A stretch of 64,000 nucleotides of DNA from Glandiceps talaboti. Lineage: Eukaryota > Hemichordata > Enteropneusta > Spengelidae. A model generated the notes under the pieces. The model worked only from the letters and a program-made list of their open reading frames with translations, was not told the DNA's origin and did not search any database. Every line of letters begins with the position of its first letter. Position 1 is the first letter of the stretch. Below, piece by piece: positions 1-64,000 of this stretch. The stretch is from positions 6,106,598 through 6,170,597 of the forward strand of contig NC_135560.1 in assembly GCF_964340395.1 (NCBI RefSeq), in the 5' to 3' direction. Both the position numbers and the translations under genes were made by a program.

Positions 1-3000
1 CCTCCATGTGACAAGGATGCTTCCCCATATCCATAAACTTTAAGAATGATTTGCAGTGTGTTTTGTTAAAGTTTGAGTACCTGGATAACAGAGTGAGGAA
101 AACCTGATAAAATCTGCCTGCATTTCCATATACCACAATATTCCAGTGGGAACCAATGTGAGAAAACTGGGCATTTCATGATCATTTTACTTTACTGCCC
201 TCCAAACAGACATTAATTTGAAAAGTATGAGGTTTCAAAGTGAAGGCCAATGGCCCCCAAAACTTTTTTTATGAAGCGTAAAATTGCCTACAACACTAAA
301 GCTCTATTGAGTACTCCTGCCATTACAACACTTACTGTTATTTTGAATTGAGCTGATTGGCAATGAACATTATGTGTACCCAGGCTTACCGTCATCCAAA
401 AACAACAACTTCTTTGATCAGCAAATGACAAATTAGACATGCCCCATCAACCCATAAAAAGTTCATAAAATCCACATCAGTTGTAGTTACAAAGGATTCA
501 CTCTAGGGAACCAAATTCCCTACCCCTAACCCCACTCCATTCTGCCCCCTTCAAATCTTCCAGCTGTTCATAACCCCACACTGCCAAGTTGCTGCACCAG
601 GTCAGAAAATTCCTACAGTACCACGACCGGTATCACTTCTTACACAGCTTTTGATTTTATGCCAATAAAAACATGAGAAACAACTTTTCATTCGTACAAA
701 TAAGTTACATCAATCGCAGACATTCCATTCTGTATCAATATTTTTAGCTTAAGATCAGAGAGCCTCGTATTACTTAGTACGGAAACTAAATGTTTAGAAA
801 TGACCAGAATTCTAGAATAGTTTTAGACTATACTATGACAACACAGACAGATAGTTCTGTGTGTTTTGTCAACTCTACCCACTAAAAACATGTTTTGAAC
901 AAAATATAGTAAACCTACCAATCATGGAGGTCATATATTTTCTTCGGCAAAAAAGATCACACCCTGGCAGTAAAAAAACAACACACTTAGGACTATGTAC
1001 ATAGGTACACCTCCTGTCAGAAAAGGAAGCAAATTTTCTCAACTCAAGGTAAAATCCTTCACAGAGTTTGGTTTTGAATTAACAGGAAGGACAAGCACTG
1101 TTTTTTCAGCATCCAAACGTCTGGATTACATCCAATGGTCCTCTGTAACTATGGAGACAGGTTCATGAAACCCACCAACACCTGAGCTAAATGATTTAAT
1201 TTTCACCCTTACTTGTACACCAGCTGTAAGTTGTAATACATGTAGTCAACTTGGCACTCTCTCCCTCTCTCACAGGAGCATCACTTTTAGAAAGTATTCC
1301 TCCCCTGTTGGTAATAAACTTTAGTATCAACACCTGTTTGACATGTGATCCGACACAGCTGACAATAACAAGGAAGACATCGCAAAAGGACACAAATTGC
1401 CAAAACCCCTTTGAACTTGTTTCCGCTTTCTGTGAAGTTTATAAAGCTTTTACCCAGGCTCTTCACTGTGAACGTTTTGATAATGTGTGAAATGGTCTAA
1501 ACAATAACTTCAAAAGGACTAAATAATTATAACATGACAAAAGTCTGTCTTTTTTTTGTCTTTTGAAGCATGATTCATTGCCTCATAAACTAGCAACACA
1601 ATGCAGTAAACAATGACAAACTGACACTTTCCGGGGCCCTTTTAGAGCTATCATCTCATCAATGCACCATGCTTACACATCTTTTACATGTAGTTTTACT
1701 GCAGACAAGCACCATGAAAAGAAACCATAAAAGATGAAGCTACAGTTGTGAAAAGTGATTCAATGTGAACACCTACTCAGTCCATCCAATTTTAAAGTTT
1801 CACAGACTGACATATTAAAACTTGAAATCATCTTACAACTAACAGTTTGGATTAACACATATATAAGTACATCAATATTCAAAAATATAAACATAATACA
1901 GTCATTGTGAATTATATCAATTTGAATGTCTTGATTTTTTTTTACACATTCTTAAAGTCCTCATTTTTATAAAATGAATGACCTTTGACCTTTGTCCAGG
2001 ACTTACCAACCTTTAGGAGCACTAGGGTACTTTCATCAAGCAGTTGACAATTTTAGGCAAAGTTTTGAGCAATGGAATAGATTTCAATCAATACTTTAAT
2101 ATCGGCGAGGACACGTGCACTAAAACATTAGGGGGAAATAGTTACATAAGATATCTCACTAATCAGAAAACTGTTGGCAACTGCCCAAGGCAGAATCACA
2201 CAACATAAACTTTTACGAAACCATATACACCCTGAATGCAAAATTCATAAATCAATGCCATCTATTTGCTGAAAATATCCATCGGCGAATTCTACACCCC
2301 ACAGCAACAGTGATGCCAAACTGTGTATGCCTGACTAAATATTTGGTTTTGAGTTTGAAGTCTGTGTTCAACATGTCTGGAAAAATGTGTTCCCTTGTAC
2401 CCTTTAAAATAATAATTATAATTCTGAACAAAAAGTTGGCATGCTGCCAGGAAACCCTGTTGAGTTCGGTTGGTATTAAGTTGAACAACTGAAGACTAAA
2501 CTCTTGTCTTGGCACTACTAAAACAAACAAAGTTCACCTTATGTTTGGATCATTGCAAACTTAAAAAAAAAAAAAAAAAAGTGTTTAATTTTACAAAGAC
2601 CATGGCATCGTGATCTTTGGCCTGAAGCATATCCGGAAAACAAACAGAATTTGAATATCAGAAACAATGAGATGAGGTGCATTTTGGAGAGGACAAAAGC
2701 TGTGCCCTTAGGTGAGTCCTCACTGTTATTTAGACAGCAGTTTGGACTCAACACAGACAATGAAAGAAAAGTGTCCATACACACCAATTGGAATATTTGT
2801 ACAAAAAACAAAATACCTACACATACAAAAATAGCCAATGACAAAAGACACCAATGTGTACACATACAGAACAATCAGCTGTTGTTCTTTTGGTAAAATT
2901 TATCTCCGGAATTAATGAGAGATAGTCTTTTGAGTATAGATCTCCTTCCTGGTGGGTTCCTGACAAACACCAAATCATTAATCACAACACACCTACTGTT

Positions 3001-3012
3001 CTGTCTGGCAAA
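1..3012. other. No gene recognised; probable 3' UTR or downstream of minus-strand gene
   Basis: No open frame here has splice signals or recognisable protein features on either strand. It lies directly downstream of the last coding exon of the minus-strand gene that ends at 3013, so its right part is probably 3' UTR. It contains an A-run at about 2562-2580. I cannot place the polyadenylation site. Confidence 0.4.
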
Positions 3013-3129
3013 TTATCTCCTTTTTTTCTCAAAAGATGACTTCTTTCCAACAATTCTCTTCAGTTCACTGTCCTCTGGTATCTGGCGGTTGTCTTTGTCA
3101 CTAAAAATATACCTCAATAGATCTATAAA
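3013..3129 (-). CDS. Terminal coding exon of an unrecognised minus-strand gene
   Basis: Read on the minus strand, an acceptor ending TTTAGTTCAG precedes 117 nt (38 codons plus TAA) in phase 0. The encoded tail begins FIDLLRYIFSDKDN and ends in a basic stretch, KKSSFEKKRR. It joins in frame to exon 9328-9365, which ends in phase 0, and that joins to exon 14429-14499. Together these give 74 C-terminal residues without a stop. The basic tail could be a nuclear-localisation or membrane-proximal signal, but I do not recognise the family. Support is splice consensus plus phase agreement across three exons; there is no homology support. Confidence 0.5.
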   Translation of the reverse strand, partial: FIDLLRYIFSDKDNRQIPEDSELKRIVGKKSSFEKKRR

Positions 3130-3519
3130 CTGAACTAAATATTTTGAAAACTAATGTGTCTGAAAATAACAGCATGTCTACTGCCTTTGGCATGGAGTTG
3201 GATTTTTTATTCCACCTTAAGTTATAAAGAATGAAGTTCTAAACCAAAACCAGTAGAGAGGTGATGAAAACTGGGCCTACACATAAAAAAAAATTCTAGA
3301 ACTAGTAGAACTTAAAATCAACACCTCAACACCTTGGAATATTCTCCTCCGGTCAAACAGATCATCCCCATGTTTGAAGCCAGAATCCATTACCAACAAT
3401 GCCGTGTTTTGGAAGACAAATATCACTATTAAGCTTCACTATTTCTTAGTCTTTCTCCATCAGATATGCCACGGCTAATAATATAAAGCACACGCTTGTA
3501 GCAGTTCCAAATTTTATGA

Positions 3520-4135
3520 AGTTTTTTAACTTAATAGGGAGACATAGGAAAAGATGTTGACTGGATCTACTGGAGGACTAACTTAATTCGCATGACCACA
3601 TGTGAACACTGACATCTACTACTGCCTGGTGTGACTGTTGAATCAAGGTGGTAGACAGTGACTGAACAAACAGTAGATCAAGTTTTTGAACTTGGCAGTG
3701 AGCTCTGGACTGGAGCAAGTTTTTGAACATGTACGAAGACACAAGAAATGCTGCTGACTGGAAGATTTGCCAACTTCATTTCCTTCACCACATATAACAT
3801 TTAAATTCATGGTGTGACTTGCATCACAGTTGTGGACTAAGTTACAGACTGTACACAATGTTTTGAACTCAGCAGGGAGACACAAAAAAAGACTTGATGA
3901 AGATTTGCTCTCTACACTTAACAGCTAAATCCATTACCTTTAAATGTGGTGGTTTGACTTGCATCACAGTTGTAACAGACTGTACAACAAGTTTGGAAAT
4001 CAGAAGGGAGACTCTACAAAAGCTGTTAACTGGATCTTCTGGAACATTTGCTGACTTGCATGTAATACCTACAACCACATGTTACATCTACACAGCCACT
4101 TCTGTTTGGTGTGACTGTTACATAAAAGTGTGACT
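3520..4135. repeat. Diverged internal tandem repeat
   Basis: A unit of roughly 150-200 bp recurs about three times with heavy divergence. Shared landmarks are GTGACTTGCATCACAGTTGT-like cores followed by an ACAGACTGTACA-like stretch and a CAGAAGGGAGAC-like stretch. Seen by eye only; the period is approximate. Confidence 0.4.
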
Positions 4136-4162
4136 GGTTTATCCATTGTACTTGAATCTTAC

Positions 4163-4321
4163 ATATACACCACCCAGACCGTTCAACATATGCCAATGAC
4201 CATGTCTCTTTCTACAGATACACCACCACCCAGACCGTTCAACATATGCTGATGACCAGTCTCTTTGTACAGATACACCACCACCCAGGCCGTTCAACAT
4301 ATGCCGATGACCAGTCTCATT
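4163..4321. repeat. 55-56 bp tandem repeat, three copies
   Basis: The core CCGTTCAACATATG occurs three times with periods of 56 and 55 bp. It is flanked each time by an ACACCACCACCCAG-like stretch and a GATGACCAGTCTC-like stretch. Substitutions between copies are few. Confidence 0.8.
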
Positions 4322-7300
4322 CTTTCCATAAAATTGATTTATTGATTTCTGGATATGTAGACATACTTTTCTTAGACATGAACAAGTTTGACTTTGTTGA
4401 AGTCAGAGGATTAGATGGCAAAAGGAATGTTATCAGAGAGTGTTAATTGATGAAAACATGTTTGTGGGTTTTTCTACAAAACGAATAAACATGATAATTT
4501 CTATTGATTTCCATGGCGACTAATTAGAATAAGCTCCGTGAAATACAGGATTCAAATACCATTGTTATCTTTCCAAACAGCAATATACTGACACAAATAG
4601 ACAAAATAAATTCAACAAATTCCAACCATTCGGACTCCAAAGTATTTAATTTGTCAATACTTTTGCATCTGTAATTGTTTATACGTTTTTGTTCAGAGCA
4701 ATTTACAAATTACAGCTCAGCTTGATGAGACCTATAGAGTTTTATAACACTACTAATGAATATCAACATTTCATCGAACGATTCCGCTTCCCATGCATCA
4801 CATTATTGGCACAGAGACAGAGTGACATTGTCAAGTCAGATACCTAAGTCTATCACATCCCTATCTATCATAACATGCTTGGAAGAATAATTCACACATT
4901 GTTAAAAGCAAATGCAGTTTGAATACAAATAGTCTACACATCAAGGTTGTATTTTTTCAATCTGACACTTTGGGGAGGGGGAGGGGGGAGATAGGAGAGG
5001 GGGTGAGACGTGAAGTGCCCATGTCTCCTACAGCACAATTTCCAACGATAGTACAATCAGCCATCTTCTATCAAATTTATTTACTTGTGTAGTGCATCCA
5101 TAAAATTTCACACAAAATTTTTGTAAATTATCAACATTTGCTTCAAGCTTAACGTATATATTTGAGTAGAGGTACACAAAAAGGAATAAACAGACAGCAA
5201 TGTCTATTTTGATCAATATACCTTTTGACAACCTACAGCAATGCATACAAATATATTTGTATAAACACACTCCTAGGCCAAATTAAAAATTCATAATTTT
5301 ATTTATAGTTAATTTTACATCATAAATTTTAATGAGCTATTGATAGAAAAGAAGTTAATTCCTTTCTCCCTACTGCATAATTTTAATCCGCATATTTAGT
5401 AATGGGAAACTGGAATCAAAAACATGCCATTTATATCATTTGGGATTAATTAAGTACATTGTAATGCAGGTAATCTCATAAAGAGAAGAAATTATAAAAA
5501 ACACCTGGCATTGTGATTTAAATTATGATACTGTCAAAATTTAGGACTCGAGGTAAAAATTCAACATATCCAATTTTAATTCATAATCATATTTCATCCC
5601 ATCAGCTTTATTCAAGTTAGTCTAGTCCCTATACAGAATAGTTATGATTTACATCTCCACTCACATCAGTGGTTTAGACACCACATTGGCAACGTGACTA
5701 CATTCACGTACGACACCACATACATCAAACTCTGGTTATAAATCTGTTGTTCAACATAAATAATTTGCAACTTCCTGAATAAATACTTGGGCGGGAAAAT
5801 AATTTCCTAAACAATGTGGTGTAGACAATACCTCTAAAACCGTCACACACAACAAATTATTTTTTAAAATTCTATTGAAAAGTTGACAATTGTTTTCAGG
5901 CCATCTGGTTGGCATAGCAACAAGTAATATTCCAGACCAGACAGGATCCAGATGATAGACAGAGCAAACAATAACACCTACATATAAAGTTAAACATTAC
6001 CAAATCTACTTCATGGCCACTTAACTATTGCTATAAAAATGGTATAATACCTGTCACTGGTTAGAGTTACAATATTACCATTGCATGTTGTGGTTTGTAA
6101 GTACTGTTGATAACAAGAAAGAGGGGGTGTTAATACGACAACAGTAAAGTAGTATATCCTTACTATAAAATTATTCTGCATCATACCTGTCAATGACACA
6201 GAAATGACATTGGTCTGTATGTGCAAAACTCATCTTTTCATTTACACTTGAGTATACTATGACAGAATCCCATGACACGCAATGTGCTAGAGTGACATAC
6301 TCCAGGACTTCAACTACCCTAAAAGAAGGTAGACTAACAGATTTCTCATTGTTTCTGCTTACGAAACAACAAGCTCAACTGGTAGAAAAAACGATGAATC
6401 TTCCAGTCTCACACATACGCGGTAGTCTAGTGCTATCTGTAGCATCAAGTCTCAAGATCTAAAGAGATGATGCAATACCACAGGTAGTTCTAGACTGTTT
6501 CAAACATGGCTGACTGAATGAAATCAACATGTTACCATAATAGTTTAATACCATGATATGTTAATAATACCAAGATGTCATGGCAACATAAATCTCATAA
6601 AATCTACACGTATATGATGCATAGAAATTATGAATACATTTTATCATGGTCCTGAAAAGAACTCACATAAAAAATGCCCTTGAAAAGTAATGTTAGCCAT
6701 ACATTGTACGTGTACATGTCAAACCCTTTCAAATTTATCCGACATAAAATGCTGCTAATTTTATTACTGGTCGAGATAGATTTTACCATAACGTATCAAA
6801 TATGATATTAGACAAAAATACACAAATGTATCTACATCAATCAATAAAATTCCATTCTAAAATAGCAAATTTTTTTATAGATATTTTTGACATGCAAGTT
6901 TCCACACAACAGGTCACAGGAACTAGGTGATTACTATAGCTACTATTTCTCAGAAAGAAATTAATACATTCATGACAAGTCTACCCGTACTTGTTCCGAT
7001 ATCATATTTTTACACCAACCCTGTAGTTGCAATCTAAAAATAGCTCACACTCTCATCTGCAGTCCATATGTTCAAATTTAAATTAAAACAATAGCACAAA
7101 ATATTCCTAACAAGTTTATTTTTAGACTGCAAAGGAATTCTGTCTATTTCCAAACATATCAAAAATTCATTTGCAGAAATGTTCTTTGTTTGAATAAATA
7201 CTGTTGTGAAAGAACAATTTCTGAAAACCGTAACAATATTATCATTTTTTCATATACGTTTGTTCTTTTTTTATGCAGTTTTTTGCACCAGGACTTGACC

Positions 7301-9327
7301 AGTACTCCCAGTTTTCAATTAAAAACTTCATTTGCATCACAATAGATATGCAAATCAGTAACCATATTGTTGTATTCTCTATATTGCACTTTGCAAGAAA
7401 CTCAACTTTTTGTACCATACATGTACATGTACCTCGGCAGACACATAATTCTTTGCAGCTGTTCCTTGGTTGGGTAAACATGAAAACAAAGTATGTAAAT
7501 TTTGTTGATATTTATCAGTGGTCCGTAAACTTTCTTTCTAAACATAGTTTACATCCGACAAATGGATCATAGCAATACAAATAAAGAACACTATCCAAAA
7601 CCAATCAAAAAGTTCATTTTTTGCGACTGCTCGACTGGCAGACATTAATTTTGCTATTTTTTTAAGTCTTTCCACACGGTCATAATGATTGAGCGGCATA
7701 CAGTGAGACTTTTCAGAACTCAAGTCTAGTTTCATTCCAATCAGCACTCCATTGATACAACGTGATAGATACCTAGATGTAAGTGAGAAGTGTACATGTA
7801 AATACACTGTCGTAGTGATTAAAATGTCCTGCCACTTCTCTCTCAGTCAGTCACGCTTTCTTGTATTTCATAATCATGAGCTCAAAGGCACCACAAGATT
7901 ATAATAATGCACGGTTTTTGATACCAGTAATACCCAAGTACAAAATCAGTACTTCACGCAAGATTTGCTGTAAAACCTCAGACTTTGCTGGACTGAAAAA
8001 TTCAAATCTATACTGAGATTCTACATCCACTGAACATGTACATCAGATGTCTGTCTCTCCCCCCCCCCCCCCCTCGGTATATTTTTACCTTTTTATTCTT
8101 TTTTAATTTTTTTTAATTTTTAGACAACTGAACACAAAAGTATTAATCATCAGGGTCTGATAAATGTCAACACCAACCCAGCAGAATTTGCTGTAATATT
8201 TTCATCACTTTTGAATGTTGAAAAGTCAATAGCAAAAATTCACTGCCATAATAATCATTCACATAATCACAAGAAAGTTGGAAACTTTACATTGATAAAA
8301 CAAAACTTTACAAAATTTTACTAAAAAACCTTTCCTATAATACCTTCAAAAACCTTGAAGCTCTTTTTGTTGTCATCAGACCGTAACATCAACACAAAGA
8401 CCGTTACAACTGTCTATGTGAAATTTTGGAACATCCGGAACCGTTTGTAGGTGCCCCGGTTTTGAACTACAGGAGTATTCATTCATAGTGATGACCTTTG
8501 ACCTCAAGGTGCCATAAACAATTATGTAATTCACAGAAGCAGACAGGAGGTGAAAGGTCACATCAGGTCATCACAAGTTCCTCTCTGTTGTTATACTCTA
8601 ATACTTTATTGAATGCATACACTTCTCTATTGTGTGTATCTAGCAAGACGGCAGTTTGTCTAACTTTGTGTAGCCTGTCTCAATTGCTGGATCCGCGCCT
8701 GCTATTCTTGTTCGCCATTGTATGTATGCACACTGATAGTGCAGTGAACGAGAGTGTAGCAGAGTCTCATATCCAACAAGCAGACAGGCTGGATTTTGTG
8801 TGACCAACCCCAAAGATCAGACAGTGCTTTTGTACTATGGGGCAAAATTTGGTAACAGACCCTCATAAACAGCTACATTTGTACATGCGGAATTACATCT
8901 ACAGTGTACATTATAGTTGTAATGCAAAACTACTGTACTAAAAAACTGTCACTGTAACCAAATTTCTTCCTCTATCTACATGTACATTGTACACCCTAAA
9001 GCAGCCTAAAACTTTGCAAAAACATTAATCATCAACAAAAAAACTATCAAATTTAGGTCAAAATAATGTACCATAGCCGAGTCAACAACGTTTCAGTTTT
9101 CATTGCCAAACAAATTTTGAGAAGGAGAATATTTGTCTCAATATCAAATGCCTTTGAAATGTTTGATGCAAACATTTGACTTAGCTTGAAGATAGATGCT
9201 GTTCAAACAGACGACACCGATTGCATGATTGCTTTAAAAGCTTCGATCCATGTTACAGGTCAGAAGTCAACCTTTCCTTTCATTTAATGGCTTTTTAAAA
9301 GTTTCCAAATCTACAAATTTATCTTAC

Positions 9328-9365
9328 CTTCACAAGCTCACTTCTGTGGGTTGTGTCAGTTCTGC
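9328..9365 (-). CDS. Small internal coding exon of the minus-strand gene
   Basis: On the minus strand, a pyrimidine-rich acceptor (TTTTCTTTGCTTTAG) precedes 38 nt and a strong GTAAGA donor. The first two bases complete a codon started in exon 14429-14499. The next 12 codons read RTDTTHRSELVK and end in phase 0, as the terminal exon at 3013-3129 requires. The other two frames contain stops. Confidence 0.5.
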
Positions 9366-12300
9366 CTAAAGCAAAGAAAACGCTATGCTTCAACTCCACA
9401 CCAAATTCTATTGAAACAACAAAATGAGAGAGAAAGATAGATTTAGCAATGTTCTTCCTCCATTTTTTTTTTTTGCTTGTGGCAGTTTACAGATACATTA
9501 AATTAAGTAATAGTCTCTCTTAAATCATCCACTGGCAAACCCTACTATAAAGGAGTGTCAGTTTGAACAGTAAAGTAAATGGTTACCATGGAAACCCATT
9601 ACCATGGCAACAACATCAGTCATGTATCATACGATGTATGACCTTTCCCACTAGCGCTATATTTTTCATTTCATTTGGTGTCGCAATCTATATGGTCAGC
9701 ACGACATTATCTGCGAACACAACACAGCCAAATGTGCTGTTCCTTATCACATACATGTACACTATGCTAGGGGAAATGATCAGCATTGTCATCAGAATGC
9801 AAATGATACCTTGCCAGACATGATGTCATACTTGATGTACATGTATCTGTAATTACAATTTGCATGTATTCAGTGATTTGTAAAATCTACGCACACCAGG
9901 AGACTGGAATAATCAGGCCAGTGTGTACAGCAACCAGCAGGGGTATGAAGCAAAAGTACTACAAAACAATAATCACTACTGTACAAAATACATTACATGT
10001 ATAAAGCTCAATCTTGTCATCCAGGAAGTTTCAGACAACATTTGAATCAGACACATTCAAAAACTACCAAAACTGTTTTGTATTTTTTTCAATTTCAAAT
10101 ACCTTCTTGGTCAAATTAGTACATGACAATTCTATAATTGTGCAGGATATATCACTTACAAAACATGTTGAGATTGAAATGTGATACATCTCTGTATTTT
10201 ATATGATGAGTAACTATATGTTGCTATATCATACACATGATGTTAGTCTGGACTCAATTCTAACATTGTCCCATTCTCGCAAGCTAGAACACATACATTA
10301 GTAGATCTGACGACGCAACGAAATATGAAGGTACATGTTTCAGACTGTGCCTTAATTAAAGAGGTCTGAGGTTTATGACATTGACATTCAATGATTGTCC
10401 CCTTCTTTCTCTTTTCCACAGGACAATGTGACTTGATTAATTCTGACAATGTCCCTTCTCCCCCCCCCCCACAATTCTCCAGAGAAGGGACATTCCTCAT
10501 TTCCTCCTGCCATCTGCAACCAGAACTAACATGTTTGTTGGCAGTTATATCACTTTAATATTTCTAACACGTCAACAGACATAAACTCCCTATTTTTTCC
10601 ATCTGTGATTTTCAGTATATTTTCAGTAGCCCAGACATTTGTCTTGGTTTTCTACACAACAATGCTAATGGTGTTCTGATTGTAGAAAGCTATATCAACA
10701 CCAAGATAAGTCTCTGGACTATACTTTCAGCATTGACAACTTGTAAACTTCTATCACAATCACACTTTCTTGTTTTCCTTACAATTCATATTAATTCCGT
10801 ATTCAAATTTGATTTCAATGCTTGGTAGTTTGATTTCGTCATGTAAACTATCTCAGCTACAACTTTCTAAATTGCATTTGTCTTCCTCTAAGACATTATC
10901 ACCATAAATTTTGAAGTCTAGATAGTGTTTTTATTTTTTTTATTTTTTTGTTAATGTACTCTCTGACCTACTGCTAATTTTATTATTAGATTGATATACA
11001 TAACTAGAACTGCTTGAAAATTATCTAAATACACATACAGTTCTTTTTCCAGCAAACTGAATCAGAAATTTGGTTATCTGAATTGACATCATGGCCAGCT
11101 CAGCAGTTCTAGCGAACAACGTAGTCACGCTAGATCGCAAAGTCTCCAGGCTAACAAACTATGGACATCAATAATTTCACAGTATTTTAACAAGACACTT
11201 CCTGACGGTGTTTGAGTTCCCTTTTTATAGACACTGTTGTAGCTTTGACAGGATTCCCTTTCAGAAACATTCAGTTATTTTCATCTTTATTACATATATT
11301 ATTTTTATGCATTATGAATATGTAACTCAATCCACTCCTACAACATACACACCTTTTATGGTGAAAAAACACTCATATTACTTTATAAGAATATCTCTTT
11401 ATCGTATCGTATGTTTTCATTGATAATTTTATTCACTTTAAAAACACAAAAATGACATTAATGATGAATACTGTGTGAATTAATGCATCTTTTATATGAA
11501 TGTTCAAATCGACAGGATGTCTTATAAAATATTCATGAAATTCAATTTGTGAGACTCAATGCTGATTGGCCAATCCATTTTCAGAAAGCTGTGCCTATTG
11601 GTTGAATAAATAAGAGTAATGATGTCATAGGGGTAAGTTTAATGTACATGTTAGTAATGCATGTATCTTATATACTGAATTGTTTTCTTCTCTTTTTTTT
11701 CAGAGTTGACTGAATCAACCACACCTTGCAATGTTGGCCCTACCTTCTAGAATGAAACTAGATAATATATGCTGTCATAGCAACAAGTCTTTCCACTCAC
11801 GTACGTAGACCGAATGTACTAGCAAACACAACAGTACATTGTCTTTATCATCACTCAGACTCAGAAATAGAAAAAATTTATACCAACGGATCTGTTATAA
11901 ATAACATTTTGTGATCTGTTAAAATATCAAATGAAATAATTCGCATTTGTGATAGTCGTAAAATTCGAATATTCTCATACAGTATCACATATGCAACAAA
12001 TCTCATAAAAAATAATATATAGACTTAACACATTGCGTAATATCACTCAGAGACTCTTGTTATCGCAATGATATTTCTATAAACACTCAGTAAGAGTACC
12101 ATGAATGACTGCGATTATCATATGCCTTGTCAAGAAGAAAATAGTAATTGCATTAGTGACTATTTCAACCGATCAAATTCACACATTCTTTCTATCTAAT
12201 CCCTCTTCCACATCGCTGCACACATCCACACAAAGACGTCTCTGACTACATGGAAAAGATAATGACATATCATTTCATTGATGCTAGCTAGAGTTAATAA

Positions 12301-14428
12301 TAGGTATCATATCGGACATCTGGAATGTGGAAACCTACTCTGTGACAAACACAGAATCAGATCCATATCAACATGGCCGCTAATATTTGAAGTACAAAAT
12401 GTATATGATATCAGACTTCAAGTCTCTTGTGACAAGTCCTTATTCAATAATAATAATTAAACACATCAGAAGACAACAATATATTTATATTTGTCAAAAC
12501 TACACGCTTTCATGAGTCAGGATAATTTTCCACCTGTGGGGGGGGGGGGGGAGGTGAGATGAGACAGGGGAGGGAGGGGTGCTCTACTAATGCAAAAGAT
12601 CTGAATTTTATAATATTTTAGAAACTTTTTTTTCCTCCATGAACAGTTAGTTATCTGTGAACAAAGCCATAATTTTTTTTCAGAAAAATAAGAAAATGTA
12701 GAATATATATAAAATGTTTTTTGAAAACAATCTCATCTCTGTAGTATTTCATGTATACATATATTGACCGCCGTCTTAAATTTCATCTTGATTTTGTGTT
12801 AGGAAATTAAAAAGATACCATATTTAAAGATTTAAAGAAAATCAGACATAATATATCAAAAGTGGCTTCAGAGACAGATTTTCTATCCCAAAGGAAAAAA
12901 ATCAGGATTATCCGATAGTGAGAATATCAATGGAAGGCATTGGTATAAGTGGTTACTAATTATACATCAAGTGCCTGAAAAAACCTAGCCAAAAGCCTTG
13001 CTTATTCAGTTTGATGAAGTCATCTGCCAGAAAAGTCAATATACTACATATATCATACATGTATATAGTCAAGTCTTGGCTAGACATAACTGTACATGAA
13101 AAATGTTATCGCAAACGGTATCCTCATTTGACAGACAAACATGTCAGATAAAGAAACAATATTTGAAATTTTAATCCCAGAGTCAAACTCAATTAACAGT
13201 TTTGTTCATTAATTAATGTTAATTCGTTATTTTAGTTCCTGGTGGCTTTATCTGCCACTAATACAACTGTTCACACCTTTTCTTTCATTTTTTTTCTTTC
13301 AAAAGTAAAACAGTCAAGGCTTGCTCACTCAAGAATTCTTTTTTTTTATCAAATCTTTCAGGGAAAGGAAGTCTTTTGTTTTAAATAGCAATAAATGAGA
13401 AGACAGATGTTTAACGAAATTTAGAACTAGACATCTACTGACAGGTCTACGACTTAATTACTGGAATTACATGTATACTCAGGGGGCATGTATTCAAATT
13501 AGATCATTTAAATATGAATTTAATTAATTTGAATGATAGACATTCTAATTATGACATAATTCTGTCAAATTCAAGACCCATTGTACAACTTTTGGAAAAA
13601 ATTCCAAAAATTCACCCACATTCTGGAGACGTCCTACGCTGACTTTTATATGCAAGTGATGAAATTTTATGAGCCGACATCAATGGAAAACAGTAATTTC
13701 CGAATCGTTTTAGCATCATCTCTACAACAAATATCTGTTATGACTATGAGGTAAAGTTCCATTCAAGAAAGTAATTTTCATAATTTTTTTCTTGAATTTC
13801 CAAATTTGAACAAGGATTTCTGTCAAAAAAAGCATCAATATTCAAAAATAATCACTTTTTTTTGACACACATACAATTTTAGATTGGTTGTACAATGTAC
13901 CTCACACACGCCCACAACATAACCAAATTATTGCTTCATTTTTACCAGACAGTGCTTGTAACGTAATTTTCAAGAACATTTTCACTCACTGAATCAAGTT
14001 CAAATGAAATTACAGCTCAATTCCCTGACAGTCTGAGTGACTCATTTTCCAAATGTCATATCCTGCAGCCATTTTCATTTTTTTTAAAATCCTATCCACT
14101 TTTAAAAAATCCTTTTAAGGGTGTGATTTTAACAAAGTCATCTCACCGTACTCTCACTTTGAAAACATGAACGTTTACATATACATGTAAATATATCGTA
14201 GCCATATTTAGACGAGTCGAACTCCCAGACAGGCATAACAAAAGCAGTTCAGCTTCATTTGAATATAAATAGTGTCAGCTCTGAACAGCCGTTATCAACA
14301 GCAGTACAGCTCACAATACAAATTAAGCTTACTTCCAAATAATATTGATGTTCTGTGCCACACTACATCATACACTACTCACAGAATCAAATGACAAGAA
14401 CACATAACATAACATAATTCTGACCTAC
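9366..14428 (-). other. Intron of the minus-strand gene
   Basis: This 5.1-kb interval contains C/G homopolymer runs (about 10460 and 12538), X-box-like motifs near its start and many TACATGTA motifs. I see no supported exon. Confidence 0.4.
9582..9611 (+). promoter_or_regulatory. Paired RFX X-box-like motifs
   Basis: GTTACCATGGAAAC (9582-9595) and ATTACCATGGCAAC (9598-9611) are both close to the canonical imperfect-palindrome X-box bound by RFX factors. They lie side by side in an intron. Sequence match only; function is inferred. Confidence 0.35.
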
Positions 14429-14499
14429 CATGCCTGCCTTCCCATTCCTCATGAAGAGGAAAACGTTCTACAGCAGGGTTACAAGCGTGGCGGACGCTC
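14429..14499 (-). CDS. Internal coding exon of the minus-strand gene
   Basis: On the minus strand, a strong acceptor (GGCTTTTTTAG) and donor (ATG|GTAGGT) bound 71 nt. One base completes an upstream codon, 23 codons follow (SVRHACNPAVERFPLHEEWE and on), and one base is left over. It is open only in the frame that joins exon 9328-9365. The upstream partner exon, which must end in phase 2 and carry the start codon, was not found. A short plus-strand frame overlaps the same bases but has no splice support. Confidence 0.5.
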
Positions 14500-15509
14500 C
14501 TAAAAAAGCCGGCAATTATAATGACTACAGTGCTTACAATAATATATTCCTGAGTGACATCTCATGTATAATATAGCAGTTTTCATTCACACTCATGTTT
14601 AATATTAATGCCTGTCCGTGTTTCGATACAGTGTATACTGTGATCATACCACATACAAATTATTTGTAATGGTATGCAAACAAAAGAATTACAATGCTCA
14701 CCACCCTCATATTTTGAATATTACAAATTTCACTATCATGTATTTGAACAAGAAATTCAAATTATCACAAAACCGGGCAAACAGCAGACTCTATATTTCC
14801 CATAGGAATTACACAACAGAATTCTGTAGCACTCTGCTCTCTTTTATATACATGTAACAGTACCCTACAGTTCCTTTACAATATTTTGAGATGCTTTTTT
14901 TTTTATTTCACAAACCTGGCAATAAATTTTAGCATACCCATGGTCTAAAATACAATTTGGAATAATCCTACACTACAAACATTTCATCTCTTTTTTCGTT
15001 TTTTTAGTGATAAAATCATGTCACTATTAAAATACCATACCATTTATCAAGAATCATCCCGTCTAAAATGAGAACCATTTTGGATTACGTCAATGCATTG
15101 ATATGCATTTAGTATGAATAAATGTGGAACATGTAAAAGGGTTACATATTAAATCAAACAAATTAGTCTGTTTGTGTTTGGATCACAATATCATATGATG
15201 TATGTAGACTGAACACAACAGAGACAATAAAGCCAACATTTGTCCATGCAATGCTACTACGACTACTTACTACTGTACAGGTTATTTTAGAACTTTATTA
15301 TCATTGCCAAGTAGATCATAAAAAGGTCAACATAGCTTGGACATCCAATGACACAAAGACGTCACTGTAACCATGAGATGATCTCATTACAATGTTGTAA
15401 ATGGAAAGAATAAAAGAATTGTTGATATCTCTTTTTAACTCTGAATCTGATGTCCATCATCCCCATGTTAGCCTTCTTTTCTCTCCGACTTCTCAAAGCA
15501 TGTAACCAC

Positions 15510-15845
<336 letters not shown>

Positions 15846-17468
15846 CATGACAACACATTCAGGTATTTACCTAATTATCATTCTGGTCATAAAATCATCA
15901 TTGATTGGACTGGGGAAGTGAATGCAATGTCATAAAATAACAAAAGAGCCTAAATGAATTACAATCCATCACAACTTCACCTCCACAAGTCCATTATGCA
16001 GCCTTCTCACTATCGGCCATTCCCTATATCAAAAATACTTGCATGTTTAGGCAAACAGTAGACACATTTCATTCAAAAACACAACAAAATTCAATTTTTT
16101 TCTTATTCCCATAAGCTTTCTCTGTTCAGTTAATTGAAAAGTAGGCCAATTTTCACCCACAAAGATATCACCATGACAACTGTTCACTATAAGGATTATG
16201 GGTAAATCTCACTGGAGCCTACTGCGTAATGAGTTTACATTTGTCTAGCCATCTTCACTCAACCAATGACAGCATAATGAAACAACCAATGTTCCAATAA
16301 TCTATTTCGGATTATAACTTAGGTGTGAAGAACAGTTGGCTAGCAGAACTTTACGTAATTACGTTGTTCCTGAAAAAGACTGATTCTAGGTGATCCTAAT
16401 GGCTCTACTGATAAGATAACACAGTGAGAACCAGGGACTGAGTCATGAGCTTTTAACACTTTCTTTTCTCTATCAATGGCTTCACAGTACCTAACCTTTC
16501 ACCTACACTGACAGTAAAAGGATGCTAACTGCAGTGACAAATCACTAGTGTCAACATTTGGATTCCTAGGAGAAGTGTACACACACAACATGGCAAAAGC
16601 TGTGAACCAAACATTTCAACTCAATTCTATACACAGACAGACAACCTTCCTATAAACTAGTCTGGCATACTGAAATCATCTCTTTCCCCCAATGATGAAA
16701 AAGGACACACAAAGGGCAGACACCTTACTAACCACACGACACGTACATGTACCTTGGCACACATATACTACAAACCTATACATTTTCCCTACTAGAATAA
16801 TTTTGCGATTTTACAGTCTCAAAGACTTCTTTCTCTTTTACAAGTTACTGCACCTGATTTACTGTTTATATGAACAAAGAGGCATTTTAGTCTCTACTCA
16901 TTTCTTCTTTTTTATTTTCTAGCGAAATACACAAAAATTAGTCTTTAGTGAAAATTTCCAGGTTGTCAGCATCATCACATTTTTCTCTAATAGTTTGCTT
17001 TAATTATAATGATTCAAGGGATTGTAGGAAAATGATTCATATCAGTCATGGTTAAGGAATTAAGTCATTTACATCAGGTGTTTTACTATTTGTGGAGACA
17101 ACTATTGATAAAATTCTAAAATATCAGTCCATTTACACATTTCAGGACCTTTTTCAATCCAAGACGTACAGACACCATCATACTCAATTTTGCAAAAATT
17201 ACTGAACGACATTACTACTGTCTTCATCATTTATTTACATAATGTGTAACCCAGAAATTTAACATCTGACCATTCCGTTGTTGGAAATCATCACTAGATT
17301 TGAAAAAAAAAAGTGATGAGTATCTAGGCTAAATACAACGTGGAATAAGACCTTTACATCACAAACAAATTAAATGTACTATCAGCTCTGTAGACTATAT
17401 GCCTCTCCACAACAGGGACTTTCAGTAGACGATATGAGCCAACACTGAGAACCCCTTATCAGACCATA

Positions 17469-17918
17469 ATTAGGGTGACTCAATTCTTTTCTTTTTCTCA
17501 TTACATGACCGACACAAATATTCATCTCCCACATCAAGATAAAAAAAAATATTTTTATTTTCGCCTGCTCTTAATATTTTGTGGAACAGCACCCTCTCTG
17601 GCAAGAACAAGCAAGTGTCTTGACTGTCAAGGTCATCTACAGTCATGGCGGTGATGACAACACTTGTTCACGAACAGAGCATTTCTTTCATGACGGAAGT
17701 TATTCAAGTAGTGGGGGCTGAAAACATGCCAATTGTGTATGGAAGCTGGGAAAGGGCTTGTCAGTGTTTATACCAACAATCTAATGAAATGAAGATAGGA
17801 GGAAAAGGAGAGGCAGAGAATCATGATTTTTTTTTAGATCGAACGACCGACCGACCGACCGATTGAACCATAGTTGCCATGAAAAAGTAATAAGAAATAT
17901 AAAAAAATAGGGTCACTC
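17469..17918 (+). repeat. Interspersed repeat, copy A (~450 bp)
   Basis: The same element recurs in opposite orientation at 63157-63597. Shared segments include GAACAGCACCCTCTCTGG-like, GTTCACGAACAGAG-like and GTTGCCATGAAAAAGTA-like stretches, and both ends carry an AGGGTxACTC-like sequence. It includes a short (CGAC)n run. No coding function is evident; it is probably a nonautonomous transposon. Confidence 0.65.
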
Positions 17919-19070
17919 GTAGAGTATTTGACACTATCACATAATCAGCTTGGCAGTACTCAAACTCTGACAATGACTACACTAATTAAACACAATGATT
18001 CAAGATTAATACATGTACAAGTAGTTCATGACGTACATTGAATAAGTTGAACACTAAGATAAAATCTACTATCAACCCTTGCAATGAGTAAAATAGAAAG
18101 TTCACGACCTTCTGTCGTTGAACATAATCCTTGACACCACGACACTGCAAAGCTGGTAAATTCCAAGGCTGCAATTAATGCCTGAAATAACACCACTCAC
18201 ACAGTCAATGAAATAGAATAGCACAGCTCACACGTGCCACTTCAATAAATGGAGCAAGGCCAAGAAATCTGATCTACGCACAACATAAATAAAGTCTGCT
18301 CTGCGACACTGGGGTCATAATTTGCATAAAGGCACCTAAGTAAGTGGTAGAATCCAGGCAGACAATTGTCACCCACAAGCCCAATACTTGGTCCCTGGTA
18401 GATCGATGTTTGACAACAGAAGGAGGCATAGTCTCAACACGAACAAAAACGCAACAAAAAATTCACAACTTTTTATGCCAGCTTCACTTCTCATGTGTCT
18501 GGTTGCTGAGAAGTCCTTTATTTTTAGACATGCATGCTCCAACCTTAATCTTACCGATATACATTTGCAAAATGTGAAATCTCAAATTTTTTGTGTTCTC
18601 CTGTGTGCGACACTTTCAGTTTGTTTTTGTTAAGGTGGGGGGGGGGGGGGTGAGCTCTATTTTTGTATACACACACTAGAACACCCATACAACTTTTTAC
18701 CAAAAAAAAAGTCAAATATAAAATATTATCACATGATAATTGATGATTGCACAATGGTGTTGAAAGGTTTGACTTCCAAACATACACTACATTTATACAT
18801 TTTGTACTAGTAATATTTCATTATATTACATACATGTATGAGTAGTAATTTGACATCAACACTCTGTTCATTGAATACTGTATCAAGTCACTGTACGCAA
18901 ATAAGTGATAGTTTTTTTCATCTGCCAGGTACAAAAATATATTTACGATAAAGCCATTTTGTGCAGAAAAGTGATTTAAAGGCCCATGGTTGATTAGAAT
19001 GTAAAATTTAGGTGTGAAAAACAAACGTTGTCTGGCAGCTCTATCAAAAAAGTTGTTGGTCCAGAACAAA

Positions 19071-19376
19071 AGAATACTCCTATGTAATCATATGGTTCTA
19101 CTTATATTGATAAGATAACATTAACTTGATAACCTGGGACTGAATCATGGGCCTTTAAAGAACATAGTAGTATTAGTACACATATATTTTGCGATCTGTA
19201 AACAGACAAATTTATTTTCTATTAGAATACTCCTATGTAATCATATGGTTCTACTTATATTGATAAGATAAAATTAACTTGATAACCTGGGACTGAATCA
19301 TGGGCCTTTAAAGAACATAGTAGTATTAGTACACATATATTTTGCGATCTGTAAACAGACAAATTTATTTTCTATT
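19071..19376. repeat. 153-bp tandem duplication
   Basis: Two directly adjacent 153-bp copies, both starting AGAATACTCC, differ at about one position. A diverged relative of the flank lies near 16310-16450, so the unit is part of an older dispersed repeat. Confidence 0.85.
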
Positions 19377-19899
19377 TCATTTCTCTTAGCTGTATTTATC
19401 TATTTCAGAAACTTTTTCTAGGTTTTTTGACAATAAAATTGTCTTCCCTTGTAGTTTATTTGTGCAGATGATGCAGTTGATCATTGCATTAAAATTACTA
19501 TCTGTTGTTTTTATTCATTTTTAATACATTTTAAGATCAGTAGTATGCAACTGCTGGCTTTTGGAAGAATATATGTATATGTACAAGTAGAACTTTTGTT
19601 TGTCACCACGTCTTGCAGCTGCAACTCGACAATAACATGAATGATGGGCCATTTGCCGTTTACGATTGTACTCAAAATTTTCTTGACAGGCCCGAATGAC
19701 AAGACTCTACAAAAATTTGTCAAACGTCTATTCTGTATTCACCGTGGTTGCAACATGTTGCTTTTTTACTTTCTTTTCATAAATTCGGCGCCAAACACAA
19801 AAGTAATTTGAGATTTCACAACAGTATATGTGCTAAGTTTTCCGTTGCATGAGTCTGTTGCAAATGTCAAAACTACTAGTACTAGTAAGTATACCTGTG

Positions 19900-20960
19900 A
19901 AAAACTTTCAACACTTGAAACAAAGCAATGCGGCAGTTGATAGAAGGAGATCAATAGAGGGGCGAAAATCGTTAAAATGGTGTAGGAAAAAATGTTGATC
20001 GATACTATTTCGTGTCAAACATGCTCCAAAAGTACACCGGCCACGCAATAATTTTGGACGTTGGCTAAGCAGGGGTTTTATCAAAGTGATCACTGATGGT
20101 GGAAAACTCGTTGAAGAAGCTGCAATTACGTGCGTAGGGGGGTACGGTAAGGTCAATGCTACACCGAGGATAAAACGTACACGTCAAACCTGGGACGATC
20201 GTAATGTAGTGATGCACAACTAAACCGAAAGCAACTATTAAACATCGACAAATTCGCACAAATTTGGTTTGGTAACCATAGCGCAGTGTACGTTCACTCA
20301 AGCGAGCAAATGTAACCCAAATGGCCTGTATTGCTGTAGTATGACGTTGCCCTTGATATCAATTTCAATGATTAAATGGCCCAACGTTGGGTTCACCCCG
20401 GTACCCCAAACCTTGCACTCCATTCGTGGTATCCTGTATTTTGTCCGACAGCTGCGGTCGTCGTGAACGTCTTGGTGTGGATTCCAAAGTGTAATGGTTC
20501 GAGTTAATAATGATACAGCGACTGAGATACGGTGACTGACTGCAAAACATTTGTATAATTCGACACTCTTTTTTCAAGCAGGCTTCAAACTCTCGAGCGA
20601 CCGGAAACGAAGTTTTCTCCTGCTATCGATGCCAGAGTAATCATATTGTTAATTTGACCGTGTGTATATACTATTGAAAACACTTACCTAGTTGGGGAAA
20701 TCCCGTTTCTAGTAAGTTTGGTTAAATAAAATCGTCACGAGAACACCGTTGTATTCGTAGTATGGTAAGTAAACAAAGTACGTAGTCGCTGATAGCTGAT
20801 CACCACGGGGCTGGCAACGGGCCATTCAGTTGTAACACGAATCACGTGTAAATTAAAAGAAATAAAGGAATCTGATTGGTGGAGACCAGGAAGGCTATAT
20901 CATCAACCGCCCTACTTTACATATGAATAAAAAATTATTTCCCGCGCAACACGAAACAAA
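19900..20960 (-). promoter_or_regulatory. CpG-rich promoter and first-exon region of the minus-strand gene
   Basis: CpG density rises clearly above its surroundings. A noncoding exon ends at 20688 on the minus strand with a near-perfect donor (CTAG|GTAAGT). Upstream of it are an E-box CACGTG (20843-20848) and an inverted CCAAT box (ATTGG, 20875-20879). Another strong minus acceptor (GTTTTGCAG) sits before 20539. A plus-strand ATG|GTAAGT donor near 20761 makes a bidirectional promoter possible. Confidence 0.5.
20688..20830 (-). other. Probable noncoding first exon, minus-strand gene
   Basis: The 3' edge is set by the CTAG|GTAAGT donor; the 5' edge is unknown. The only upstream ATG frame stops within the exon, so it is treated as 5' UTR. 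A GGGAAATCCC kappaB-like decamer lies at 20695-20704, inside the exon. Confidence 0.45.
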
Positions 20961-22400
20961 TATATTATAATTATACAGTGTTAACCACGTATAGAAAACT
21001 GTAATTCCAGGTGTTAATGCCTCTGTAGTACTATTTTAATACTTCAAAATAAGGTTGATATGAAATCTTACAAAATTCACACAAGTGACAACATAAATGA
21101 TTCAGACATTGATCGATCGAACTCCGTCACATCAATGTACATCAACTGAATCCCAGTGGAATATAGATTTCTATCAACCATGCGTGTTGCGATCGATTGA
21201 GTCTCGGCAAACGACTGACTTTCACGAAAAAGTGTATATTACGCAACAACTGAATCAGTCAATACATGGTCCTAACATAATCATTCGTTCATTTTTTCTG
21301 TATTAACGTCAATGATTGTCCCACTGTAAGTTTCAGATGGAATGCTAGGCGTCACCGATTTTTTGTTTTTGTTTTTGTTTATTTCTCAACTTCAAAAAAC
21401 TACTTATTCAAAATATAACGTTTTCCGAACGACAACAGTTCTACTCACATGGTATACGTTGATATTTCCTAATATAGTACAGGTGTGTCGATGTGTTGCT
21501 AACTCTTCAATGACATAACTATGTAAAATCAAATAACCAAAAATTTAATAAATACCAACTCAGTGGTTCCTAATTGTATTTACATTGAAAGGAAGTTATG
21601 ATTAATGCCCAGCATTTATCAGATACTGTGCAAAGTTCGTCAATATCCTCTTTCTTGAGCTTTCTTGCGTTATGTGAGTAATTAACACCAGACTAAAAAG
21701 CACACAGTAAAAACAACATAATCATTAACACTGATCTCATGATGGCGCTATCTATTTTTCCCATAGGGCGTGCAGGCAATAGAATTGCGATATGTCAATG
21801 AAAACCTTTAAAATTTAGTTTCATTGTCTTCATAAATAATTCGAAAGACATGTTTTATTTCTCACGGCTTCCAAGCTTTCTATGTATAAAAACAAGAGCT
21901 GTAAGAAACTTGTAACAAGTTGATGTTTAATATTATTATGCCAGACTGATATAGAAAACACAATTTAAAAAAAAACTACTACACGATATTATTCTTGCCA
22001 TAAATCGTCGCACAACACACCCTCTTTTACGACACCGTCCAAGACGATGATATTTCGCAGTGTCGCTATCAGCTCTGGTTTTCGAGAATGATTGCCATTA
22101 AGCTTAAATATTCAAGTTGTTAAATCGCTATACCTTACTCGGTAGACTTGCCCATATTCATGTACTTTATTTGAACAAAATATTTTGCTATTTTTTTTAA
22201 AAGTTTAAAATTCCTGTGAAATGATAACCTCGGTGAAACAGTCATTATAACTCTTAGACTATTAGCAACTGTATAAAAAAAATTGTATTTTTCTTTACAA
22301 ACTAAGATTGTATTAACAAACTCAAAATACTTGAACTTTGAAAAATATGAAACCTAAAAAGTTAAACTTTATAAGTAAAATGAAAAACTCAAAATGGATC
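20961..22400. other. Intergenic; no gene seen
   Basis: This AT-rich interval lies between the minus-strand gene promoter and the sulfotransferase gene. Only the short dispersed repeat at 22005-22099 is recognisable. Confidence 0.5.
22005..22099 (+). repeat. ~95-bp dispersed element, copy 1
   Basis: It shares a CTCTTTTACGxCACCGTCCAAGACG-type core and a downstream CAGCTCTGGTTT-type segment with copies at 33805-33900 (+) and 57171-57264 (-). Confidence 0.65.
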
Positions 22401-22854
22401 GGACTGGTGCCAATCTCATTACTCGGCCGAAAGATGGCGCTATTCATTGAATATCGATATCCACTTCTATAATCTGTCTTGTGATAGTGGTGAAAAGTCG
22501 ATTACGTAATTCGTGTCTGTGCGTCACAAGAAGATGTCGTGTCAAATTTGCATAACAACAGAAAGTGAAATTTGTGTGTCAATGTGCATTCAACCTATGT
22601 ACGTAGACGACAACCATGGCAAATTATCTGTATTTTACTCATCTAATCACAAATACTCCTGTACTGTCAAATTTGGAATTGTCACGAAGATAATTCTATA
22701 CGTCCCGGTGAAATTATATAGATAGAGCTACAGTGGACACGGATTTGCTACGTTACTAGATTGCCATGGTCTTTTTTTTTAAGTCGACTAGTATGAGTGG
22801 ATGCATGTAAACAAGAAATCGACATTGTGTACATTTCACGTGGCTGGCAAGACG

Positions 22855-24781
22855 ATGGGACAATTCAGGCGATCGGTTTGCAGTCTCTCAACGTTTCTTT
22901 GTAGAAGTAAAGGTAAGGTAATATTCTCAGACGAATAAAGTGTATCCATGGAGACATTTTTGCTAACTCCACGGCGTACAATATTGCGACATGGATGTAT
23001 TAGTCATGGAAGTATCACTCACTTCTAGTAGTGATACATCCAGAGCTCTGGATATATCCATTACCGCGATCATCAGATGGAACGTGTATTTCATTTCACC
23101 GATCATCAAACAATGTTATTTTGAATGTTTGCTACAAAACTGTGTTAATTCAACGACAAGAAATAATATATGCATAACTAAAACTGCTATATGAAAGAAT
23201 AGGGCCTTGGACTATTGTACACTAAACAAATAAATGTGCCTTGTTATGTAATTGGGGCCTAGCTTTTGTTTCCATGAAATGTTTGGGGGTTTTTGTATTT
23301 GGCTAAACACAGTGGTGTTTGGAAATGCTATTTATGTATTTCAAACACCTCGATTTTTCGGGGGAGGGGGAGTATTCACAATACTGTATACACATATTAA
23401 TTTTATACACATTTTAACTTTCTGCGATTTAGTGATGTACAAATACAGACTTGGTCGATGCTGTTTCACATTGTTAGAAAACATTGTCAAATTGTTTCAT
23501 AAATTAAAAAATAGAAAATGTACTGAAATAATTATCATCCATACGTCCTTTTATAAATGTTATCATTTAATATTTCATCTTTTTTATCAATTCTTTTCAG
23601 GAAGAAGAAAATGTTCGTATCCGATCATTTTGACTTGTGTTCTCGTTACAACTTTGTTTATCACATATAGTGCAATTCTTCAACTCAGCGATATCCGAAC
23701 TTCTTCATCTTACGATTCGATTTTATTGAAACGAATCCGCCTAGAAATCGGCCCAGACGTCAACGAAACAACTGATCGTGATCAATTTCATACACTTGGT
23801 GCCGCCGCGCGTTGGCAAGTGGCAGACGGTAAAAATGCAAATCAGAAGAATCGCAGCATATTTCTGAAAGAAGGAAACATGCATAAAATATTGAATCAAG
23901 TTTTTAAGGTATATCAGGACACTTGTTATTGGTTGAACAAGGAAACTAAAATGTGGGGTTTGAGGGAATCGTCTGCGCGGGAACAGAGAGGCTGCGAACA
24001 AAAACTTCCCCAAGTTATCGTTATTGGAGCGAAGAAATGTGGAACGACTGCCCTCACACTGTGGCTGAGTACACATCCAAAAATAGCGGCTGTTACGGCA
24101 GAAAAACACTATTTTGATGACCACCCAAACCATAGCTTGGATTGGTATCGTCGAATTATGCCATTTTCGACGAAAGACCAGATAACCATGGAAACCACAC
24201 CGAAATATTTTGTTTATCCCGATAACACACCAAAGAGAATTTTTACAGAGATTTCACCCAACACAAAAATTATTTTGATTCTGTGTGACCCAGTGAAGAG
24301 GGCGATTTCTGACTACGTCCACGAAGCGGAGCTAAATAAAAGCACTGGATTTTATCGAATTGAAACTACTTTCTGGTCCTCTGTGTTGAATAAGCTCCAT
24401 GTCGTTGACGAGCTCAATGAACTCGTTGATACTGGAATTTATGTGAAACATCTCCGTCGGTGGCTGGAGTACTTTCCAAATCTGTTTGTGGTAGATGGAA
24501 CCAAATTTAAACAATCGAATCCAGCACCGACTCTAACTGACATAGAGAAATTTTTAGATTTACCAAGATTTTTTGAAGAATGGCACTTCTACGTGGATTC
24601 GAAGAAGGGGAACTATTGCGCAAAGACATCTTTCCCAATGCATTGTTTAGGGTCTAACAAAGGCAGAAAACATCCTGAAATAGGGGAAAGCGTCCTGAAA
24701 CAGCTTCGAGAATTTTACAGGCCTTATAATCAACAACTGTCTGAACTTCTTAATCAGACCTTTGAATGGGAGAGCAATTAA
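22855..24781 (+). CDS. Heparan sulfate glucosamine 3-O-sulfotransferase-like (HS3ST family)
   Basis: Two coding exons, 22855-22912 and 23601-24781, join in phase 1 (AAAG|GTAAGG donor, TTTTCAG acceptor) to give 412 residues. This is a Golgi type II enzyme that would transfer sulfate from PAPS to the 3-OH of glucosamine in heparan sulfate. Residues 1-23 are cytosolic and end in RRK; about 24-46 form the signal anchor; the lumenal stem follows. The 5'-phosphosulfate loop is GAKKCGTTAL (162-171). The family's catalytic-base Glu is in AEKHYFD (E187). The 3'-phosphate segment is ILCDPVKRAISDY, with Cys248 where relatives carry Arg (ILRDP). The C-terminal Cys pair and GRKHP segment match the HS3ST substrate-binding end. 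Length fits the family (about 300-460). I cannot assign a subfamily; the Cys248 change may lower or alter activity. Confidence 0.88.
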
Positions 24782-25197
24782 ACAGCCAGCCAAAATAAAT
24801 TTATTTTTTGAGTTCCCATGTTTAAATTTAATTTCGGATTGTTGGTAGGTATGACACCATTCATCGTCGCAAAACGCCCTCACCTCTTATAACTGAGAGC
24901 GGAGGACGTTAGAGTATAGTCATTGTAGTTATCGGGTTAAACACATGGTTTTTATCGCCAGATTTTAAGAATTTTAATCCTTTTCCTAAACTTGATTTTA
25001 TGTCAAAATTAGATTTGCTGGGAGAATGAATTCATTATGAGAGATATTTACATAATATTATGGTTAGGTTAAGTGTAAAGATGGTTATAGTGTCTTACAT
25101 AGTTATAAAGATTGCAAGTTAGGCCATTTTAATTAATGTTAACATCATTATGTCATATTTTCGTGACGTCATATGCTTGAAATGTTAAATCAGTATC

Positions 25198-25203
25198 AAT
25201 AAA
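25198..25203 (+). terminator. Candidate poly(A) signal of the sulfotransferase gene
   Basis: AATAAA lies about 420 nt after the stop. An earlier AATAAA at 24794-24799 is only 13 nt past the stop and is less likely to be used. Confidence 0.4.
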
Positions 25204-27639
25204 ATTTACATATTTTAAATCACACTCTTTGAATAATATGGTAATTATCTTAGTCTAGTTTCTATACAGTATCGTTACTATTTATACCTTCACTCACAGA
25301 GTTGGCACCCAGACTTTAATTAACTAGGAGCAATATATTTTTCGACACACAGCCCATTTCAACGTAATAGTAGCGTTTACTGTCTCTGATACAACCGCGC
25401 ATCACAGAAACCGAAACCGCACATGCTACACTTTAAGATAGAAGGGTTGAATGTATTATTTTCTTGCAACATTTTGTCTAAATCATATGAATGCCACCAT
25501 GCAGATAGCAAAGCATTGGTGCTCTCATGTCTACGTCTAGTTGGAGTGATTTATTGAGTGATTTATTTTAGATAAAATGTAGCAAGAAATTGCGACTTTG
25601 TTATCATCTTTAAGGTGTAGAATGTGCATGCAGATTCTTGTTGGTTTCTGTGTGGTTTTAGCAGTAAACTCTAACATGAAAGAGGCTGTAATTTCATATT
25701 TTATATCACAGTTTGACGCAGATGAATCAGAATAACACTTTTTGACAGTTATTAAAAACAACACATGTCTATTACTATATATTGGTGTACAAGAACACTC
25801 TAGGGAAAGGGGGTCCCAGCTTGTCACAATCACAATCACAATATGGTTTCCTTCTTTTCGTGAAATGGTCACTATTGTCATGCACCTATATTCTTATTGC
25901 GTAGAAACATTGATTTGTAATTACCCTGTTGTTCATGTTTGTCAGTGTTTATATATTGTTGTTTACTTGTTGTTGTTTGTTTGTTTGTTTGTTTGTTTGT
26001 TAAATTGTGTTTGTTTGTTGGTTTGTTTGTTTTGAGTGTTTTCAAAAACACAACCAACTAAGCCCGAGGCCCCGTGATCAAAGGTAGCCGAAATAATATT
26101 AGTTTCTGAGTTTTATTTTTTATTGTTCCGATGATTGTATTCAAAAATAAAAGAAAATTAATATACAGTAAAATATTTCGGAGTGCAATTCCCGCAAAGC
26201 TATAAAGCTCAGAAACAAACAAAAAATAAGGTCGATTCATCAACATCGAAGGCCTAAGTCACAAGTTGCTGGCCGTTGATCATGCGCAGAATGCACTTGT
26301 ATAAATAGTCATGTTTCTGACACAGTCAGGGGATTTTTGTCCGAAGTTGTTTGGTTTCTATCGACCGACCAATCAATGATTCAGAACCGATTGGCCGTCA
26401 GAAAAAATCATCAAAGTTGGAAATTACCTGGGTTTTCCCCTTTTACTAGTACTATATTTCCCAGCAACCCTTTGTTCAAATACACACTTTGGCCTGTTTC
26501 TGTTACATTTAAGATTATCAGACGACAGGTTGAATTTCCAGTTATTGAAAGTCGCAGTGGACGCATTTATATCATAAGGTAAGTACACATACTTAGCAAA
26601 TATTGCGAAGGTAGGTACACGTACTTAGCAAATATGGCGAACGGCAGGACAATACACTGCAATATCAATGAATATTTTTCTTGGAAATTTTTGTTATCTC
26701 CGTTGTCCCGCTGTTCTCCCTGTACAAACAAAACATTTATATTATTGTTCTAGTTACTGCAGACTTTTAGTCGTACGTCCACATATACGGTCCCATACAA
26801 ATACGAAGGTAAATGTGTTGAACAAATGACTGAGCTCGGAGCAACCAACAAAGAAGACATTTATTAAAAAGTAGCGTCTCCAACCACATGAGATTGTATT
26901 ACATGTATAAACTCAGAATACAAGTGGGCTACATATATTGCATGACTGTACAGTGAGTGGTCTGTGATGGCATGTGTTTTGGATAGCACCGGAAGATATG
27001 GCACCGTCTAACAAAATAGGTCACACTGTGCGCGCTAAATATTTTGTTGTTCCACCACAGATTCAGAGATAAGCTTATTTGTCCTGGGAGACATTTGCGC
27101 TACCAGGCAGTTAAACTAGACAGGTGTAAGAGTTTCATCGACTGTGTGGAGTACTGAGTAAAAGTGTCAACAGTAAGAGACAACGTCCGTACATGTGGAC
27201 GAAAGATGAATCATTAACAGGGTTATAGCTATGATGACTCACAATGTGTTTTATAGGTACATATATTTCATCAAAACTCTAGAAAACTTAAATATTACTG
27301 ATTATGACGAAAATGGAAAGTGAAACGGAAAGAAACGATATGCAGGGGGTTCAGTAGGCTAAAGGCTATCTGTGGCTTCGAATCACTTCTCACGTCTAGT
27401 TCAATGAGGTGCCGAGAAAAAAAATTAATTTCAACCGAAGCCGCCTACATTTTGTTATTACAATGTCATATAATTCTGCCCGATGATGGCTGTTCTATTT
27501 TGTTGCGTTACTATGTACATAAACTCATTGGTTGAAGTAGATACAGTTAAAACTATGTAACCTCCCACAGCACAGCCTGGTTCGACTAAACGCTGACTAA
27601 CAATGCTACAATTTAAGGGTTATATTATCTTTGCATGTG
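25204..27639. other. Intergenic, with a possible orphan first exon near 26.3-26.58 kb
   Basis: A GTTT-type microsatellite lies at about 25977-26035. At 26300-26578 an open stretch ends in a consensus plus-strand donor (CATAAG|GTAAGT), followed by a 33-bp tandem duplication at about 26577-26640. This could be an alternative 5' exon of the downstream DED-glycosyltransferase gene or of another transcript. Nothing else was recognised. Confidence 0.3.
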
Positions 27640-28036
27640 ACACTATTCAGCGGACTGTTACACAGTAAATGATTTACCAATTTTGTGGGAAAGATATGAT
27701 TTTAAAGCCAAGACAATACCCTCTGTTTCACGGTGCATTGGTTTGGCTGCATTTTACTATGTTATTCCAACAATATGGCGGCACGCTTAACTTCCGAGAA
27801 AACTTGTATTTCGTTGAATTCAATCGTGTATGTAGTGATCATTGGAACACTCAATCCAATTGGATGAGTAGTAATAGCATTCGCAGTATTATGTGACGTT
27901 GATATATATCAGCCAATCATAATCTAGTTATGATGGGCGTGGAGCTGGAAAATCTCACTAGTTTTTCCCCTTCGTGTTAGTAAACAGAACGGCGTCCATG
28001 TCTTTCTTCAACTCCGGACGACAGTAACGATCGAAG
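27640..28036 (+). promoter_or_regulatory. Promoter and noncoding exon 1 of DED-glycosyltransferase copy 1
   Basis: This block is shared with 41885-42415 and 51955-52477. It starts near GCGGACTGTTACACAGTAAA and contains a CCAAT box followed by TATGATGGGCGTG. It ends in a noncoding exon with donor CGAAG|GTAAGT at 28036. The position matching the kappaB-like site of copies 2 and 3 reads GGAAAATCTC here and does not fit the consensus. Confidence 0.6.
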
Positions 28037-28402
28037 GTAAGTAATGTACTAAAGATAGTTTATGTAGCCGTCGGACCCTTTCTTTCTAATATTCGTGTAA
28101 AACTGCATACATTACTGACTAATATGCAAGAATGTTTTCGCTGTTTTTTTTTCAATGCATAAAAGTACTTCACAAATAACACCACAGATGTAGAACTAGT
28201 AGGACTACCTCCAAGTTCACACTATCCACACAAGTTACAACTTTAAAATACAATCGCAAGCATAAGTTACTATATGTCATGATTGTCTCGGTACTAGGGA
28301 GCTAGGGAGGTTGCTGTCGTCCGGGCTGCTTACTTTGCTAGTAACAGCACACGAAAATACATGCACTTTACATAAATTGGTAGGTGCACGGAAAGCTAGT
28401 AG

Positions 28403-28511
28403 CTCTGGATTTACGCTGCGGGGGTTTCGACACGTCTTCTCCGAACCCCCCCCCCTCTCCCACTCAGTGCCGACCCCCCCCCCACCCCCACCGCAGCGTA
28501 TAAATCCAGAG
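28403..28511. repeat. Foldback element, 109 bp
   Basis: CTCTGGATTTACGCTGCGG at the left end is repeated inverted at the right end, with a 2-base TA insertion. The arms flank a C-rich core. It is probably a small MITE-like insertion in intron 1 of copy 1. Confidence 0.65.
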
Positions 28512-29159
28512 ATAGGAAAGTTTGTATCACAGATCTGTCCTACCTAAAAGCGAAAATGGAGTTAGGGGTTATAATTTACTTCTGTTTTCCTTTCCAAGGG
28601 TCCCTCTACTTTAAGTTTGACCCAAGTCTTATGAGGTACTTGTACTTTTTAAATGTACACCTCCCTGTACAGAAAAAGTTGCTAGCTGGTGACTTACAAG
28701 CTTTTTTCAATTTCAGTAAAACTGTTGCATGTACTATATCAAAATCGTGATAAAATGGAGGGGTCACCTTTATACTGAACCGTACAATTTCGTTAGGACC
28801 TGGATAATTTAGTACACACCTTGATGTAAATGTTTGAGGGAGACTCTTTGACCAGTATATGTTTTCTGGTGTTTTCACAGTATTACACGACCGTGGACCT
28901 GTGATTAAGGCACTGGAGAGACTCTCTTCTCTAACGTCTGTTTAAACCTAAACCCGCCCTCTCTGACACTCATTTAAGAATGCATGTAGTCCCGACAGAA
29001 GCAACCACGGAAACACCGATTCTATTGTTGACGCATATAAGTAATATCACACAGTGACACACTCCAGGGTCCAAGATATCACCTTGGGCAAAATGCCACT
29101 CAGGAACTTTTATATATATTTCGTTTCTGAAAATCATCGCAACTTTAGGTCGTATTAAC

Positions 29160-29194
29160 CTCAGACTACTAAACTGTCTTTTTAGTAGTCTGAG
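29160..29194. repeat. Perfect 14-bp-stem hairpin
   Basis: CTCAGACTACTAAA and its exact reverse complement are separated by a 7-nt loop, within intron 1 of copy 1. The downstream arm follows a short T-run. No function assigned. Confidence 0.7.
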
Positions 29195-30439
29195 TTTTGA
29201 GGGATGAAATTCGTGTACAGTTTATAGTACATAAATTATATCACAACTCGAATTCACTATTGATTACCTTGGGTACTAAATGTGAAAAAAGTCCAGGTCA
29301 GGTCAGATTTCTGATGCGTTGCGACCTTTATACAACACTCGCCATAATAACTTGCTGTATTCGAACACAATGAACTCTTCTGAAGATAATAAAATACGAT
29401 ATCAGCATTGCGCAAGCTCACAACAGGTAACCAGTGTTTAAAATCAACAGAAGCTCCCGTCAGTATTCTAGTAAGCCATACATTGTACAACAGCATAGGA
29501 ATATACTGTATGCCTATCAACAAGATGTTTACTATTTTATACGAAGCTATTGATTGTTGTCGACTAGCTGTTACGACCAATTTAGAATACTAGTAGTTAG
29601 ATTACGAACCGTTCTAGAGTGTGAAGTCATGTTTCTCCTGGCGGTTTCCCAGATCTTGCCAGCCCTTTCTTCTAACAAAAATTCTACTTTTAAAACAAAT
29701 GTCACGTTAAGTCATTTATTTAAATTATGCAAGTTAATCATTTAATTTTTGCGGTGTTAGGATTATTGCAGAATACATCCTGGTCGTAGTATTCAATGAT
29801 TTATCACAAGTTCATCTGACCTCACCTAACCCTTTCTTGTAATATTTTATCGTCTACCATTATTTTTATACCAACATTTACCAACTGTTACATTTTCTGT
29901 GCACGAGGTACCATCATGTTAGGAGTTCGTCGTCAAATGATATAAAGTCTAGCAATTTAAACTTTTTCATGTGTGTTTAATTGGCGGTAATCTGCTAAGG
30001 TAACTCACTCAAAGAAAATCACTGTACAAGTTCACCGGACAATGAAATGTAGCAGTATTAGTAATGTTTGATTTTGATCGAAGTTCTTTTTCAGGTTAAC
30101 TGGTTTTTATAAGCACAGCTAAACACTGAGGTAGTTCAGTAGTGCTATATGCTTGGTAAAATGTGTGTATGTGTTCGTTTGTGTGTTTGTGTGTCTCTGT
30201 ATGTGCGTGTCTGTACCTGTGTATGTAAACAAGTTAAAGTAAAAAATCATTGGTTTTTGTTGGTAATATTACTTAGGGTGTGTCGATGGAAAATTGTTCA
30301 AATGTGACAATGATCGCACTACTAGTGTGTGATGTGGGTAAAAAAAATGGGATCCTTAGCAAAACAAAAACTCACAAAACTCAAAAAACGTATGGGCAGA
30401 ATGGTATCTTTACGATGAAAGATGAATGACTGTTTACGA

Positions 30440-31110
30440 CATGGTGATCCCATCAGTGATATGCAAATTGGGTCTACAACATGACTTTTTGGTCAAAACT
30501 ATTTAATTCCACAACTACTGGACAGATTGGGCTGAACTGTGGTGGGAATGTTTCTAGGAATGTGTAGATGAAGATTTGTGTGCTCTAATAGGTGATATGC
30601 AAATTATATCTAAAATGTGAATTTTGATCAAAAAGTTATACCTCAGAGGAGGCTGAATTTGGTGGGAATATTTCTAGAGATGTCAATCCACAGATGGTCA
30701 TGACATATTGCCTCAACTAGCCCTAGGAACCAGGACCGCACCCTTAGTGACAGCCAAATGGTAGTATATTTTGCAAAGATAGCATTATTTGGTAGGCAAA
30801 TGAAGAAATATTCAAAAATGTATGTAAATATGCCCAGACCACGCCCAAAACAACAGGCAAGTGGTGCGTATTATCCAAAGATAACAGCAGGAATGGATAG
30901 GCAATTGAATAAACATTCCAAAAGTGAATGTATATATGCCTAGCAACAACACCACGCCCACAGCAACAGTCTAATGATGGTGTATATTGCAAGAAGACAA
31001 CGGGGCTGAGAAGGCACATGGATGAACATCCCAAACATGACTACTTATATGCCTAGCAACAAGACCACGCCCGTAGCAACAGCCAAATGGGGGTGTATAT
31101 TGCTTACAAT
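30440..31110. repeat. Two adjacent diverged tandem arrays
   Basis: Two ~130-bp units starting GTGATATGCAAATT lie at about 30458 and 30591. They are followed by about 3.3 units of 104-114 bp built around TATATGCCTAGCAACAxxACCACGCCC, beginning near 30753, 30857, 30971 and 31083. All are intronic. Confidence 0.6.
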
Positions 31111-31418
31111 TGGGCGGCTAGCCAAGTGGTTAACATTACACATTGTAACACGTACGCATATTAACGAAGTCTTAAAAGACCCCAGCAAAAGTCAAATACA
31201 ATGTACCAGTTGCTAAGATACCAACAACGGTAAAACATTCAAATAATAACACAATGTGCAACCATTGGGCAAATATAACAACAGGGACAGGTATGAATAA
31301 ACTTGCCAAGGCAGAATCAATGTCTTACCCAAACCAATGTTCTACAGTTGTGCTTTACGCAATTGGTGCTATTTTTGTATTTATTTTTACAGGTTGATAA
31401 TCACCTTGAGGGTTTAGA

Positions 31419-34400
31419 ATGGATGGATTACGGATTCTTTATCAATATTTAAATGACAACATTTCGATACCTGAAGAAAAAAAAATACGAAATATAGTGA
31501 AAGGCACAAAAATCCCTGTGCGTGATCTGGACGCGCTAGAAGACCTGACAGATATTTTTGGATGTTTAGAAGAAAGAGGATACATAGGACTAATTGATCT
31601 TGGGTATCTGAAGGATATTCTCGGGCTAATAAGTCGACCACGTCTTATTGAAAAAGTGGAGGAATTCGAAAGAAAGCAGAAATTATCAGGTTAAACTAAA
31701 ATTCCATTTGTCGATACACAATGTATTTAAAACTAATTTAAATGTATCCCTGGATGTTCTTATGGACATTTTAATGTGTTCGTTCGGTTTTTATTTGTTT
31801 ATTTTTTGTTTGTTTATTTATCATTATGTTTTGGTTTGGTTTGGTTTGCTTTCTATGAGGAGGCAGATTTACAGTGTTACTTGAAAACAATTTGAAATCT
31901 GTCAGAGGGTTTAGTTTATCACTGTGTAACATCTATAATATTGATCTATTCAATGCAAGGGTATAAGATAAGATTGATTTTCATCAAATGAAGTTGCTAC
32001 CCTGGCATCAATTTGTGCAAAAATGAATATGAAACTAGTGAAAATTTCATTTTACGAGATCACAATCTTTGGATGCAAGTCACCTTTTGCCTTTCGGTAT
32101 TTCCCTCTTTTTTCTTTTCTTTTTTGCAAAGACTTGTAATGTGGTGTTTTTCTTCTTTGTTTACAACGAAAATTAAAAAAAATATATATATATATAACAA
32201 AAAAAAACGTGCACCGAACCTGGTTTGCCAAAGAACCGAAAAGACAATTGAATATTTAAACTATGACTATATAGGTACACATCGACCGGTAGTCATGTAA
32301 TTCTGCATTATCTCAATGGTAACAACAGAGATTCAAAGGATAAAGTCGTCTTTTTGTATATAAAAAAACAAACAGATTTTTTTTCATATATTCAGTCATA
32401 CAATTGTTTCCTTTCTATAAATTACTACTAAAATTGCTGTTACAGAACATGCACCACGTGACAGTGGAACGCTAAGGGGAGGAAACACGCAAAGCGGCGC
32501 TAGCGGTAAGTGGGTTTTTTTTCTCTTTTTTTTTGTTATGAGACTGTGAAATGTAATAAATTAAGAAAGAAGTTATGTAATGCTTTATACACCCAATAAA
32601 ACTCTTAAAATACAAAAAAGTACAAGCGGTAAGTATATCATATAACCTTTAGTTTGCACAGCATTTATTTATTCTTTCCAAAGGAAGATGAAAGTTACAG
32701 AATTGAATATTTAAGATCATGTTAGTTAATACCCACCTGGAATTCCATAATTACACATGTTGGAGCCATGGTTTAACCATAGACCCTACACGGTCTATGG
32801 TTTAACCATTGAATGGTTTGAAAAGGCTTTCACAATTTCCCTACTCTGAATTCATACCTTGTTGTTTCCATGGAAATTTGATCGTCCGTTTCTCCATTAC
32901 GAAAGCGTTGTATTCATCGGAACGTACTTAGTATATTGAAAGTACAAATTGACTTATCGGGTTCCCTGTCATCGCAGATTCAACAGATACTCCAAAATGA
33001 TAAAGAGTACCTGTCATAAATTTGATTTGATGAAATTTTTGAAATTACGGTTACAGGGTATACAGGGTCTGGCAACTACACTGGACAAGGGCTTACCGTC
33101 ACGGCGAACCCTAGTGGAACAAACACACAACCCGAACAGAGTACATGCGGTAAGCATATCCCCAAACGCACTGTTTGCACGGTGCCGGGAGGGGGGGGGG
33201 ACCCATGCGTCCTTGTAAACAGTGGAGAAGAACTCAGATTTTAACTTAAACTATGCTAGATGAAAAGTTTTACGTGAAAGGTATAGTCCTTCTTAAACAC
33301 AGAGCAGTGAAAAGACCTCTTTTGCGTAGACTTTTCACGTCTTTCCCGTCTACGGACAAGACACAGTACGGCAGACTAAGTTAGTTGACAGCAACGATAT
33401 AAATGTAACATTTTATATCCGTATCGCTATCGTATCATTTCTGGGAACAGCTATGCCACCTCCGACCACTGCAATTGCAATTTTTACTCTAGTTGTCTCA
33501 GCTCAATGAATCATGACTATGAATACCATCATGTCATTCATGAAATAACCAAAATATCCACCTCCGACCACGGCAATGGCAATTTTTACTCTAGCGGTAT
33601 CAGCTCAATGAATCATGACTATGAATACCTTCATGTTATTTCGTGAAATTATCCACTTCAGAACAACCCCTTGTATCCGAAGTCTAAATTTGACGACACT
33701 CTAATTCTCAGATAATTTTCTCTATGTATACAGATTCTAGTGATGCCACGGGTATTGATGACACTGATAGCGCAAGGTATGGCTTCATAAATTAAACTAC
33801 ACTGTCGTAAACTACAGCCTCTTTTACGGCACCGTCCAAGACGCACCGCCATTTTGCAGTATCACAGAAGAAGTAACAGCTCTGGTTTGCGATAATGATT
33901 AAACTATTGCCGTATGACATGTATTACTTAAACTTGAATTTTACTAATTAGTGTTTTGCAATCTTGAGGCATTTTGAATCCATTTCTAAATTTAAATGAT
34001 GATATTTGTTGGCTGTCAATACTTGGTCACGTGTTATGAATAATGAGTGCATACTCAAGTATACCGTCAGAATCAATCAATCGTTTATTCAGTATTGTTG
34101 GCCACCGGCCAAAAAAATACAAACCTTAAATATACAAAAATGAACGGATCACCAGAAAATATCAAAATTATCAGGCCCTTTGAGTCTCAGAGTTTCTAAT
34201 AGTATCTTTTCTAAGTTTAGTAGCATAAAATATATATCTACTAAGTTTTCTGAGTGTCAACCTTTCGAGACGACAGAAGTAATACAAATTTGTGTTGCAG
34301 TGGGAGATTATAAAAGTAATTGGCAATATATTTTGACCTTATACAAGTATAAAAAGGACATACAAGTAAAAAGTGGAATTCATCCTCTACTTGATTTACA

Positions 34401-36134
34401 TTACACATTTCACAAAGTCTCTCTACTCTTAAAGTATCATTCCAACGACCAGTTTCGATTTTCAAATTATTTTATGCGATTTTCAAATTATGTGTTGAGG
34501 TTCTAAATCTACAAAGCATCAGTTTGAATATTGGTTTATCAAGAGAGGTTAACGTCAGAAATTGCAGGTAACAATGTGCAATGTTGTGTTTGGAACAACT
34601 GTCTCACCATGATACAATGGTTTACCAAAATAGGCGAATTTTAAATTTAAATCAATGCACTTGTCGTTAATTACGTTTTATTTGTACATCATAGTTCAAT
34701 GTGATAAGTTATATATACTCAGGAATCAATGGTTTGTCTGCTTGGATGCAGATTTGGTGGTATTTATTCTAACGTTTTCTTGGAAAGTTTCCAAATCTAG
34801 GGGTTTAGCTAGTTATAATGACAGAACATGATTTTGAATAAATTGACATGTTGCCCATTTTTTTCAATTTCAGATTCAAAAATGGAACAAAAAAGAGTGT
34901 TCTGTTGGTGAATGATGAATGGGGTACGTCAAAGGGAGGAATATCGACAGTTCATCGTCAACTGGCCGAACAAGCTAAAGATGCTGGGTTCGATGTTTAT
35001 GTCACAGCACTAGAACTGAATGAAGAGGATGCCAAAGATGCCAATGAAAAGGGGATCAATGTGATAACCGCGAGGAAGAAAGGATACACACCTCCAGATT
35101 TGACTTGGATTAACACCACTCATCGGACGTATTTCCCCAAATTAGAAGAAGAAATACCAAATTTGAGCGTCATCGTTGGTCACATACCAATCACATCAGA
35201 GGGGGCTCTAGACATTCGAAAAGAACGCTTTGCAGGGAAAGGTGTAAAGGTTTTCCTGTTTAATCATGTCATTCCAGAAGATATCGAAGAGTGGAAGTCA
35301 GGATCGACCCCAGAAACAACTGACGAGAAAGAAAACCGTATCCTGGAACAGGTCAAGGAAGCTGACGCTGTATTCTCAGTTGGTCCAAGGATGTTCAACC
35401 ATTTCGACAACAACTTCCGTGCCCTTCCCGAAGTTGTGCACTTTCTTTACATCCCATTGCCCGACAAACCGTTTTTTGACATTTCCATCAAACCACCAAG
35501 CGAAAATAATCCTGTCATCAAGGTGTTGGCATTAGGTCGAGTTGATGGTGTTGGAAAGTTGAAAGGTTACGATGTCATGGCAGCTGCCATGAGCAGAGTC
35601 TGTGACTTGTACCACAACGCAGGTTTGGGACAGCCCCCAATATTGGTCATTAGAGGCATCCCAGAAGGAAAACACGAACAAAGTCAGGAATTCATCAAGA
35701 AACATGTAAAGTCGAAATATTTGAAGATAACCCTTCGTCCTTATGGAACACAGGACCAAATAAGGCAGGATATGAAAACAAGTCACCTTTTCGTCATGCC
35801 GTCCCGTAGTGAGCCATTTGGAATGGTTGGAATAGAAGCCATCGCTGCAGGTCTACCAACCCTGTTGACCACCAACTCTGGTTTAGCAGAATTGGTTGTT
35901 AAACGAGATATCTTCGGATCACGTGATGGAAAATCCATGGTTGTTGATGTTGGTCTTAACGATGCTGACTTGGAAGATGATATCAAGATTTGGGAAGAAC
36001 ACATCAAAAGTGTGCTGCTGAGAGATGAGTACGAAGAAAATTTTAAACACGCCCAAGATTTGAAACAGCGCCTGAAGAAACTACCGGCAATCAAGAAAAC
36101 ACATGAGGATTTCGTCAAAGAGCTTGTAAAATAA
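31419..36134 (+). CDS. DED-glycosyltransferase (GT4) fusion protein, copy 1
   Basis: Coding exons 31419-31689, 32446-32505, 33057-33149, 33734-33776 and 34874-36134 join with consistent phases (1,1,1,2) into 575 residues. In-frame stops precede the ATG, which has A at -3 and G at +4; the exon's acceptor is at 31393. Residues 1-90 form a death-effector domain: the stretch EDLTDIFGCLEERGYIGLID, then LISRPRLIEKVEEFE, aligns with FADD/caspase-8 DEDs. The usual RxDL motif reads RPRL. Residues about 91-156 are a Gly/Ser/Thr/Asn- then Asp/Ser-rich linker. Residues 160-575 are a two-lobed GT-B enzyme of family GT4: WGTSKGGIST (172-181), LGRVDGVGKLKG (Arg378, Lys384/386) and the EX7E pair Glu469/Glu477 in EPFGMVGIE. 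No signal peptide or membrane segment is seen, so it is probably cytosolic. Donor and acceptor sugars are unknown. A signalling role via DED contacts is inferred. Confidence 0.82.
32768..32809. repeat. Inverted repeat, 18-bp arms
   Basis: ATGGTTTAACCATAGACC and its near-exact reverse complement (one mismatch) flank a 6-nt spacer in an intron of copy 1. The arms are themselves partly palindromic (GGTTTAACC). Confidence 0.65.
33805..33900 (+). repeat. ~95-bp dispersed element, copy 2
   Basis: Same element as 22005-22099 and 57171-57264. Here it lies in the intron just before the GT exon of copy 1. Confidence 0.65.
34075..34515 (-). mobile_element. 5'-truncated LINE fragment (CR1/jockey-like RT C-terminus)
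   Basis: On the minus strand an open frame of about 74 codons reads RLCEMCNVNQVEDEFHFLLV, then CPFY. This is the characteristic C-terminal segment of many non-LTR reverse transcriptase proteins. It is followed by a 3' tail with GATTGATTG-type repeats. It sits in the last intron of copy 1 and is absent at the same place in copies 2 and 3. Confidence 0.75.
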
Positions 36135-36419
36135 CATTGAGCAGAAGAAATACCAAATACACTTACAAGTCAAATATCATAAAGAGACATACCTCTGATA
36201 TGTATTTACAAGTTTGGTAGTTACTGTATTGTAAAAACCATCAATGATGACAGATGCATCTCCAACTGCAAGTGATGTCACATACACAATTATGCATAAC
36301 AATTTGACAGCTTTCAAGTTGAAGTGACAGCATGCAGCATATCAGATCAATAGTTTAATGACAACCGTATTGACGCCAAGCAACCCTCGTTCTTCGTTAT
36401 TACTTGCACAGGTAAATGA

Positions 36420-36930
36420 CCAATGCCCTCAGCCAGTATTAAAAGCAGTACTGTATAGCTTTGTAGAAGTTGAAGCCGGTGTGCTAATACTCACACACAC
36501 CAACATATAAATGACCCATACCCATCGCAAGTAACCACAATGAAGTACTCTAGACTAGTCGATATAGAGCTTTGTAGAAGATACCGATGTCACACACCCT
36601 CGAACTCACAGGCAATTTTACCCATCGCACAACTGACAGCCAAAGAACAGTATTCGCTACAGAGCTTTGCACAAAATGAATCATATGCACATTCAACATG
36701 ATCAAATACTTCCAGGCAAATAACCAGTATCCAGTAAATAGCCACAGTGCAGTACTGTATTCCTACAGAGTTTTGCAGGAATTGAAGCTGATGTCACATA
36801 CCCACGAATTCAAATACATATACCGAATGACCTGTGCCCAAAAATCATTAATCATAGTGCAGTATTCGCTATACTGCTTGGTAGCAGTTGAAGTCAAAGA
36901 TATCACATATGTCGAGAACATTAAACTACT
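36420..36930. repeat. ~110-bp diverged satellite, unit 1
   Basis: About five imperfect copies are built around TATAGAGCTTTGTAGAAG, a GATGTCACACACCC-type stretch and CAGTATTCGCTA. The same array lies at 45909-46420, and two older copies lie at 57285-57470. Confidence 0.6.
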
Positions 36931-37468
36931 CAGGCCCGAATTATGAGACCGAATGGCAAACTATGTTTGAGCAACGAAGCAGGTAGTTTCACGCATTTGC
37001 CGTGTTCAGATGACAAGATGTGAAACAACATATGCTAAGTCCTTGTTTGTAATGTTAATCAATTGGAAAGAAATAGTAAATGTGTAAAATGTTCGTACGT
37101 ACAATAACAAACTTTTGTACACATTTGTTGGCAGTTTACAATATGTTGAGTTATAAACACAGAGTAGGTCAATTTTATTTCAGATTGATTTTTCAAGTAG
37201 GAAGCCATGATAAAATTGTTGTATAAATTTAAAAATCCAAAATAAATACCCAATCCTCATCCATGTGACCACTTTAATGAAATTTAAACAGTTATCACCT
37301 ATATGCTATTAAAAATGAAGAAGCAATCATATTTAGTACAGCTGTCAGCATATTTGTTAGTGTGTTGGTGAACTCAATAAAATGTTTATAACCAATTCTT
37401 CAATCGATACTTTATCAATTCCAAACAGCGAAAATTGTCAGTATTAAACTATGATGACTATGGCCCGC

Positions 37469-38512
37469 TCAGTAATACTTAAATTTGCCGTTTCTTATGA
37501 CCATTGCATTCGGAGTGCAGGCACTCTTGAAAAGTTTCATTTTCAGTTCTCTTTCAAGCTTCCTAAAGATTACTGCTGAAGCAGCTGTTGGCTTGGTAAA
37601 CACACGAACATTGGACGTTTTATTTCTGCTTCTATTTTGTTTACCTTTCTTGGTGCAAATTTCACCCTCTTGATGCATGCCTTTAATTCCTAATTATGGA
37701 CAAAAAGAAAATATGCTTTTCATTAGTTTTTTTCTCCGAAATGCTGAAGAGTTTTGTTGATGAGGATGTTTGTCCTATCGATTTTTTCTAATACGCCCTT
37801 TTGTCATCCGTGCACGTGCACAAGGGAATTATAACACCAAAATTGTGTTGGCATTTGTGAACCTTTGATATAATCATTATTAACAAAAGTAATGTCAGTT
37901 TCCTTAGTAAATCACTTGGAAAGTTTGTCTATATCTGCTTGATTAGCTGTGTGATAGGTAGTCCTGTTTTAGACATCGGATCGACGCTCAGATGGTTACC
38001 GAACAATGCCGGATGGAGGATGACAGTACCTTGACTATTCGTGCAAGCTCTCTACATAAATTGCTTTCAAAAGTTAACACAATTGCCCAAGGGTTTAGCA
38101 GATAGACCATCCGATAGCCTAGAAACTTCACAATCTGGCGAACGACATGGCAAAGCCAGGCAATTCTGTCTCTGAGCTAGCTGTTCGAGGAAGCAATGAA
38201 AATATATTCCTTAACCCCCCACTACAATCATGAGAAGCGAACACATAATGACAATGAAAGCATCATTATAATAATGCAGATACATCTGATACATTACCTT
38301 GACAAGATCAGACTTTACTTTCTTTTGCGAAGTGATTGAAGAACTGCAAGGTCTCATTGATTTCCTGGTTGACTTTTTTTGAGATGTTATACAGAACTTG
38401 AACTCCAACGCCTTTGGAATCTCGTCTTAGATCATGGAAACAAGCATTTTAGGGGACGAACGTTTTGATATTCCTTTCTGTATGGGAGTGACAGTACCAG
38501 TCTTCTGTGGTG
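37469..38512 (-). pseudogene. Decayed copy of the basic-protein gene, unit 1
   Basis: Two regions match the exons of the intact gene at 57645-59284: 37469-37689 (last exon) and 38298-38512. The upstream exon has lost about 48 nt net and has an in-frame stop after LVSMI. The last exon has a +2-nt shift before GKQN. Splice sites persist, so it is a duplicated pseudogene, not a processed one. Confidence 0.75.
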
Positions 38513-39036
38513 CTATGCACACAGTGAGAATGACCATTTTACGAAAAAATACCAATATTCCTAATTCTGTTTTCTAAAATGTGACCCTGCCTTTCTCTGA
38601 AACATGACCCCCCCCCCCCCCATTGAATGTTTGTTAAACATTGCGCTAATATGCTGTCAGACGTAAAAAGTAACACAATTTTCAGAACCAGCCATAAAGA
38701 CGAACGACTCTATCCCACCACATTGATAATTTTAAAGACACTGGTTGTTTCCAACTACTACCTCATAGTGAAATGTGTGAAGACACTGCAATAATAATTT
38801 CCTGTGTTTGGATCTAATTCTAGTAATTGCGCATAGCTCTAGGCCAGAATCCCCAAAGACTAAAATGGGTACACAACAGACATTGTCAGGACTAAGTTCA
38901 ACATCCCAACTCCACCACATTATCACAAATATCTTTCCACACTGTTCGACCTTCACTCATGTTAGACCCACGCCTCTCTTGATGCCACAACTAACAAGTG
39001 ATTCAGTGAATGGTTGTAAGCAGCGATTTGCCTGAA

Positions 39037-39322
39037 ATGTTCTGATATTACAGTACAACGGTGGCAGTGGTGGGATTGACTGATATGTTCTGATATTGGA
39101 GTACAGTGGTGGCAGTGGTGGGATTGACTGATATGTTCTGATATTGGAGTACAGTGGTGGCAGTGGTGGGATTGACTGATATGTTCTGATATTACAGTAC
39201 AACGGTGGCAGTGGTGGGATTGACTGATATGTTCTGATATTGGAGTACAGTGGTGGCAGTGATGGGATTGACTGATATGTTCTGATATTACAGTACAATG
39301 GTGGCAGGGCAGTGGTTGGATC
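39037..39322. repeat. 48-bp minisatellite, ~6 copies
   Basis: Consensus unit starts ATGTTCTGATATT and includes AGTGGTGGCAGTGGTGGGAT. The period is a multiple of 3, which produces an artefactual Tyr/Pro-rich open frame on the minus strand. Confidence 0.9.
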
Positions 39323-40177
39323 TAGCAGCTGTGAAATGTGTGTGACATGGTAGACAGCAATGGCATGCCAAAATCACAAAATAATGCAAAGTTGCACTGA
39401 AAGGAGTAAAATGGGGCTAATAAGATATTGGTGGCTTTTTTGAAGAAAGTTCTTTTAAAGTTCTTTTTGAAAATCCGATATTTTAGGACCTTTCTAGGGT
39501 GGTAAGTGTAATATATTAATGTTTTGCAACTGGTTAGTATATACGATCATACATCATACATCATACATTCTTTTTCAAACCATAAATAGTAAATAAATAA
39601 ATAAATAAATAAAAAATAAATAAAGGACAACATCGAACCAATATTCAAATAGCTGTTTATTATATGGATATTTTGTGTTCAAGTTACATTCTTCTCTCGA
39701 TACAGCGACCTTCCTTTCAGAACCGACAAGAAATCTCATGAACCTTGTACACGATCTGTGGCTGTCCAATTGGAGAGAACTTGAGTTGCGTGAACGACTT
39801 CCCTATCCGATGACAAATTCCTCTTTATTCCAACATCACTAAGTTTTTCCTGTAATGTTTAACATGTTTATTAATAATCAATTCGGTACACTACTTGAGA
39901 TATATGATCAACATATATGCTAATCAGATGCAAAACAAGTCTTAATATGTAGAGTCTAATATGTAAAGTGGATGACATTTTAGAAACTGACTGATAGAGA
40001 TAGATCATCGTTGCTGTGTGGTCTAGTAATACAAGAAAGCTAATCACTTTGGTTTTCACCCCGAATTACAGAGGTCACTCAAAATTTTGTTTTTCTGAAA
40101 GATCACATAACCGTTCATTTTCCAAAAGCAAAAAAGAACTATCTTGAGATAATTTTCATTTTCCTGAATTATCATTT

Positions 40178-40181
<4 letters not shown>

Positions 40182-40273
<92 letters not shown>
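40182..40273. repeat. (GA)n microsatellite
   Basis: Uninterrupted GA tract of 92 bp. The equivalent site in unit 2 (about 50394) has only GATAGAGAGAGA. Confidence 0.95.
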
Positions 40274-40276
<3 letters not shown>

Positions 40277-40859
40277 ATTTATGTGTGTGAACATAGACAT
40301 TGGAGAACGATGAGAATTTACGGCGGGCGTGGGGATGGGGGCTGAGGTGAACATATTTTGGTTAAGGTTTTTTAGCAGCTCCCCTTCACTCTTTCAAAAC
40401 ATTTCATGCCCCCCCCCCCCTGCAATGAACCCTCGAAGCCCGCCCCCAGGCTACATGAGTTTGTACATGTGTCACAAGATGGTCCAAAACACGGCACAAC
40501 TGTGACTTAATTTGGAACGAGTCAAAAAGGTGAAGGGTGGAGTATGGTGATGGAGAAAGATGTACACAGGTGGAGGCCATTTAGTAGCCTAACATTTCAA
40601 AACAGACACATTATTGAAAGCCATAGAGTACTTGAAAATTATCTTCAGTACCCCAATTTACTCTCAATACATTATTACACAACTGTATGGCTACATTTCA
40701 ACCTATAAAGAGATATTACGGTACACATACACATTCGCTTGGCTATCGACCACATCATAATTAAATATATATGATACAAACGTACAAGGTAAATGACTAC
40801 TCCCTGGTTTGATTTTGTTCAAAGAGTCAATTTTACTTTGAGAGAGAGAGAGCGAGAGC

Positions 40860-40862
<3 letters not shown>

Positions 40863-40923
<61 letters not shown>

Positions 40924-40924
40924 G
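40863..40924. repeat. (GACA)n microsatellite
   Basis: About 15 tetranucleotide units, shorter at the equivalent site in unit 2 (50941-50989). A short (GATTT)n run follows at about 41297-41332. Confidence 0.95.
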
Positions 40925-41884
40925 TGGAGGAGAGGGGAGAGAAATTAAGGCATACACCAACACATCATTCGCATGGTAGAGCCCCGCCTCATATAGGGTT
41001 AAGAACTTATTGTGGTGAAGCTGCAATAAATTTTGTAAATGTACTTGAGGTTTAATTTGGTTCAAATCATGAGCAAAATACGTCAGACCATCAGAATGTT
41101 CATGCCCCCCTCCCCTCTTTCGCACCCCAATCCTTTAAAAATCACGAGACTCCACACGAGACAATCATTCAAAACTAAATAGACATGACAGATCCAAATG
41201 AAATATCCGCGAGTAACTTATTACACCTATTAAAGGCGAGAAGAAAATGTGTGTTTCTGATAACGAGACCTCAGAAAATAGCATAGGTAGGTATGAATTT
41301 GATTTGATTTGATTTGATTTGATTTGATTTGATCTTTACCTTTTTAATTGTTTTCATTTTTGAAAAATATGGCTTCAACCCAAAAACAAACGAAATGTCA
41401 GTCAGAATACTCCTGTGATATTTTGATGAAATATATTAGCTTACAGACATCACTAGGGAAAGGAAACAGACGTACATGAAGGTCAAAAAGCCAAAGAAAT
41501 TCTTAACATTCGTTTTAAATATTATATTTAAAAAGTGTTTAGGTCGGCGGCTTAAACTAGGATCGGTCGGGTTATTAGCCCAATAAATTGTCTCTTGTGA
41601 GGAATTACAGCAGTATTGAAAAACGGACAAAGGTCAGTTTTCAGTGTACATTGTTGTGTTGGCGAATCGATTCAAAAATATCTGTGAACTTCTATTATGG
41701 CTGTTACGTCCAGACACGTGTTGAGTATTAAAGTTAGAGAAAATGAAAATGGGTCACCATTGGTCTAACTCGACAAACAGCTTAGCGCAACATTCTTAAT
41801 CTTGCTATATTTCATCATCTGGCTTGAGATATAGCTGGTTAGTATTGCTACATTTCACTGTTATATTTGATATCATATGAGTCA

Positions 41885-42415
41885 GCGGACTGTTACACAG
41901 TAAATGATTTACCAGTTTTGTCCGAAGATAATGGTATTTTATGCAAAGACATGACACTCTATTCCAGGGTACATGGTTTTAATCACTTTAGTGACCCACT
42001 TAACCTACTTCTGAGAAAACTTGTATTTCGCTGAATTCAGTCAAGTAGTGACCATTTGAATACTTATTGTGATTGGACGACTAGAATTATCATTTGCATA
42101 ATTGGGTGGCGTTAGTATTCAATTTGAACTTTTGTTCCAAACACAACTTGAAAATTTACCTGAAATTTTCGAGTGCACACTTCAGTCTTTGTCAACAGAT
42201 TTGAATACTAGTACTGTGGTTTACCAATACAGATGAATTTCCATTTGAAGATTGTCTGACGTTGTTGTCTGTTGACCAATCAGAATTTATATTTATGATG
42301 GGCGTGAATCTTGGAAATCCCCGTTTTAATTGTTACTAATAATAGTAAAAATAACTGTGCATATTCATTCAGCTGTGGTCCATTTTCAGTCTTATTCCTG
42401 ACTACAATAGCTTAG
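41885..42415 (+). promoter_or_regulatory. Promoter and noncoding exon 1 of glycosyltransferase copy 2
   Basis: Homologous to 27640-28036 and nearly identical to 51955-52477. It has a CCAAT box (ACCAATCA), TATGATGGGCGTG and GGAAATCCCC at 42313-42322, whose complement GGGGATTTCC is a full kappaB consensus. Exon 1 ends TTAG|GTGAGT at 42415. Confidence 0.6.
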
Positions 42416-43680
42416 GTGAGTAATATACTACCGATATAACCGTCAAAGCTTTCTGTCAAATGTTAACACTATTGTCACCATGTCTAGAACGTTTCTCAGT
42501 GTTTTATAAACGTATATAGCATTTCACGACTCAAACTATGTGACACTATTCGGAACCTCACATCTCAGACCACTGTTACAGAAATTATAATTTTAAGGGT
42601 TTAAGAGCACATTGTATGATAATGAATACCATCATGTCATTCCTTGAAATAACCAAAATATATATCTTCACATCTCAGACCACTGTAAAATAGCAATTTT
42701 ACAATGGTGGTTTGACATCAAGCTAAATCACGTCTTTGAATGCCCTCACGATGTTTACCTTGGAAATTACACCCACAGAGGGAGTAGTGTGGTAGAATTG
42801 ACTTTTCAGCTCATTGCAGCTCAACCACAGTCCCGACGACAGCCTTACATCACAGCGCCCAGCTTGAAGAGTCTAATTGTCAGATTATTTGTTCTATGTA
42901 TGCAGATACTGATGATAACATGGCTTCTGACAACACTGCTGGTGCAAGGTAAGGCTTTACAAATAAATATCAGGTGTTACTTAAACTTGAACTTTACTTT
43001 AAAAGCTGCACTATCTGCAACCGGAAAGTTTTATTATGAAACTGTTTTGTTAGATAGAATACCTTACTCGTAATATCATACACCCTGTACACAGTACAGT
43101 ATTAAATCACCTGTGGGGATGCATATCTGTAGCTGAATGCATAAATATGCTCCAATAAATTTTCCGCACCCAAAAATCAGCGCCCTCTTGCAATCATAAT
43201 TCCAACCTACTACTTTATTACTTATGGATAACTTGACTTCTAATTGACATGTACAGTGTCTAATTATTGGTATTTTAGGAATTGTCGGTGAAATATTGGA
43301 AAAATAATCCCTAGTTACCGCTAGATTTAAAAGGCAATATATTTTTACTACAGTATGCTATTGTTAGTACCTGTGACTACCTTGATAAAATGAAACGATA
43401 TGTGTAACATAATAATTGTAAGAATTAACACAAAATACCGGATCGATCATCTACAATCTTGTCGCATCTTCAAAACATTTGTAAATTAATGTTGCGATTT
43501 CTTTCTGTCACTACCTTACTTGATATGAATTTAATAGTTGACTTTTGACCCCTGTGAAAGTAGTATATACTACATTACGAATAAACTGTCATTCATTGGA
43601 ATGGTGGAAATAATGAAATATTGATCAAAATCCGCGAATTGGTATTAGTTGTCTTTTCGATGGACTGTTTTATGTCAGCA

Positions 43681-43736
43681 GAACCAGGGACCTTTAGATC
43701 TTCAGTCTAATGCTCTCCCAACTGAGCTATTTCGGC
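43681..43736 (-). pseudogene. 3'-truncated tRNA-Phe(GAA)
   Basis: On the minus strand the first 56 nt of a tRNA-Phe are present: GCCGAAA acceptor strand, D arm (TAGCTCAGTTGGGAGAGC), anticodon loop CTGAAGA with GAA, variable loop and the start of the T arm to GGTTC. The rest of the T arm and the 3' acceptor strand are replaced by unrelated sequence, so it is not functional. It lies in the intron of copy 2, with a twin in copy 3. Confidence 0.85.
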
Positions 43737-44065
43737 TGATAATCAACACAGCAGAACATATGCAATTACTTTTGAAGTAATTGTATATTTTAAACAAGTC
43801 CACAGTCCTATGTGGAATACCTTTTGATAAGAGCCGTTGGGTTAATAAAGTTAGATAACCTGGCCACCTGTTGGAATTGCAAACTTTTGACAAGTTTGAA
43901 ATATGACATGATGACAGGCCATCTTGACACTGCGCGCATGACTGGAGCAATTATCGTCTGCATGGATTCTGACGACAGACAATTTTGTGAAATGACATCA
44001 AAACAAATTATAACTACTAATTATTAATAACAATCATAATTACGACAGAGATTTCGTTTAAAAAA

Positions 44066-44066
44066 T

Positions 44067-44104
<38 letters not shown>

Positions 44105-44160
44105 CAATTTATATAGCGCCTGAATCCATTACTCAGAATGTTCAAAGGCACTAGTCTAAA
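44066..44160. repeat. (ATCA)n run plus SINE/LINE-like tail
   Basis: About nine CAATCAAT-type units are followed by ATTTATATAGCGCCTGAAT, a motif common at the 3' ends of SINEs and CR1-like LINEs. It recurs at 54113-54185 with fewer units. Confidence 0.6.
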
Positions 44161-45908
44161 AGAGTTCATATCAAATGCTCTTATCATAGTTCAATATAAT
44201 AAGTTATACTCAGGAATCAATGGTTTGTCTGCTTGGATGCAGATTTGGTGGTATTTATTCTAACGTTTTCTTGGAAAGTTTCCAAATCTGGAGGTTTAGC
44301 TAGTTATAATGACAGAACATGATTGAATAAATTGCCATGTTGCTAATTTTTCAATTTCAGATTCAAAATTGGAACAAAAAAGAGTGTTCTCTTGGTGAAT
44401 GATGAATGGGGTACGTCAAAGGGAGGAATATCGACAGTTCATCGTCAACTGGCCCAACAAGCTAAAGATGCTGGGTTCGATGTTTATGTCACAGCACTAG
44501 AACTGAGTGAAGAGGATGCCAAAGATGCCAATGAAAAGGGGATCAATGTGATAACCGCGAGGAAGAAAGGACGTTCCTCGCCGAATTTGACTTGGATTAA
44601 CACCATCTGGCTTATTTCCCCAAATTAGAAGAAGAAATACCAGATTTGAGCGTCATCGTTGGTCACATACCAATCACGTCAGAGGGGGCTCTAGACATTC
44701 GGAAGGAACGCTTTGCAGGGAAAGGTGTAAAGGTTTTCCTGTTTAATCATGTGATTCCAGAAGATATCGAAGAGTGGAAGTCTGGTACGACCCCAGAAAC
44801 AACTGAAGAGAAAGAAAAACGTATCTTGGAACAGGTCAAGGAAGCTGATGCTGTATTCTCAGTTGGTCCAAGGATGCTCCACCATTTCGACAACAACTTC
44901 CGTGTCTTTGTCGACAGAAAGATGATACACAAACTGTACATCCCATATCCCGACAAACAGTTTTTCGACATCTCCATCAACCCACCAAACAAAGATAATC
45001 CTGTCATCAAGGTGTTGGCATTAGATCGAGTTGATGGTGTTGGAAAGTTGAAAGGTCATGATGTCATGGCAGCTGCCATGAGCAAAGTCTGCAACTTGTA
45101 TCACGATGCAAAGTTAGGACACCCCCCAATATTGGTCATTAGAGGCATCCCAGAAGGAAAAGACAAAGAAAGTATGGAATTTATGAAGAAACATGTAAAG
45201 TCGAAATATTTGAAGATAACACCTCGTCCTTATGGAACACAGGACCAAATAAGGCAGGATATGCAAACAAGTCACCTTTTCGTCATGCCGTCCCGTAGTG
45301 AGCCATTTGGAATGGTTGGAATAGAAGCCATCGCTGCAGGTCTACCAACCCTGTTGACCACCAACTCAGGTTTAGCAGAATTGGTTGTTAAACGAGATAT
45401 CTTCGGATCACGTGATGGCAAATCCATGGTTGTTGATGTTGGTCTTAACGATGCTGACTTGGAAGATGATATCAAGATTTGGGAAAAGCATATCAAAAGT
45501 GTGCTGCTGAGAGATGAGTACGAAGAAAATTTTAAACACGCCCAAGATTTGAAACAGCGCCTGAAGAAACTACCGGCAATCAAGAAAACACATGAGGATT
45601 TCGTCAAAGAGCTTGCAAAATAACATTGAGCAGAAGAAATACCAAATACACTTACAAGTCAAATATCATAAAGAGAGATACCTCTGACATGTATTTACAA
45701 GTTTGGTAGTTACTGTATTGTAAAAACCATCAATGATGACAGATGCATCTCCAACTGCAAGTGATGTCACATACACAATTATGCATAACAATTTGACAGC
45801 TTTCAAGTTGAAGTGACAGCATGCAGCTTATCAGATCAATAGTTTAATGACAACCGTATTGACGCCAAGCAACCCTCGTTCTTCGTTATTACTTGCACAG
45901 GTAAATGA

Positions 45909-46420
45909 CCAATGCCCTCAGCCAGTATTAAAAGCAGTATTGTATAGCTTTGTAGAAGTTGAAGCCGGTGTGCTAATACTCACACACACCAACATATAAA
46001 TGACCCATACCCATCGCAAGTAACCACAATGAAGTACTCTAGACTAGTCGATATAGAGCTTTGTAGAAGATACCGATGTCACACACCCTCGAACTCACAG
46101 GCAATTTTACCCATCGCACAACTGACAGCCAAAGAACAGTATTCGCTACAGAGCTTTGCACAAAATGAATCATATGCACATTCAACATGATCAAATACTT
46201 CCAGGCAAATAACCAGTATCCAGTAAATAGCCACAGTGCAGTACTGTATTCCTACAGAGTTTTGCAGGAATTGAAGCTGATGTCACATACCCACGAATTC
46301 AAATACATATACCGAATGACCTGTGCCCAAAAATCATTAATCATAGTGCAGTATTCGCTATACTGCTTGGTAGCAGTTGAAGTCAAAGATATCACATATG
46401 TCGAGAACATTAAACTACTC
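45909..46420. repeat. ~110-bp diverged satellite, unit 2
   Basis: Near-identical to 36420-36930. Confidence 0.6.
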
Positions 46421-46957
46421 AGGCCCGAATTATGAGACCGAATGGCAAACTATGTTTGAGCAACGAAGCAGGTAGTTTCACGCATTTGCCGTGTTCAGAT
46501 GACAAGATGTGAAACAACATATGCTAAGTCCTTGTTTGTAATGTTAATCAATTGGAAAGAAATAGTAAATGTGTAAAATGTTCGTACGTACAATAACAAA
46601 CTTTTGTACACATTTGTTGGCAGTTTACAATATGTTGAGTTATAAACACAGAGTAGGTCAATTTTATTTCAGATTGATTTTTCAAGTAGGAAGCCATGAT
46701 AAAATTGTTGTATAAATTTAAAAATCCAAAATAAATACCCAATCCTCATCCATGTGACCACTTTAATGAAATTTAAACAGTTATCACCTATATGCTATTA
46801 AAAATGAAGAAGCAATCATATTTAGTACAGCTGTCAGCATATTTGTTAGTGTGTTGGTGAACTCAATAAAATGTTTATAACCAATTCTTCAATCGATACT
46901 TTATCAATTCCAAACAGCGAAAATTATCAGTATTAAACTATGATGACTATGGCCCGC

Positions 46958-47998
46958 TCAGTAATACTTAAATTTGCCGTTTCTTATGACCATTGCATTC
47001 GGAGTGCAGGCACTCTTGAAAAGTTTCATTTTCAGTTCTCTTTCAAGCTTCCTAAAGATTACTGCTGAAGCAGCTGTTGGCTTGGTAAACACACGAACAT
47101 TGGACGTTTTATTTCTGCTTCTATTTTGTTTACCTTTCTTGGTGCAAATTTCACTCTCTTGATGCATGCCTTTAATTCCTAATTATGGACAAAAAGAAAA
47201 TATGCTTTTCATTAGTTTTTTTCTCCGAAATGCTGAAGAGTTTTGTTGATGAGGATGTTTGTCCTATCGATTTTTTCTAATACGCCCTTTTGTCATCCGT
47301 GCACGTGCACAAGGGAATTATAACACCAAAATTGTGTTGGCATTTGTGAACCTTTGATATAATCATTATTAACAAAAGTAATGTCAGTTTCCTTAGTAAA
47401 TCACTTGGAAAGTTTGTCTATATCTGCTTGATTAGCTGTGTGATAGGTAGTCCTGTTTTAGACATCGGATCGACGCTCAGATGGTTACCGAACAATGCCG
47501 GATGGAGGATGACTATTCGTGCAAGCTCTCTACATAAATTGCTTTCAAAAGTTAACACAATTGCCCAAGGGTTTAGCAGATAGACCATCCGATAGCCTAG
47601 AAACTTCACAATCTGGCGAACGACATGGCAAAGCCAGGCAATTCTGTCTCTGAGCTAGCTGTTCGAGGAAGCAATGAAAATATATTCCTTAACCCCCCAC
47701 TACAATCATGAGAAGCGAACACATAATGACAATGAAAGCATCATTATAATAATGCAGATACATCTGATACATTACCTTGACAAGATCAGACTTTACTTTC
47801 TTTTGCGAAGTGATTGAAGAACTGCAAGGTCTCATTGATTTCCTGGTTGACTTTTTTTGAGATGTTATACAGAACTTGAGTCTACACTGAACTCCAACGC
47901 CATTGGAATCTCGTCTTGGATGGAGACAAGCATTTTAGGGGACGAACGTTTTGATATTCCTTTCTGTATGGGAGTGACAGTACCAGTCTTCTGTGGTG
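46958..47998 (-). pseudogene. Decayed copy of the basic-protein gene, unit 2
   Basis: Near-identical last exon to unit 1, with the same +2-nt shift. The upstream exon retains a GTAGACTC segment lost in unit 1 but still meets a stop shortly after (…DSSSV*). Decay had therefore begun before the two units separated and continued afterwards. Confidence 0.75.
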
Positions 47999-48540
47999 CT
48001 ATGCACACAGTGAGAAGTGCTGTTTTACGAAAGAATTCCATTATTCCTAATTTTGTTTTCTAAAACGTGATCCTCCCTCAACTTGGCCTCAAGTACCTTA
48101 CTCTCAAACATGAACCCCCCCCCCCCATTGAATCTTTGTTAAACATTGGGCTGATATGCTGTCCGACGTAAAACGGAGCACAATTCTCAGAACCAACCGT
48201 AAAGACGAACGACTCTATCCCACCACATTGATAATTTTAAAGACACTGATTATTTCCAACTATTATACCTCATAGTGAAATGTGTGAAGACACTGCAATA
48301 ATTATTTCCTGTGTTTGGATCTAATTCTAGTAATTGCTTAGCTGTAGGCCAGAATCCCCAAAGACTAAATGGGTACACTACAGACATTGTCGGGACTTAG
48401 TTCAACATCCCAACTCCACCACATTATCACAAATATCTTTCCACACTGTTCGACCTTCACTCATGTTAGACCCACACCTCTCTTGATGCCACTACTAACA
48501 CGTGATTCATTGAATGATTGTCAACAGCGATTTGCCTGAA

Positions 48541-49489
48541 ATGTTCTGATATTACAGTACAACAGTGGCAGTGGTGGGATTGACTGACATGTTCTGATAT
48601 TGGAGTACAGTGGTAGCAGTGGTGGGATTGACTGATATGTCCTGATATTACAGTACAGTGGTGACAGTGGTGGGATTGACTGATATGTCCTGATATTACA
48701 GTACAGTGGTGGCAGTGGTGGGATTGACTGATATGTCCTGATATTACAGTACAGTGGTGGCAGTGGTGGGATTGACTGACATGTTCTGATATTGGAGTAC
48801 AGTGGTAGCAGTGGTGGGATTGACTGATATGTCCTGATATTACAGTACAGTGGTGGCAGTGGTGGGATTGACTGATATGTTCTGATATTACAGTACAGTG
48901 GTGGCAGTGGTTGGATTGACTGATATGTCCTGATGTTACAGTACAATGGTGGCAGGTGGGATTAACTAATATGTTCTGATATTGGGGTACAGTGATGGCA
49001 GTGGTGGGATTGACTGATATGTTCTGATATTGGGGTACAGTGATGGCAGTGGTGGGATTGACTGATATGTTCTGATATTGGGGTACAGTGATGGCAGTGG
49101 TGGGATTGACTGATATGTTCTGATATTGGGGTACAGTGGTGGCAGTGGTGGGATTGACTGATATGTTCTGATATTACAGTACAGTGGTGGCAGTGGTGGG
49201 ATTGACTGATATGTCCTGATATTGGGGTACAGTGATGGCAGTGGTGGGATTGACTGATATGTTCTGATATTACAGTACAGTGGTGGCAGTGGTGGGATTG
49301 ACTGATATGTTCTGATATTACTGTACAGTGGTGGCAGTGGTGGGATTGACTGATATGTCCTGATGTTACAGTACAATGGTGGCAGGGGGGATTAACTAAT
49401 ATGTTCTGATATTGGGGTACAGTGATGGCAGTGGTGGGATTGACTGGTATGTTTTGATATTACAGTACAATGGTGGCAGTGGTGGGATC
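48541..49489. repeat. 48-bp minisatellite, ~20 copies
   Basis: Same unit as 39037-39322, with variants TATTACAGTACAG, TATTGGAGTACAG and TATTGGGGTACAGTGATGG interspersed. The long minus-strand open frames are produced by the 16-codon period. Confidence 0.92.
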
Positions 49490-50936
49490 TAGCAGCTGAG
49501 AAATGTGTGTGACATGGTAGACAGCAATGGCATGCCCAAATCACAAAATAATGCAAAGTTAGATAATACAGTGCACTGACTAAAGTAAAATGGGGCTAAT
49601 AAAATATTGGAGTCTTTTTTGAAGAAATTTCTTTTAAAGTTCTTTTTGAAAATCCGATATTTTAGGACCTTTCTAGGGTGGTAAGTTTAATATATTAATG
49701 TTTTGCAACTGGTTAGTATATACGATCATATATACATCGTATAGCTTTTTTCTTTTTCAAACCATAAATAGAAAATAAATAAATAAAGGACAACATCGAA
49801 CCAATATTCGGACAACATCGAACCAATATTCAAATAGCACTTTATTATATGGATATTTTGTTTTCAAGTTACATTCTTCTCTCGATACAGCGACCGTCCT
49901 TTCAGAACCGACAAGAAATCTCATGAACCTTGTACATGATCTGTGGCTGTCCAATTGGAGAGAATGAGTTGCGTGGACGACTGCCCTATCCTATGGCAAA
50001 TTCCTCGTTATTCCAACATCACCAAGTTTTTCCTATAATGTTTAACACGTTTATTAGAAATCAATTCGGTACACAACTTGAGATATATGATCGACATATA
50101 TGCTAATCAGATGCAAAACAAGTCTTAATATGTAGAATCTAATATGTAAAGTGGATGACATTTTTGAACCTGACTGATAGAGATAGATCAGCGTTGCTGT
50201 GTGGTCTAGTAATACAAGACAGCCAATCTCTTGAGTTTTCACCCCCGGATTACAGAGGTCACTCAAAATGTCGTTTTCTGAAATGGTCTCAAGTTCACAT
50301 AACCTTTCATTTTCCAAAAGCAAAAAAGAACTATCTTGAGATAATTTTCATTTTCATAAATCATCATTTTTCCAAAATATTTCATTTCAAGATAGAGAGA
50401 GATGAATTTATGTGTGTGAACATAGACATTGGGGAACGATGAGAATTTACGGCGGGCGTGGGGATGGGGGCTGAGGTGAACATATTTTGGTTTAAGTTTT
50501 TTCGCAGCTCCCCTTCACTCTTTCAAAACATTTCATGCCCCCCCCCCCTGCAATGAACCTTCGAAGCCGGCCCCCAGGCTACACGAGTTTGTATATGTGT
50601 GTGTCACAAGATGGTCCAAAATACGACACAACTGTGACTTAATTTGGAATGAGTCAAAAAGGTGAAGGGTGGAGTATGGTGATGGAGAAAGATGTACACA
50701 GATTGAGGCCATTTAGTAGCATAACATTTCAAAACAGACACATTATTGAAAGCCATAGAGTACTTTAAAAGTATCTTCAATACCCCAATTTACTCTCAAT
50801 ACATTATTACACAACTGTATGGCTACATTTCAACCTATACGCTTGGCTATCGACTACATCACAAACGTACAAGGTAAACGACTGCTCCCTGAGGTTTGAT
50901 TTTGTTCAAAGAGTCAATTTTACTCTGAGAGAGAGC

Positions 50937-50940
<4 letters not shown>

Positions 50941-50988
<48 letters not shown>

Positions 50989-50989
50989 G
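50941..50989. repeat. (GACA)n microsatellite
   Basis: Twelve tetranucleotide units; allelic-type counterpart of 40863-40924. Confidence 0.95.
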
Positions 50990-51954
50990 GGGAGGGGAGG
51001 GGAGAGAAATTAAGGCATACACAAACATTCAAATCATTCTCATGGCAGAGCCCCGCCACATCACTGAATATAGGGTTAAGAACTTATTGTGGTGAAGCTG
51101 CAATAAATTTTGTAAATGTACCTGAGGTTTAATTTGGTTCAAATCATGAGCTAAATACTTCGTGCCCCCCCCCCCTTCAGACCATCAGAATGTTCATGCC
51201 CCCACCCTTTCGCACCCCAATCCTTTAAAAATCACGAGACTCCAGACGAGACAATCAATCAAAACTAAATAGACATGACAGATCCAAAGGAAATATCAGC
51301 GAGTAACTTGTTACACCTATTAAAGGCGAGAAACAAATGTGTGTTTCTGATAACATGACCTCAGAAAATAGCATAGATAGGTATGAATTTGATTTGATCT
51401 TTACCTTTTTCATTGTTTTTATTTTTGAAAAATATGGCTTCAACCCAAAAACAAACGAAATGTCAGTCAGAATACTCCTGTGATATTTTGATGAAATATA
51501 TTAGCTTACAGACATCACCAGGGAAAGGAAACAGACGTACATGAAGGTCAAAAAGCCAAAGAATTTCTTAACATTCGTTTTAAATATTATATTTAAAAAG
51601 TGTTTAGGTCGGCGGCTTAAACTAGGATCGGTCGGGTTATTAGCCTAATAAATTGTCTCTTGTGAGGAATTACAGCAGTATTGAAAAACGGACAAAGGTC
51701 AGTTTTCAGTGTACATTGTTGTGTTGGCGAATCGATTCAAAAATATCTGTGAACTTCTATTATGGCTGTTACGTCCAGACACGTGTTGAGTATTAAAGTT
51801 AGAGAAAATGAAAATGGGTCACCATTGGTCTAACTCGACAAACAGCTTAGCGCAACATTCTTAATCTTGCTATATTTCATCATCTGGCTTGAGATATAGC
51901 TGGTTAGTATTGCTACATTTCACTGTTATATTTGATATCATATGAGTCAGCGGA

Positions 51955-52477
51955 CTGTTACACAGTAAATGATTTACCAGTTTTGTCCGAAGATAATGGT
52001 ATTTTATGCAAAGACATGACACTCTATTCCAGGGTACATGGTTTTAATCACTTTGGTGACCCACTTAACCTACTTCTGAGAAAACTTGTATTTCGCTGAA
52101 TTCAGTCAAGTAGTGACCATTTGAATAATTGTGATTGGACGACTAGAATTATCATTTGCATAATTGGGTGGCGTTAGTATTCAATTTGAACTTTTATTCC
52201 AAACACAACTTGAAAATTTACCTGAAATTTTCGAGTGCACACTTCAGTCTTTGTCAACAGATTTGAATACTAGTACTGTGGTTTACCAATACAGATGAAT
52301 TTCCATTTGAAGATTGTCTAACGTTGTTGTCTGTTGACCAATCAGAATTTATATTTATGATGGGCGTGAATCTTGGAAATCCCCGTTTTAATTGTTACTA
52401 ATAATAGTAAAAATAACTGTGCATATTCATTCAGCTGTGGTCCATTTTCAGTCTTATTCCTGACTACAATAGCTTAG
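51955..52477 (+). promoter_or_regulatory. Promoter and noncoding exon 1 of glycosyltransferase copy 3
   Basis: Near-identical to 41885-42415. GGAAATCCCC, a kappaB consensus on the other strand, lies at 52375-52384. A CCAAT box and TATGATGGGCGTG lie just upstream. The exon 1 donor TTAG|GTGAGT is at 52477, and no ATG is present between the kappaB-like site and the donor. Confidence 0.6.
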
Positions 52478-52981
52478 GTGAGTAATATACTAGCGATATA
52501 ACCGTCAAAGCTTTCTGTCAAATGTTAAGACTATTGTCACCATGTCTAGAACGTTTTTCAGTCTTTTATAAACGTATATAGCATTTCACGACTCAAACTA
52601 TGTGACACTATCCGGAACCTCACATCTCAGACCACTGTTACAGAAATTATAATTTTAATGGTTTAAGAGCACATTGAATGATAATGAATACCATCATGTC
52701 ATTCCTTGAAATAACCAAAATATATATCTTCACATCTCAGACCACTGTAAAATAGCAATTTTACAATGGTGGTTTGACATCAAGCTAAATCACGTCTTTG
52801 AATGCCCTCACGATGTTTACCTTGGAAATTACACCCACAGAGGGAGTAGTGTGGTAGAATTGACTTTTCAGCTCATTGCCGCTCAACCATAGTTCCGACG
52901 ACAGCCTTACATCACAGCGCCCAGCTTGAAGAGTCTAATTGTCAGATTATTTGTTCTATGTATGCAGATACTGATGATAAC

Positions 52982-55655
52982 ATGGCTTCTGACAACACTG
53001 CTGGTGCAAGGTAAGGCTTTACAAATTAATATCGGGTGTTAATTAAACTTGAACTTTACTTTAAAAGCTGCACTACCTGCAACCGGAAAGTTTTATTATG
53101 AAACTGTTTTGTTAGATATAATACCTTACTCGTAATATCATACACCCTGTACACAGTACAGTATTGAATCACCTGTGGGGATGCATATTTGTAGCTGAAT
53201 ACATAAATATGCTCCAATAAATTTTCCACACCCAAAAATCAGCGCCCTCTTGCAATCATAATTCCAACCTACTACTATACTACTTATGGATAACTTGACA
53301 TCTAATTGACATGTACAATATCTAATTATTGGTATTTTAGGAATTGTCGGTGAAATATTGGAAAAATAATCCCCAGTTACAGCTAGATTTAAAAGACAAT
53401 ATATTTTTACTATAGTATGCTATTGTTATTACCTGTGACTACCTTGATAAAATGAAACGATATGTGTAACAATTAATAATTGTAAGAATTAAGACAAAAT
53501 ACAGAATCTTGTCGCATCTTCAAAACATTTCTAAATTCATGTTAAAATTTCTTTCTGTCACTACCTTAGTTGATATGAATGTAATTGTTGACTTTTGACC
53601 CCTGTGAAAGTAGTATATACTACATTACGAATAAACTGTCATTCATTGGAATGGTGGAAATAATGAAATATTGATCAAAATCCGCGAATTGGTATTAGTT
53701 GTCTCTTCGATGGACTGTTTTATGTCCGCAGAACCAGGGACCTTTAGATCTTCAGTCTAATGCTCTCCCAACTGAGCTATTTCGGCTGATAATCAACACA
53801 GCAGAACATATGCAATTACTTTTGAAGTAATTGTATATTTTAAACAAGTCCACAGTCCTATGTGGAATACCTTTTGATAAGAGCCGTTGGGTTAATAAAG
53901 TTAGATAACCTGGCCACCTGTTGGAATTGCAAACTTTTAACAAGTTTGAAATATGACACGATGACAACATCTTGACACTGCGCGCATGACTGGAGCTATT
54001 GTCGTCTGCATGGATTCTGACGACAGACAATTTTGTGAAATGACATCAAAACAAATTATAACTACTAATTATTAATAACAATCATAATTACGACAGATTT
54101 CTTTTAAAAAATATCAATCAATCAATCAATCAATCAAACAATTTATATAGCGCCTGAATCCATTACTCAGAATGTTCAAAGGCACTAGTCTAAAAGAGTT
54201 CATATCAAATGCTCTTATCATAGTTCAATATAATAAGTTATACTCAGGAATCAATGGTTTGTCTGCTTGGATGCAGATTTGGTGGTATTTATTCTAACGT
54301 TTTCTTGGAAAGTTTCCAAATCTGGAGGTTTAGCTAGTTATAATGACAGAACATGATTGAATAAATTGACATGTTGCTCATTTTTCAATTTCAGATTCAA
54401 AATTGGAACAAAAAAGAGTGTTCTGTTGGTGAATGATGAATGGGGTACGTCAAAGGGAGGAATATCGACAGTTCATCGTCAACTGGCCCAACAAGCTAAA
54501 GATGCTGGGTTCGATGTTTATGTCACAGCACTAGAACTGAATGAAGAGGATGCCAAAGATGCCAATGAAAAGGGGATCAATGTGATAACCGCGAGGAAGA
54601 AAGGATACACACCTCCAGATTTGACTTGGATTAACACCACTCATCGGACGTATTTCCCCAAATTAGAAGAAGAAATACCAAATTTGAGCGTCATCGTTGG
54701 TTACATACCAATCACGTCAGAGGGGGCTCTAGACATTCGGAAGGAATGCTTTGCAGGGAAAGGTGTCAAGGTTTTCCTGTTTAATCATGTGATTCCAGAA
54801 GATATCGAAGAGTGGAAGTCAGGATCGACCCCAAAAACAACTGAAGAGAAAGAAAACCGTATCCTGGAACAGGTTAAGGAAGCTGATGCTGTATTCTCAG
54901 TTGGTCCAAGGATGTTCAACCATTTCGACAACAACTTCCGTGTCTTTGTCGACAGAGTGATACACAAGCTGTACATCCCATATCCCGACAAACAGTTTTT
55001 CGACATTTCCATCAACCCACCAAATAAAGACAATCCTGTCATCAAGGTGTTGACATTAGGTCGAGTTGATGGCGTTGGGCACCTGAAAGGTTACGATGTC
55101 ATGGCAGCTGCCATGAGCAGAGTCTGCGACTTGTATCACAAAGCAAACTTAGGACAACCCCCAATATTGGTCATTAGAGGCATCCCAGAAGGAAAAGAGA
55201 AAGAAAGTATGGAATTCATCAAGAAACATGTAGAGTCGAAATATTTGAAGGTAATACCTCTTCCTTATGGAACACAGGACCAAATAAGGCAAGATATGCA
55301 AACAAGTCACCTTTTCGTCATGCCGTCTCGTAGTGAGCCATTTGGAATGGTTGGAATAGAAGCCATCGCTGCAGGTCTACCAACCCTGTTGACCATCAAC
55401 TCTGGTTTGGCAGAATTGGTTGTTCAACCAGATATCTTCGGATCACGTGATGGAAAATTCATGGTTGTCGATGTTGGTCTTAATGACGTTCATTTGGCAG
55501 ACGACATCAAGATTTGGGAAAAGCATATCATACGTGTGCTGAGAGATGATTACCAGGGCAACTTTGAACATGCCCGAAAATTGAAAGAACGCCTGAAGAA
55601 ACTACCGGCTATCAAGGAAACACACGAGGATTTCGTCAAGGAGCTGGCAAAATAA
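52982..55655 (+). CDS. GT4 glycosyltransferase without DED, copy 3 (intact)
   Basis: The coding part of exon 52968-53010 joins GT exon 54395-55655 in phase 2, giving 429 residues starting MASDNTAGAR. The ATG has A at -3 and G at +4 but is the second in the message; an overlapping upstream ATG two codons earlier is out of frame. All GT4 landmarks are present: WGTSKGGIST, LGRVDGVGHLKG and EPFGMVGIE with the EX7E glutamates. The GT exon is exactly as long as in copy 1 (1261 nt). The exon carrying the start is the counterpart of copy 1's last linker exon, so DED and most of the linker are lost. No secretion signal is seen, so it is probably a cytosolic enzyme. Substrates are unknown. Confidence 0.78.
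53731..53786 (-). pseudogene. 3'-truncated tRNA-Phe(GAA), second copy
   Basis: Same 56-nt tRNA-Phe remnant as 43681-43736, carried along in the duplicated intron. Confidence 0.85.
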
Positions 55656-55792
55656 CATTGAGGATAAGTACCAAGTACACATACATGCCAAACATCATAG
55701 ACGTCATAAATAATATGGTGTTTCTGGTATATATGCAGATAAGTTGAGATGAAACTCCGAAAGTCAACATCACAGTTAAGTTTAAAACACTG

Positions 55793-56300
55793 CAACAGGT
55801 GACAAAATTCAAGTATCATGGCCAAACACAATCACTGATGATGGCAGGTGTGAAATCGAAGGTAGAGCATGGATTGAGACCGCTTGAGGAGATGCATTTA
55901 ATGTTGCACTCTGTCACCCTATTATTTGCACCAAAAACTCGTACTTTAAATGATATGCTTCGTGATAAACTAGAAGCAATTGCAATGTTGATCTTCTGGC
56001 ATATGCTGAGGATGCCATAAAATAACCATATATTACAAATGATTGCGTTATCGTCTAAAAGACAACGAGGAAGAAGTTGCTCATGACAGGATTAGTATCT
56101 GATGTGAGAAGGAAAGGGAGACAACGTATGAAGTGGTCAACAGATGTGACAGAATGGATGGATGGAGCTGAGCTATGCTAAATGTGACAGGCTTATGTAT
56201 GGCAGGGAGGACTGGAGAATCCAGACCGTCAACTCCTCCGCAGACGACACCAAATCTGACCCACATGCATATGACACTGCCAGTATGTGTGAACAACTTA
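55793..56300 (+). mobile_element. Decayed LINE relic (RTE-like C-terminus)
   Basis: Broken frames include VTKFKYHGQTQS, a KLEAIAMLIFWHMLRMP-like stretch and a REDWR-like segment. These resemble the end of RTE-type non-LTR reverse transcriptases (KFKYLG..., LRR, REAWR). Multiple stops and frameshifts are present. It interrupts sequence that is continuous in units 1 and 2. Confidence 0.55.
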
Positions 56301-57170
56301 GGTAGTACTGGAAAACCATCAATGATGACAAATGTATCTCCAAGTGATGTTACATACCATTGGCCAGCAATGAAGTTGAAATTAGAGGCAGATCAAAGGC
56401 AATGACAACTGTATTGAGCCGTAGACGGCCACAATGCACTATTATTCAATCCAATTCCTTTATTCACTTTGAATATAACAGGTCATAAGCATCACAAAAT
56501 TGTACATTACGTGTACACAAGAAGAACATATGGTGGAGAATAGGAGAGCGAAGAAAGGACAAATATATGGAAAATGTATTATATTGTATGGATCATACAC
56601 ATTTCCTGCATGCCTTAAACAGTTCCCTAAATTATAAAATTCTTTTTATATTATGTGAATAAAATAATTGTACAAGTTTGAAAACGGATGGTGTCTTCTA
56701 GTAGTATGGTTTGATGTAATATTTTGAACACAAATCAACATACAAAGGACATGCAGAAAATAATGGAAGTCATCCTGTATATTTTGGGCAATTTCACAAA
56801 AGTCTTACTGTACTCTGATAACATTCTGTTTATATGACTACTAGGTTATTGGATGGTAATCTATATTATAATGAAATTCTTATAATACAGTGCTGGGATA
56901 GCTTACATAAATATGACCTGATGATGCAGGACAAATCACTCAAAATGTTTACACTCTGGTGATAATTCAGTATGTGCTCTAATAGTTTGCTGTTCTTTAT
57001 TATAAATTAATTGCGTTATTACTGTGATACTTTCTATCCAGAACCTGATTTCCCCTCCACTGTCTATGATTTAACTGAATATCACCAAACCTAGAGATAG
57101 TAATTTCTAATTAATATAGCAAACCCTCTTCATTTCACTGTGATTCTCAACTCGAATCTCATCATACATA
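56301..57170. other. Unit 3 spacer, no gene seen
   Basis: An AATTCCTTTATTCAC stretch near 56452 resembles the inverted 3' end of another LINE. Otherwise AT-rich with no supported exon. Confidence 0.35.
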
Positions 57171-57264
57171 TCTCATTCTCGCAAACCAAAAGTTGTTATT
57201 TCTTCCGCGACACTGCGAAATAACGTCTTGGACGGTGCCGTAAAAGAGGGTGTGGTTTACGACG
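57171..57264 (-). repeat. ~95-bp dispersed element, copy 3
   Basis: Inverted relative to the copies at 22005 and 33805. The CGTCTTGGACGGTGCCGTAA core is clear. Confidence 0.65.
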
Positions 57265-57284
57265 ATGACATATCTTCGTAGCAA

Positions 57285-57470
57285 CTTTACCATATAGCTT
57301 TGTAAAAGATGCAGCGTATGTCACAAGTCCACAAATTCAATTATTTATAGGCAAGTGCTCTGTATCCACGTACAGTATAACCTCTGTGCGGTATTCACTA
57401 TAGAGCTTCGTATAAGATGACGCCGATGTCACCCACTCACAGACTCATAAGTTTTCATCACATTTACATG
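57285..57470. repeat. ~110-bp diverged satellite, unit 3 (about two copies)
   Basis: TATAGCTTTGTAAAAGATG and TATAGAGCTTCGTATAAGATG cores, each followed by a GATGTCAC-like stretch, match the arrays behind copies 1 and 2. Confidence 0.5.
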
Positions 57471-57644
57471 TCATAGTAATTATCGTGCTACGGAAAATGA
57501 AGGAGCAGTAAAAACTATGTATAGTTGTGAATATACATTTATTCGTCATGAGTTGATAAAACTGTTACACTTCACGCATTGGTATTCAATAGACATCATA
57601 TCAATTCCAACCACCGAAATTGTCACTTAGCTAGTATGAACCAC

Positions 57645-59284
57645 TCAGTTATACTTAATTTTGCCGTTTCTTAGGACCATTGCATTCGGAGTGCGGGCGC
57701 TCTTGAAAAGTTCCATTTTCAGTACTATTCCAAGCTTCCTAAAGGTTGCCGCTGAAAAAGATGTTGGCTTAATAAACCCACGAACATTGGACTTCCTAGT
57801 TCTGCCTCTATTTTGTTTACCGTTTGGTCTGAACTTTACTCTCTCGATGCGTCCCTTTAATTCCTGAATAGGCAAGAAGAAAACATGGGTTAAACAAAGA
57901 TTATGTTATTGTCTGTCCGTCTGTCTGTGTCTGTATATATCTGTGTGTGTGTGGGGGGGGGGGGGTCTGTGGACACGATATCTCAAAACATCCATTGTAA
58001 TGAAATTTGCTACACATCTTCCGTATGGTAATGGCAAGAACTAATTAGGTTTAGTAAACATATGAACATTAATTAGTTATTTGCTTAATTAAAGAGTTTC
58101 AGCAATTAGCCTATCCTAAGAATGCAAGAATATAATGTAATTTTGTAAATACATTATCAACATGACATAACAAAGCGAAGTGCTTTGTAAAGCATGTTGA
58201 AGTAGCTTGTAGTTTTAATGAATTATATGCATAATTAATTAATTTCGTTAATTAGGCAATATCTTAAGAATGTATTTCATACCATTTGTACATACATCAA
58301 TGATAACAAATCAATTTCATATTAAGTTTGTACTTGGAGTATCTTTTGACTTTAACGAATAATTTACATAATTAATGATTCTTGGCATTTAGGCAACATC
58401 GTAAAGTATATTGACGATGACAATATTCATATTGTCTTTAAAGCTTGTTGATGTAGTTTGTAATTGTAGTGGTATATTTGCATAATTAACTATTCTTGCT
58501 TATTAGGTATATAGGGTGGTGATAACAAGGGATGTAGAAACAACAATCCTCACGGAATACAGTTCAGTTTAATTAGACCTGGTTATCTGACGGGTTGAGG
58601 GGTTTTGTGGATGGGTTTGTTCCCTCTTGTCATCAATGCACGTCAGCTAGGGAAGTTTATCCCCTGAATTTTGTTGGTATTTGGGAGTCTTGGCTGTAAT
58701 CACGATTGACTAACGTAATGATTATTTTCATAGTAAAACACATGGGACGTTTTTTTTCTATTTATTTCTCACGTGTGAACTAAACTGGTTGAGTTAATAG
58801 CTAAGATAGCCTGGAGACTTGACTATCTGGCTCGACATACTGGTTTGTTCTGGTGAAAGACATCGCTAAATCGTGTAACAAAGTCTCTGGGCTTGCTGTG
58901 TGACGAAACATTGAAAATATATTAGTTAACCGGTCATGACAAGCGAACAAATGATAGACTAAAGAAAGTACCGCAAACTAAACGAAAGTAGCCATAGTAA
59001 TGTAGATACACTGTACATTACCTTGACAAGAGCAGTCTTTACTTTCTGTTTCGAAGTGATAGAAGAACTACGAGATCTCATTGACTTCTTGGTTGGCTCT
59101 TTCTTAGAAGTCTTGCTGAAACTGAGTCTACGCTGAGCACCAACATCACCGGAACCTCGTCTTAGACGAAGGCTGGCTTGCTTTTGGGCATTTTTGACAG
59201 TTCTTGCACGAGTCCTCTTCACGGGGGACACTTGTTTTGGTCTTCCTTTCTGTACTGGGGTAACCATTCCACTCTTCTTTGGAG
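57645..59284 (-). CDS. Lys/Arg/Ser-rich basic protein, intact copy (5' exon missing)
   Basis: Exons 59022-59284 and 57645-57863 join in phase 0 (GTCAAG|GTAATG; CCTATTCAG acceptor) and encode 159 C-terminal residues, almost all hydrophilic and strongly basic. Segments include KRTRARTVKNAQKQ, RLRRGSGDVGAQRRLSFSKT, KSMRSRSSSITSKQKVKTAL and a C-terminal FKSARTPNAMVLRNGKIKYN. Its first base is the second position of a codon (phase 1), so at least one upstream exon exists but was not found. AATAAA on the minus strand (57538-57543) lies about 100 nt after the stop. Ser-rich basic composition suggests a chromatin or other nucleic-acid-binding protein; I do not recognise the family. Two decayed copies exist at 37.5-38.5 and 47.0-48.0 kb. 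Confidence 0.62.
58010..58520. repeat. AT-rich ~130-150 bp diverged tandem repeat
   Basis: About four units in the intron of the basic-protein gene, each with a TGCATAATTAATTAATT-like stretch, a TTAGGCAATATC-like stretch and AAAGCxTGTTGAxGTAG. Period estimated by eye. Confidence 0.55.
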
Positions 59285-59693
59285 CTATACGGAGAGTGAG
59301 AGATACAATTTCAGAGCAATAAGGGAAAAACTAATAACACTAGATGTATTAAACTGAATGCCAAGGGTGTTTTACAGTAACCATTTCATATTTCCACAGT
59401 GACCATTTCACATATAGGAAAACATTTTTTAATTCTTGTTGCATAGAAACAAATGATATTGATATGTAATTAGATCTATATATCATTCATGGTATCATTC
59501 ATTATATGTATATTTTTTTTATTATCATAACTAACTACGCCTTAGCCCCCCCCCCCCCTATGTTAGGCACACACACATATTATTTGCGATTCCTCCAATA
59601 CGTCCGAGTCCTGTCCTACAGACAATGCGATGAATTACAATGCAATTTAATAATAAACAGACAGGCAGACAGACTGACCACTGTGGACTGACA

Positions 59694-59748
59694 CACGCAC
59701 ACACACTCACTCATACACACACATACATACATACATACATACATACAT

Positions 59749-59825
<77 letters not shown>
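59694..59825. repeat. (ACAT)n and (AC)n compound microsatellite
   Basis: About eleven ACAT units (59722-59765) run directly into about thirty AC units (59766-59825). Confidence 0.95.
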
Positions 59826-59826
<1 letters not shown>

Positions 59827-60034
59827 GAAATTAACAAAAACAGGCAGGCAGTCAGACAGACGGACATTGCAAAAAAATTACGCGAATGCGTATACCGTAT
59901 CATGGCATCGTACCTTTGTAAGTTCTTGTTAATTTCTTGTACGGTAGTATGGTAGTATACGGTAAGTAGTAAACAAATGAAAACACTCGAACTCGAACAC
60001 AGGTGAAGTCGCTCTTCAATGACAATTTGTGTGA

Positions 60035-60057
60035 TTACGTCATGTTTTATGACGTCA
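60035..60057. promoter_or_regulatory. Two CRE-like sites
   Basis: TTACGTCA (60035-60042) and a full palindromic TGACGTCA (60050-60057) lie 7 nt apart, about 750 bp upstream of the first located exon of the basic-protein gene. Possible promoter elements; motif match only. Confidence 0.35.
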
Positions 60058-60352
60058 AATACTCTGGTGATTGTGACGAGAGATCGCGCTTCGCGGAAGA
60101 AGTTTCCAAATGTCGCCCCAGTACGTATGCCCCGAGTACCACACTCGTAAAAGCTGTTCATCACAGTATCACTCAGAGTATCATTCTAGTAAACGACCAT
60201 AGTAAAGTCAGGATAAAATTCCCTTACTTTTTTTTATTTATTTATTTTTTTTTGGGGGGGGGGGGTAAAGCTCATATTTCTTGAAACATTCTTTGACTGG
60301 CACTATATTTGACATGGTTACTGTCATGAATTCAATGCATTTCAAATAACTC

Positions 60353-60354
<2 letters not shown>

Positions 60355-60444
<90 letters not shown>
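60355..60444. repeat. (AG)n microsatellite
   Basis: Uninterrupted 90-bp AG tract. Confidence 0.95.
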
Positions 60445-60449
<5 letters not shown>

Positions 60450-62126
60450 CCATGACATATGGCGAAACAGTATCTGTGCTTTGAGATGGGTAGTAGAACA
60501 ATACCTATGTACTCATGTATACAACCCTACGCCTTCATATAATTCTGGTACACTTTCAAATATGAGAGGAGGGATAGAAGACATATTGATCAACTTTTTC
60601 CATGAATGCTGAATCCAAATACTTGTTGAATATCATTCTCGACTTTCTTATCGTCAGATTATTAAAATGTATATGAGTTGTTGAATCATGCCAAGGTGGA
60701 ATTACAAATGATGTTGGTAATACAAGCGTCATTTAACAGTAAATCATATCAAATGCTATGGATAGGATAGCTATTTCAAATAGTAAATGATCCATTTCCT
60801 CACACGCAACCATGATCTTAACTGTGCCACGCGTATGCATTTCGCTGTTTACTCTTAATGTTTTTAGGGGGCACCCAAAAATTTATTGGACTATACTTTT
60901 TTCGCATTTTGGACCCAGTTAATTTTGACGATACACGAAAGAATCACCTCAGTTTATACCACCCGTACCCACATATCACTTTTGTCAGTAAATATATCGG
61001 TTCACTCTAAACAAATCTGCCTGATAGTCAATGTCAATGTAAAAAAATAGTTTCCGATAACATGACTTCAGAAAGTAAGGTACCACTAGGTAGGTCGAAA
61101 TGTTACTTAAATTTTTCAGAAATTACTTCGACCCCAAGAACAGATACTGATATCGATCACAATATTACCGTGAGGGTTTGATGACGTAAACGAAGTAAAT
61201 GAAGACGATTATAAGTTAAGTAGACAAACACGATATACAGACTGTACTGTTGTAGTCTAAACAGACCTGGAATACGATTTTTTTTAAAGTGACCACAGAT
61301 GATGCAAAGGCATGGAGGTGTACACGGAAATAGAAGTAAATTGTTACCATTTTACCTTTTTGTATGCAAAAAAAGTTTCGGGTCAGGGGGCTTGAACTCG
61401 GATAAGTCGGGTAATCGGAAACACACATTTTTGGCCTTTAATACATGTCGTTACTCAGACTTTACACTTTACCAGAGAAAATAGTTCGTTTCATTTTCAA
61501 GGCTGATTTATTTTGGTGTGTAAACTGTTCCAGCTAAATATTCTAAAATACAGTATTTGTAGTGCCAAAATACTACGGGGTATGTAGTAGGAAGAAGTCT
61601 ACCTGATGAAGCACTTCAGTGATAAAGTGTATTCCGAGAGATCTCTCCGTACTTTGTGATGTCTTCCTCACAACTACGTTAGCCAGAAATCATTATACCG
61701 GATTTGTTGCCTGTGATACGCGACGGTCGGATTCCATTCGTATTTTATTTCCTACACGTGCTTTCCAAAACCTCATATTCATATTATTACTGTTAACATA
61801 AAGACGCACAGTGAAATCGAACGTTCTATGCATGCATGGTGATACAAAGGCGGGAAAAAACTTGGCACGTTCGCATTCTTCATGTTCCCCGTGTTCGTAT
61901 ACAATTTCCAAGAAGTCGAAGTTAGCCAATCTCGTGGCGAATCGTCAGTTGTTGTTATTTATCTCTTCTTGGTGTTACGAACCGAAAAGCTATCGTTACA
62001 GGATGTTACTCGTTGTGCCCATGTCAAGAATATGTAAAATGTTTAAAATGATAAAACTTAATATAAGAAAATTCCAGACTTATACATTTAACTACGTCAC
62101 ACAGCAAATATGGTTGTTTTTGTATA

Positions 62127-62132
62127 TTTATT
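62127..62132 (-). terminator. Poly(A) signal of the sperm-type basic protein gene
   Basis: AATAAA on the minus strand, 105 nt after the stop codon. Confidence 0.5.
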
Positions 62133-62236
62133 TACAATCTAAGGAATGGTGTTATTGACATTCAAATGTATCATCAAACTCGTCATAATTCCGACCAGCA
62201 GAATTGTCAGCCAGATTCGTCATGTCGATCTTCAAG

Positions 62237-62641
62237 TTAGCGGGCAGAACTTGCACGACGAGCGCGGCGACTTATGCGGCGACTTGCTCTTCTTGCCGTA
62301 CTTGGTCGGCGGGCTGCCTGCTGTTTCTTTGCAGAGCTTGGTCTACGGGCAGAGCTGCGTCGGCGGGCACTTGCCTTGCTTGCCTTCTTGGCTTTCTTGG
62401 CTCCAACTTTCTTGGCTGCAGATGTTCGGAGGAGAAAATATCAGAAAAAAAATTAAAACAAGGTAATTTAAGGAAAAACGAACTTGTCCTACTTAGCATG
62501 CCAAAAGTAATGTAACTTTTTTTTTTCAAACTGGAATCACCCACCTTTGTATGCCTTGGTCAATTTACCGTAAGGCCCAGCTGAACTAGAGCGACGGCGG
62601 CTCTGAGATCCTCTACGTGTTCTCATAGTTCTGGCAACCAT
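62237..62641 (-). CDS. Protamine-like / sperm nuclear basic protein
   Basis: Two exons, 62545-62641 and 62237-62415, join in phase 1 (ACAAAG|GTGGGT donor; CTGCAG acceptor) to give 91 residues starting MVARTMRTRRGSQSRRRSSS. Exon 1 ends AGPYGKLTKAYK; exon 2 opens AKKVGAKKAKKASKASARRR and continues in Arg/Ser/Ala-rich runs (SARRPSSAKK, ARRPSTARRA, SRRISRRARR) to a C-terminal ASSAR. Composition is nearly all Arg, Lys, Ser and Ala with no acidic residue, as in protamine-like (PL) proteins derived from histone H1 tails that pack sperm DNA. There is no winged-helix domain. Duplicated TGACGT elements lie about 105-150 bp upstream and a poly(A) signal downstream. Identification rests on composition and gene structure. 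Confidence 0.75.
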
Positions 62642-62745
62642 CTTTGCAGTTTAACTCGAAAGTCGTGAACGTATCGAAATAATAAGAAAAAGTTGGGAAG
62701 AGCGCTTCAGTGACGATGCTAACAGATCGGATTCCAAAGACGAAG

Positions 62746-62794
62746 TGACGTTCTATCCGTAAAACAGTCGGTCTTCATGACGTTCTATCACGTG
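62746..62794 (-). promoter_or_regulatory. Duplicated TGACGTTCTATC plus E-box upstream of the protamine-like gene
   Basis: TGACGTTCTATC occurs at 62746-62757 and again at 62778-62789 (32 bp apart); each holds a TGACGT CRE half-site. CACGTG follows at 62789-62794. CRE sites are typical of testis promoters driven by CREM; use here is inferred. Confidence 0.45.
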
Positions 62795-63087
62795 TCTGTA
62801 GAACGATTGTGGTGGGCACTTTAATATACCCGAATTCGTCTCGAATGGAAAAAAAACTACAGTAATGATAATATACATACCAACTGACGCATCCAGAATT
62901 ATGACGCAAATCCACCATCTCGTTAGGGCACATCGATGGGAATAAGTGATATAGGAGATCAAACAATTTTTGTAATTTCCATTTTAAGAAAATACCCGGA
63001 TGTATTGCTATTGCAAATAATCTCGTCCAACGTTAACTCAGTCACGAGATTGTGCGACTGTGGATTGTTCTGAATATCATCAATGCT

Positions 63088-63147
63088 ATGTCTGGAAGGA
63101 GACGTGGTGGTCGAATAAAAACAATGAAAAGAAAAAATCATGGTTGA
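63088..63147 (+). other. Small basic open frame, divergent from the protamine-like gene
   Basis: A 19-residue frame (MSGRRRGGRIKTMKRKNHG, then TGA) lies about 450 bp upstream of, and opposite to, the protamine-like gene. Its composition is suggestive, but the length gives no statistical support. Confidence 0.12.
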
Positions 63148-63156
63148 TAAATTTAA

Positions 63157-63597
63157 GGGTGACCCTATTTTTAAAAAAGTTTCTCAGTACTTTTTCATGG
63201 CAACTATAGGTCGGTTGGTCGATTTAAAGAAAAAGAAGTAAAAAAAAAGCATTTCTCTGCATCTCCTTTTCCTTCTCTCTATCTTGCTTTTATTGGATTC
63301 CTGGTAATAAGCCCTTTCCAAACTTCTCTACACAATTGTCATGTCCCCCTCCACTTGAATAACTTCCATCATGAAAAAATACTCTGTTCGTGAACAAGTG
63401 TCGCCATCGCCACCATGACTGTAGATGACATTGAGTCTATACTCTTGCTTGTTCTTGCCAGAAAGGGTGCTGTTTGGCAAAATATTATGGACGGGTGCAA
63501 ATAAAAATATTTTTTTCATTTTGGTGTCAGAGCTGAAAATTTGGGTCAGTCCTGTAATGAGAATTAGAAACAGAAAATAAATAGGGTTACCCTAAAT
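63157..63597 (-). repeat. Interspersed repeat, copy B (~440 bp)
   Basis: Inverted copy of 17469-17918; colinear over its whole length with small indels. Confidence 0.65.
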
Positions 63598-64000
63598 GGG
63601 TATCTCCTAGACAGATAACATAAGCTTACCACTAGTATGTAAAATGCTCAAAAAATTCAACTGAATAATTACACCTATATTTTAAAATCCCCTCCTCCAA
63701 AAAGAAAACCCTGCACCAAACACACAAGCAAACACACAAACAAACAAACAAACGAGTGTGGTAGATACATTAAAAAAATGATAATATAATACAGATTACC
63801 AAATCATAAAAAAACTGCAACATGTGAAAATATGGTCGAAAACTTCTTCACATTGCTTCTGATCACAGAATACACATACAACATGACTCACAACTTTTGG
63901 CAAGTCAAACCAGGCTAAACCAAACTTTCCCCATCGGATTTTCTACTGTAGAGAAAATGCAAGAATGAGTGTATGGAGCAGTGTTTTGAAGATAGCAGAG
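63598..64000. other. No feature recognised
   Basis: AT-rich sequence with a short (AAAC)n run near 63725-63755. Confidence 0.4.

What the first reader, a model, noticed from the sequence alone, without database searches (positions are those of the whole stretch)
31419..36134. A death-effector domain fused to a GT4 glycosyltransferase
Seen: five coding exons with fully consistent phases link a DED (residues 1-90) through a small-residue linker to a complete GT-B/GT4 enzyme with EX7E and nucleotide-sugar-loop motifs. Known: DEDs normally recruit other DED proteins (FADD, caspase-8) in death and immune signalling; GT4 enzymes transfer sugars. I recall glycosyltransferase domains joined to NLR-type immune proteins in some invertebrates, but a direct DED-GT4 protein is not a standard architecture. 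Inferred: DED assembly could concentrate or switch on a glycosyltransferase effector, modifying host or microbial targets.
Basis: partly seen in the sequence, partly recalled or inferred. Interest (0 to 1): 0.92.

Follow-up and report, generated by a model that had tools for sequence, protein, structure and literature searches.

The report
Death-effector domain fused to glycosyltransferase
A marine-invertebrate gene appears to join a protein-clustering domain of cell-death and immune signalling to a sugar-transferring enzyme of a family linked to immune conflict, which suggests that immune sensors could switch on sugar-tagging of invaders or host targets.

Summary
Five exons (31419-36134) join in phase into 575 aa: DED (PF01335, 37.4 bits, cut-off 35.9), linker, complete GT4 (PF20706 GT4-conflict, 249.5 bits). 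No transcript was available. A paralogue on another contig repeats the layout with the same intron phases. Of 107 GT4 loci in the scored lists, 6 have a DED hit within 5 kb, all 5' on the same strand; Death, NACHT and CARD hits lie within 15 kb of none. DED hits also lie 5' of 40 of 80 NACHT hits. Two tandem GT4 copies in the window keep the 5' flank, exon 4 and GT exon but lack the DED segment; the nearest GT4 relatives have a COR domain upstream at 5 loci. Best reading: the DED recruits a GT4 effector to DED assemblies, perhaps seeded by DED-NACHT proteins. Against it: 3 of 5 DED-linked GT4s examined depart from EX7E, though the window's does not. Metazoan GT4 conflict effectors are already in print, so this is a variant of a known kind. 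Binding, activity and immune role are inferred.

The parts
27647..28036 (+). putative promoter and first non-coding exon of the DED-GT4 gene (GT donor at 28037)
   Evidence: 27647-27900 and 27878-27954 align collinearly to sequence 5' of both tandem copies; exon status inferred, no RNA
31419..31689 (+). coding exon 1: ATG and death effector domain, ends in phase 1
   Evidence: PF01335 37.4 bits; paralogues to 43% identity; phase
32446..32505 (+). coding exon 2: linker, phase 1-1
   Evidence: AG/GT borders and open frame
33057..33149 (+). coding exon 3: linker, phase 1-1; a second in-frame AG nine bases downstream could also serve
   Evidence: AG/GT borders and open frame; second AG read
33734..33776 (+). 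coding exon 4: linker, phase 1-2
   Evidence: borders; homologous exon at both tandem copies; same-phase exon in the C26 paralogue
34874..36134 (+). coding exon 5: complete GT4 (GT4-conflict) domain and stop
   Evidence: PF20706 249.5 bits; EX7E present
42906..42948 (+). tandem copy 2, exon-4 homologue with an in-frame ATG
   Evidence: 76% identity over 96 bases around it; position, ATG read
44361..45623 (+). tandem copy 2, GT4 exon; reading frame broken near 44604
   Evidence: tblastn in two frames, 91% and 88% identity; no DED found upstream
52968..53010 (+). tandem copy 3, exon-4 homologue with an in-frame ATG
   Evidence: 77% identity over 96 bases around it; position, ATG read
54395..55655 (+). 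tandem copy 3, open GT4 exon with no DED exon found
   Evidence: 87-88% identical; open frame; dN/dS 0.39 against copy 1

Best explanation
A host gene encodes a DED-linker-GT4 protein. Shown on sequence: both domains, compatible exon phases, recurrence of the layout, intact catalytic motifs in this copy. Inferred: the DED lets the protein join DED assemblies. The likeliest nucleators are the genome's many genes with DED exons 5' of NACHT exons (NLR-like; LRRs not tested), whose DEDs are relatives of this one. Clustering at an activated sensor concentrates the GT4, which transfers a sugar to invader molecules or nearby host proteins and so neutralises or marks them. It would be a two-protein counterpart of the single-chain NACHT-glycosyltransferase proteins reported in corals.
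For: Domains; phases; C26 paralogue with the same phases and a 590-aa open model. DED 5' of GT4, same strand, within 5 kb at 6 of 107 scored GT4 loci, 0 in the three other arrangements; within 15 kb 10 pairs 5' same strand, 1 pair 3' same strand (a DED of the neighbouring C15 gene), 0 on opposite strands; rotation mean 0.13. Death and NACHT hits 0 within 15 kb of a GT4, CARD 0. DED 5' of 40 of 80 NACHT hits within 5 kb, 0 in other arrangements. The window DED's first and third best paralogues lie about 4 kb 5' of NACHT hits on C17. DED exons of five NACHT-linked genes read by eye end in phase 1 as this one does; three of the five are near-identical C17 tandem genes. EX7E intact here and in 24 of the 30 best GT4 matches, this one included; dN/dS 0.39 between copies 1 and 3. 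Literature: metazoan GT4 as conflict effectors (PMC8195603, passages); coral NACHT with glycosyl transferase (PMC5013795, PMC4083563, passages).
Against: No RNA, activity or interaction data. Of five DED-linked GT4s examined only two (window, C26) keep EX7E exactly: C18 (L038) has lost it, and both C15 genes have D for the first E (sequence). The DED reads RPRL where RxDL is expected (motif recalled). 101 of 107 scored GT4 loci have no DED hit within 5 kb, and the window's own sister copies lack the segment. DEDs with neither NACHT nor GT4 within 8 kb match the window DED almost as well as the NACHT-linked ones. No NACHT hit lies in the window.
Confidence: 0.45

Rival explanations
1. The DED-GT4 protein is real, but the enzyme works in ordinary glycan or lipid metabolism and the DED merely localises it; no immune role.
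For: GT4 is a broad family; 14 bacterial matches resemble it mainly around the EX7E segment; no expression data link it to infection.
Against: Its best family model is the conflict family PF20706. It belongs to a large set (101 scored hits) with local duplication and gain or loss of the DED, a pattern common in immune genes (general knowledge).
Confidence: 0.2
2. Two neighbouring genes: a DED-only protein ending just after 31689, and a separate GT4 gene.
For: The first donor is weak and reading on gives a stop at once; at C26 reading on past the DED exon also gives a stop within a few codons; copies 2 and 3 look like GT-only genes.
Against: Compatible phases through three short linker exons; the same phases at C26; all 6 close pairs in one orientation.
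Confidence: 0.1
3. The GT4 part serves as a decoy or scaffold rather than an enzyme: an invader acts on it or binds it and the DED signals onward.
For: 3 of 5 DED-linked GT4s examined depart from EX7E; 6 of the 30 best GT4 matches lack it; decoy domains in immune receptors are known in plants (recalled).
Against: The window protein and the C26 paralogue keep the catalytic residues examined.
Confidence: 0.2

Closest known systems
Metazoan GT4 conflict effectors (Pfam PF20706; Kaur et al. 2021, PMC8195603, passages only)
   Same: GT4 conflict family; multi-copy; joined to death and immune signalling modules; proposed to modify invader molecules.
   Different: The passages describe GT4 before TRADD-N with LRRs after; here a lone DED precedes GT4 and the stop follows it. 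Their Figure 6A and source data were not seen, so a DED-GT4 drawing there cannot be excluded.
Coral NACHT-glycosyl transferase group 1 proteins (Hamada et al. 2013 not read; reported in PMC4083563 and PMC5013795, passages)
   Same: A glycosyltransferase coupled to an NLR-type immune system; tandem expansion.
   Different: There both domains are in one chain; here no scored NACHT hit lies within 15 kb of any of 107 GT4 loci.
FADD and caspase-8 DED proteins
   Same: DED by profile; weak similarity to caspase-8 (E 0.011) and FADD (E 0.22).
   Different: The attached domain is a glycosyltransferase, not a protease or adaptor.
Bacterial AP-GTPase-COR proteins with GT4 in the effector position (PMC8195603, passages)
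   Same: The closest GT4 relatives here (C20, 57-62% identity) have a COR-B hit 3.5-5.7 kb upstream, same strand, at 5 loci, some near-identical.
   Different: The window gene has a DED in that place; the C20 gene models were not worked out.

Membership tests
GT4-conflict (PF20706) | score above curated cut-off over the full profile | tested here: met
   249.5 bits against 26, profile 1-374 of 385
GT4-conflict (PF20706) | GT4 catalytic EX7E and sugar-nucleotide loop residues (recalled as typical) | tested here: met
   E306, E314, G214, R215, K223, G224, G14, G15 invariant in 13 aligned members
GT4-conflict (PF20706) | glycosyltransferase activity | not testable with these tools
   needs protein
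Death effector domain (PF01335) | score above curated cut-off | tested here: met
   37.4 against 35.9, a narrow margin; 44 other genomic matches, best E 6e-13
Death effector domain (PF01335) | six-helix fold | not testable with these tools
Death effector domain (PF01335) | RxDL charge motif (recalled, not strictly defining) | tested here: not met
   reads RPRL; the C17 NACHT-linked DEDs read RPPL
NLR (NACHT) receptor | NACHT NTPase in the protein | tested here: not met
   none in the two large exons scanned; no scored NACHT hit within 15 kb of a GT4 locus
GT4-TRADD-N protein | TRADD-N after the GT4 | tested here: not met
   the stop follows the GT domain; the genome-wide PF09034 search found nothing anywhere and is uninformative

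The most novel reading that the evidence does not exclude
A split, mix-and-match immune system: DED-NACHT sensors and DED-GT4 effectors are separate proteins carrying related DED exons that end in the same phase, so an activated sensor could seed a DED filament that recruits and activates a sugar-transferring weapon. The GT4 is re-wired in evolution by swapping its regulator (DED, COR) or dropping it, as the DED-less tandem copies beside this gene show.
Probability: 0.28. Interest if true: 0.8.

Novelty: new variant of a known kind. Interest (0 to 1): 0.55.

Why it matters
If DED assembly controls a glycosyltransferase, sugar transfer becomes an output of death-fold signalling beside proteolysis. 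The locus also offers a natural experiment: one DED-GT4 gene beside two GT4 copies that lack the DED segment but keep matching flanks.

Tried and rejected
Chance adjacency of DED and GT4: rejected by orientation and rotation. DED exons upstream of the two tandem copies: sought with tblastn at E 10 and with a DED profile made from this genome over the window in six frames, open frames of 30 aa or more; one clear DED found, plus one match at E 0.98 that I set aside. A close bacterial donor: the one scan of bacterial and archaeal genomes gave 14 loci, best 51.6 bits, mostly over the EX7E region; inconclusive. Solved structures: none for the GT at E 0.001; weak caspase-8 and FADD matches for the DED. 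DED tree: GT4-linked DEDs fall in two groups, but four of six are partial exons and I read no support values, so I draw nothing firm. GT4 tree (32 sequences, midpoint root): the window gene groups with the COR-linked C20 genes and L018 (0.998); the five DED-linked loci included (of six) do not form one clade; one gain with losses and several gains both remain possible.

Limits of the counts: lists of scored hits only. DED 150 of 211 candidates, GT protein 101 of 157, GT4-conflict 57 of 155, Death 148 matches, 150 of 199 scored, NACHT 80 matches, 107 of 113 scored, COR-B 20 matches of 26 scored, CARD 26 matches of 37 scored. From I dropped one fragment (C13:6150980-6151204, part of copy 2) and added 7 loci seen only, giving 107; these include near-identical pairs. 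For the DED tree I dropped L068 (stop inside) and L006, L007 (same places as L070, L072). Domains separated by long introns would be missed.

I also added the C15 departures from EX7E, and for that reason lowered the main confidence from 0.5 to 0.45, raised the decoy rival from 0.15 to 0.2 and lowered the novel case from 0.3 to 0.28.

Full report
Observation. Exon 1 is a DED (PF01335, 37.4 bits, cut-off 35.9) and exon 5 a complete GT4, best matched by PF20706 GT4-conflict (249.5 bits). The Pfam margin of the DED is small, but the exon matches 44 other places of the same genome at E <= 3.3e-4, 43 of them from aa 1-7 onward, best 43% identity. Catalytic residues of the GT4 are intact. No RNA was available, so splicing is inferred.

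Setting. The window lies in a 590 Mb genome of 47 contigs. Its mitochondrial COX1 stretch has 13 TGA codons read as Trp and no AAA, AGA or AGG, and lies between frames that I recognise, from memory, as ND2 and COX2. By recalled knowledge this suggests an enteropneust hemichordate; I hold that at about 0.6.

The layout recurs. At C26:6660837-6664255 a paralogue has a DED exon, two linker exons and a GT4 exon with the same exit phases (1, 1, 2) and a 590-aa open model; GT identity to the window is 45%, DED identity 40%. The window gene has one linker exon more. At C15 (two genes) and C18, DED exons ending in phase 1 lie directly upstream of GT4 exons that can be entered in phase 1, read by eye (domains; the C18 DED scores 35.8, just under the cut-off). 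At C20:20058060 a DED lies 4.5 kb upstream, junction not read. In all, 6 of 107 scored GT4 loci have a DED hit within 5 kb, all upstream on the same strand; within 15 kb there are 10 such pairs, 1 downstream on the same strand and 0 on the opposite strand. Rotating the GT4 positions 300 times gave a mean of 0.13 and a maximum of 2. Death and NACHT hits gave 0 within 15 kb, CARD 0.

The tandem copies. Two further GT4 exons lie at 44361-45623 (frame broken near 44604) and 54395-55655 (open), 87-91% identical piecewise. Homology to gene 1 is collinear: 27647-27954, then 33457-33795 (with exon 4; from 33513 in copy 2), then parts of 33918-34041, then 34688 onward. The segment from about 27955 to 33456, which carries the DED and two linker exons, corresponds to only about 240-300 bases in copies 2 and 3. 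The exon-4 homologue there has an in-frame ATG, so GT-only proteins are plausible. The DED segment was thus lost from, or gained at, one locus inside otherwise matching flanks.

Partners and relatives. DED hits lie 5' of NACHT hits, same strand, within 5 kb at 40 of 80 NACHT loci, 0 in other arrangements. DED exons of five NACHT-linked genes (three of them near-identical) end in phase 1 like those of the GT4 genes (donors picked by eye). The window DED's best matches include C17 NACHT-linked DEDs, but DEDs with neither NACHT nor GT4 within 8 kb match nearly as well. The GT4 genes nearest to the window's (C20, 57-62% identity) have a COR-B hit upstream at 5 loci within 10 kb and a sixth, beside a broken GT4, at 15 kb, all same strand; at L042 COR-B passes its cut-off and COR-A does not. 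In the GT4 tree they group with the window gene and L018 at 0.998.

Enzyme state. EX7E is kept in 24 of the 30 best GT4 matches; the six without it are L033-L038. Among five DED-linked GT4s examined, the window and C26 keep it, C18 (L038) has lost it, and the two C15 genes have D for the first E. So sugar transfer is likely for the window protein but may not be general to the layout.

Mechanism. Most likely the DED recruits the enzyme to DED assemblies, perhaps seeded by DED-NACHT proteins, raising local glycosyltransferase activity on invader or host targets. Shown: domains, phases, recurrence, motifs, presence of DED-NACHT gene pairs. Inferred: binding, activation, substrate, immune role. 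A DED-only product by retention of the first intron is possible, because a stop follows at once, both here and at C26; it could act as a competitor (inference).

What is known. Kaur et al. 2021 (PMC8195603; passages) describe metazoan GT4 domains as conflict effectors with TRADD-N and other partners, over 500 in a coral, and GT4-TRADD-N in cephalochordates, hemichordates and cnidarians. Coral NACHT-glycosyl transferase proteins are reported in PMC5013795 and PMC4083563 (passages); PMC13133943 (outline and passages) mentions these and a NACHT-DED combination in Hydra; coral glycosyltransferase expansions are in PMC6214176, PMC10236652 and PMC12314368 (passages). PMC7159879 (passages) mentions glycosyltransferases in bacterial conflict systems. 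In the listings and passages of my searches I saw no text on a DED-GT4 protein without NACHT or TRADD-N; most listed papers were not opened, and figures and supplements were not seen, so priority is open.

Verdict. Gene model confirmed by sequence, new variant of a known kind, mechanism plausible and untested.

Noticed in passing
C20:3409342-6693953 (L042, hits): GT4 genes closest to the window's have COR-B hits upstream, so a COR(ROCO)-GT4 architecture may exist in this animal, like the bacterial Roc-COR-GT4 proteins in print.
   Followed up: partly
L033-L038 (C4, C10, C5, C18): A divergent set of GT4 genes lacks the EX7E glutamates and may be pseudo-enzymes; one of them (L038) is DED-linked.
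   Followed up: partly
C15:11436853-11635384: Two DED-GT4 genes lie about 62 kb from a cluster of NACHT hits with DED hits upstream.
   Followed up: no
window 48532-49488 and 39028-39307: 48-base tandem repeat arrays, 20 and about 6 copies, inside the duplicated unit; copy number differs between the tandem units.
   Followed up: no
window 23252-24778: Open frame with a sulfotransferase domain (PF00685, 67.9 bits) upstream of the DED-GT4 gene.
   Followed up: no
window 43677-43736 and 53727-53786, minus strand: tRNA-like sequences at matching places of both tandem copies (Rfam RF00005, 32.4 and 32.9 bits; ARAGORN found none).
   Followed up: no
L042, sense positions 1-738: A long open frame of repeats of about 21 residues upstream of the COR-linked GT4 gene.
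   Followed up: no
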